Shown: one piece after another, positions 1-41,223 of the stretch | Layout: the number at the start of each line of letters is the position of its first letter | How positions within the stretch are numbered: position 1 is the first letter of the stretch | Program-made: the position numbers and the translations under genes | Notes under the pieces: generated by a model | The model's database searches: none | Seen by the model: only the letters and a program-made list of their open reading frames with translations | Told to the model about the DNA's origin: nothing | Source: a virus | Virus record (IMG/VR): IMGVR_UViG_3300046011_010535 | Span: 1 to 41,223 of that record | Length of the DNA: 41,223 nt | Reading direction: 5' to 3' (one strand)

Positions 1-1
1 A

Positions 2-130
2 TTAATAGAAATTTGTGGACATTATAATTTTATGTCTGATGTAATATTAGATTTTAAAAATAAAAATAAAGATTTTGATGTTAAATGCAAAGAAGAAATT
101 GTAAATTATATTAAGGAAAAATTTTTATGA
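2..130 (+). CDS. 3' end of an unknown protein (partial)
   Basis: An open frame enters from the left edge and ends at a TGA that overlaps the ATG of the next gene (ATGA), giving the last 42 residues of a protein. The visible part is lysine- and aspartate-rich with no motif I recognise. The four-base stop/start overlap shows translational coupling to the HAD phosphatase gene that follows, so it probably belongs to the same glycan-related operon. The function cannot be stated because the N-terminal part is outside the window. Confidence 0.6.
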   Translation, partial: LIEICGHYNFMSDVILDFKNKNKDFDVKCKEEIVNYIKEKFL

Positions 131-498
131 AAATTATAGCATTTGATATAGATGATGTATTACTTACAAGAAAGAAAGATTATAATTCTAAAAATATAGA
201 AAAATATAAGTTGTGTACTCCTATTGTAAAAAATATTGATTTAATTAATAAATGTTATGAAATGGGATATCATATTAAGTTATATACATCTAGGGGTATG
301 ACATCTCTTAATGGTGATATAAAAAAAATAAACGAAAATATTTTGCCATTAACATTACAATCTTTAGAAAAATATGGTATAAAATATCACGAACTAATAT
401 TTGGCAAAGAGCACTATGACCTATTAATTGATGATAAAGCTCTTAATATAGATAGTGTTAATTCTATTGAAGATATTATTAAATATTTTGGTGAATGA
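127..498 (+). CDS. HAD-superfamily phosphatase, EcbF/BcbF capsule-biosynthesis type
   Basis: A 123-residue small HAD-fold hydrolase. All four HAD motifs are visible: motif I FDIDD with nucleophile D7 and general acid D9, motif II at T54 (YTSRG), the motif III lysine K94 (FGK) and motif IV IDDK with D102/D103. There is no large cap domain. Length and motif wording fit the EcbF/BcbF-type phosphatases encoded in bacterial capsule clusters, which are thought to act on a sugar phosphate or related intermediate; that substrate is family knowledge, not visible here. It starts by ATGA overlap with the gene before and is followed by a glycosyltransferase-like gene, a sugar-nucleotide epimerase/dehydratase and an acyltransferase, which supports a role in glycan metabolism. 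Confidence 0.75.
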   Translation: MKIIAFDIDDVLLTRKKDYNSKNIEKYKLCTPIVKNIDLINKCYEMGYHIKLYTSRGMTSLNGDIKKINENILPLTLQSLEKYGIKYHELIFGKEHYDLLIDDKALNIDSVNSIEDIIKYFGE

Positions 499-499
499 T

Positions 500-1273
500 A
501 TGAATATTCATGTATCGTATAGTGTTTTTGATTCCGAGGAATTGTTGGAAAAATCAATTGAAACTATAAGAGATTCTGTATCTGAAATTACAGTAATTTT
601 TCAAAAAATTTCTCATACTCGTAACACATGTGATCCAAATCTAGAAAGTCTACTTAGAGAACTAAAAGACAAAAAATTAATAGATAATTTAGTTCTTTTT
701 AATCCTCCGCTAAACAAGCATCCAGAAGAAATCGAAAGAATAAAACATAATTTAGGATATGATTTTGCTTTAAGATCAAAATGCGAATATAATATGCAAA
801 ATGCTTGCGATCATTTTTATTTTAAAGATGAATTTTCCAAAGTACAAGAAATTCTTTTAGAATATCCAGTTGATTTAGTTACAGGATATATGCATACTTA
901 TTATAAATCTTCGAGTTATCGTTACGCAGATACAGAAGATTATGTAGTGCCAATTTTAAATAAAGTAAAAAAAGGCAACAAATATGAGATTCTTCCTCCT
1001 GCTCCGCTTGTGATAGACCCAGCGATGAGAATGAAATATGAGAGCTGTTTTTGTCTCCCAAAAGATAAACCAATTATGCATCATTTGCATAGTGTAAGAA
1101 AAGATTTTAGAAAAAAATTAGTTAATTCAGCGGCATCCTATCAGTGGAAAGAAGATATTGATAGGATGGTTGAATGGTATGAAAATTGGACGCCAGATAA
1201 AGATGCATATTTATTTGGAAAATACATAAAGCTTATAAAAACAGATAGATTTAAGGAAGAAATAAAATTTTAA
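500..1273 (+). CDS. Putative glycosyltransferase-like protein (GT-A, family 2-like)
   Basis: 257 residues if translation starts at ATG 500, which has GGTGA six bases upstream and lies one base after the preceding stop. An in-frame ATG at 455 would overlap the HAD gene by 44 bases and adds a hydrophobic leader unlike a real N-terminus, so I reject it. The N-terminus (NIHVSYSVFDSEELLEKSIE) resembles the first beta-alpha unit of GT-A glycosyltransferases. The segment around residues 104-112 (DHFYFKDEF) looks like the acidic metal/nucleotide-sugar motif region of a poorly characterised group of family-2-like enzymes. No canonical DxD is present, so the activity is inferred mainly from context within the glycan gene cluster. 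It could alternatively be a non-catalytic relative. Confidence 0.45.
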   Translation: MNIHVSYSVFDSEELLEKSIETIRDSVSEITVIFQKISHTRNTCDPNLESLLRELKDKKLIDNLVLFNPPLNKHPEEIERIKHNLGYDFALRSKCEYNMQNACDHFYFKDEFSKVQEILLEYPVDLVTGYMHTYYKSSSYRYADTEDYVVPILNKVKKGNKYEILPPAPLVIDPAMRMKYESCFCLPKDKPIMHHLHSVRKDFRKKLVNSAASYQWKEDIDRMVEWYENWTPDKDAYLFGKYIKLIKTDRFKEEIKF

Positions 1274-1286
1274 AATAAGAGGAAAT

Positions 1287-2129
1287 ATGTTAATTTCAGA
1301 TGTTGAAAAAGTTTTAGGTAGAAAAGAATATGTAAATTTAATTAATTTACATAAAAATATTAATTTAAAAAATAAAAAAATCCTAATAACAGGAGCAAAT
1401 GGTAGTATAGGTACTAAACTATGTGAAATATTAAATAATAATAATATTAATTATCTTTCTACGGATATTGAGGGAAATCATAAATATCTCGACGTTACTG
1501 ATTTTAATAGCGTTTTTTGCTGGATGAATAAATATAGACCAGATTTTGTAATAAATTTAGCTGGATTAAAATATGCCCCAAGAGGAGAACATGAAACTTG
1601 GAAAACCATATCTATAAATACAATAGGCACAAAAAATATATTAGATTGCGCGCAATCTGAATGTAGAGTGATACTTGCATCGACTTGTAAATCCTGCAAT
1701 CCAGAAATAGTATATGGAGCCTCTAAATTAATTGCAGAAAGGATGACATTAAATGCTGAAGGTAGCGTAGTAAGATTTTATAATGTTGTAGAAACACAAG
1801 GAAATGTATTCGAAATTTGGGATAATTTAGAAAAAAATAGTCCATTGGAAGTTGTAGAGGAATGTAATAGATATTTTATATCAATTAACGAAGCCGTTGG
1901 GTTAATATTATATTCTTTAGTCAGCCCCCCAGGAAGATTCTGCGTAAATTTACAAAATCTCAGAAACATGAAAGATGTTGCAAATTCTTTATATCCAAAT
2001 AAAGAAAAAATAAAATTACAAAGAAGAAGAGGCGATCGCTTGAATGAGAAATTTATGTCAACAGCAGAAAAAATAGAGAAATATGAATTAGAAGATGAAT
2101 TATGCAGAATAGTTAGCGAACACGATTAG
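1287..2129 (+). CDS. NAD(P)-dependent sugar-nucleotide epimerase/dehydratase (PseB/CapD-like SDR)
   Basis: A 280-residue extended short-chain dehydrogenase. It has the Rossmann nucleotide-binding loop GANGSIG at residues 36-42, an acidic residue after the second strand (STDIEG), a conserved LAGLKYAP segment, and the catalytic pair Y143-x3-K147 (YGASK) preceded by STCKSCNP. That last block and the later VRFYNVV and CNRYFISINEAV segments match the layout of UDP-GlcNAc 4,6-dehydratases/5-epimerases of the PseB/FlaA1/CapD family. It is somewhat short for that family (about 330 residues). It would convert a UDP-amino sugar in the cytoplasm for later transfer to a glycan. RBS AAGAGG precedes ATG 1287 by a few bases. 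The exact substrate is inference. Confidence 0.75.
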   Translation: MLISDVEKVLGRKEYVNLINLHKNINLKNKKILITGANGSIGTKLCEILNNNNINYLSTDIEGNHKYLDVTDFNSVFCWMNKYRPDFVINLAGLKYAPRGEHETWKTISINTIGTKNILDCAQSECRVILASTCKSCNPEIVYGASKLIAERMTLNAEGSVVRFYNVVETQGNVFEIWDNLEKNSPLEVVEECNRYFISINEAVGLILYSLVSPPGRFCVNLQNLRNMKDVANSLYPNKEKIKLQRRRGDRLNEKFMSTAEKIEKYELEDELCRIVSEHD

Positions 2130-2152
2130 TAATTAAAAATAGGAATTATATC

Positions 2153-2788
2153 TTGAATAAAAATAGTAACACAAAGATACATAGTACTGCTATTATAGGT
2201 AATAATGTTGAAATTTCTAGCGGAGTAGAAATAGGTGCGTATAGTATTATTTACGATAATGTTAAAATAGGAAAAAATACTAAAATATATTCGCATTGTG
2301 TAATAGGATCAGACATAGAATACAAAGGACGTACCCCAGCAAATGATGCTGGAGTTATTATAGGCGATAATTGTATTATTAGAGAGTTTGTTACAATTAA
2401 TAATAATATAACGGAACATAAGACAAAAATTGGGAATGGATGTTATATTATGACTAAAAGCCATATCGGCCATGATTCAATCTTGGGAGATAATGTATTA
2501 GTCTGTTCTTCTGCTATTGTAGGAGGACATTCAAAAATTGGAAATTTTTGTTATCTAGGGCTTGGTTCTGTTTTACATCCATTTTCAGAAATAGATGATT
2601 TATCTTTAATTGCGGCGCAAGCTTTTTTTAAAGGAAAATCTCCTAAAGGAATTTTATGGGCTGGAATACCAAGTAGAGCAATTAATATAAATATAGTTGG
2701 TATCGATAGAAACATAGAAGATGAAAATTATAAACAAGAATTATTAAAAAATGCTAAAGAATTTTTGCAAGAGGAGAAATTAAAATGA
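2153..2788 (+). CDS. LpxA-like left-handed beta-helix acyltransferase
   Basis: 211 residues made mostly of hexapeptide repeats ([I/V]-G-x-x-x-x: IIGNNVEI, EIGAYSII, KIGKNTKI, IIGDNCII and so on), which fold as a trimeric left-handed beta helix. The stretch IIGDNCIIREFVTIN and the pair H104/H107 in SHIGHDSILG align by eye with E. coli LpxA, where the second histidine is the catalytic base (H125). The C-terminal helical part is shorter than in LpxA (262 residues). The start is TTG 2153, with AGGA eight bases upstream; no upstream ATG is available in frame. It may acylate a UDP-amino sugar made by the preceding SDR, or be a sugar O/N-acetyltransferase. LpxA itself acts in lipid A synthesis, so a host-surface role is plausible but unproven. 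Confidence 0.7.
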   Translation: MNKNSNTKIHSTAIIGNNVEISSGVEIGAYSIIYDNVKIGKNTKIYSHCVIGSDIEYKGRTPANDAGVIIGDNCIIREFVTINNNITEHKTKIGNGCYIMTKSHIGHDSILGDNVLVCSSAIVGGHSKIGNFCYLGLGSVLHPFSEIDDLSLIAAQAFFKGKSPKGILWAGIPSRAININIVGIDRNIEDENYKQELLKNAKEFLQEEKLK

Positions 2789-3006
2789 GACTAGCACCAC
2801 AAGCACATGCAGCAATTATGATGTGTCTACAAAAATGTATTATGGAAGAAACAGATATTAGACCATTACTTGATGATTTAGATTTTGTTGTTGATGATGA
2901 TCAACCAGAATTTCTATTAGTCACAAATCCACCGGCATTTAAAGTTCCACAAGAACTAGAAGATAAAGTAAAGATGAAAGACGAAGCATTCAATTGGGAG
3001 GAGTAA
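2785..3006 (+). CDS. Small acidic protein of unknown function
   Basis: 73 residues, starting by ATGA overlap with the acyltransferase stop and ending in a TAATG overlap with the zinc-ribbon gene. The first third (residues 1-20) is a probable helix rich in Ala, Met and Cys; the middle is strongly acidic (LLDDLDFVVDDDQPEF). No catalytic or metal-binding motif is visible. Tight coupling on both sides supports it as a real gene. Function unknown. Confidence 0.7.
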   Translation: MRLAPQAHAAIMMCLQKCIMEETDIRPLLDDLDFVVDDDQPEFLLVTNPPAFKVPQELEDKVKMKDEAFNWEE

Positions 3007-3278
3007 TGCCTTCATATCAATATGAGTGTAAATATTGTTTTAAAACCTGGGAAGAAATACACGGCTTTAATGAATCAGCAGTTGAATGTCCTTTCTGCAA
3101 GAATGAGGATATTAAGAAAGTTTATAATTACGTATCTCAGATAACAAAAACTTCAGAAGAAAAAAGCCCGAAGAAAAAAACTGCTAGAATAAGAAATCAT
3201 ATAGAAAATATGAAGAATGAATTTAAAGAACATAAGCAAGAAATAATATCCGAAAGAAAAGAATATAAGGTAGATTAA
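3006..3278 (+). CDS. FmdB-type zinc-ribbon protein
   Basis: A 90-residue protein that begins MPSYQYEC. Two CxxC knuckles, C8/C11 and C28/C31, form a zinc ribbon of the FmdB/Zn-ribbon_8 type, whose members characteristically start MPxYxYxC. The remainder (about residues 48-90) is highly charged and lysine-rich, probably helical or disordered, and could contact nucleic acid. The start is ATG 3006, overlapping the upstream TAA and preceded by a strong GGGAGGAG ribosome site; the in-frame TTG at 2994 lies inside that site and is rejected. Its position two genes ahead of the late sigma factor hints at a regulatory role, but no function is known. Confidence 0.7.
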   Translation: MPSYQYECKYCFKTWEEIHGFNESAVECPFCKNEDIKKVYNYVSQITKTSEEKSPKKKTARIRNHIENMKNEFKEHKQEIISERKEYKVD

Positions 3279-3279
3279 T

Positions 3280-3567
3280 ATGATATATTTATTTTTATTG
3301 TTATGTTTAGCAGTTAATGCTTTTTTTTCCTGGTATACATATAATCTTTTAAAAGATAGAGTAGTTCTTATTGAATTATTCAAGAGCTTTTCTCCAATTA
3401 TTAAAGATTATGAAAAGCATCTAGAATCATTAACAAAAATGGATATGTATTTTGGTGATCCGACTCTAATGAGTCTTGTCGAACACACAAAAGAAGTGAG
3501 TAAAAAACTGGACGAAGTAATGGAATCAGTAGAGGTGGAAGAAGAGAATGAACAAGAACAAGGATAA
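3280..3567 (+). CDS. Small single-pass membrane protein, unknown function
   Basis: 95 residues. Residues 2-20 (IYLFLLLCLAVNAFFSWYT) form one transmembrane helix or uncleaved signal anchor. The rest is charged and predicted helical, ending in an acidic, glutamate-rich tail (EVEEENEQEQG) that overlaps the start of the sigma-factor gene by 20 bases. ATG 3280 has AAGGTAG just upstream. It resembles small inner-membrane phage accessory proteins only in general architecture; no family assignment is possible. Confidence 0.7.
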   Translation: MIYLFLLLCLAVNAFFSWYTYNLLKDRVVLIELFKSFSPIIKDYEKHLESLTKMDMYFGDPTLMSLVEHTKEVSKKLDEVMESVEVEEENEQEQG

Positions 3568-4228
3568 TCATTATTTTACACAAGACCACGAAGATGCAAT
3601 AATTAATTATGCTTTATCGAATGATAAAAATGTAAGGACAAAACTTTACATACAATTTATACAACCAGCATTTAATGAAATGGTAGATAAAATTATATTC
3701 ACTTATAAATTTAATAATTTACCAAATATTGATCAACTTCGTGAAGAATGTAAAATATGGCTAACCACAATTCTCGACAAATATGATACGTCAAAAGGAT
3801 CTAAAGCTTTTTCCTATTATTCTGTTATTACAAAAAATTGGTTTATACAGAACGTAAAAAAGACAAATAAAGAAAAAAGAAGAGAAATATCGATCGAAGA
3901 CGCAGAAAAAGAAATCGATGAAAATGGTGAAAGTGTTCCAAGCGGATACGAAAGTACAAGAGAATATGAGGAATTTTGGATAAATCTTTCCAAAGAAATA
4001 TCAAATTGGGAACAGGCAAATCTAAAAGAGAATGAAAGAAAAGTGTTATCAGCAATTATCCAAATTTTTAATAACATAGAAAATATAGAAATTTTCAATA
4101 AGAAGGCTATTTATTTATATATAAGAGAATTAACTGGGCTAAATACAAAACAAGTTGTAAATGGACTTTCTGGTATAAAAAGTAAATATAAAAATTTTAA
4201 AGGAAATTGGGATAATGGAGAAATTTAA
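3548..4228 (+). CDS. Late-transcription RNA polymerase sigma factor (T4 gp55-like)
   Basis: 226 residues, compared with 185 for T4 gp55. The core segment at about residues 58-100 (NIDQLREECKIWL, then DTSKGSKAFSYYSVITKNWF) matches the reduced sigma region 2 seen in gp55-type late sigma factors of T4-like phages: an acidic helix, the K-x-KAFSY motif and an aromatic/basic tail that would contact core polymerase and melt the promoter. Regions 1 and 4 of housekeeping sigma factors are absent, as in gp55. The protein would redirect host RNA polymerase to late promoters. It overlaps the genes on both sides (20 and 14 bases) and lies directly ahead of the virion gene block, its expected target. Confidence 0.8.
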   Translation: MNKNKDNHYFTQDHEDAIINYALSNDKNVRTKLYIQFIQPAFNEMVDKIIFTYKFNNLPNIDQLREECKIWLTTILDKYDTSKGSKAFSYYSVITKNWFIQNVKKTNKEKRREISIEDAEKEIDENGESVPSGYESTREYEEFWINLSKEISNWEQANLKENERKVLSAIIQIFNNIENIEIFNKKAIYLYIRELTGLNTKQVVNGLSGIKSKYKNFKGNWDNGEI

Positions 4229-4514
4229 AGATAAAGAAAAAGATCTTATAAATGAAGCTTTAGAAAACATAAGAGAAGATAGAAGTTTAACTTATGAACT
4301 AATTAATGAGTTGCGAGGAGATTTAGTAGCTAACAAAGTTACGCACAAAGAGGTTGGATTTACAGCTGCAAAATACATGGAAACTTTGCAAAGATCAAAT
4401 GAACAATTAGTAAAAATTATTTCAATTACCAGAAAAGAAAAAAATACATTGGATTCTTTAGAGATTAGTGAGGAAGAGACGCAAGAACTATTTGACATCA
4501 TAAAGGATAAGTAA
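4215..4514 (+). CDS. Small helical protein of unknown function; possible late-transcription co-activator
   Basis: 99 residues, highly charged and apparently all-helical, overlapping the sigma-factor gene by 14 bases, so the two are translationally coupled. The C-terminus has an acidic-hydrophobic patch (EETQELFDIIKDK). In T4, late transcription needs the small co-activator gp33 in addition to gp55, and both carry a short hydrophobic/acidic C-terminal motif that binds the sliding clamp. The size, the pairing and the ELFDII patch make a gp33-like role possible, but I see no diagnostic sequence identity, so this is a hypothesis from context. Confidence 0.35.
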   Translation: MEKFKDKEKDLINEALENIREDRSLTYELINELRGDLVANKVTHKEVGFTAAKYMETLQRSNEQLVKIISITRKEKNTLDSLEISEEETQELFDIIKDK

Positions 4515-4517
4515 TGA

Positions 4518-6653
4518 ATGGCAAATCAAAGTACGTTAGTCAGAAAAGCGCCAATTCATCCACGGGTAGAAAAGTCTAAACCTGTAGGCAAACACTCAGA
4601 AAAAATAGCTGCCAAATCAAGCTTAACAGTTAATGAATTACTAGAAGACTTTTTAAGACAGCAGCTTTCTCCAAATTCCAATGATGGGAACTCCTATTAC
4701 GTTGGTTATGTTGTAAAAGTAATAACAAAAGAAGATGATAATATATATTTATATGATATATTTGAAGATTCTTTGGTTAATTTAGAAAGATTCTCTAACG
4801 ATACAAATAAAAAAGAAACACAAAATACAAAAAAAATTCTGGTTCACATACCAGAATTGTTTTCTTTTGGACAAGAAATAATAAAACCTGATAAAAATTA
4901 TTTTGATGAATTACACTATTCTACTGCTTTTAAAGTATTGTATACAGGCAACGAAGCAATAGAAGTAGGTAATTACGTAAAAGTTGTATTTAAGAACAAT
5001 CAGGATTTTAAATCTCCAGAAATAACTACAGTTTATAAAGCCAAAGAAGACTTCACAATAATTCAACAAACAAAAGATCAAATTAAAAAAAGCTTTAATG
5101 ATAATTTAAATTGCAGAACAGATCAATTATTTGGAAGCTCTCCTAATTCTCAAAATATAAATACTATAGCCCAACAAGATCCTACAATTGGCTATTATCA
5201 ATTATTTAATAATTTAGAATTAGTGTTTTCAAGAAGAGGAGAAGAAAATTTCGCAAGGAATTATTTATCCTCATATATAGCTTCAAATATTGGTTCAACA
5301 TTATCTGATTTAAAAACGAATATTTATTGTTCTAAAGGAGTTGAAAAAACTGTTGGTAAAAACGTAATTTGTACAAATAGGATAATAGCAAACAAAGAGG
5401 TTAATGATTACATAATTTATTTAGAGGTTTCTCATCCAAACTCAGATATTATAACAAAGTACTACGATTACCTGCAAAAAAATTTAACCGCTGTTCAATT
5501 TACATTTATAAAAAATGAATTTACGGACGAAGGAAAAAAATTAAATATAGAGATAGATATTCTGGCATTTTCTATTCGTGAAGGAGAAACTCCTAGTTTA
5601 GAAACATATTTGAATAAAAGTGAAGTATTAAAGAACGGTGGTTCTCTTGTATTATCAGGCCAAGATATTCCAGCTCCAGAACAATCATCTGGAACAATAA
5701 TATCTAAGACAACACCTGATGCTTGTGAGAATCAAATTCCTACGAATTTAAACCTTTATTTAGAGCCGGATAGAAGGTATCAAAAGTTTATTGACAAACT
5801 ATTACTTGGAAAGAGCAACACTATCCTTCCATATAATTATGGGTTCCCTATTAATAATCCAGAAGATCTGATACTGACACATGCTCTATATTTTTCCGGA
5901 GAGAAAGCATTAAATAAAGATACTAAGCCTATGTACACTTTCTCAGAATTAGAAAAGATAAATAAAAACTTTTATAGCACGCCAGAGAGAGTTTTAAAAT
6001 TAAAGAAAAATAATTCTAATATATCACTTCCTAGTATTAATTCTAATTTCTTTGATTCGAAAAAGAATTACATTACAGAAGACGCCTTGAATTTAAGATT
6101 GGAAAAATTGTCTAATTTCTTATTAAAATTAAGAGAAAATGTTCGTCTTACAGAGCAAGTACCAATTAGTAATGTTTTAATATTACCAATAAACGTTTTA
6201 AGGGCAAAAAAAATAAATGCAAAAGATTTTGAGTTTTCAAGACATTATTTTGGTTTAGCAGTAGATTTTGTTATATTTGTTAAATTTCCTGGCAACCTAG
6301 TAAAACAAATACCTTCCGATGTTGTCTATCTTTATTGTAGAAAAACTGCCGGTTCAGATAAAAAAACTACCGGCAATGGTCTTTATTTAGATGAAAACTA
6401 TAATCATTTTGAATATTTGTTTGATTTTTTTGGTGAAGAAGATCCAAAGAACTCTTTAAAAAAACTATCGAGTGATGAAAAGGAAAATGGTAGAATCTGG
6501 GTAAAGAAGAAAAACTTGGATGGAGATCTAAAAGAAATTAATGATCAAAGTAGTCAAAAAATAGAACAAATTCTAATTAATTATGTTATGAAAACAAAAG
6601 GCTCCGTTATAACAGGGCAAACAACAAATAAAATAATGGAATTAGTAAGATAA
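4518..6653 (+). CDS. Baseplate hub/tail protein with M15-type peptidase motif
   Basis: 711 residues. After a basic N-terminal tail, residues of about 60-175 are beta-rich and could be an OB-like baseplate hub domain. Near the C-terminus is a metallopeptidase M15 signature: SRH576YFGLAVD583 (the SxHxxGxAxD zinc-binding block) and NH630FE, which supplies the third ligand and a nearby acidic residue. M15 enzymes cleave peptidoglycan cross-bridge or D-Ala peptides, so this protein probably carries the lysin activity that opens the cell wall during injection, taking the place of the lysozyme domain in T4 gp5. ATG 4518 follows AAGGATAAG. The next gene encodes a spike-like protein, which supports a hub assignment. 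Confidence 0.6.
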   Translation: MANQSTLVRKAPIHPRVEKSKPVGKHSEKIAAKSSLTVNELLEDFLRQQLSPNSNDGNSYYVGYVVKVITKEDDNIYLYDIFEDSLVNLERFSNDTNKKETQNTKKILVHIPELFSFGQEIIKPDKNYFDELHYSTAFKVLYTGNEAIEVGNYVKVVFKNNQDFKSPEITTVYKAKEDFTIIQQTKDQIKKSFNDNLNCRTDQLFGSSPNSQNINTIAQQDPTIGYYQLFNNLELVFSRRGEENFARNYLSSYIASNIGSTLSDLKTNIYCSKGVEKTVGKNVICTNRIIANKEVNDYIIYLEVSHPNSDIITKYYDYLQKNLTAVQFTFIKNEFTDEGKKLNIEIDILAFSIREGETPSLETYLNKSEVLKNGGSLVLSGQDIPAPEQSSGTIISKTTPDACENQIPTNLNLYLEPDRRYQKFIDKLLLGKSNTILPYNYGFPINNPEDLILTHALYFSGEKALNKDTKPMYTFSELEKINKNFYSTPERVLKLKKNNSNISLPSINSNFFDSKKNYITEDALNLRLEKLSNFLLKLRENVRLTEQVPISNVLILPINVLRAKKINAKDFEFSRHYFGLAVDFVIFVKFPGNLVKQIPSDVVYLYCRKTAGSDKKTTGNGLYLDENYNHFEYLFDFFGEEDPKNSLKKLSSDEKENGRIWVKKKNLDGDLKEINDQSSQKIEQILINYVMKTKGSVITGQTTNKIMELVR

Positions 6654-7600
6654 TGGCACAAATACCAAGTAATTTAGAAAACACAGGAAAGCCCAAGGTC
6701 GCCTCTATTGAACAGAAGGAGACGTGGGATAAAAATGCTATAAAACTACAAGATCTTAGAAACAAAGGATTCTCGGAAGAAGCTGCAACAAAATTAATAA
6801 CTTTTAATACTCCAATTCCAGAGTTTAATGGATATAACGAACAACAAGATGTTAAAATACAACATAACAATAAGTTTGGAGTTATTCTTTTAAATAATAC
6901 TAGAACTTCAAAAGAATTTGACTTAAAAGCTGGTAAATTTTCTGTCTATATGGGCAATGGATTAGAACCATATTCTGACTCAAAAGGTAATAAAGTAAAA
7001 TTTGATACTTTAGATGATGATCAGCCATCAATAGCTGCACAATTTCATGTATCGTCCATGTCCAACATACCAATAAACAAGTATGTGCTAAATGGACAAA
7101 CTCTATACAATAGATCTGCCATAATTGGCAGAGCTGACGTTGTAGAGTTAAAAGGTAATGAAATGATCATATTGAAAGCAGAAGGCAGAGGAAAAAACTC
7201 TCTAGGAATGAATACGTCATCAAATAGAGGAGTCCATATTTATGCTGGAGATAACACGGCAAAGAATGCAAGCAAATCTCAACCAATGGTTCTTGGAAGT
7301 AATCTACAAAAAGCATTAGATAATTTAATAGAACAAGTTCAATCTATGAGTACAAACATTACGAATATAAATACTGAAATAATGTTAATGAAAACTGCTT
7401 TATCTATACATTTCCACCCTCCTTTTGCACCCCCTTCACCAACTTTGGCTCCTCAGTTCATACCAGAGTTGCTGGTGAAGGATTTATTAAGAACAATAAA
7501 TTCATATACAGATAAACTAAATCATGTTATTGAAAAAACAAATAGACTTATGCCTGTATCAAAGACCTATGTTTTAAGCAGACATAATACGGTGAACTAA
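6653..7600 (+). CDS. Baseplate central spike/hub-associated protein (gp5 C-terminal-like)
   Basis: 315 residues. Residues of about 150-205 are short beta segments with Gly/Asn turns (RSAIIGRADVVEL, GRGKNSLGMNTSSNRG, VHIYAGDN), a pattern seen in trimeric spike or hub proteins. This is followed by PMVLGSNLQKAL and a predicted coiled coil (about 220-255). There is then an HFHP motif and a proline-rich run (PPFAPPSPTLAP); histidine pairs of this kind hold iron at the tip or neck of some phage spikes. The start overlaps the previous stop (TAATG), and the order hub-peptidase then spike fits a split version of T4 gp5. The assignment rests on pattern and context. Confidence 0.5.
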   Translation: MAQIPSNLENTGKPKVASIEQKETWDKNAIKLQDLRNKGFSEEAATKLITFNTPIPEFNGYNEQQDVKIQHNNKFGVILLNNTRTSKEFDLKAGKFSVYMGNGLEPYSDSKGNKVKFDTLDDDQPSIAAQFHVSSMSNIPINKYVLNGQTLYNRSAIIGRADVVELKGNEMIILKAEGRGKNSLGMNTSSNRGVHIYAGDNTAKNASKSQPMVLGSNLQKALDNLIEQVQSMSTNITNINTEIMLMKTALSIHFHPPFAPPSPTLAPQFIPELLVKDLLRTINSYTDKLNHVIEKTNRLMPVSKTYVLSRHNTVN

Positions 7601-10600
7601 TGCCAATAAATTTTAAAAAACCAAAACTTCAAAAAATACAAGAATTTTCATCTCCTTCAAATTATGATGAATGGATTCCTGGTTTATTTTCTGATTCTTA
7701 TTTTGGCAACTTATTTCCAATAAATTCTGATGGAGATTATCTAGATCAAAATTTTGCGTTTGTTAATAATAATGTTGATAATTTTCAATTATCAATGAAT
7801 AGATATATGCTGTTTTTATACTGTTTAAAAACAAATCCTTATTTATTTACGCAGGCATCCAACGTTATAGGTTATGATAGAGACGAATTCTTGTTAACGG
7901 CTGAATTAGCAGAATATCTGCAAGCAATTCAGACTAATACGATAAAAAATTCTATCAATTCTTCTTTAACGATAGAGTTAGTTAAAAAATACGCTCTAGA
8001 TAATCTGCTAGATCTAAACCCAAAAAATTTAGCAAGTTTTTTAGATGTAGCAAAAACTCAAGACTTCATAGATAAAGTTGCATCAAAATTAAATGTTGTT
8101 TTATACGAAAGCGTAGTAAAGCATTCTCTTTACAACAAACTAAAAGAAAATTCTACATTCTTATTTAAAGAAGATTCTTCGACTGGGTGGGCCGAAAGAG
8201 CTGCAAATTTATCATATGGTGAAACAGAGTATTTTATTGATGTAGAAGGCGGGCCAGATAATAAGTCTTTTCCAGTAGTATGTGTAATAACAAAAGTTTT
8301 TAGTAAAGATTCCAAAGACAATGTAATACAAAATTCTAATAAATTTCTATCTGATGTTTTTGGCAGAAAAGTTGATAACAAATGCCTTGCAAGAATTGTA
8401 GGAAACCCAAATCAGTTCGAGAATAATTTTAAACAAATACCAATCTTAAAAAGTAAAAAGGATAACGAGAATTATTATAGTTCAGTTTGTGTTGTATATG
8501 ATTTTTCTAGAATTTTGTTATCACCAAATGCAAAAAGAGAATTCAATACTCATTTTTTAATTGAATCTTCTTTAGGATTCCTTTCAAAAAATAGAATAGA
8601 GCTTAATAACATAAGAGATCTTGAATTACTTAAAGAAAAGTTTTCTTCATCAATTAATAAATATTTTAATGATGATTCGTTTGAAAATTATTCATTTCAA
8701 GTAGTATTTCTTGATAAACATAGCCAAGAAATTAATTCAAGAATAAATTTAGAGAAAGTTGATGAAATAAAATCCAACATCAGACTTCCAATTACAATAA
8801 ATAAACAAAATTTATTAGAATCGTTTAATTTATATATTGATAATATAATAACCCAATACGAATTTAGAAGAGAACAAAATATATATTTATCTGCATATAG
8901 CCAAAAAGATATAAAAGTATTTTTACATTTTGATTCTTTTTATAATTTATTAGCCATAACCTCAATACCTTCTAAAAAAGAAATAGTATCAACGGGAGAG
9001 TATTTTACACCATTCTTGTTTGCTAAAAATAATAACAATTCTATATCATTTGATCTAATACAAACAGATGCAAATCAAAGTAAAACAGATAAATTTTATA
9101 CAGAATATTTAGAGTTTCCTCCAAATACTGTACCAGACTATAGCCAAAAAGAGTTAGTAGATTTAACTGGACACAAACTTTGTTATACGACAAGAATTCT
9201 TGAGAAACAAATAGCAGATAACTTTAATGATAATAAACCTAGAATTTCTGCTGATAAAAAAAATCAAAGTAAAGTTTTATTCTTACAAAACCTAAATCTG
9301 AAGGGAAAATTAAAAATAGAATTTGAGAAAAAAGATCTATTTGAAGAAGATAGATTTATAGATAAAAACATAGAATTTATTGTTTTATCAACAACATATA
9401 GAGAAAATAAGTATCAATCTTCAGCATTTCAAACATTAAATTATTATCTCTATACGACTCCAACTATTGATAATAGTTTAAAAAAGATTAATAACAAAGT
9501 TGAAGATGACGATTTAGGCAAATTTGCATCGCTGCATTATCCAGTTTTATCTTTGGTAAAAAGAGAAGAATTAAACAATACCCTTCCTGAAATTGTAGGA
9601 AATTTAGCAGACTTTGAGCTTCCGCAAGAAATTTTAATTGTTTCAAGCGAGGTTCAAAAGGCGTTTTCTTTATTCAAAGGAGTAGCTTCTCCAAAAGATT
9701 CGTTGAATGTAAACTTGCAACATTATGCTATAAGCTCGCTTCCTTGCTATGCAGATCTATTATTGCTAATTCCAGAAATAAGTAAAACAAAAAATACTAA
9801 AGATTTAATTTTATTAATTTTTCAAATAGTAGATAAATTACCAATATTAGATATTTTATCTACTCTTAGTTTAGAAAACATAGATAAATTGATAAGAGCA
9901 GGAGAGACGGCGCAACAAGCTTGTTATCCTCTACCAGCAAAGATTAATTTAAGTCCTGATGACTTATTAAGAGATTTAGAATATCTAAAAACATTATACT
10001 ATAATATTGCTTCTACCGCTTTGAATATTGAAGGCATAATTACAGAAATTCCTAAACTTCCAGTTATTGATATTTTTGGCCTTATTATGAAGAAAATACT
10101 TTTCTTCATTTTGAATATCGCTACAAATTGGCTATTATCTTTCCTTTCTAAAAAACTAAGAAAATATTTAGAAAAATTTTGTACCATTGATTTCAATTTG
10201 CTAGACTTACTACAGGACAAGAATCAAGTAGTTGATTTGGGCTTTAGACCTAGACTGATTGCAGACCCTTTTGGTGCCGTAGCTGGCTCTGGAGGCGGCC
10301 TAGACACGGTAGAAGTGAGTTTAGATATCAATACTCTTATAGACCTCTCTAAGAGGGCTACGAGAGAATTTGTTTATAGTAAATTTGCAGATAAATATTT
10401 CTTAAGCAAAACACAAGAGAGATTCGATGAAATATCAACATTTTTTTATGACATAAGCAATGTTGTAGATGCGTTTGAATTAGCAGCTTTGCTTCGAGGA
10501 GTTCAGACCGAACAGACTACAAGTAATTTATTAGATTTTATAAGAATATCAGATTTTACGTTCAAAAATTTATTTGTAGACTCAGCTTCTATATCAGATT

Positions 10601-11613
10601 TATTTATATTTTTAGCTGAATATTGTGATTATAGGCTATGTTATGACTTTTTAGCGAATTCTTTAGAGAGCTATGCTGGAAATATTTGTTCTCCACAAAA
10701 TTCAAAAAAAGATAAAATTGATGGAGAGCTAAATTCTTTAACTGGCTTAGGGCAAGATGTTCAAACAATAATAAGAGATCAAATTTTTGATTTACAAAAA
10801 GAATTAGATGAAATTTGCGCTATTGATACAAATTTAAATATCGATATTTTTAAAGATGGTCCAAAATTACTGGCAAGTAGTTTTAATAAAATCATGTCAT
10901 TACCATTAAGTACAGTAGTGCAGTTTCAAGAAAATGTCTTAGATTATGAACTCGGAAGAGATGAAACAGGTTCTGATTTATCTGCGGAACAAAAAAAATT
11001 ATTAGGAAATAGAATTTTTGACGAAACAATTCTTGAAGCTAAAACTTTTGGCACATTTAAAAAGGATTTTGAAAATGTTTCATCAAAGTACTATAACAGC
11101 ATTAATATAACTCAGCTTTTTAGATTCTGGGAAATAGGTGATGGCTTACTTGGTTTAAATGAACTAGAAAACGAAACCGAAAATGACGAAAACAATAAAA
11201 AAATATGGAATGGCATAGATATTTCTGTTAAAGATGCTATAATATTGGCTATATTTCAAAGAGATGTAATAAAAAAAGGCCCTATTCCAAAAGAAATAGA
11301 AAAAGCCAAGGAAGGATTAATAAATTCTATAAAGTTACTTGGATTGGAATACGATATTAAACAATTAGAAAATATAATTTACAGAGATTATGTTTCTTAT
11401 CCGCTGTTAATTTCGGAAACCTTCTATAATAAAATAATAGATGATGGATATAAGTTTGGCAAAAAATATAAAGATTTCATTTATAATGTAGATTATTTAA
11501 GTAGTTTAGTATCAGATATAGAAGAAGAGATGAAAAATGCAACAAACATTGATCTCCAAGACGACGAGACTCTGTTATTTTCATATATTGATAAAATTAA
11601 GGAATTACAATGA
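7600..11613 (+). CDS. Giant virion (baseplate/tail) protein, unknown function
   Basis: 1337 residues with no motif I can name. It is rich in Asn, Lys, Ile and Leu, and lacks the low-complexity coiled-coil repetition of a typical tape measure. One markedly hydrophobic stretch lies at about residues 822-853 (IFGLIMKKILFFILNIATNW), followed by a basic segment and a glycine-rich linker (AGSGGG, about 896). The start overlaps the spike gene's stop, and the stop forms an ATGA with the next gene, so it belongs to the structural operon between the spike and the gp25/gp6 wedge genes. A baseplate wedge or hub role is likely from position. A tape-measure function cannot be excluded because the hydrophobic segment is compatible with it and no other candidate is in the window. 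Confidence 0.5.
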   Translation: MPINFKKPKLQKIQEFSSPSNYDEWIPGLFSDSYFGNLFPINSDGDYLDQNFAFVNNNVDNFQLSMNRYMLFLYCLKTNPYLFTQASNVIGYDRDEFLLTAELAEYLQAIQTNTIKNSINSSLTIELVKKYALDNLLDLNPKNLASFLDVAKTQDFIDKVASKLNVVLYESVVKHSLYNKLKENSTFLFKEDSSTGWAERAANLSYGETEYFIDVEGGPDNKSFPVVCVITKVFSKDSKDNVIQNSNKFLSDVFGRKVDNKCLARIVGNPNQFENNFKQIPILKSKKDNENYYSSVCVVYDFSRILLSPNAKREFNTHFLIESSLGFLSKNRIELNNIRDLELLKEKFSSSINKYFNDDSFENYSFQVVFLDKHSQEINSRINLEKVDEIKSNIRLPITINKQNLLESFNLYIDNIITQYEFRREQNIYLSAYSQKDIKVFLHFDSFYNLLAITSIPSKKEIVSTGEYFTPFLFAKNNNNSISFDLIQTDANQSKTDKFYTEYLEFPPNTVPDYSQKELVDLTGHKLCYTTRILEKQIADNFNDNKPRISADKKNQSKVLFLQNLNLKGKLKIEFEKKDLFEEDRFIDKNIEFIVLSTTYRENKYQSSAFQTLNYYLYTTPTIDNSLKKINNKVEDDDLGKFASLHYPVLSLVKREELNNTLPEIVGNLADFELPQEILIVSSEVQKAFSLFKGVASPKDSLNVNLQHYAISSLPCYADLLLLIPEISKTKNTKDLILLIFQIVDKLPILDILSTLSLENIDKLIRAGETAQQACYPLPAKINLSPDDLLRDLEYLKTLYYNIASTALNIEGIITEIPKLPVIDIFGLIMKKILFFILNIATNWLLSFLSKKLRKYLEKFCTIDFNLLDLLQDKNQVVDLGFRPRLIADPFGAVAGSGGGLDTVEVSLDINTLIDLSKRATREFVYSKFADKYFLSKTQERFDEISTFFYDISNVVDAFELAALLRGVQTEQTTSNLLDFIRISDFTFKNLFVDSASISDLFIFLAEYCDYRLCYDFLANSLESYAGNICSPQNSKKDKIDGELNSLTGLGQDVQTIIRDQIFDLQKELDEICAIDTNLNIDIFKDGPKLLASSFNKIMSLPLSTVVQFQENVLDYELGRDETGSDLSAEQKKLLGNRIFDETILEAKTFGTFKKDFENVSSKYYNSINITQLFRFWEIGDGLLGLNELENETENDENNKKIWNGIDISVKDAIILAIFQRDVIKKGPIPKEIEKAKEGLINSIKLLGLEYDIKQLENIIYRDYVSYPLLISETFYNKIIDDGYKFGKKYKDFIYNVDYLSSLVSDIEEEMKNATNIDLQDDETLLFSYIDKIKELQ

Positions 11614-13886
11614 TAGGTTTTAAGTATACAAATATAAAAATACAAACTGCATACATTAAGTTTTTAATGTATTCATATCTATATAACATATTTTTAGTAA
11701 ATCCTAGTTTTTATTATCAATTTATTTTAACAGAATTTTCAAAAGAGTCTTTAACTGGTGAAAATTCTAAAGAAGAATTTGATAAATTCATTAACGATAA
11801 CAAAGAACTTGTTGATTATTTCTATAAAGTTATAGAAAAAATAGAAAAAGATTCAAATAAAATTAAGAAATATATGTGGTTAACTTGCGTTCTTAATAAA
11901 GATATGAAAACAAATTTCAATCTCTTATCTGATGCGGAAATAGAAAAAATCGGAAAAGAAGAAATTACTAATCTTCTTTTTGATACTTTCTTTATTGTTC
12001 TTGATGATATTAAAAATAAACACGATTTTAAGTTGGAAGATATAAAACAAAAGATATATAACGATATAGGAACAGATACGAATAAGAAAAAAAGTCAAAA
12101 AGTTTTTCCAAAATTTGGCGGTTCTCTTCAAAATTTAGTTGATTCTTGTTTTTTTATAGAAAATGTAGAAAATGTTCATAATTTTATTAATAGACCAATT
12201 TTTACTAGCATTAATAATCGTTTTGAATCACAAAAGGATAAAGAAGATGCATATAAAGGCACTAAAGAAGCTCTTCCAACACTTAAATACGGCGACATGC
12301 CAAGTCAAATTCAGGATTCATTAAACGGAAATTACCTAGTATATCCTCATCCATACAATGATTATACAAAAAATATTAAACCAAACCCAAAAGACCTTTT
12401 AAATGAAACAGTAGCAAAGGTAGGCTATAACCTTCTTGAAACAGATTTAAAAAACATAGTAGAAGACATTGGATATAAAGGATTTGTAGGACAAGTTTTT
12501 TTTAAAATCAAAGACCAAGTGGACGTACAATTTAGATGCGGCTCGGAGGCGTCTAAAAATCCAATTACACTTTCATTTAGAAATAGTGAAAATGAAGAAG
12601 ATAATAGAAATCATGATTTTATATATGTTCAAAAATTCTTCAATTGGAAAATAGATAAAACTTATTTAGATTTAGAGCAATTTATTTTTGTTAGGCAAAG
12701 TGAAATAAATGATATTTTAAAATATGATCAAATAAATAATAGAGGTACAATAAATTTAACAAAAGGATTTGATGAGTCAAAACAAATTGGAATAAAATTT
12801 ATTGAAGGAAACGACATCTACACATTAGAGAGCAAATTATTAAAATCTGTTAATGATTCTGGATTTCTCGCACTAGTTCCCATAAAAAGGGCAAATGGAG
12901 ATTTAATAGATGAACTATTATATGATAGTGAATTAAAATTATATATTGGTGTTTTTAGCGACAGCCAAAGAAACTTAAGAATGTCGTATGGAGATCTAAC
13001 AAGGTTGATTTGTAATAATTACACAGCTAAGCTTAAATTTGAAGACGTACAAGTTAACCCGCCAACACTCATGCCGGAAAAAGACGAAACACTTGTTCCA
13101 AAAACTTTATCTAATATAAATCTTGGTGGTAGAAATTTAGAATTAGACGATTTGGTAGATTGTTATTTTTCAGTTTATTTAAATAATTTTATAATTAAAG
13201 AAATAGATACAAATTATACGACTGCTGGCGACTCGTTTGATCCTTATATTGAAAAATCAGCACAAACCGCTATAGCTGTAAAAACAGTTTTCGGCTTATC
13301 TTTAGATAGCGAAGAAAAAATAGTAAATAAAGAAGGTTATTATTCAATATTAATACCAAAAGTAATTCAACCTTTTTTATTGAAATGGGTAAATAAAGAT
13401 TTATTTCTACAAGTAGAAAAGAAATTTATTAGCTCTGTAAAGATAAAGTCTAAAAATAAAAGAGTATTTAAAGATTTTAAGACTTTTTTAATTAATTATG
13501 GAATAACAGAAGAATCTATATTTTCAACAGAAATATACGATCTTGAAAGATTAAAAGATCCTCAAAAATTTTTTGTTATAACAGGAGAAGAGTTATTTCT
13601 AGAGTATTTAAGAAAGAATTTTGCTAATGAAATTATTGAATCTTTTAAAAAAGATACCTCTGAAGAAGAAAAAAAGATACTGGAAGGACTCTATCCAGGC
13701 ATTAATAATCCGCAAAACAATTTAATAATGAAATTAGAAACAAAAGAAAAATTTAAAAACGTAGTTAAAAGCTATGAAGATTCTATTTATAAAGACATTA
13801 GATCATATAAAAATGTTATAGATTTCTTAAAATACTATAAAAATTCTGTAGAAAACTTAGCAAAGGAATTGCAAGACAATGTTTAA
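11610..13886 (+). CDS. Large virion (baseplate) protein, unknown function
   Basis: 758 residues, translationally coupled to the 1337-residue protein (ATGA) and overlapping the gp25-like gene by 8 bases. The N-terminal 130 residues are helical and lysine-rich, the middle is mixed alpha/beta, and the C-terminal 150 residues are again helical and charged. No family motif was recognised. Its place immediately before gp25 and gp6, in an unbroken chain of overlapping genes, makes it a probable baseplate wedge component, in the genomic position where T4-like phages often carry gp53/gp7/gp8-type proteins. No sequence similarity to those is visible to me. Confidence 0.5.
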   Translation: MIGFKYTNIKIQTAYIKFLMYSYLYNIFLVNPSFYYQFILTEFSKESLTGENSKEEFDKFINDNKELVDYFYKVIEKIEKDSNKIKKYMWLTCVLNKDMKTNFNLLSDAEIEKIGKEEITNLLFDTFFIVLDDIKNKHDFKLEDIKQKIYNDIGTDTNKKKSQKVFPKFGGSLQNLVDSCFFIENVENVHNFINRPIFTSINNRFESQKDKEDAYKGTKEALPTLKYGDMPSQIQDSLNGNYLVYPHPYNDYTKNIKPNPKDLLNETVAKVGYNLLETDLKNIVEDIGYKGFVGQVFFKIKDQVDVQFRCGSEASKNPITLSFRNSENEEDNRNHDFIYVQKFFNWKIDKTYLDLEQFIFVRQSEINDILKYDQINNRGTINLTKGFDESKQIGIKFIEGNDIYTLESKLLKSVNDSGFLALVPIKRANGDLIDELLYDSELKLYIGVFSDSQRNLRMSYGDLTRLICNNYTAKLKFEDVQVNPPTLMPEKDETLVPKTLSNINLGGRNLELDDLVDCYFSVYLNNFIIKEIDTNYTTAGDSFDPYIEKSAQTAIAVKTVFGLSLDSEEKIVNKEGYYSILIPKVIQPFLLKWVNKDLFLQVEKKFISSVKIKSKNKRVFKDFKTFLINYGITEESIFSTEIYDLERLKDPQKFFVITGEELFLEYLRKNFANEIIESFKKDTSEEEKKILEGLYPGINNPQNNLIMKLETKEKFKNVVKSYEDSIYKDIRSYKNVIDFLKYYKNSVENLAKELQDNV

Positions 13887-14250
13887 AGGCTACTCTGTAT
13901 CTTTACCACTCGTATACAACAAAGAAGATGGTCCTTTTGCATTGAATAAAAATATGATAGATGTTGTAAAACAAAATTTAAAAACTCTTATACTTACTGA
14001 TAAAGGTGAAAGAATTATGCTTCCCAACTTTGGAGTTGGTTTAAGAAAATTTTTGTTTGAAAATATGAGCGATACTATAAATGTTCAAATAGAACAAGAG
14101 ATAATAGAGCAAGTAAGAAGGTATATGCCGTTTGTTAATATTAGAAGAGTTCTAGTGCTAGAAGATCCAGATATTCTAAATAAGCTTTACATTTCAGTAG
14201 AGTTTATAGTGCCCGCACTCAATGTTGCAGACGTTTTACAGATAGGTTAG
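13879..14250 (+). CDS. Baseplate wedge protein, T4 gp25-like
   Basis: 123 residues (T4 gp25 has 132). It shows the gp25/P2 gpW fold signature: an N-terminal FALNKNMIDVVKQNLKTLI segment, then the hallmark GERIMLPNFGVGLRKFLFE stretch (residues about 45-63), where GER and FGxGL are the conserved core, and a terminal beta-strand part. gp25 forms part of the conserved core of contractile baseplates, where it joins wedge proteins gp6 and gp7 near the sheath. It overlaps the upstream gene by 8 bases and is followed 10 bases later by the gp6-like gene, the usual neighbour. This is one of the firmest identifications in the window. Confidence 0.9.
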   Translation: MFKGYSVSLPLVYNKEDGPFALNKNMIDVVKQNLKTLILTDKGERIMLPNFGVGLRKFLFENMSDTINVQIEQEIIEQVRRYMPFVNIRRVLVLEDPDILNKLYISVEFIVPALNVADVLQIG

Positions 14251-14260
14251 GAGTTTCATA

Positions 14261-16051
14261 ATGCCAAAAACAAGACCGCCAATTTCTTATACAAGCAGAG
14301 ATTTTGAATCTATAAAAAAAGAATTAGTTAATTACGTTAAGGTTTATTATCCAGAGACGTATAAAGATTTTAATGATTCTTCTTTTGGGGCTATGATGAT
14401 TGATATGGTAGCTTATACAGGCGATGTCTTATCTTATTATCTTGATTACCAGATGAATGAGACTTTTCTTGAAACTTCTATACAAGAAAACAACGTCTTA
14501 AAGATAGCAAAACAAATGGGTTATAAATTACCTGGCTATCCATCTTCAACCGGCATATGCTCTTTTTATGTAGCTGTACCGGCTCAATCAAATGGTTTCC
14601 AACCAAATTTAGAGCTAGTTCCTATTTTAAAAGAGGGAACTTTATTAACATCTGATTCTGGAGCTACGTTTATTTTGGCAGAAGATGTAGATTTCAATAA
14701 AACAACCTCAGAAATTAAAGTTGGAGACGTTAATACAAATGGAACTCCAACAAACTATATTTATAAGGCTTATGGAAAAGTTATTTCCGGAGAGATAAAG
14801 ACAAAAACATTTAATGTTGGAGATTATGTAAAATACTACTCGCTAGAAATGGGCGATTCAAATATAAGTGAAATTGTATCAATAGCCGATTCAGATGGAA
14901 ACGAATACTACGAAGTAGATTATTTAGCTCAAGATACTGTTTATAAAGCGGTAAAAAATTTCGGCTCGGATTCTGCAACCGTTCCTTTTGTTTTAAAACA
15001 ATTTCAAACTTACAGAAGATTTACTACAGAATTTGATATAAATGGAAATTGTAAAATACAATTTGGCGGTGGATCAGAGGCTGATTTCGTCGAAAGTAAT
15101 TTTATAGATCCCACTTCAGTTGTATTAAATTTTTACGGAAAAAACTACGATTCTGATCTAACATTTGATCCAAATCAAATTGTAAAATCAGAAAAACTAG
15201 GAATCTCTCCTGCTAATACAACACTGACAATCAAATATAGATCTAATCCATCATCTAATTCAAACGTTCCTGCTGGTTCAATAACATCTGTATCTACTCC
15301 CATAGTGGAGTTTAAATCAAATACTTATTCAACAGCACAAGGTTTATCTTTAATTTCCACGTTTGAAGTTGAAAATGAAGACGTAATAGTTGGTTTCGTT
15401 GATGTCCCAACCATAGACGAAGTTAGACTAAGAGCGTTAGGAGCTACTTCTTCGCAAAATAGGGCTGTTACTAAACAAGATTATATAAATTTAATTTATA
15501 GAATGCCTGGAAAGTATGGAGCAGTAAAAAGAGTAAATGTTTTACAAGATCCTGTTTCCATAAAGAAAGATATTAATATTTATATCGTTTCTTCTAATCA
15601 AAATAATGAGTTAACTATTTCTACGGAAGCTCTAAAACGAAATATAAAAAGTTGGATTTCTAACTATAAAATGATTAACGATGTTGTTGATATTTTAGAT
15701 GCAACAATTATTAATATAGGAATAGAGTTTGAAATCGTTGTTGAGCTAAATAAGGACGTTAATTCAGTATTGGCAGAATGTCTTAGCGTGTTAAAAGAAA
15801 AATATACCAAAAAATTCGAGATAGGCGAGCCTTTATATTTAACTGACATCTTTAAGCTTTTAAATAATGTTAAACATGTTGTTGACACAAGAAATGTTAT
15901 GATAACAGAAAAATATGGAGCTGGTTATAGCAACGCTCAATTCTCTGCAAAAGAAAATCTTTCTAAAGATGGAAGATATTTATCAATACCACAAACTCAT
16001 ATTTTTGAAATAAAAGATTTAGATTTAGATATAAGAGGAGTTGCAGTTTAA
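14261..16051 (+). CDS. Baseplate wedge protein, T4 gp6/P2 gpJ-like
   Basis: 596 residues (T4 gp6 has 660). The N-terminus ISYTSRDFESIKKEL and the block DMVAYTGDVLSYYLDYQ / ETFLETS (about residues 43-77) are typical of gp6/baseplate J proteins. The J-type core appears at about 390-430 (EVRLRALGATSSQNRAVTKQ, then MPGKYGAVKRV). gp6 dimers form the inner ring that holds the baseplate wedges together and pairs with gp25, encoded immediately upstream. The ribosome site is TTAGGAG, 7 bases before ATG 14261. The stop overlaps the next ATG, keeping the operon closed. Confidence 0.88.
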   Translation: MPKTRPPISYTSRDFESIKKELVNYVKVYYPETYKDFNDSSFGAMMIDMVAYTGDVLSYYLDYQMNETFLETSIQENNVLKIAKQMGYKLPGYPSSTGICSFYVAVPAQSNGFQPNLELVPILKEGTLLTSDSGATFILAEDVDFNKTTSEIKVGDVNTNGTPTNYIYKAYGKVISGEIKTKTFNVGDYVKYYSLEMGDSNISEIVSIADSDGNEYYEVDYLAQDTVYKAVKNFGSDSATVPFVLKQFQTYRRFTTEFDINGNCKIQFGGGSEADFVESNFIDPTSVVLNFYGKNYDSDLTFDPNQIVKSEKLGISPANTTLTIKYRSNPSSNSNVPAGSITSVSTPIVEFKSNTYSTAQGLSLISTFEVENEDVIVGFVDVPTIDEVRLRALGATSSQNRAVTKQDYINLIYRMPGKYGAVKRVNVLQDPVSIKKDINIYIVSSNQNNELTISTEALKRNIKSWISNYKMINDVVDILDATIINIGIEFEIVVELNKDVNSVLAECLSVLKEKYTKKFEIGEPLYLTDIFKLLNNVKHVVDTRNVMITEKYGAGYSNAQFSAKENLSKDGRYLSIPQTHIFEIKDLDLDIRGVAV

Positions 16052-17502
16052 TGGCAATTAAAAGATATATAGCAAATTCTGATAACACGATTACAAACGC
16101 TTTTGATGCAACTCTCTCAACTAGAGGAACAGGCTCTAACATGGGGGCGTCTGATATTTTAGAGGTCTTTACAATCTATGGACAAAACAGTTCGAGCGCT
16201 GGTTATACCTTAGAAGAATCAAGAATATTAATAAACTTCCCAATATCAAGTATTTCATCGGATAGAGCTTCTAAAATTCTTCCTTCATCTGGGTCAGTCA
16301 ATTTTTTTTTAAAGATGTATAATGCAGAACATTCTTATACAACTCCTGATCAATTTACCTTAAAAGTCTTTCCAGTATCTTCTTCTTGGAGCGAGGGATA
16401 TGGACTCGATATGGATGAGTATACAGATAAAGGATTTTCAAACTGGATTAGCTCATCCTCTAATACTGGATGGATCAGCCAAGGAGGAGATTATCTGACC
16501 GGATCTGGTATGTATACCGGGTCTCAGTATTTTCTAGAAGGCACAGAGGACTTAGAAGTAAATATCACGGCGCAGGTGGAGGAATGGATCAAAGGAACTA
16601 CCGGCTCACATGGTCTCGGCATTTTATTAAGTTCTGAAAACGCTTCAGAGACAAGATCATATTATACTAAAAAGTTTTTTGGGAAAGGAAGTGAATTTTT
16701 ATTATGGAGACCTCATTTAGAAGCCAGATGGAATTCGCAGATTTTAGATGATCGTGGAAACTTTTATATTAGCAGCTCTTTATTGTCCACTGAAAATGTA
16801 AATACAATTTATTTATACAATTATAGAAACGGAAAGGCTACAAATATTCCATCAATCGGTACTGGATCTATATATGTAAAAATTTACGAAACACTCGGTG
16901 GAAGTGCATCAGCAATGCCTGTAGCTGGGGGAGTATCTGCTGGAAACACATCTGTAGTATCTGGCGGGTGGGTATCGACAGGAATCTATTCAGCATCTTT
17001 TGCCTATACAGGATCGGCATCTACGATATATGATGTATGGCAAAATGCGGCTGGGAATGTCTTATTCCACACTGGTACAATTAATACGACAGCGTATTCT
17101 GCGGCAGATAATGCTGAAATACAGAATTACGTTTTGAACATAAAGAACGCACAAACAAAATATTTTCAAAATGATAAGCCAAGATTTAGATTATTCATTA
17201 GAAATAAAAATTGGAATCCAACAATTTATAATGTTGCATCGGCAGAAATAGAACCAACTATAATAGAAAAAGTTTATTATAGTCTATTTAGAGTAAGAGA
17301 CAACTTTGATGTTGTTCCGTATGGAACTGGAAGCTCGCAGCACACTCTTCTTTCTTTTGACGTTGATGGAAATTATTTTGATTTTGATATGTCTATTTTA
17401 GAAAAAGGATATATGTACGGATTCAAATTTGCATTTGATCTACAACAAAACGGACAAATAGAAGAACAACCATACGTTTTTAAATTTAGAGTAGAAGAAT
17501 GA
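16051..17502 (+). CDS. Virion structural protein with DNRLRE-like domain
   Basis: 483 residues, Ser/Thr/Gly-rich and probably all-beta. Residues of about 10-235 look like a DNRLRE-type jelly-roll domain: an extended strand set, SSWSEGYG (about 110-117), then VNITAQVEEWIKGTTGSHGL and ILLSSENAS, the characteristic 'V..W..G...N.GL.L' pattern of that family, and WRPHLEARW closing it. Such domains occur in extracellular and phage surface proteins and are often associated with carbohydrate binding. The remaining half has Gly/Ser turns and no motif I recognise. It sits directly after gp6 and before a LamG-bearing protein, suggesting an outer baseplate or fibre-attachment role. Confidence 0.55.
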   Translation: MAIKRYIANSDNTITNAFDATLSTRGTGSNMGASDILEVFTIYGQNSSSAGYTLEESRILINFPISSISSDRASKILPSSGSVNFFLKMYNAEHSYTTPDQFTLKVFPVSSSWSEGYGLDMDEYTDKGFSNWISSSSNTGWISQGGDYLTGSGMYTGSQYFLEGTEDLEVNITAQVEEWIKGTTGSHGLGILLSSENASETRSYYTKKFFGKGSEFLLWRPHLEARWNSQILDDRGNFYISSSLLSTENVNTIYLYNYRNGKATNIPSIGTGSIYVKIYETLGGSASAMPVAGGVSAGNTSVVSGGWVSTGIYSASFAYTGSASTIYDVWQNAAGNVLFHTGTINTTAYSAADNAEIQNYVLNIKNAQTKYFQNDKPRFRLFIRNKNWNPTIYNVASAEIEPTIIEKVYYSLFRVRDNFDVVPYGTGSSQHTLLSFDVDGNYFDFDMSILEKGYMYGFKFAFDLQQNGQIEEQPYVFKFRVEE

Positions 17503-20500
17503 GTTTAAAAAATTCCTACAATAAAATTAAAAATCAGGATGTTGGATTGAAAAATTCAACTCAAAAAAACATTTCAGATTTTAATGAAGATTTAGAATCC
17601 GAGAAGTATGTTTCAGAACTAACAAGAAAATACGATAATCATCTTTTAGATGTAGATTTTAGCAATCCTTCCAATTTTGCTAAATTTGGTTTAGCAAGAA
17701 AATATTATGAAAATATTGTAAACAGAATAGTTGATTATTATCCATACGATGGTTCAAAGTATGAGCAACTAAAATTTGAAAACGAACTAAATCCTTTAGA
17801 AAAGTATGTTTTTAATTATGAATATCCTAGATCTACTGGTTATGTTGAATTTGGTAGAACTTGGGGAAGTACAAGCACTATCAGTAATGGTTTTGGATCA
17901 TCAAGCCTTCCAGAATATATTAAGTTTAATAATCAAACAAAAAACAACATTTATGATCCGGTAAACTCTAGAAGAGAAAATACAAGATTTATTTTTGCAT
18001 CAGGGAGCACAATAGAGTTTTGGCTGAAGAAAAATTCTTTTCCAAATACAACTACAGAAACTAATAAAGAGTGCATCTTTTATACAAGAACAGTAGATTC
18101 AGATAAAAGAGTCGCCATTTATGTTTCTGGCGGCTCTTCAAATACTTCTTCGATATACACAGAATATTACACAGGAACATCTACATCTGCTTTTTCTCTT
18201 TCTTTTGACACTGGATTAGCAACAATTGCTGATTCAAAATGGCATCACTATTCTTTTGTTTACGGGACTTCCTCTAGCGGATATAGTGTTGATTTTTATT
18301 TAGATGGAGCATATAAATCAACAAAAAGCCAAGCAGGAACAGTAATAGATATAACTGGTTCTTCTGTTGGATTCGTTGGAGCACTTGGAGGAAAATACAA
18401 TTCTGCCTCAGATTTAACTGGGTATGGAAAATTATCCGGGTCTGTTGATGAGTTCAGATTTTGGAATAGTAAAAGAAATGCTAAACAAATTGGCATAAAC
18501 TATTTCAAAAATATAGGTGGTGGATCTAATACTGATTTGGCAAATGTTAATTTAGGAATATATTATAAATTTAATGAGGGCATAGTCGGCTCTTCTTCAA
18601 TAGACTCAATAATTTTAGACCACTCTGGAAGACTTAATAATGGCAATTTTGTTGGATATGTTGCGACGAGCAGAAATACTGGTTCAGCGATAACACAAGG
18701 ATCGGAGAATATAGAAATTGGTTCACCTATTGTTTATCTTGAAAATCCATTAGTGCAATCTTTTTTAAATACAAAATTAAATCTGGCTGATTCTTATGAT
18801 TATCAAAATAATTCTAATTTAATTAATTTATTACCAGCGTGGATAATTGAAGATGACCAAAATAACGGAGATACTCTTGCAAATTTTCTACAGGTTATAG
18901 CAAGCTACTATGATACTTTGTTTCTGCAAATACAAAAAGTTAAAGATGTAAAAAACAAAACTTATCTACAATATAGTGGAAGTGAAGCAGGATTTAATGA
19001 TTTATTATTATCTTCGCACGGCTTTGATGTCCCGTCTGCTTTTATGAATTTAGATGAATTATTATCAGTTTCTTCTCAAGATAATAAGAAAGAATATTCA
19101 TTAGTAATAAATGACCTTAAAAACATTGTTTATAAAAACATTTACAACAATTTAGATATCATATACAAATCAAAAGGAACAGAAAAATCATTTAAAAATC
19201 TTATTAAATGTTTTGGTGTTGATGATGATATGTATAAGCTAAACATATATTCAGACGGTTCAACTTATCAATTAAAAGATTCTTATGTTAATAAATCAAT
19301 TAAGAAAGACGTAATAGATCAAACAAGCTATAGATATAATCAAAATTCTAATTCTGTAATTTATAATTTTGCTTCAAATGATTCAAATACTACATCATTT
19401 ATAACTTCTTCTAATAGCGTTAGTGGCGCAATATGTTTCGAAGGTGGATTTTATTTTCCTAAAAAACCAGATAATTTATTTGAAGAAGTATCAACAAAAA
19501 GTAATTTAAAAACTTATTCTCTATTTGGCATAAGGCAAGCCAATAATAATACTGCATCAACAGATTATGTTTCTCCAGATAGCGCATCTTTTTCAGTATA
19601 TCTAAACGAAAGAGATGAAAAAGCTTACTTTAGTCTGGTTTCGAATAAATATAATGTTAATTTAACATCAAGTTTTTTTGATGACTTTAGAGAGAACAAC
19701 TCTTGGAATATTTCTTTTCAGATTTACCAAAATAAATTTTTAACAACTCCAGAATATGAAGTAAAGTTCTCTGGATATTCTTTTTTAAGCGATAATAACT
19801 TTAGATCCTTTGAACTTTCTTCTTCCTTTAATCAGGCAAGCGGGTCAAGTTTTTTTGGATGCAATAAGAGATTGTTTGTAGGAGCGGAAAGAACAAATAT
19901 AACTGGAACTATTATATATGGTTCCAGCCATAAGACGGCATATACAAGAGTTTGGATGGATAAACTAGACTCTGAAGAGCTAAAAGAGCACGCTAAAAAT
20001 CCAAATAATTTCGGAAGAAAAAATCCAACTAGAAATAATAACTCAAAACTTTCTGGGTTTTTGCCAAAATCTGAAACACTTATACTAAATTGGGATTATT
20101 CTACAACAACTTCTAGCAATTCAAACGGAAACGTGTACTATGTCCAGGATTTAACATCTGGATCTTTAGATGCTAATTTCGCAAATTCGTATTTATCAGG
20201 ATCTAAATCACGTATATATACCGGGGTAGGCTACGGCTTTGAACCCTCTATAACGATAAAATCTAAAGAATTAATATATGGCCAAGAGCAGCAGGATCCA
20301 GAAAACATTATATCAAGCAATTTAGTTAATATTTTGGAAACTAATGATGATTATTATACGAAAGATGCGAGACCAGAGAAATTCTTTTTTGCAGTAGAAA
20401 CAAGTATGTATGATGTAATTTCAAAAAATATCTTAAATTTCTTTGGATCGATTGTAGAATTTAATAATCTAATTACAACCCCTACTTTTGAATATAGTAT

Positions 20501-20867
20501 GAAATATAAAGATATTGATTACTTTAGAAGAATATTTTTTAATAAAGTTCAAAACAATATTGATTTAGAAAAATATGTAAACGTCTATAAATGGATTGAT
20601 GATGCGCTAGATGGTATATTGTTTAATTTAATACCAGCTTCAGCAAACTCCGCAGACAAGGCAAGGACAATAATAGAAAATCATGTTTTAAGCAGAAATA
20701 AGGTCAGGAAGCAGATTCACCCTAAATCTTTTATACATTATATCAAAGATTCCAGTGGTAACGTTGGAGATGAATCTTTATACGTAGGACCGCCAACAAA
20801 AAATTATGGCATAATAGGTAAAGAAACTACTGGAAAATTAGGCGGAACTTCATTAAAAAAATTCTAA
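17499..20867 (+). CDS. Large tail/fibre protein with LamG (concanavalin-like) domain
   Basis: 1122 residues. A LamG/concanavalin-like lectin domain at about 164-330 is clear from STIEFWLKK, DSKWHHYSFVY, DFYLDGAYK and GSVDEFRFWN, followed by GIYYKFNEG, LDHSGRLNNG. A second, more divergent domain of similar character lies at about 645-850 (ICFEGGFYFP, NSWNISFQIYQNK, TRVWMDKL). Between them, near 445-560, LLPAWIIEDDQNN and the following helical block resemble the start of P2 gpI-type tail proteins. Lectin-like domains in virions generally bind surface glycans. ATGA coupling to the upstream gene. It is the last gene of a long overlapping run: a 47-base gap with a promoter-like box follows. Confidence 0.6.
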   Translation: MSLKNSYNKIKNQDVGLKNSTQKNISDFNEDLESEKYVSELTRKYDNHLLDVDFSNPSNFAKFGLARKYYENIVNRIVDYYPYDGSKYEQLKFENELNPLEKYVFNYEYPRSTGYVEFGRTWGSTSTISNGFGSSSLPEYIKFNNQTKNNIYDPVNSRRENTRFIFASGSTIEFWLKKNSFPNTTTETNKECIFYTRTVDSDKRVAIYVSGGSSNTSSIYTEYYTGTSTSAFSLSFDTGLATIADSKWHHYSFVYGTSSSGYSVDFYLDGAYKSTKSQAGTVIDITGSSVGFVGALGGKYNSASDLTGYGKLSGSVDEFRFWNSKRNAKQIGINYFKNIGGGSNTDLANVNLGIYYKFNEGIVGSSSIDSIILDHSGRLNNGNFVGYVATSRNTGSAITQGSENIEIGSPIVYLENPLVQSFLNTKLNLADSYDYQNNSNLINLLPAWIIEDDQNNGDTLANFLQVIASYYDTLFLQIQKVKDVKNKTYLQYSGSEAGFNDLLLSSHGFDVPSAFMNLDELLSVSSQDNKKEYSLVINDLKNIVYKNIYNNLDIIYKSKGTEKSFKNLIKCFGVDDDMYKLNIYSDGSTYQLKDSYVNKSIKKDVIDQTSYRYNQNSNSVIYNFASNDSNTTSFITSSNSVSGAICFEGGFYFPKKPDNLFEEVSTKSNLKTYSLFGIRQANNNTASTDYVSPDSASFSVYLNERDEKAYFSLVSNKYNVNLTSSFFDDFRENNSWNISFQIYQNKFLTTPEYEVKFSGYSFLSDNNFRSFELSSSFNQASGSSFFGCNKRLFVGAERTNITGTIIYGSSHKTAYTRVWMDKLDSEELKEHAKNPNNFGRKNPTRNNNSKLSGFLPKSETLILNWDYSTTTSSNSNGNVYYVQDLTSGSLDANFANSYLSGSKSRIYTGVGYGFEPSITIKSKELIYGQEQQDPENIISSNLVNILETNDDYYTKDARPEKFFFAVETSMYDVISKNILNFFGSIVEFNNLITTPTFEYSMKYKDIDYFRRIFFNKVQNNIDLEKYVNVYKWIDDALDGILFNLIPASANSADKARTIIENHVLSRNKVRKQIHPKSFIHYIKDSSGNVGDESLYVGPPTKNYGIIGKETTGKLGGTSLKKF

Positions 20868-20882
20868 AATAACTTTTTAATG

Positions 20883-20893
20883 AGTATTTATTA
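20883..20893 (+). promoter_or_regulatory. Candidate phage promoter box (TATTTA type)
   Basis: The box AGTATTTATTA lies in the 47-base gap before the 1561-residue structural gene, with its first T of TATTTA 30 bases upstream of ATG 20915. Closely similar boxes occur at the same distance before three other genes in the window (30751, 38695, 38842). T4 late promoters have a single -10-like TATAAATA element and no -35; this could be the equivalent for this phage's gp55-like sigma factor. AT-richness makes chance occurrence possible. Confidence 0.4.
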
Positions 20894-20914
20894 AAGCACT
20901 AAAGAGACCAAGAA

Positions 20915-23900
20915 ATGAAAGAAAGCACAAGAAATAAAATAAAGTATAACATAGTCAGGCAGGATGAAGAAAAAATAAGATCCGACTCTTATACTTTAAG
21001 AACTTATTATAGTGCTTCTGAATCTAATCCGAGAGATAAGTTTTATAAATATCTTGCCGACAGAAAAGATAAAAATCTATTTGTTAGCGGAAACTATAAT
21101 GAAACAAGAGCTCAAGTACATGATGCAGTTTATACAGAGTTTGCTAAAGGCGATATTAATGTCGTCCAAATAAATGATTCAAAGAACTCATTTTCTGTCG
21201 TTCAGGGGTACAACTCAGATGAACAGAAAGTTTATGGATACGTATTTGATTCGCTAAAAGGAAACCCGACACAGACAATAACATTTACAGAACAACAAAG
21301 CATGGATTTAGTTTCTAAGACTGGTATGTTCATTAGAAATATAAAAATTTACGGATCTAATACAAAAGTTAAAAATTCTTATATGCCCTTAACGATAATT
21401 GCTCCATCTGATTTTAAAGGATATAGAGCAGAGTTATCGTCTTCAGGCGGCGTAACATCGGCTTTTGATATAACAAAAGTTCATCACGAAGGAAATATAA
21501 AAGCTTCTTTACAAAGCCCGTTCACGAATCAACACGTTGGCGGATACAGCCATAGACATCACCCTGTAAATAGTGGAAACGATAATTCATACAATAGACC
21601 AGAAATGGTTAAACTAGAAGCATCTGGAGCGAATATCAATTTTACTAGCCCACTGGGAACTACTCCAGATTATTCTAAATTAGTTGTAAGATACACTAGA
21701 GAAGGTACGTCAAAAAGAATAATAAATACAAAAAGAATTAAAACTACAGATCCAAGAATCGCGGGAAACTTTACAAAAAATTATGAAGTATTTCAAGCTA
21801 CAAATAGAAATGAAAACAACATGGGATTTAGAGATACGGATCCGTTTTCTGGCAGCTTCCCTCTAATAGATAGCGTTTTTATTTCCGGTACTCAGGATTT
21901 TCAAATACAAGATTTTAAATTAATAGATGGTACAAATAATAAGAGTATCATCGCTCAAACATTTGGAGCTCCTGGTGGTCCAGAATCAAAAGCTTATCAA
22001 GGTTTAGATCCCACCTCAAGACAATTTAGCCCATATAATACAATTAATTATAGAAATCCAAACGTTAGATATTATTTAAATAAAAAATTCCTTGTAGATC
22101 ATGCTTTACCACCAAGTTCTGGATCTGGCTCTGTTCATGGAGTTCAGAGAAATACAAGATATACCATAACTCAACAGCTTAATACGGAATATGATAATGC
22201 TTTTGTTAGAAGAGAAATTCCTGCATCTCCAACTGGCTATAATTGGATTACAAGAAGATTTGGTCCTATAAGAATTGAAAACAATATAATTGTAAAGGAT
22301 TATAACGATCCAGGAATAACTTTTTTAAGTAAATCTTTGGATAGAGATATATATTTTGAAAATTTTGCTGCCAATAATTTATCAGAGCAGCTTGTAAAAA
22401 GTGCGAGTTATTCTGATTATTCAATGAGAATAACTGGTTCTAATATAGACCTCAACTGCTACTTGGTATCAAAAAATAAGCTTTTAGGATTTTCGACGCA
22501 AAAGCAGATTTCAAATAAGCATAATAAAATACTCTCTAGAACAAGAAGAAGAAATATTTCTGGAGATACAGATAATTCAAAAACTTTTAAATATCTGGCT
22601 CATTCTCCAATAAATTCAAAATATAAAAATACAATACTAGAATTTAAACTTAACGAAAGCACGTCTGAGGAATTTTCTATTCCATTTGCTTCTAATTATT
22701 CTTTTTATGGAGATTACTATAATCTAACATCATCAAAAATTGAAAATTTATATCAAGATTCAAGAAATATTAAATTTTCTGATAAATCAGACTCCTTATT
22801 TTTTAAGATATTAGATATTGATAAACAGAGAGATCAAAATTCTATACAATACCCAAGAATTGTAAAAGTAAAACACTCAGAAAGAGTCTGGCCAAAAGTA
22901 TCAGAAGCTTATAGATTACTTTGTTATAATAGAGAATATTTAGAATTTATTCCTTACAATTATTCTTGGGATAACGATGAGACAGATAGAATTTATAACA
23001 GCCAAGGAAAAGTAAGCTTAGGCCAACCTTCAAAGCCTGTTGGAGTTTTAAAAAGAACAAACGGAACAAATAATGCCCTACCTAACTCTGGAAGCGTGAT
23101 GGTAAGAAATGGGGCCGAAGTATTTTCGAGTATGTGGCCTATGGATGTTCTAACAACGACCTCTGGAAGCGTTCTAAACGATCAATCTGGAATCTTGATG
23201 ACTCTAGATAATCCTTTATTTATTTCCTCTGCTTATCCTGACGTTGGATTCCCAAGGCTTTTATTATCTCCAAGAGCTACTAGTACTGCTTATTTCGAGT
23301 ATGCTCATTTTGGAAGAAATTACAACTATAATCGTCCAAAAAATACTTTCCCATTATATGAAGATGTAAGAATAATAAGTGATGATATCGCTAGAAACTT
23401 TAAAGATTATTCAACTTTTACAGAATATAATCCAAAAACTATATTAAATTCTTTGTATGTTGATGGCTTTGAAGCGCCAAACAACTATGAATATGAAGAA
23501 GCATATAATAGAATAATTCCGGCTAATTCATCAATCAGTGATACTTTTTTAGGTGAGATTTCAGCTAAAAATATAACTGGTCAACCTTCAAAAATAGTTG
23601 CTTGGGAACCACAATTTATTCCGCAATATGAACTAGAAAGCAAACTTTATTCTGACTTTATAGACTTATTACCTGAGTTTAATAAAAATAAAGATTTAAG
23701 AATATCTAAAATAAAGCTTAATTTAAATGTAATTAAGAAATTTTACCCTACATTACAATTCTATCCAATTCCTTACATAACTTATACTATAGCAAAGATT
23801 TATAGATCTTACTATGATCGTGGTGGTGAAGGTGTAGATTCATTAGCATTTAGCTCAAGCATAAATACAAGTCAGGATAAAGCGAAATACGTTCCTTTCC

Positions 23901-25600
23901 TTTATCCAGGAATTATGTTTAATTCTATAAAGGCTGGAGTTGGCTTACCATACAATATTGTAACAGCGAGCCTTGGAAACGATGTTGTTTCTTTAACTGG
24001 AAGCCTAACAGGAGCATATTATAAAGTTCCTTGGGATGCCATTCTTGATCCATCAAAAATAAATGGCATAACATATTATGAAGCAGATCCAGATATTAAT
24101 ACTCCTGTTAGCGCTTCATTTACAATGCAAAGTCAATTTATTAATGATAAACCTTACAAGCAGGCTGCAAATAATTTCTTTGCAGAAGTTGTTAATACTT
24201 TCTTAAAAGATAAATCTTTACCAAAACTAAAATCAAAACCACAAAATTCTTGGTATTTCCCAGATTTAAATAAAGATTATTCAATGAGGATTGTTATAAC
24301 AAAAACTCCAAACTTTACGACATATTCATCATTAGAAAGCTTTGGACACAGGCCATACATATTCCACAATCCTCCTTGGTTCACGACGAGTGGAGATGCA
24401 ACGCTAGCAACAATTACTGGTTCAAATTTTAATTCCGATGTCAATCTTGCACCATCTTCTTCTTGGAAAAACGGTTCATTTGCAATAGCAAATTTAGTTT
24501 TTAAGCCATATGAAATAACCGCTTCTTCTGGTGTTCAAATAGTAGCTGGTAAAGGTGCTCAAATCTCATTTAATGAAATCAAGAAACATACTTCAGTTTC
24601 TTTTGAAAGCTCATTTATTACTTCGTCAACAATCGCTGATAGGGCAGTTAATTTAGGAGATTGTGTTGATATATTCGGATTTTCTGATCCTGATGAAACA
24701 TGGACTCCATATGTAAAATGGACTTGCCCAACTCCTAATCTAAACTTTTCTGGATCAAGAGGAAAAACAAGCGGATCTACTTCATATGATACTGGCTTAA
24801 GCCCAGGTCATGCCGCAAGAGGAATCATGCACCAGCTTGGGTCATTAACTAGCGAAGATCAGGGTTTATTTTTCTCAATTCAGGATAACTCAAATGAACA
24901 GACTGGATCTTTAGCACAAATTGTTGGATTTGATTTAAAACAAAATATTAAAGTTGGCGATGTAGAATCTTCATTAACTTTATCTGATGCAGTCGTCATA
25001 ATTCCAGTTTATCTAGAAAATAATCAAGAAGAAAAATTACTTGAATTAAACTTGGATAAATTTGAAAAAAATTATCAAAACAGTGAATACATAAAGAAAG
25101 TGGATGAATTTAGTAAAAAATATGTCCTTCCACCTCTTTTGGATTATATGAGAGTAAGAAGAAAATCCAATTCTTCACTTACCAGAAAAGATTATGGCAA
25201 AGTTGCTTCTCCTTTCTTAATGTTCTTCGAAGAATACAAAACAGTATTAACAAAAAATGATATGTTAAGATTCTGGCAAGGATTAATACCGGAAGTAGCT
25301 TCTAAAATGGAAATAGATAACAAAACAATTGAATTTGACTTAGAGGGAAATCCTTTATTTTCTTATGATGATTTAACAAAATTTGGCGGAACATTGCCAA
25401 AAAATTTAAGATTTAAGGTATTTAAAGTATACAGAAGAGCAGAAAAGAATTATCAAAACATAATTGATAGAACTTTAGGTTTGTCTGAGAAAGAAGATTA
25501 TAGTTTAACCCTAAATTGGCCTCATGGCTACTACGAAGTTGCTAACATGGCAAAGCTTGATGTTGAACTAGAATATAATAAATTAAGCACGGCTAAATAA
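20915..25600 (+). CDS. Giant virion structural protein, unknown function
   Basis: 1561 residues, the largest gene in the window. It is rich in Ser, Asn, Tyr and aromatic residues with many Gly/Ser turns, typical of extended beta-rich virion proteins, and has no transmembrane segment. The C-terminal 200 residues are more helical and charged (FEEYKTVLTKNDMLRFWQGL; EVANMAKLDVELEYNKL). No catalytic motif was found; the histidine cluster GGYSHRHHP near residue 210 is notable but unassigned. It follows a 47-base gap with a candidate promoter and starts a second run of structural genes. Possible roles are a baseplate periphery or long-fibre hub protein; this is inferred from location only. Confidence 0.55.
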   Translation: MKESTRNKIKYNIVRQDEEKIRSDSYTLRTYYSASESNPRDKFYKYLADRKDKNLFVSGNYNETRAQVHDAVYTEFAKGDINVVQINDSKNSFSVVQGYNSDEQKVYGYVFDSLKGNPTQTITFTEQQSMDLVSKTGMFIRNIKIYGSNTKVKNSYMPLTIIAPSDFKGYRAELSSSGGVTSAFDITKVHHEGNIKASLQSPFTNQHVGGYSHRHHPVNSGNDNSYNRPEMVKLEASGANINFTSPLGTTPDYSKLVVRYTREGTSKRIINTKRIKTTDPRIAGNFTKNYEVFQATNRNENNMGFRDTDPFSGSFPLIDSVFISGTQDFQIQDFKLIDGTNNKSIIAQTFGAPGGPESKAYQGLDPTSRQFSPYNTINYRNPNVRYYLNKKFLVDHALPPSSGSGSVHGVQRNTRYTITQQLNTEYDNAFVRREIPASPTGYNWITRRFGPIRIENNIIVKDYNDPGITFLSKSLDRDIYFENFAANNLSEQLVKSASYSDYSMRITGSNIDLNCYLVSKNKLLGFSTQKQISNKHNKILSRTRRRNISGDTDNSKTFKYLAHSPINSKYKNTILEFKLNESTSEEFSIPFASNYSFYGDYYNLTSSKIENLYQDSRNIKFSDKSDSLFFKILDIDKQRDQNSIQYPRIVKVKHSERVWPKVSEAYRLLCYNREYLEFIPYNYSWDNDETDRIYNSQGKVSLGQPSKPVGVLKRTNGTNNALPNSGSVMVRNGAEVFSSMWPMDVLTTTSGSVLNDQSGILMTLDNPLFISSAYPDVGFPRLLLSPRATSTAYFEYAHFGRNYNYNRPKNTFPLYEDVRIISDDIARNFKDYSTFTEYNPKTILNSLYVDGFEAPNNYEYEEAYNRIIPANSSISDTFLGEISAKNITGQPSKIVAWEPQFIPQYELESKLYSDFIDLLPEFNKNKDLRISKIKLNLNVIKKFYPTLQFYPIPYITYTIAKIYRSYYDRGGEGVDSLAFSSSINTSQDKAKYVPFLYPGIMFNSIKAGVGLPYNIVTASLGNDVVSLTGSLTGAYYKVPWDAILDPSKINGITYYEADPDINTPVSASFTMQSQFINDKPYKQAANNFFAEVVNTFLKDKSLPKLKSKPQNSWYFPDLNKDYSMRIVITKTPNFTTYSSLESFGHRPYIFHNPPWFTTSGDATLATITGSNFNSDVNLAPSSSWKNGSFAIANLVFKPYEITASSGVQIVAGKGAQISFNEIKKHTSVSFESSFITSSTIADRAVNLGDCVDIFGFSDPDETWTPYVKWTCPTPNLNFSGSRGKTSGSTSYDTGLSPGHAARGIMHQLGSLTSEDQGLFFSIQDNSNEQTGSLAQIVGFDLKQNIKVGDVESSLTLSDAVVIIPVYLENNQEEKLLELNLDKFEKNYQNSEYIKKVDEFSKKYVLPPLLDYMRVRRKSNSSLTRKDYGKVASPFLMFFEEYKTVLTKNDMLRFWQGLIPEVASKMEIDNKTIEFDLEGNPLFSYDDLTKFGGTLPKNLRFKVFKVYRRAEKNYQNIIDRTLGLSEKEDYSLTLNWPHGYYEVANMAKLDVELEYNKLSTAK

Positions 25601-25614
25601 TCTGGAGAAATAAA

Positions 25615-26442
25615 ATGGAATTCTTTAATAGTAACGAAGAAGTAATAGACATTGTATTAACTCCAAAAGGAAGAGAACTTTTATCAAAGGGGATTTTTAA
25701 GCCAGCATATTATACATTTCATGACATAGATATTTCTTATGAAAATAATACAGGTGAACAGCAGAATAACATTACACAAAGAATTAAAGATACGCCAAGA
25801 TTAAAGGCTCCATCTTATTATTCAGGAAGTGATTTTTATAGAGATGGAAAAACTGGTGCCGTAATAAGAAAGCATATTTTATCTAATGAGATTGGAGACA
25901 AGATTAATATTAATCAATATGCTCCGGCGTGGAATATAAAGTTTGTAGATGCTCCGAATTTTCAAAACTTTATAACAGGCTCACTTACAACACATCTTGT
26001 TACACCGAATTATTATCAAGTTAGATATACGGCTGATTCTTTTACGAATATAATAGAAAATTCTGGATTAGAGGATAGAATACCTCAAATAGACATAAAT
26101 TACTATTATAAAAAAATTGAATCTTTATTTTTTGTCGATAAGGACGGAAAAGATTATATGAAAACGTTTATAATAGAAGAAAAAGATATTATTTTGGAAG
26201 TTGATGAAATAAATTCTTTCGAAGAAAACGAACAGGCAAATTTTGAATTAGAAGTATTTATTGAAAACCGATCCGAGGGGCAGCTAGAAAATTTATCTTT
26301 TCAAAACCAGGATAGGAATAAATTTTCAATTGAGCAATATTTAAATGTATCATTTGATAATGATGTTTCATTTAACCAAGAAAATAAAACCGAAGATATC
26401 TATGGCTCTGGCGGGAAAGAACAACAATCGACGTGTGATTAA
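25615..26442 (+). CDS. Virion protein with VLTxxGRxxL N-terminal module
   Basis: 275 residues. The N-terminus (NEEVIDIVLTPKGRELLSKG, then YYTFHDIDISY) matches the N-terminus of the 337-residue protein at 30780 (DAVLTELGRRRLAQG, then FAVADEEIDY), so the two share a module of about 40 residues. Comparable N-termini occur in structural proteins of large T4-like phages. The C-terminal third is acidic and low-complexity (Glu/Asn/Gln-rich, ending GSGGKEQQSTCD). Residues 175-181 contain VDKDGKDY, an EF-hand-like acidic loop that recurs two genes downstream. GGAG precedes ATG 25615. Probably an attachment or adaptor protein in the tail; function not known. Confidence 0.55.
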   Translation: MEFFNSNEEVIDIVLTPKGRELLSKGIFKPAYYTFHDIDISYENNTGEQQNNITQRIKDTPRLKAPSYYSGSDFYRDGKTGAVIRKHILSNEIGDKININQYAPAWNIKFVDAPNFQNFITGSLTTHLVTPNYYQVRYTADSFTNIIENSGLEDRIPQIDINYYYKKIESLFFVDKDGKDYMKTFIIEEKDIILEVDEINSFEENEQANFELEVFIENRSEGQLENLSFQNQDRNKFSIEQYLNVSFDNDVSFNQENKTEDIYGSGGKEQQSTCD

Positions 26443-26444
26443 TA

Positions 26445-27662
26445 ATGAAAAAAAATTACTTATCAGAATTACATATGTCAATTAACGCGAGGGGCAACCC
26501 TTATGTAATTCTAAACGCAAATGAATTTGAAGCAATAAAAGATGCTAATAGTTTATCTAAATATTTTAATGATGAAGAGCTAGGACGTATAATTCGCGAC
26601 TCTGTGTATACAAGAATACTTCTCCAAGACTCAGAGAAAATAGTATACAAGGCAGAAGATTATTGCACCATAAGAAACGTATCTTTATTCGCTAACAGAA
26701 GAATTTCTACGTATGTAATAGAATTTAACAGAAGACTAACATACCCAATAAAAATATTATTTCAACATTCGTTTAGATTGAATTTGTATTCTCATTTAAA
26801 AGAAAAGTTAAAAAATGAAAATTTTAGAAACTCTTTCGGGCCAAAGGAAGATGTCCAAACTTTATTTAATCAAGTCGTAGAACATGAAGAATCATTACTT
26901 AAATACAATAATACTCAAAGAACTACGATCACTTTTGAGACAAGGGATATAGATGTTACAAAATTTATAGACGTAAAAGAAAGAGTTAATTTTGCTGGCA
27001 GCCCAGTACAATCGAATAGTTTAATACAAAATTATTCAGTTCAAGAAGATGGATTTACCAACTTCTCATCAATGATTATAAACAATTCTTCTACATCTAT
27101 ACCTTATGAAAATGTTGATTCTTTAGTTGATTTTTATACTAAACTAGTAAATGTAAGAAATGATTATGATTATAGAAGATTTCTATTTACAAAAGGAATC
27201 TATGACATTAGAGAAGAGAAAATAGATTCTCCCACTTCTCCAAGAGAAACAAGAACAAATGTTGTAAATGCCAGTACCTTTTCTGAAGATAATATATTTA
27301 AACTAGAAGATGTTAGTCTTAAGACGAGTTCATTAAATAATAGCGCTAATTTGTTTCTAATGTTTATCTTAAACACAGATCAAATTTTTAAGCCAACAAC
27401 TCAAATAGAAAAACAAAGATATAACTTATTTCTGTCAGACCCTTTTCTTTACCCAAATTATTTTTTTAGACACGTAATGAAATTTAAATTAGAATATTTA
27501 TCATCTGTAGAAAAAAATTCATTATTTGAAACATGGGAAGAGGTAAACAGCAACAATCTGCCGCAGCTTTTAAATCAAACAGCAGTTATGTGTAGAATAA
27601 ATTTAAAGAATAAAAAATATTATGATAAATTAGCATACGAATATTTTATAGTTGGAGTGTAG
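26445..27662 (+). CDS. Virion-operon protein of unknown function
   Basis: 405 residues, starting two bases after the previous stop and ending two bases before the next ATG, so it is part of the tightly packed structural run. It is mixed alpha/beta with an aromatic- and Asn-rich composition. A central low-complexity hinge lies near residues 200-225 (Ser/Asn-rich). The last 50 residues are basic and aromatic. I see no recognisable motif. Context suggests a tail or neck protein. Confidence 0.5.
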   Translation: MKKNYLSELHMSINARGNPYVILNANEFEAIKDANSLSKYFNDEELGRIIRDSVYTRILLQDSEKIVYKAEDYCTIRNVSLFANRRISTYVIEFNRRLTYPIKILFQHSFRLNLYSHLKEKLKNENFRNSFGPKEDVQTLFNQVVEHEESLLKYNNTQRTTITFETRDIDVTKFIDVKERVNFAGSPVQSNSLIQNYSVQEDGFTNFSSMIINNSSTSIPYENVDSLVDFYTKLVNVRNDYDYRRFLFTKGIYDIREEKIDSPTSPRETRTNVVNASTFSEDNIFKLEDVSLKTSSLNNSANLFLMFILNTDQIFKPTTQIEKQRYNLFLSDPFLYPNYFFRHVMKFKLEYLSSVEKNSLFETWEEVNSNNLPQLLNQTAVMCRINLKNKKYYDKLAYEYFIVGV

Positions 27663-27664
27663 AA

Positions 27665-30600
27665 ATGGCTTTTGACGTAAATAATTTTGAAAATTCAATA
27701 GTCTACACGGCTTATGCTCCGGGCAAATGGGAGAAGTATCAAGGTACTACTGAAAATCCTCAGAATCCGTATGCACTACTTCAAAGTGTTACACTAAATT
27801 CAGATTTAGGATTTGAAAATTATGCAAAAGATAAATTAGGAGAACAGCCTACATACTATAAAGATTTAATTCCTTATTTCTTTTTAAGATTTTCTTGTTT
27901 TGATGATTTATCTGAAATAAAAAATATGGATGTAAATTTTGAACAAATAAAGCTCCCTTTAAAGTATTTTACAACTGGGGAATTATTTGGCCTTTCCGTT
28001 ATTCTTGATAGTATAAAAAACGATAAATCGTTAGATAATCCAAAAAACTGGAATTTTTTTAATTCTTTTATAAATAATGGAACTATAAGCCAAACAAACG
28101 ATTTTAAACTAAACGCCGAAGGTGTTTTCTATAATACACTATACAAATATTTTAAAGAAGGATACTACCAGCTACAGCTAAAAAATGAACCTAATTTAGA
28201 ATATTCTAAAAAAGGAAGTATTTTAGTAGATAAAGATGGAAAAGATTATTATAGTAAAGGAGAAGGAGAAGCTCCAAATTATTTAGATGTTTTGGTGAAT
28301 AGTAGGCAAAAAGTAAAAAATAAAGCGGTAATAAAACTAAAAGCTACTAGAACATCTTACAACTCTAATGTTCAACCTCCACAACAAATTGTTTTAAAGA
28401 GAAACAATGAAGAGCTTTTATCTTGCCTAAGAATGGAGCAAGAAAAGATAAGCGATTTTGATCCTCCAAAAAATTATTTTATTTTTAATTTAACTTCTTT
28501 ATCAAATACTTCTCTTGATACAATTATAAATAACCTTTTAAAGCCAGCTGTATTATATTTTAATGTAGCTCATTATATTTTAAGAGCGGTATCAATAGAA
28601 TATAAATTTTTTGCAACTAATGCCAAAGAAGATGATATATTTTATTCTGATTCAGTGTCTGCTTCAAATCTTGAAAATTTATACTCAACAAAGAGCATTG
28701 GATTAAAAAACTTGATTAAAAAATATCCTTTATATCTAAAAGAGTTATTAATCAATTTATTAAATTTAGTTGATCCAACTGAAGTAGGGAACATTTGCGA
28801 TAAAATGCTTGATTATTTTGAGGAGAATAACTCTAATCTTAACGGCTTGTATTCAAGAACAGAATTTAAAGAACTTATGATAACTTTAAATGAAATGTGT
28901 TTTGAAACTTTTAAGAAAATAAATCCTAAATCTGAATTTAAAAGCAATGATGGCAAGATCACAAATGGAGCAATTCTGACCAAAACTTTATCTCCAGAGC
29001 AAATTATACATTCAAACGATCTAACTTTACAAAAAGTATATGTATATAGAGATCAAGAAAAGCCTTTAAATTATGATGATATAGTACAGAAAGAAAAATT
29101 ATACAAGATTCTTGAATTACCAAAAAATAGTCAAAATATTACCATAAATGAAAGTGTTGTATTAGAAGACAATATAGAAGTAAATAAAAAATATTATTAC
29201 TGCTTTTTATCTCAAAGAGAATATGATGTATATGAGGAATTTTCTGATTTAAAAATTCAAAAAATTAAGGTAAAAACAATACCGGAAGACAAAAAAGAAT
29301 TTGTTCAGCATTTTTCTTCTCCAACAAAAGTTCTAGAATTAGAAATGATATCGACAGATAATTCAACCTATTTGGATTATAGTTTCTTTATACCAGAGGA
29401 TAAACAAGCTATAAAGTATAAGACATCTTTCTTAAAAAAACTGAAGATATCTCCATCAGATGTTCAAAAAGCAAGCCAAGATCTAAAAGGTTTAAAAGAT
29501 GTTGTAAATAATAAATATGCTTTAAAGATAACTCCTAGTAAAGAAATTCAAGGTTTAGCCAAACTAATTAATGAAAATTCTAAACTTATTAAATTTTGGT
29601 CTAATACTTCTAAGCTAGTTGCTTCAAGTGATTACGCAACCGGGCAAACAATAAAATTAAGAATTACTTCTCCAAAAACAAAAAGAAAATTAGATATAAA
29701 TGTTCGCCATTTCTTAATTGATTATTTGAGTCTTGGCACGGATAGCAAAAAGCTAACATATGAAGAATTGGAGCTTGTAGTGGGAGAGAATAAGTTTTAT
29801 GAAGCAAATTCTTTTTCCAAGCCTGAAGTAAAATTGACTTTTGATTATCCAAGAAAAAATCAAGAAAATTTATTAAATTTTTTTTCAAAAACTGCACAGT
29901 ATAAAATACCTAATTATCGTGATAATCAGATAAATAATTTAATTTATTATGATCTTTCGAAAGTAAAAGCGTCTTTGTATTTTAACGATCCTAACAATCC
30001 TAAATTGAATGATTTTTTTCAGTCTTGGCAGGTAATTATTAATGGCTTTAATTCCTTAACAAGAAAAGAATTAATTAATTTTATTGATACAGAAGAATCA
30101 ACGAATAAAATATATTATTATCCTAGCGAGTATAGTGATATTAATCTCTACAATAAGATTACATTTCAGCAAAAATTTACTGATTCAGCAGGGTCTAATC
30201 CTTATAACGATTTAGAATTTGAAACAAATAACTTACAAGACGTTACTTATGAACTTGTAAAAACCAGTCCATCTAGTACGTTAAATAAAGGTGATACTAT
30301 TACTTTTAGTTTAAAAATTAATAATTATCCGGCCAATAGGATAAAGAAAATTAGTTGGCGAATTTTAGGAATTGATAACTCTAAACCAACAAATGATTTT
30401 TCTAAAACTTTTGGAGTGATACGAGTAGATAATCCAAAAAATCAAATATTATTGTCTTACAATATAGATCTTAAAGTAGATAAGGATTCATCTACAATAT
30501 CTACAACAAATAAAAAATATAAATTAGTAATTTACAAAAATAAAGATCTATTTCAACCAGCAGAAGAAATATATTTAACCAGCTCTGAATTTCAAGTTAT

Positions 30601-30706
30601 TGTGGTAACCCCGCCAACAAGTTCTAGAAGCAAAAAAGTTTCTAAGCGTAAATCGCGTCTTCGTGCTTCGCGGTCTAGAGCGTGGATGAGCAAGAGAACA
30701 AGATAA
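27665..30706 (+). CDS. Large virion protein with Ig-like C-terminal domain and basic tail
   Basis: 1013 residues. Most of the length is Lys/Asn-rich and unassigned. Residues of about 865-980 form a probable Ig-like beta-sandwich (TLNKGDTITFSLKINN, ISWRILG, KYKLVIYKNKDLF). The final 26 residues (988-1013) are extremely basic, with 13 Arg or Lys, no acidic residues and SR/RS dipeptides, in a style like a nucleic-acid-binding tail. Four of the eight arginine codons in the tail are CGN although AGA dominates everywhere else, and local GC is raised. VDKDGKDY occurs at about residues 188-195, as in the gene at 25615. GGAG lies 7 bases before ATG 27665. Role unknown; probably a peripheral baseplate or fibre-linked protein. 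Confidence 0.5.
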   Translation: MAFDVNNFENSIVYTAYAPGKWEKYQGTTENPQNPYALLQSVTLNSDLGFENYAKDKLGEQPTYYKDLIPYFFLRFSCFDDLSEIKNMDVNFEQIKLPLKYFTTGELFGLSVILDSIKNDKSLDNPKNWNFFNSFINNGTISQTNDFKLNAEGVFYNTLYKYFKEGYYQLQLKNEPNLEYSKKGSILVDKDGKDYYSKGEGEAPNYLDVLVNSRQKVKNKAVIKLKATRTSYNSNVQPPQQIVLKRNNEELLSCLRMEQEKISDFDPPKNYFIFNLTSLSNTSLDTIINNLLKPAVLYFNVAHYILRAVSIEYKFFATNAKEDDIFYSDSVSASNLENLYSTKSIGLKNLIKKYPLYLKELLINLLNLVDPTEVGNICDKMLDYFEENNSNLNGLYSRTEFKELMITLNEMCFETFKKINPKSEFKSNDGKITNGAILTKTLSPEQIIHSNDLTLQKVYVYRDQEKPLNYDDIVQKEKLYKILELPKNSQNITINESVVLEDNIEVNKKYYYCFLSQREYDVYEEFSDLKIQKIKVKTIPEDKKEFVQHFSSPTKVLELEMISTDNSTYLDYSFFIPEDKQAIKYKTSFLKKLKISPSDVQKASQDLKGLKDVVNNKYALKITPSKEIQGLAKLINENSKLIKFWSNTSKLVASSDYATGQTIKLRITSPKTKRKLDINVRHFLIDYLSLGTDSKKLTYEELELVVGENKFYEANSFSKPEVKLTFDYPRKNQENLLNFFSKTAQYKIPNYRDNQINNLIYYDLSKVKASLYFNDPNNPKLNDFFQSWQVIINGFNSLTRKELINFIDTEESTNKIYYYPSEYSDINLYNKITFQQKFTDSAGSNPYNDLEFETNNLQDVTYELVKTSPSSTLNKGDTITFSLKINNYPANRIKKISWRILGIDNSKPTNDFSKTFGVIRVDNPKNQILLSYNIDLKVDKDSSTISTTNKKYKLVIYKNKDLFQPAEEIYLTSSEFQVIVVTPPTSSRSKKVSKRKSRLRASRSRAWMSKRTR

Positions 30707-30708
30707 AG

Positions 30709-30736
30709 GTAAACAAAGAATGTTTACTTAAGTAAA
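30709..30736. repeat. Overlapping hairpin and perfect 14-bp palindrome
   Basis: GTAAACA at 30709-30715 pairs perfectly with TGTTTAC at 30721-30727 around a five-base loop, and TTTACTTAAGTAAA at 30723-30736 is a perfect palindrome. The two share 30723-30727, so they are mutually exclusive as RNA hairpins. They begin three bases after the stop of the 1013-residue gene. No U-tract follows, so this is not a standard terminator; it could be an operator or an mRNA-processing or protective structure. Confidence 0.5.
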
Positions 30737-30750
30737 AAATAAATTGATAG

Positions 30751-30761
30751 ACTATTTAATA
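30751..30761 (+). promoter_or_regulatory. Candidate phage promoter box (TATTTA type)
   Basis: ACTATTTAATA, with TATTTA starting 27 bases before ATG 30780 and continuing AAAG as in the copy at 20885-20896. It is in the largest intergenic gap of the structural region (73 bases), just after a palindrome. The AAGGAG ribosome site at 30767-30772 would be close to the 5' end of the transcript if spacing follows T4 late promoters. Confidence 0.42.
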
Positions 30762-30779
30762 AAGATAAGGAGTTAAAAA

Positions 30780-31793
30780 ATGGCATTTTTAGATAATTCT
30801 GGCGACATTATATTAGACGCAGTTTTAACAGAACTTGGGCGCAGAAGATTGGCGCAAGGAAATGGTTCTTTTAGAGTTGCAAAATTTGCAGTTGCCGATG
30901 AGGAGATTGATTATAGATTATTTGATTTAGGAAACGTTAGCGGATCTGCTTATTATGATTTATATATAAGTATAACTCCTATTTTGGAACCGACAACAAA
31001 TTCAAATACTGGATTACAATATAAGTTAAAAACATACGCAAATCCAAACCTACTCTATCTTCCAACATTAAAGCTAAATCAAAGTGATTTTATAGATTCT
31101 GTAACCAAATCTCAACTAAATGATAATCTAAATGCTTTCGTTGTACTGGTAAATGACACAGCCATCTCAAATGTTGGAAATGGAATTACGACTATAAAAG
31201 GTCTAATAGATGGTAGAAGAAACATTTCTACAGGCACTGGAGCCGCTGCCGGAGGAACGAGAGCCGTATCAAGAAACATTAGAGTCTCTCAGGGGTTTGA
31301 CTCGCTAGATACATTAGTTCAAAAGGAATTGGCAGACTTAGAAGAGAACGAATTTGATATTTATGCTAATAGATTATTTGTAGAAGTAATAGATTCAAAC
31401 GGAGTTTTTTCTTCTTCGCCAATTGTAACCTCAACCGCATTTGATAGAAACCAAGCTTATAATTTATATTCAGTCGATACTACAAATAATCCTAATTTTT
31501 TCAAAGTAGTAAACGTCTTTAACAATGGAGCTACGGTCTCTAAGCCAGCTACTTCTTTAAATGCTACATATATTTCTCAAGTAGGAAGAGACTTATCTTT
31601 CAGTTTGAGAATATCAGATTTCTTAGCTGCAAACCCAGCTTATTACTTTGATAGATATGGTCAGACTAATGCTTCCCTACCGATAAGCGGTTTAACAGTT
31701 GCTGCAAAATATATAAATACAACAATAAGAGTAAATGGGGCAAACATAGGCCACACGATAGACATTCCAGTTGTATTAGCCTATCAGCCATAA
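30780..31793 (+). CDS. Virion protein with VLTxxGRxxL N-terminal module
   Basis: 337 residues. The N-terminal 45 residues (GDIILDAVLTELGRRRLAQG, then FAVADEEIDYRLFD) are the better-conserved copy of the module also found at 25615. The rest is Ser/Asn/Thr-rich and apparently beta-structured, with a glycine/alanine linker (GTGAAAGGTRA, about 156-166) in the middle and a beta-rich end (TTIRVNGANIGHTIDIPVVL). A strong AAGGAG site and a dedicated upstream gap with a promoter-like box suggest high, separately controlled expression, as for an abundant structural protein. Function unknown; tail-fibre attachment or decoration are possibilities. Confidence 0.55.
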   Translation: MAFLDNSGDIILDAVLTELGRRRLAQGNGSFRVAKFAVADEEIDYRLFDLGNVSGSAYYDLYISITPILEPTTNSNTGLQYKLKTYANPNLLYLPTLKLNQSDFIDSVTKSQLNDNLNAFVVLVNDTAISNVGNGITTIKGLIDGRRNISTGTGAAAGGTRAVSRNIRVSQGFDSLDTLVQKELADLEENEFDIYANRLFVEVIDSNGVFSSSPIVTSTAFDRNQAYNLYSVDTTNNPNFFKVVNVFNNGATVSKPATSLNATYISQVGRDLSFSLRISDFLAANPAYYFDRYGQTNASLPISGLTVAAKYINTTIRVNGANIGHTIDIPVVLAYQP

Positions 31794-31805
31794 TGGAGTA
31801 AAATA

Positions 31806-32807
31806 ATGAGTTATAAATTTTTTAATGAGAACGATATTCAATCAGCTAAAGAAGTTTTGTCAGAATTTATTCCTATAACTGGAACAATTGTTTCTGGAAC
31901 TTATGGAACATGGCCAAATGATACAAACATAAAAAAATTTCCTGCTGGAACTTTTCAATCGGTTTATGATTATCCTTATTTAAGCTCATCAGCTAATCAT
32001 ATTTTTGATATTGCTGTTGGAGTTAAAAGCGGTAGCTATACTGTATATGAAGAAGTACTTTCTAAATTTGGAATGTATAATTTAATGGCCCAAACTTTAT
32101 TAGGGTTTGATGTAACTGGAAATCTTAAAAACTTTACTGTTAACACATCTTCTACTGTTATTAGTAGCGCAATTTTTATTCCTCTATCAAGGCTTCTTAC
32201 AAAAGATGAAGTTAAAGCTAACGGAACTTTTAGCTTAACTTTAGGAACTTCATCATTTACTACGCCGCTAGCTGGAACAAGAACTCTAACAGACACTGGT
32301 GTATCAACTAACACAATTTATGCAGATTCCCCAGCTGGAGAATATTATTACTTAACATCTGGCAGTACGACATACGGAACTTTGTTTTATCAAGCAGGAA
32401 TTGTCGTGCTCAATGCTGATACCATTAATACTACAGACTGGATATCTTCGAGCTCAGGAACTGGATCAACAAATCTTGGATTTACATATGCTTCTGTTGA
32501 CCAAATTTGTGATTCGTTCAGAAGATTGGTTGTTAATTTACAATTTAATAATAATACTCAACTATACTCTACGGTTTATAATTGTAGAATAGATGCTAAC
32601 GAATTCAACTTCAGCTCCAATCCTACTTATTTAAGTGGAAGCAAAATTAGAGTTAAGAATACTCCAACTGATAAAAATTATTCATATATAACGACCGTTG
32701 GGCTGTATTCAGATACAGATGAATTGTTGGCTACTGCAAAATTAAGTGAACCTCTAAGAAATACTGATGCTGTTAATTATACATTATCTGTTAGATTAGA
32801 TTATTAA
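31806..32807 (+). CDS. Virion protein with conserved C-terminal LYxxxxELLAxAKLxxPL module
   Basis: 333 residues, Ser/Thr/Gly-rich and beta-structured. The C-terminal 100 residues contain YNCRIDANEFNFSSNPTYLS and later VGLYSDTDELLATAKLSEPL, ending NYTLSVRLDY. Both blocks recur in the next protein, and similar NEFNxSxNP / KLxxPL sequences are known from structural proteins of large T4-like phages. GGAG lies about 8 bases before ATG 31806. The pair probably arose by duplication of a fibre or baseplate-appendage protein. Exact role unknown. Confidence 0.55.
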   Translation: MSYKFFNENDIQSAKEVLSEFIPITGTIVSGTYGTWPNDTNIKKFPAGTFQSVYDYPYLSSSANHIFDIAVGVKSGSYTVYEEVLSKFGMYNLMAQTLLGFDVTGNLKNFTVNTSSTVISSAIFIPLSRLLTKDEVKANGTFSLTLGTSSFTTPLAGTRTLTDTGVSTNTIYADSPAGEYYYLTSGSTTYGTLFYQAGIVVLNADTINTTDWISSSSGTGSTNLGFTYASVDQICDSFRRLVVNLQFNNNTQLYSTVYNCRIDANEFNFSSNPTYLSGSKIRVKNTPTDKNYSYITTVGLYSDTDELLATAKLSEPLRNTDAVNYTLSVRLDY

Positions 32808-32808
32808 A

Positions 32809-34107
32809 ATGAAAAAATTTGAAAAAAATGATTTATTCTATAACACAATAGTAGGTAATCCATCGTATAAAATTGTTTTATACAATGGCAATTTAACAGT
32901 TAATGATCAGATAAGTGAAGGAAATAGACTAAGCTCCTCTGTAACCTTTTTAGAAAACAACTTTAATTATACTTGCTCTGTTACAGAAGAATTTACAAAA
33001 AGTAATGTATTTTTAGATTATGAATTTTCTGGCACTCTTTCATACAATCCAACAATAAAAAGGAATTATATAAGAAAAGCTGGAAACACTTTTGACTATT
33101 TATATACAGAATATTTAACTCTTAAAAAAATTTTAGCACTAAGAAATGTATTTCCAAAATATAATTTAGAAAATACCAACTTAAAGATAAGCGAGTACTT
33201 AGAGGATGATGGAGTCCCTCAGTATAAATCTAAAGTTTTTTTAAATCCTCTATCTGCAAATAACTACCAATACTACATTAGACCTAAAAAAGATATAAAT
33301 TTAATAGAAATTCCACAAGCATTTTATGGAAATAAAATACAACCAGGAACTTTAAATTTAAAAATTTATGTAACTGGAACTCTTGTAGCTGAAGCATCTG
33401 ATAAATATAAAGATACAAAAATAATCCAAACTTCTTCATCGTTTAATCCTTCTCTTATTAATGCAGAAATAGGATCAATTCTTTACGATGAGGGAATAAT
33501 AATATTAACAGGAAGTGCTCAACTAGCTTCAGTTAGTGAAAGATATATACAGCCAGTATCTTCCTCTGCTTTCAATGTAAATTTTTCTAACGCTCCAATG
33601 TCCGATAACTTAAGATGGGTTCATTTTGGTTCTCATAAAGTTACAACAACTAATGCCTTATTTAATACCCCTATTGTTTCTGCTTCATTTGAAATAAATT
33701 TTCAAGGATCAAATCAAGTTAATACTCTTACAATGTTTTGTACTGCTGATAAAAACGATTTTACTTGGAGCAACAACAGAACTTTTATCAGCGGAGGCCA
33801 ATCAGATAAGTTGTTGCTAGGACAAACTTCTTCTATAACTGTTAATGGTACAACTCATACTGCTTCTTCAAATGCTTTATTTATTCCATCTGACGGAAAA
33901 TATTATGAGAATGATAAAATTGTTGTTAAGAATGCTATTTCCAGTTCTTTTTCTAACTATGAATCAAAATATAATCCACAAGTTTATATAAGTGAAATAG
34001 CCATCTATAATGAAGAAGGAGAAATGATAGGAATAGCAAAATTAGCAAACCCTCTTCGAAAGACAAAGGATACTGACTATACAATTAAATTAAAATTAGA
34101 TATTTAA
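32809..34107 (+). CDS. Virion protein, C-terminal paralogue of the preceding gene product
   Basis: 432 residues. The C-terminus repeats the module of the preceding protein: FCTADKNDFTWSNNRTFIS, then IAIYNEEGEMIGIAKLANPL and DTDYTIKLKLDI. The N-terminal 250 residues are different (Asn/Tyr-rich, with GNKIQPGTLNLKIYV at about 170 and a region of beta character). It starts one base after the previous stop with no clear ribosome site, so it probably depends on coupling to the upstream gene. It is the last gene of the virion block; the next gene begins the DNA-metabolism cassette. Likely a fibre or appendage protein. Confidence 0.55.
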   Translation: MKKFEKNDLFYNTIVGNPSYKIVLYNGNLTVNDQISEGNRLSSSVTFLENNFNYTCSVTEEFTKSNVFLDYEFSGTLSYNPTIKRNYIRKAGNTFDYLYTEYLTLKKILALRNVFPKYNLENTNLKISEYLEDDGVPQYKSKVFLNPLSANNYQYYIRPKKDINLIEIPQAFYGNKIQPGTLNLKIYVTGTLVAEASDKYKDTKIIQTSSSFNPSLINAEIGSILYDEGIIILTGSAQLASVSERYIQPVSSSAFNVNFSNAPMSDNLRWVHFGSHKVTTTNALFNTPIVSASFEINFQGSNQVNTLTMFCTADKNDFTWSNNRTFISGGQSDKLLLGQTSSITVNGTTHTASSNALFIPSDGKYYENDKIVVKNAISSSFSNYESKYNPQVYISEIAIYNEEGEMIGIAKLANPLRKTKDTDYTIKLKLDI

Positions 34108-34112
34108 TTGTA

Positions 34113-34140
34113 TTAAGACTTTTTTAATTAATGGTACAAT
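34113..34140 (+). promoter_or_regulatory. Candidate extended -10 promoter for the resolvase-primase-nuclease cassette
   Basis: TGGTACAAT (34132-34140) fits an extended -10 element (TGn plus TACAAT, one mismatch to TATAAT). A weak -35, TTAAGA at 34113-34118, sits 16 bases upstream. The start point would fall at about 34147, on the ATG of the resolvase gene itself. This is the only gap in the window that lacks a TATTTA box at the usual position, which fits a different, host-sigma class of promoter for a replication/recombination operon. Confidence 0.4.
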
Positions 34141-34146
34141 TATATT

Positions 34147-34671
34147 ATGATTTTAGGCATTGACGTATCAACAACAACTACAGCATTTACGATTTTAGAC
34201 GAAGAGGGTAAAATAGTCTCTTGCGAAGCTGTTCGTCTTGAAAAGGTAAAAGATTTATTCGTAAAATCTGCAAATATTAAGAAGTATGTTGAAGAGCTCG
34301 ATAAAAAATATAATATTAAAGCAGTATACATAGAAGAACCTTTGATGTCTTTCTCAAAGGGGATGTCCTCTGCAAAAACTATTTCAACCCTTATGAGATT
34401 TAATGGTATTGTTTCATGGATTTGTTATGATATAATAGGTCTTATACCTCAATTTATCTCGGCAGCAACAGCAAGAAAATCATATGGTGTTAAAATTGAG
34501 AAGGGAAGAAAAGCAAAAGAAGTCGTATTTGAGCGAGTACTTGACAAAGAACCTGATTTTAAGGTAGAATTGACCGCCCACGGAAATCCAGCCCCAGGAT
34601 CTATGGATAGAAGTGACAGTTTTATTATTGCCAAAGCAGGTTATTTACAATGGAGATCTCTGAAAAGCTAA
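34147..34671 (+). CDS. RuvC-fold Holliday-junction resolvase / endonuclease
   Basis: 174 residues, the normal size for RuvC (about 170). The acidic RNase H-fold tetrad is visible: D6 in LGIDVSTTTTAF, E63 in VYIEEP, and D154 and D157 in MDRSDSF near the end. RuvC-type enzymes cut four-way DNA junctions symmetrically; in phages this resolves recombination and replication intermediates before packaging, the job done by the unrelated gp49 in T4. No Shine-Dalgarno sequence is found before ATG 34147, and the predicted transcript start coincides with it. The gene ends overlapping the primase gene by 22 bases, and a recombination nuclease follows, consistent with one DNA-processing operon. Confidence 0.8.
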   Translation: MILGIDVSTTTTAFTILDEEGKIVSCEAVRLEKVKDLFVKSANIKKYVEELDKKYNIKAVYIEEPLMSFSKGMSSAKTISTLMRFNGIVSWICYDIIGLIPQFISAATARKSYGVKIEKGRKAKEVVFERVLDKEPDFKVELTAHGNPAPGSMDRSDSFIIAKAGYLQWRSLKS

Positions 34672-35588
34672 ATATTATAAGCTCTTTTCTTGGCGAATAT
34701 CATAAAGTTGGAAATGAATATATTTACCATTGTCCATTTTGTGATCACAGAAAAAAGAAATTATCAATAAATTTTGAAAAAGGAAAATTCAAGTGTTGGG
34801 TATGCGATTCTCGCGGCAACCTAAGAAAGCTTGTGAGGAAGAAAGCCACGTTTGAATTGTTCCAGAAATGGAAACAGATAGACGGAGAAGTTGATTTAAA
34901 TACAAATCTTGATGATTTGTTCTCAGAAACAGAACAGGCAACAGAAGAAATAGTTTCTTTGCCAGACGGTTTTACAACACTAACTTCTATTTCTAATCCA
35001 ATATCTTTTAAAAAATATTCTAATTACCTGAAAAAGAGAGGAATAACTCCTCAAGACACTCTTTATTGGAAGATCGGATTCTGCTCAGAAGGAGAATACA
35101 AAGATCGTGTGATTATCCCTTCTTTTAATACAGAAGGAGACTTAAATTTCTTTGTGGGAAGAACTGTTGTTGGTGATAAATTCAGCAAATTCAAACAGCC
35201 ACAAGTCTCTAAGGATATTATATTTAATGAGCTATATATTGATTTTGATAGCGACATTGTACTTGTGGAAGGAATATTTGATGCAATTAAAGCCGGAAAT
35301 AATGCGATCCCATTACTTGGCTCGACTTTAAGAGAAGAGAGTAAATTATTTCAAAAAATAGTCAGTTATGATTCTACTGTTTATACAGCACTGGATCCAG
35401 ATGCAAGTAAAAAAGAAAATGATATTATAAGAAAGTTAATAAACTACGATATTGAAGTTTATAAGGTAGATATCCTGCCATATAAAGATGCTGGTGTAAT
35501 GACGAAAGAAGAATTTCAGAAAAGAAAATCTTGTGCCAGATTAATGAATTACGATACAATACTACAACAAGAATTAGGAGCAATATGA
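34650..35588 (+). CDS. DNA primase (DnaG/T4 gp61-type)
   Basis: 312 residues (T4 gp61 has 342). An N-terminal CHC2-like zinc ribbon uses C28/C31 (CPFC) and C49/C52 (CWVC). A Toprim domain follows, with catalytic E207 in LVEGIFDAIKAG and the DxD pair D249/D251 in ALDPDA. Between them is the primase core, with DRVIIPSFNTEGDLNFFVGR (about 150-170), a stretch typical of DnaG-type proteins. It would synthesise RNA primers for lagging-strand replication together with a helicase encoded elsewhere. It starts inside the end of the resolvase gene (22-base overlap) and its TGA overlaps the ATG of the Mre11-Rad50 gene. Confidence 0.85.
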   Translation: MEISEKLNIISSFLGEYHKVGNEYIYHCPFCDHRKKKLSINFEKGKFKCWVCDSRGNLRKLVRKKATFELFQKWKQIDGEVDLNTNLDDLFSETEQATEEIVSLPDGFTTLTSISNPISFKKYSNYLKKRGITPQDTLYWKIGFCSEGEYKDRVIIPSFNTEGDLNFFVGRTVVGDKFSKFKQPQVSKDIIFNELYIDFDSDIVLVEGIFDAIKAGNNAIPLLGSTLREESKLFQKIVSYDSTVYTALDPDASKKENDIIRKLINYDIEVYKVDILPYKDAGVMTKEEFQKRKSCARLMNYDTILQQELGAI

Positions 35589-38500
35589 AAATAAGCCACC
35601 TAGGTGACATACACATTAAAAATTTAAAACATCATGGTGTTTACGAAAACGTCTTTGAACAAATGTATAATACTCTTGAGAAAGAGAAAGTTAATAAGAT
35701 TATAATTTGCGGAGATATTGCTCACACGAAAACAAACATTTCACCAGAGTTTGTTCAAGTTGCAAGCAGGTTTTTTACAAATCTAGCAGATATTGCTCCT
35801 CTTTACATTATTCTCGGCAATCATGATGGTAATCTAAAAAACTTAGATCGTCAGGACGCTATTACTCCAATCGTAGAGGCATTAAACAACCCAGACATTC
35901 ATCTATTAAAGAACTCTGGTGAACATCACATAAACGATAATTTTTGTCTCAATGTTCTCTCAATCTTTGATAGAGATAATTGGATAAAACCAACAGATCC
36001 AAACAAGATTAATATTGCTCTTTACCACGGAGCAATTCAAGGAGCCAAGACTGATCTAGGATGGGCGATGAAAAACACCGATGATGACTTGTCGATCTTT
36101 GATGACTTTGATTATGGTCTTCTTGGGGATATTCATAAACAACAATTTCTGACTGATAAAGTTGCTTATTGTGGGTCTCTAGTTCAGCAGAATTTTGGAG
36201 AAGACGTAGATAAGGGAATTTTAATTTGGGATATTGAAAGTAAAGATAAATGGAGCGTAAAGCCGATTTGTTTTAATAACCCAAATCCATTCATAACAAT
36301 AGAACTTGATAAAATAAATGGAAAAATATACGCTCCAGATAATTCCCATGTTCGATTAATTTTAGATAAATATTACTCAAAAGACGAAGTACAAAAAATT
36401 CAGGACGATATTAACAATAGATGTAAGCCAAAATCCATTGTTATAGTCAATAAGCACGCAAAAGAAGTTGAAAATGAGATTGAAGATGTAGACAAAACAA
36501 AGTTAAATCTACGAGACAACAACGTTCAGCAAGAACTAATTCGAGAATTCCTTGCATCCGAGAATCTTACTGAAGAGCAAATACAAGATGTGCTGGAGAT
36601 TAACACTAAATTTAATCTCGATTCCGAAGTAGCCGATGGAGTTGCAAGAGATGTAAAGTGGAGCCTTCAGAAGTTTGAGTGGGATAACCTCTTTAATTAT
36701 AAAGAAGGTAATAAGATAGATTTCAGCGAGATGTCTGGAATCGTTGGCGTCTTTGGTAAAAACTATTCTGGCAAATCTAGCATTATTGACGGCTTGCTTT
36801 ATACTTTATTTAATTCAACTTCAAAGAAGATTCGTAAAAATTTTGACATTGTTAATGAAAGAAAGACGCTTGGTAAAGGCTCTGTTGAAATTTGTTTAGG
36901 CAAAGATAATTTATATATTTTCAGAGAAACAGAAAAGAACGTTAAGAAATCAAAAGGCAAGCTAGTTGAGGAAGGTAAGACCACTGTTGAGGCTGAATTA
37001 TCTGGCGATCCATTAAATGGTAATGATAGAAATGAGACAGATAAAAACATTCGCAAAGAGATTGGAACTATTGAAGATTTCTGTAATACTTCATTATCAA
37101 CCCAGCATGGTTCATTAGATTTTATCAACGAAGGTTCGACAAGAAGAAAAGAAATTCTTGCTAACTTTTTGGATCTACAAATCTTTGAAAACAAACATAA
37201 GCCAGCAAATCAATATGCCAATGAATTAAAAACAATAATTAAGAAGTCCGAGAAGGATTACTCAAAAATCCTTGGAGATATTCACGCTAAACATCATCTA
37301 GCAATTAATAAATTAGCGGAAACTAACAATACTGTAAATTTATCAAAAGCAGAACTTGAAAATATCCAAGACAAAATTAACAAGTTAAACGTTGATTTAT
37401 CTAAGGTTGAAGAGCCAATTGACATAGAGAAGGCATGGATAATTCATGGCGAACTTAATTCACAACTATTCTTGACAACTTCTGGTATAGAAAAAAAGAA
37501 CGAAGAGATAAAGACGCACGAAGAAACAGTCGAGAAGATTAAGCAAGTTGTAGAAAAACTTAATATTAGCGAACTTAAAGAAAAACAAGAAGTTTCCAAG
37601 AAGGTTTTGAAAGAAATTGATGCTTTAATCTATGAGAAAAAGATTAAAACTAATCATCTTTCGATCTATAAAGGATCTGCAAAACTATTAGATGTCGCCG
37701 CCTGCGGTAAAGACCAATATAAAGAGTGCCATTTTAAGAAGAGCGCACTAGATTCTTTAGAAGAAATCTCAGTCGTAGAGATGGCTTTAAAGGCGCTAGA
37801 GGAGCAAGAAGCAAAACTACGCGGAGATCTATTAAAGCTAGACATTGATAAGGTTAATGAATATATAGACAAATATACAAAGTTAAATATAAAATCTTTT
37901 GAGTCGGAGAAGAAAACCTCAACTCTTCTTAAAGAAGTAATTGCTCTTCAAAATACTAAATCTGAAGTTGAATCTGAACTTGTTGAAAATGAAAAAATTA
38001 TTAATCGTTATGAGTCTAATAAGGATCTTTATAACAATATTAATGAACTAAAAAGTGAAAGAGACAATCTCACTAAGAAGAAAAACTTTAGTGCAGAATG
38101 TCTTAAGAATGATGAAGAAGAGAATAAGAAAGCAATTGTAAATCTTGCAACATTAGAAAATCAGATTGATAACTATGAAGCAGAGATAGAGGCATTGAAT
38201 AAACTAAAGAAAGAATATTCGTCTTATGAATTGTTTTTAAAATGTACTCATAACAGCGGAATACCTTTTGAACTTATCAAGAGAACACTTCCTGTGATTA
38301 ACGAAGAGATTAATACTCTATTATCAAATATTGTGGAGTTTGAGGCATACTTTGCAAATGAAGATGGGAAACTAGAGATTTATATTCAGCATCCAAATGC
38401 AAGCCCAAGAGCGGTTGAAAACTGTTCTGGTGCTGAGAAGTCATTGGTTGCTATGGCTATCAGATTGGCTTTGATTAAATGTGGAAGCCTGCCTGTAAGT

Positions 38501-38695
38501 GATGTATTTATTCTTGATGAACCTGCCACTTCTCTTGATGCAGAACACTTAGAAAGTTTTATTAAAGTATTGGAGATGATTAAGACGCAGTTTAAGCTTG
38601 TTTTATTAATTACCCATCTTGATACCCTAAAAGATTCAGTTGATAAAATTATTGAAATTCAAAAAGATTCAGAGGGATTTGCTTACATCAATTAA
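35585..38695 (+). CDS. Fused Mre11-Rad50 (SbcD-SbcC; T4 gp47-gp46) recombination nuclease/ATPase
   Basis: 1036 residues in one uninterrupted frame, joining two proteins that are usually separate. Residues 1 to about 340 are the Mre11/SbcD/gp47 phosphodiesterase: D8/H10 (GDIH), D44/H47 (GDIAH), N79/H80/D81 (GNHD), H148 and H184 (GDIHK). Residues from about 370 are the Rad50/SbcC/gp46 ATPase: Walker A GKNYSGKSS (391-399), long coiled coils with C707-x7-C715 at the apex (a spaced form of the CxxC zinc hook), ABC signature SGAEK (948), Walker B LDEP with D978/E979, and H-loop H1011. The complex resects DNA ends for recombination-dependent replication. The start is ATG 35585 (ATGA overlap, GGAG 5 bases upstream); in-frame ATG 35531 lies inside the primase gene and is rejected. 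Confidence 0.9.
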   Translation: MKISHLGDIHIKNLKHHGVYENVFEQMYNTLEKEKVNKIIICGDIAHTKTNISPEFVQVASRFFTNLADIAPLYIILGNHDGNLKNLDRQDAITPIVEALNNPDIHLLKNSGEHHINDNFCLNVLSIFDRDNWIKPTDPNKINIALYHGAIQGAKTDLGWAMKNTDDDLSIFDDFDYGLLGDIHKQQFLTDKVAYCGSLVQQNFGEDVDKGILIWDIESKDKWSVKPICFNNPNPFITIELDKINGKIYAPDNSHVRLILDKYYSKDEVQKIQDDINNRCKPKSIVIVNKHAKEVENEIEDVDKTKLNLRDNNVQQELIREFLASENLTEEQIQDVLEINTKFNLDSEVADGVARDVKWSLQKFEWDNLFNYKEGNKIDFSEMSGIVGVFGKNYSGKSSIIDGLLYTLFNSTSKKIRKNFDIVNERKTLGKGSVEICLGKDNLYIFRETEKNVKKSKGKLVEEGKTTVEAELSGDPLNGNDRNETDKNIRKEIGTIEDFCNTSLSTQHGSLDFINEGSTRRKEILANFLDLQIFENKHKPANQYANELKTIIKKSEKDYSKILGDIHAKHHLAINKLAETNNTVNLSKAELENIQDKINKLNVDLSKVEEPIDIEKAWIIHGELNSQLFLTTSGIEKKNEEIKTHEETVEKIKQVVEKLNISELKEKQEVSKKVLKEIDALIYEKKIKTNHLSIYKGSAKLLDVAACGKDQYKECHFKKSALDSLEEISVVEMALKALEEQEAKLRGDLLKLDIDKVNEYIDKYTKLNIKSFESEKKTSTLLKEVIALQNTKSEVESELVENEKIINRYESNKDLYNNINELKSERDNLTKKKNFSAECLKNDEEENKKAIVNLATLENQIDNYEAEIEALNKLKKEYSSYELFLKCTHNSGIPFELIKRTLPVINEEINTLLSNIVEFEAYFANEDGKLEIYIQHPNASPRAVENCSGAEKSLVAMAIRLALIKCGSLPVSDVFILDEPATSLDAEHLESFIKVLEMIKTQFKLVLLITHLDTLKDSVDKIIEIQKDSEGFAYIN

Positions 38696-38705
38696 CTATT
38701 TATTA
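38695..38705 (+). promoter_or_regulatory. Candidate phage promoter box (TATTTA type)
   Basis: ACTATTTATTA begins on the last base of the Mre11-Rad50 stop codon. TATTTA starts 32 bases before ATG 38729 of the 17-codon gene, the same distance as the copy at 38842 relative to its gene. The predicted transcript would start just before the AAGGAGGT ribosome site. Confidence 0.4.
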
Positions 38706-38728
38706 TACCGAAAGGGAAGGAGGTGCTT

Positions 38729-38782
38729 ATGGCAAAGAAAGTAGAAAAACCTAAAAAGGAAGAGAAGAAACCAAAGAAATAA
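38729..38782 (+). CDS. 17-residue lysine-rich peptide
   Basis: A very short frame with a near-perfect ribosome site, AAGGAGGT at 38717-38724, four bases before the ATG. The product, MAKKVEKPKKEEKKPKK, has nine lysines and three glutamates among 17 residues. A candidate promoter lies upstream, and an intrinsic terminator begins about 16 bases after the stop, so the gene appears to be a complete transcription unit or the leader of a read-through unit. It could be a genuine micropeptide (for example nucleic-acid- or protein-binding) or a leader peptide controlling the downstream terminator. No homology can be claimed. Confidence 0.55.
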   Translation: MAKKVEKPKKEEKKPKK

Positions 38783-38798
38783 TTTTCTTGTTTTCTCG

Positions 38799-38834
38799 GA
38801 GGCGTCAAGATTAAACCCTTGACGCCTTTTTATT
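38799..38834 (+). terminator. Intrinsic (rho-independent) terminator
   Basis: GGCGTCAAG (38801-38809) pairs perfectly with CTTGACGCC (38818-38826) around an eight-base loop. An additional A-T pair and a G-U pair close the base, and the hairpin is followed by a T-rich tract (TTTTTATTTT). The GC-rich stem stands out strongly from the AT-rich surroundings. It ends the resolvase-primase-nuclease operon and the 17-codon gene. Confidence 0.9.
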
Positions 38835-38841
38835 TTATGAT

Positions 38842-38852
38842 ACTATTTATAG
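38842..38852 (+). promoter_or_regulatory. Candidate phage promoter box within an inverted repeat
   Basis: ACTATTTATAG, with TATTTA starting 32 bases before ATG 38876. It lies inside the perfect inverted repeat ATACTAT-TT-ATAGTAT (38840-38855), which could be an operator. A consensus TATAAT overlaps the right arm (38853-38858), but I find no -35 at the right distance. Placed directly after the terminator, this region almost certainly starts new transcription of the gene that follows. Confidence 0.45.
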
Positions 38853-38875
38853 TATAATCTTTAGGAGGATTTAAA

Positions 38876-39025
38876 ATGTCAGAACAAAAAGGACACGGCC
38901 CAGGTAAAGCTGCGCCATATACTCAAAATCCAGGCTCAGGCAAAGGCCACAATTGGCCAAAAGCTGGCGACCCAAACACCAAAGGCTGGAGCGAAAAGGT
39001 AGGCAAGGGCAGCAAATCTAAGTAA
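38876..39025 (+). CDS. 49-residue Gly/Lys/Pro-rich basic protein
   Basis: The frame begins at ATG 38876 behind a consensus AGGAGG (38863-38868) at seven-base spacing and stops at TAA 39023-39025. The product has ten Gly, nine Lys and five Pro, and only two acidic residues, with related short motifs GHGPGK, PGSGKGH and NTKGW; it should be disordered. Its DNA is about half G+C, against roughly 30% around it, with GGC and CCA codons rarely used elsewhere. It has its own promoter region and is isolated from upstream transcription by the terminator. This looks like a small, strongly expressed protein, perhaps DNA-binding or a virion component. I do not recognise a family. Confidence 0.6.
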   Translation: MSEQKGHGPGKAAPYTQNPGSGKGHNWPKAGDPNTKGWSEKVGKGSKSK

Positions 39026-39033
39026 GGTGGTTC

Positions 39034-39399
39034 ATGCCGAATTATGATTATAAGCAGGTTTCGGCCATTGAAAAAGCCGTTAAAGAAAAGTACGGCGATT
39101 TTGCTGTGCTAGACCCTTCTTCTTTGTGGAATACCGAAAAAGAAAAAGCATATCTTGATCAAATAAAAGTTTTTGATAAATATTATCGACAACAGGCTTA
39201 TGAAAATCAAGTAGATCAGGGTGGTTTTATTATAAAAGAAAAACTAATTAATAAAAAGAACTTTGAAAATTGTTCTTTATGCGGTGAACAAGCTTATAAA
39301 ACAGAAGACGATCTTTATATGAATAAATATAACTGCTGTTTTAAATGTTTTATAAAACATATAGAAGGAAGAGAAGCAAATGTCAGAAATATTAAATAA
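39034..39399 (+). CDS. Small zinc-finger protein of unknown function
   Basis: 121 residues. The N-terminal 75 are charged and helical; the C-terminal part has a zinc-finger pattern, C80/C83 (CSLC) and C102/C105 (CFKC), followed by a short helix (FIKHIEGRE). ATG 39034 follows AAGGTGG closely, and the gene overlaps the next by 20 bases. It lies two genes before the large terminase, where T4-like phages often have small terminase or head-related genes, but it does not look like the coiled-coil small terminase. A DNA- or protein-binding accessory in packaging is only an inference from position. Confidence 0.6.
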   Translation: MPNYDYKQVSAIEKAVKEKYGDFAVLDPSSLWNTEKEKAYLDQIKVFDKYYRQQAYENQVDQGGFIIKEKLINKKNFENCSLCGEQAYKTEDDLYMNKYNCCFKCFIKHIEGREANVRNIK

Positions 39400-39970
39400 C
39401 GAGGTACAGAATGATATATACCAAATTGTCCGTGGAATTAGTCAAGCTGTATCTACAGCTTATGATGGCCCAACCTACAGCGAAGATAATGACAACAAAA
39501 TTGGACTTAAAAGAGAAGAAGGAAATCCATTGGTCGATAAAAGGATAATGGATGGGTTTGGAGTCAAAGTAGGCGGAAGAACTTTAACAATTAATTATCA
39601 CACAGAAATTCCTCTTCAATACATCCATAAAATGGGAGCTGCTAAATATGAGGATGAAGTTGAAGAAATGATTGAAAAATGTTTATCATTTATCAAGAAA
39701 AGATTTAAAGCAGTTACTGGAAAAACTATTGCGGTAAAAGAGCAGAAGAAAGAATTAAAAAACGGCAAGAAAGTAAAGAACTTCGATGTTTTAATTCAGC
39801 CAATATCTCGCTTTAGAACTTCCGTAACAGCTCATAAATGTTATGATTTAACAGGTATTCCAGAAGCAGAGAAATACACAAGCAGCATTATTGCTGACTA
39901 TGAGAAGTATCATAAATCTTTATTTAAGAACAAGAAGAAAGCAGAAGAAGCTCCAAAAAGAGTAGCATGA
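39380..39970 (+). CDS. Conserved-looking protein of unknown function upstream of terminase
   Basis: 196 residues. It has an N-terminal helical stretch (NDIYQIVRGISQAVSTAY), then an alpha/beta core (GFGVKVGGRTLTINYHTEIP; MIEKCLSFIKKRFKAVTGK) and a lysine-rich C-terminus that is probably disordered. AAGG lies several bases before ATG 39380, inside the upstream gene, and the stop makes an ATGA with the terminase start. It could be a virion or packaging-associated protein; neither a small terminase coiled coil nor a helix-turn-helix is visible. Function unknown. Confidence 0.55.
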   Translation: MSEILNNEVQNDIYQIVRGISQAVSTAYDGPTYSEDNDNKIGLKREEGNPLVDKRIMDGFGVKVGGRTLTINYHTEIPLQYIHKMGAAKYEDEVEEMIEKCLSFIKKRFKAVTGKTIAVKEQKKELKNGKKVKNFDVLIQPISRFRTSVTAHKCYDLTGIPEAEKYTSSIIADYEKYHKSLFKNKKKAEEAPKRVA

Positions 39971-41223
39971 GTGCTGAGCTAACGAAAAAGGAAATAGTTA
40001 AAGAAATAATTAAATGTGGAAAAAATCCCATTTATTTTATAAATAATTTTGTTAAAATTTCCCACCCGGTTCATGGACTTATTAGTTTTAAGCTTTATCC
40101 CTTTCAAGAAGATTGCATAAAACAATTTCAAGATTATAGATTTAATATCGTTCTTAAAGCTCGCCAGATGGGTCTTTCGACTGCAACTGCGGGCTTTATT
40201 CTTTGGATGGTATTATTTCACAGAGAAAAGACAGTATTATCTGTTGCAACCCAATTAAATGTTGCGGTCGGAATGGTTAAGAAGGTCAAAACAATGTATA
40301 ATAATCTTCCAGATTGGATGAAAATTGCAAAAGTTAAAAATGATAACAAGAGCACTCTTGAATTAAACAATGGCTCTTGGGTAAAAGCCGCATCAACAAC
40401 TGGAGATTCCGGTCGTTCTGAAGCACTCTCTCTTCTTATTGTTGACGAAGCTGGCATCATTCAGGGAATGGATGAAATGTGGGCAGGTATTTACCCTACG
40501 ATTGCCACTGGTGGTCGTTGTATCGCAGTATCAACTCCAAAGGGTGTTGGCAACTGGTTTCATAAGACTTACACAGATGCAGAAACTGGAAAGAATAACT
40601 TTAATCCAATTAAATTAAATTGGGACGCTCATCCCGATAGGGATCAAAAGTGGTGGGATGAAAATACCAAAAACATGGGCTCAAAGGATATTGCTCAGGA
40701 ATATGAATGCTCTTTTAATTTCTCAGGGAATACAATTGTCGATGGAACAATACTTGAAGAAGCAAAGCAAAACATCTCTAAGCCGATTAGAAGAATGGGA
40801 GTCGATGGAAATTTCTGGATTTGGAAAGAACCAGAACCTGGAAAAAGATATCTTCTAGCGGCAGATGTTGCTCGTGGAGATTCAGAAGATTGCTCTGCAT
40901 TTCATATTTTTGATACTGATTCCATGGAACAAGTTGCAGAATATTGTGGAAAACTTACTCCAGAAATTTATGCAGATCTTATTTTTGAAACATCTAAAGA
41001 ATATGGATTCTGTCTAACAGTAGTAGAAAATAATTCATTTGGATACGGTGTCCTTGAAAAACTTAAAACGATGAGACATCCGGCGATTTATCATCATAAA
41101 AAATCAAGCTATGATTTTATTGAGCCAATGACAGCAACTTATGACACAAGTGCCGTTCCTGGTTTTTCTACAAATGTTAAAATGCGCCCTCTTGCGATTG
41201 CTAAGCTTGAAGAATTTTTAATC
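39967..41223 (+). CDS. Terminase large subunit, T4 gp17-like (partial, 3' end outside window)
   Basis: The first 419 residues of the packaging ATPase/nuclease; the frame is open to the window edge. The ATPase domain shows a P-loop variant KARQMGLST (64-72, basic residues before the glycine rather than GKT/S), Walker B LLIVDEAG with D160/E161, and the coupling motif AVSTPKG (187-193). The RNase H-like nuclease domain begins with D300 in ADVARGDSED and the second acidic site E354 in VVENNSFGYG; the last catalytic Asp would be beyond the edge. The enzyme pumps DNA into the prohead and cuts the concatemer. ATGA coupling with the upstream gene. Capsid assembly genes probably follow downstream. Confidence 0.92.
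   Translation, partial: MSAELTKKEIVKEIIKCGKNPIYFINNFVKISHPVHGLISFKLYPFQEDCIKQFQDYRFNIVLKARQMGLSTATAGFILWMVLFHREKTVLSVATQLNVAVGMVKKVKTMYNNLPDWMKIAKVKNDNKSTLELNNGSWVKAASTTGDSGRSEALSLLIVDEAGIIQGMDEMWAGIYPTIATGGRCIAVSTPKGVGNWFHKTYTDAETGKNNFNPIKLNWDAHPDRDQKWWDENTKNMGSKDIAQEYECSFNFSGNTIVDGTILEEAKQNISKPIRRMGVDGNFWIWKEPEPGKRYLLAADVARGDSEDCSAFHIFDTDSMEQVAEYCGKLTPEIYADLIFETSKEYGFCLTVVENNSFGYGVLEKLKTMRHPAIYHHKKSSYDFIEPMTATYDTSAVPGFSTNVKMRPLAIAKLEEFLI

Follow-up and report, generated by a model that had tools for sequence, protein, structure and literature searches.

A four-gene cassette at the left end of the window is the terminal part of a hypervariable sugar island that occupies a fixed site in an uncultured clade of T4-like phages. 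The window is the whole stretch of DNA analysed (41,223 nucleotides, IMG/VR record IMGVR_UViG_3300046011_010535).

Gene organisation at the left end of the window

The cassette and its flanking genes are arranged as follows:

2..127, + strand: 3' end of a co-directional gene (42 aa), truncated by the contig start
127..498, + strand: HAD-superfamily phosphatase, EcbF/BcbF-like (phrog_1238); profile matches and PDB match
500..1273, + strand: predicted GT-A fold glycosyltransferase (ORF 2); AF2 model, structure comparison and family alignment
1287..2129, + strand: PseB/FlaA1-like extended SDR; Pfam, NCBIfam and motif alignment
2153..2788, + strand: LpxA-like left-handed beta-helix acyltransferase, TTG start; profiles and motif alignment
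2785..3006, + strand: small conserved anchor gene, the right border of the island; homologs in 74/80 loci
2994..3278, + strand: FmdB-like zinc-ribbon protein, conserved flank; Zn_ribbon_8 at E 6e-8, slightly below the Pfam cut-off; 41/80 loci
3548..4228, + strand: late sigma factor homolog of gp55 type, a conserved flanking gene that served as the anchor; in all 80 loci by selection

The HAD, GT, SDR and LpxA-like ORFs are intact, closely packed and all on the + strand, and occupy positions 127-2788, in agreement with the original prediction of four consecutive co-oriented genes; the start of the glycosyltransferase was corrected to the ATG at 500. The stop of the left-edge frame overlaps the HAD start, and the gene following the LpxA-like ORF begins at 2785, within its end. 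A search of the loci set for relatives of the 42-aa left-edge frame at E<0.1 revealed none, and no exact 44-base match was found that would extend the window leftwards. The GC content of the cassette (0.271) lies inside the range of the window (0.256-0.351). The motif TATAAATA, counted in the window as a late promoter, occurred 9 times per strand and gave no signal. The late-sigma homolog aligned at 33% with a protein of locus L297 that matches phrog_234 (late sigma) with E 6.6e-6; the set of 80 loci was chosen by presence of this homolog, and its occurrence in 80/80 reflects that selection. Searches of viral contigs with single cassette proteins returned almost no matches, and alignments or motifs were needed.

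The cassette is phage-borne, as had been proposed, because baseplate, primase and terminase genes follow downstream in the window and in relatives phage genes, not bacterial chromosome, flank the island on both sides. A bacterial origin was rejected on account of these phage flanks.

A fixed-site sugar island

Wherever a record carries the two markers (45/45), the late-sigma gene has a conserved GT4 gene upstream of it on the same strand, at a distance of 8.5-25.5 kb (median 18.1). Between the conserved flanks the content varies from phage to phage. Only the right border is visible in the window itself. The earlier view of a near-complete small pathway does not hold, since the window truncates this larger island and the cassette is not self-contained. 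Nor is it unusual: such islands are the rule in the clade, and passages of PMC7029224 and PMC3037559 describe them in other T4-like phages. Two genomes outside the clade, Mel-JY01 and LR756508, have no sugar genes at the same site.

Descriptions of sugar clusters in marine T4-like phages go back to about 2010 (PMC3037559). The pelagimyophage host recognition cluster (PMC7029224) is likewise a hypervariable T4-like region close to tail/baseplate genes, and it too contains deoxy-sugar genes and glycosyltransferases; however, it is mixed with tail-fibre genes, whereas the island described here is bounded by PhoH/PIN-GT4 and the late-sigma anchor and belongs to another clade. The LPS clusters of cyanophages P-SSM2, S-SSM7 and S-SM2 are also large T4-like sugar clusters, that of P-SSM2 again near phoH, but the passage concerned (PMC3037559) names three genomes, whereas here a single site recurs in most records tested. 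In Flavobacterium phage immuto (NC_055915) the sugar cluster, at 48-60 kb, opens with a PDDEXK-GT4-GT4 block like that of the islands (28-33% identical), although it is separated from the late-sigma homolog by some 18 kb in which most genes are small.

The LpxA-like protein

LpxA is the best family model for the LpxA-like ORF (E 7e-41; 140 bits, NCBIfam). The protein shares the beta-helix, the His-His-Asp motif and 27-38% identity with bacterial LpxA. Both histidines named in the original prediction are present in the HxxHD motif (H104, H107, D108), as in 81/81 aligned bacterial LpxA, and the further histidines of GGH and LHPF (H126, H142) are kept. The protein retains 21/31 positions conserved in bacterial LpxA, including the catalytic His-Asp pair.

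These features would fit an enzyme acting on lipid A precursors, as bacterial LpxA does, but we consider this very unlikely. The scores stay below both NCBIfam LpxA equivalog cut-offs (140.1 vs 226 bits; 135.9 vs 231.05 bits). The Q of HQF is lost, and with 211 aa, compared with at least 252 aa in the 81 bacterial sequences, the protein is short at both ends, lacks one coil and the C-terminal part, and is not a full-length LpxA. No lpxD, fabZ or lpxB was found near the gene in the window, whereas fabZ or lpxD lies nearby in 68/80 bacterial relatives.

The nearest relative (46%) and another one (35%) both adjoin DegT and Gfo/Idh genes. Such genes lie near the LpxA-like gene in loci L297 and L298, the former with an additional gene of UDP-glucose-dehydrogenase type; no DegT or Gfo/Idh gene was found in the window. 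These neighbours of the relatives suggest that the enzyme N-acylates a 3-amino sugar and does not take part in lipid A synthesis. The neighbourhood of DegT, Gfo/Idh and UDP-sugar dehydrogenase genes resembles that of WbpD, WlbB and FdtC, which are types of 3-N-acetyltransferase; by profile, however, the window protein is LpxA-type, and its own upstream neighbours are truncated. An acylated amino sugar, as originally suggested, is the best reading of the predicted cassette product.

Several other LpxA matches were rejected as phage relatives. Those in Acinetobacter phage MD-2021a and Pseudomonas phage Y1 are bacterial lpxD-fabZ-lpxA loci, that in faecal record MT835680 lies in a bacterial lpxA neighbourhood, and those in G007-G009 (28%) contain internal stops beside tail-fibre-like genes. 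The sole paper with lpxA listed by a literature search for LpxA in phages (PMC12837969) has it as a gene-table entry, in a passage that makes no mention of a phage gene.

SDR, HAD phosphatase and glycosyltransferase

The SDR matches Pfam Polysacc_synt_2 (E 1.8e-31; 109.9 bits, gathering threshold 20.2) and has the fold, cofactor motif and active-site Lys and Tyr (YxxxK) of PseB/FlaA1 and CapD SDRs. In contrast to these, it scores far under the PseB equivalog cut-off (78.1 vs 407.75 bits), and its STDK motif reads STCK. The Asp of STDK is a catalytic residue of such dehydratases; it is present in four aligned PDB chains and in 2/2 island ORFs with the motif.

The HAD ORF matches phrog_1238 (E 3.9e-23), and among PDB chains it comes closest to a protein of capsule biosynthesis (E 4.2e-15); it does not reach the EcbF/BcbF NCBIfam cut-off (38.5 vs 162 bits). 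Homologs occur in 23/80 loci, and the match in L297 is part of a 622-aa ORF that also encodes a nucleotidyltransferase domain.

For ORF 2, no match in Pfam, PHROGs, NCBIfam or PDB reached a cut-off, and family models built from the islands revealed nothing for it. Its AF2 model (pLDDT 93.5; only 39.8 when modelled without an alignment) predicts a GT-A fold, with a VIA Z of 14.6 over 188 residues and rmsd 4.0. The model shares the fold of the GT-A enzymes SpsA, SunS/ThuS and WrtF (Z 12.5-14.6), but is 10-16% identical to them and without their DxD. ORF 2 belongs to a phage family, of which three members were tried and none matched Pfam or PHROG. The metal motif DxDE is changed to AxDH, whereas the first Asp is present in 51/53 other family members.

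Loss of active-site residues, which the original prediction had named as a refuting result, gives a mixed picture: it affects the SDR and the GT and spares the LpxA-like catalytic motif. Because the metal motif and the SDR acid are changed, the GT and/or the SDR may be inactive or perform other chemistry.

Recurrent pairing of LpxA-like and GT genes

LpxA-like and GT genes recur together in unrelated phages. The pairing was first noticed in 3/69 contigs found via the GT alone. AxDH-type relatives of ORF 2 are paired with an LpxA-like gene, and 23/29 LpxA-like loci have such a partner; the scan behind this count started from two members that were themselves paired, and at 90% identity only 9 distinct ones are left; the six loci without one are L297-L300, L320 and L324. 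The AxDH change may have arisen with an LpxA partner more than once: the best tree requires two changes, and a single origin was not rejected (p-AU 0.362). The two genes could constitute a phage module for attaching an acylated sugar, built by the module, to proteins of the virion, using a donor chemistry unlike that of the usual metal-bound nucleotide sugar, though we regard this as doubtful.

The motif losses in GT and SDR, together with an island GC below the downstream GC in 57/64 loci, might suggest that the island is filler or transient DNA whose genes are decaying, an explanation raised for cyanophage LPS clusters in PMC3037559. We find it improbable here: the four ORFs are intact and closely packed, the borders are fixed across 45 records, and random decay would not be expected to give the AxDH change repeatedly alongside an LpxA partner.

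Proposed pathway and acceptor

In our preferred account, which we hold as evenly balanced between right and wrong, the cassette forms the far end of a glycan-synthesis island that is refilled at a fixed place with varying sugar genes and whose product most likely decorates a virion component. The island has a PhoH/PIN gene on one side and the late-sigma/baseplate genes on the other. The analysis shows its gene content, site and variability, the folds, the motif changes and the recurrent LpxA-GT pairing, and from these we infer the substrates, the order of steps and the acceptor as follows. Off-contig genes and the SDR would make a nucleotide-activated sugar, probably a 3-amino sugar, to which the LpxA-like enzyme would add an acyl or acetyl group; the HAD enzyme would remove a phosphate at an earlier step. 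The GT-A enzyme and other island enzymes would then transfer the acylated sugar, most likely to a cytoplasmically synthesised component of the phage virion.

A Pfam search of a random 150 of the 629 island ORFs revealed Epimerase (25), GDP_Man_Dehyd (23), CTP_transf_3 (5), DegT (4) and GT10 (4). A cytoplasmic acceptor is supported by the fact that 0/629 island ORFs have at least three membrane segments, compared with 20/601 downstream ORFs and 49/789 in bacterial lpxA neighbourhoods. A virion acceptor is supported because the LpxA-GT pair in L254 has a head protease gene on one side and a portal gene on the other, and because MptE-like proteins occur in islands, albeit in 2/72 only (G005, G009); Maf members of the MptE-like family glycosylate flagellin.

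Alternatively, during infection the island may remodel a glycan of the host surface (O-antigen, capsule) and thereby exclude other phages, its sugars feeding the host export machinery. For similar genes this is preferred by the authors of the pelagimyophage survey (PMC7029224). Island enzymes of PseF, GMD, GDP-fucose-synthase and HldE type are typical of surface sugars, and the missing membrane proteins are still compatible with a host-surface role, since the glycosyltransferases of LPS synthesis likewise work in the cytoplasm and could rely on flippases of the host. Against this, none of the 629 island ORFs is flippase-, polymerase- or membrane-acyltransferase-like, and expression is probably late because the island adjoins late-sigma and baseplate genes. 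We therefore see host-surface remodelling as a real but lesser possibility and favour virion decoration as the purpose of the island. Modification of phage DNA by the glycan, a task of other kinds of phage GTs according to a passage in PMC7029224, is extremely unlikely. No modified-base gene was recognised in the window. No phage DNA is known to carry deoxy-, nonulosonic- or fucose-type sugars, which also counts against it.

The island thus offers one bounded site that is comparable over dozens of records of the clade, and a cultured relative, immuto of Flavobacterium sp. LMO8, has the homologous left block. The analysis also revealed a family of phage glycosyltransferases without a match in Pfam or PHROGs, and an LpxA-GT pair that is compact and testable on its own.

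The cassette and its phage setting

The IMG/VR record is 41,223 bases long with a GC content of 30%. The cassette ORFs and the phage genes that mark their setting are:

127-498, + strand, HAD ORF
500-1273, + strand, glycosyltransferase ORF (GT, ORF 2)
1287-2129, + strand, SDR ORF
2153-2788, + strand, LpxA-like ORF with a TTG start
14261, baseplate wedge gene
34650, primase gene
39967, terminase gene

The gene after the LpxA-like ORF begins at 2785. At the left edge of the window, the 42-aa 3' end of a further gene runs into the start of the HAD ORF; the contig therefore begins inside an operon. The remainder of the window is a T4-like phage, whose terminase comes closest, among named phages, to its counterparts in Microcystis phage Mel-JY01 and Flavobacterium phage immuto (42-43% identity). 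A single 1054-aa ORF at 35531-38695 combines a calcineurin-like phosphoesterase with an AAA_23/SMC domain, i.e. SbcD-SbcC or gp47-gp46 in one chain. Two adjacent ORFs at 31806-34107 seem to have a C-terminal region in common, each with the counterpart of the other in the related loci L048-L050; these are possibly duplicated fibre tips.

Borders and content of the island

The island was compared among terminase relatives and 80 of 119 relatives of the late-sigma homolog. This revealed a common right flank, with the anchor gene (2785-3006) in 74, the gene w3280 in 69, an FmdB-like gene in 41 and w4215 in all of the 80 loci. Left of the anchor, the gene content differs in each close relative. L055 displayed cupin, radical SAM and methyltransferase-like ORFs (own reading), Pfam identified an MptE-like protein in L056, and NeuB, MptE-like, GT10 and GT11 proteins were found by Pfam in L057, with further ones by our own reading. 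The L057 (G005) island also has a NeuA-like gene, and a single glycan of this phage may carry both nonulosonic acid and fucose. Counting ORFs of 100 aa or longer, the upstream regions yielded 699 (629 when dereplicated); the 699 formed 232 single-linkage families with 144 singletons, and 64 of 72 loci had a match to any of eight sugar-gene seeds.

On the left border, the PhoH/PIN gene was present in 39 and the conserved glycosyltransferase GT4 in 45 of 53 records. In all 45 records with both GT4 and sigma, the two genes shared a strand and GT4 was the upstream one, at a distance of 8,503-25,503 bases (median 18,135), and the PhoH-to-GT4 distance was 1,564-3,285 bases (39 records). Among the eight records without GT4, the contig ends inside the region in some, and others may truly be without it. 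Phage immuto has the same PDDEXK-GT4-GT4 block as the clade islands (28-33% identity), in a sugar cluster 18 kb from its own sigma homolog.

The HAD and SDR enzymes

The HAD ORF is EcbF/BcbF-like, with a score under the EcbF/BcbF cut-off, and matched phrog_1238 (E 3.9e-23). This family is labelled phosphoheptose isomerase in PHROGs and many phage records, yet matches HAD phosphatase models. The SDR ORF belongs to Polysacc_synt_2 (Pfam), and its closest solved structure is 2gn4, a UDP-GlcNAc C6 dehydratase. In the alignment with solved structures, the STDK motif reads STCK in the window protein. As GDP-fucose synthase uses a Cys at the position of this Asp for epimerisation, the window SDR is as likely an epimerase or reductase as a dehydratase.

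The ORF 2 glycosyltransferase family

Ordinary searches with ORF 2 revealed no relatives in Pfam, PHROGs, NCBIfam, PDB and phages, nor in 80 loci, 50 whole records and genome contigs; a plasmid search gave a single match (E 4). The family was found with a degenerate pattern for the motif MHHx[ST]xVRKD, which matched 69 viral contigs, with the motif in 65 ORFs (top phmmer E-value 1.1e-54). For three members tried, no Pfam match passed the cut-off and no PHROG match fell below E 0.28. The family alignment comprised 53 distinct members, each of at least 180 aa, and 51 members plus the window protein served as input for a structure model (pLDDT 93.5, pTM 0.90). Foldseek detected SpsA as the top PDB match (E 3.3e-7), and VIA gave Z 14.6 for ThuS (188 residues, rmsd 4.0), 14.0 for WrtF and 13.5 for SpsA. 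These structural matches identify ORF 2 as a GT-A glycosyltransferase. Compared with the aligned family, the window GT shows AxDH for DxDE, KHN for KRN and DPAM for DPTR.

Named carriers of the family are 15 Prevotella Lak phage records (H88-H102), found with the member from L248; the Lak megaphage proteins show ~30% identity. Another member, a longer ORF at L250:9146-10489, lies inside an island with the PhoH/PIN, PDDEXK, GT4, GT4 block and adjoins RmlC/RmlD/RmlB-like ORFs (own reading).

The LpxA-like enzyme and its pairing with the GT

The window LpxA-like protein (211 aa) scores under both LpxA cut-offs. Of 31 positions conserved to at least 90% in 81 bacterial LpxA sequences it keeps 21, including H104, H107 and D108, and departs at 10, including a C-terminal F and, in the HQF motif, the Q. 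The closest relative detected, from L297 (46% identity), is encoded in a sugar cluster that has PDDEXK and GT4 genes and a late-sigma homolog alongside and that includes DegT, Gfo/Idh and UDP-glucose-dehydrogenase type proteins; in L298, DegT and Gfo/Idh immediately follow the LpxA-like gene. Bacterial sets of DegT, Gfo/Idh and UDP-sugar dehydrogenase (WbpA/B/E/D; GnnA/GnnB/LpxA) make 3-amino sugars, which are then N-acylated by a hexapeptide enzyme; the LpxA-like enzyme may act in this way. Bacterial relatives among the matches listed were mostly of the lpx-operon type (27-38% identity), in a scan with patterns derived from bacterial LpxA. CAKLQH020000012, OQ572403 and MT835680, filed as phage, seem to be host sequence, as they display bacterial lpxA neighbourhoods with lpxD, fabZ or lpxB.

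Among the 69 GT-motif contigs, an LpxA-like gene occurs only in L254, L281 and L282 (33-38% identity), and in precisely these the GT reads ATDH; the L281 and L282 GTs are the same. Scanning with the LpxA-like alignment yielded 29 loci. The GT directly follows the LpxA-like gene in 23 of them (4-base overlap in 17) and reads ATDH in 23/23, a pairing whose independence is overstated by these counts, since, at a threshold of 90% identity, the 23 loci represent 9 distinct LpxA sequences, two of which seeded the scan. The L254 pair sits between the head protease and portal genes; in the window, the SDR lies between GT and LpxA-like gene. The window GT is 40% identical to the DxDE member of L248 versus 29-30% to the ATDH set, and the top GT tree placed it among DxDE rows, requiring two motif changes; a single origin was not rejected (p-AU 0.362) in this quick tree with its long window branch.

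Possible acceptor of the glycan

By simple hydropathy, ORFs with at least three membrane segments numbered 0/629 in the island, 20/601 in the downstream phage region and 49/789 around bacterial lpxA (Fisher p 5e-7 and 3e-13 for the island against each, for ORFs that are not independent). Hence no flippase or polymerase was seen among the 629 island ORFs. This absence fits a cytoplasmic acceptor, e.g. a virion protein, but the product could be exported by host machinery. PMC11256854 cites reports of glycosylated virions in the mycobacteriophages Che8 and Rita.

Relation to described phage sugar clusters

The window island is of the same kind as the hypervariable region and LPS clusters described in a pelagimyophage survey (PMC7029224) and a cyanophage comparison (PMC3037559), respectively. 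The former reports glycosyltransferases in the region, which holds 63 of 162 LPS-related proteins, and proposes O-chain change as its role (PMC7029224). The latter places the cluster of P-SSM2 likewise near phoH, and its account of these clusters leaves undecided whether they are functional or filler (PMC3037559). New here are the bounded island site in the clade of the window phage, the family to which the ORF 2 GT belongs, and the pairing of LpxA-like genes with GTs of altered motif.
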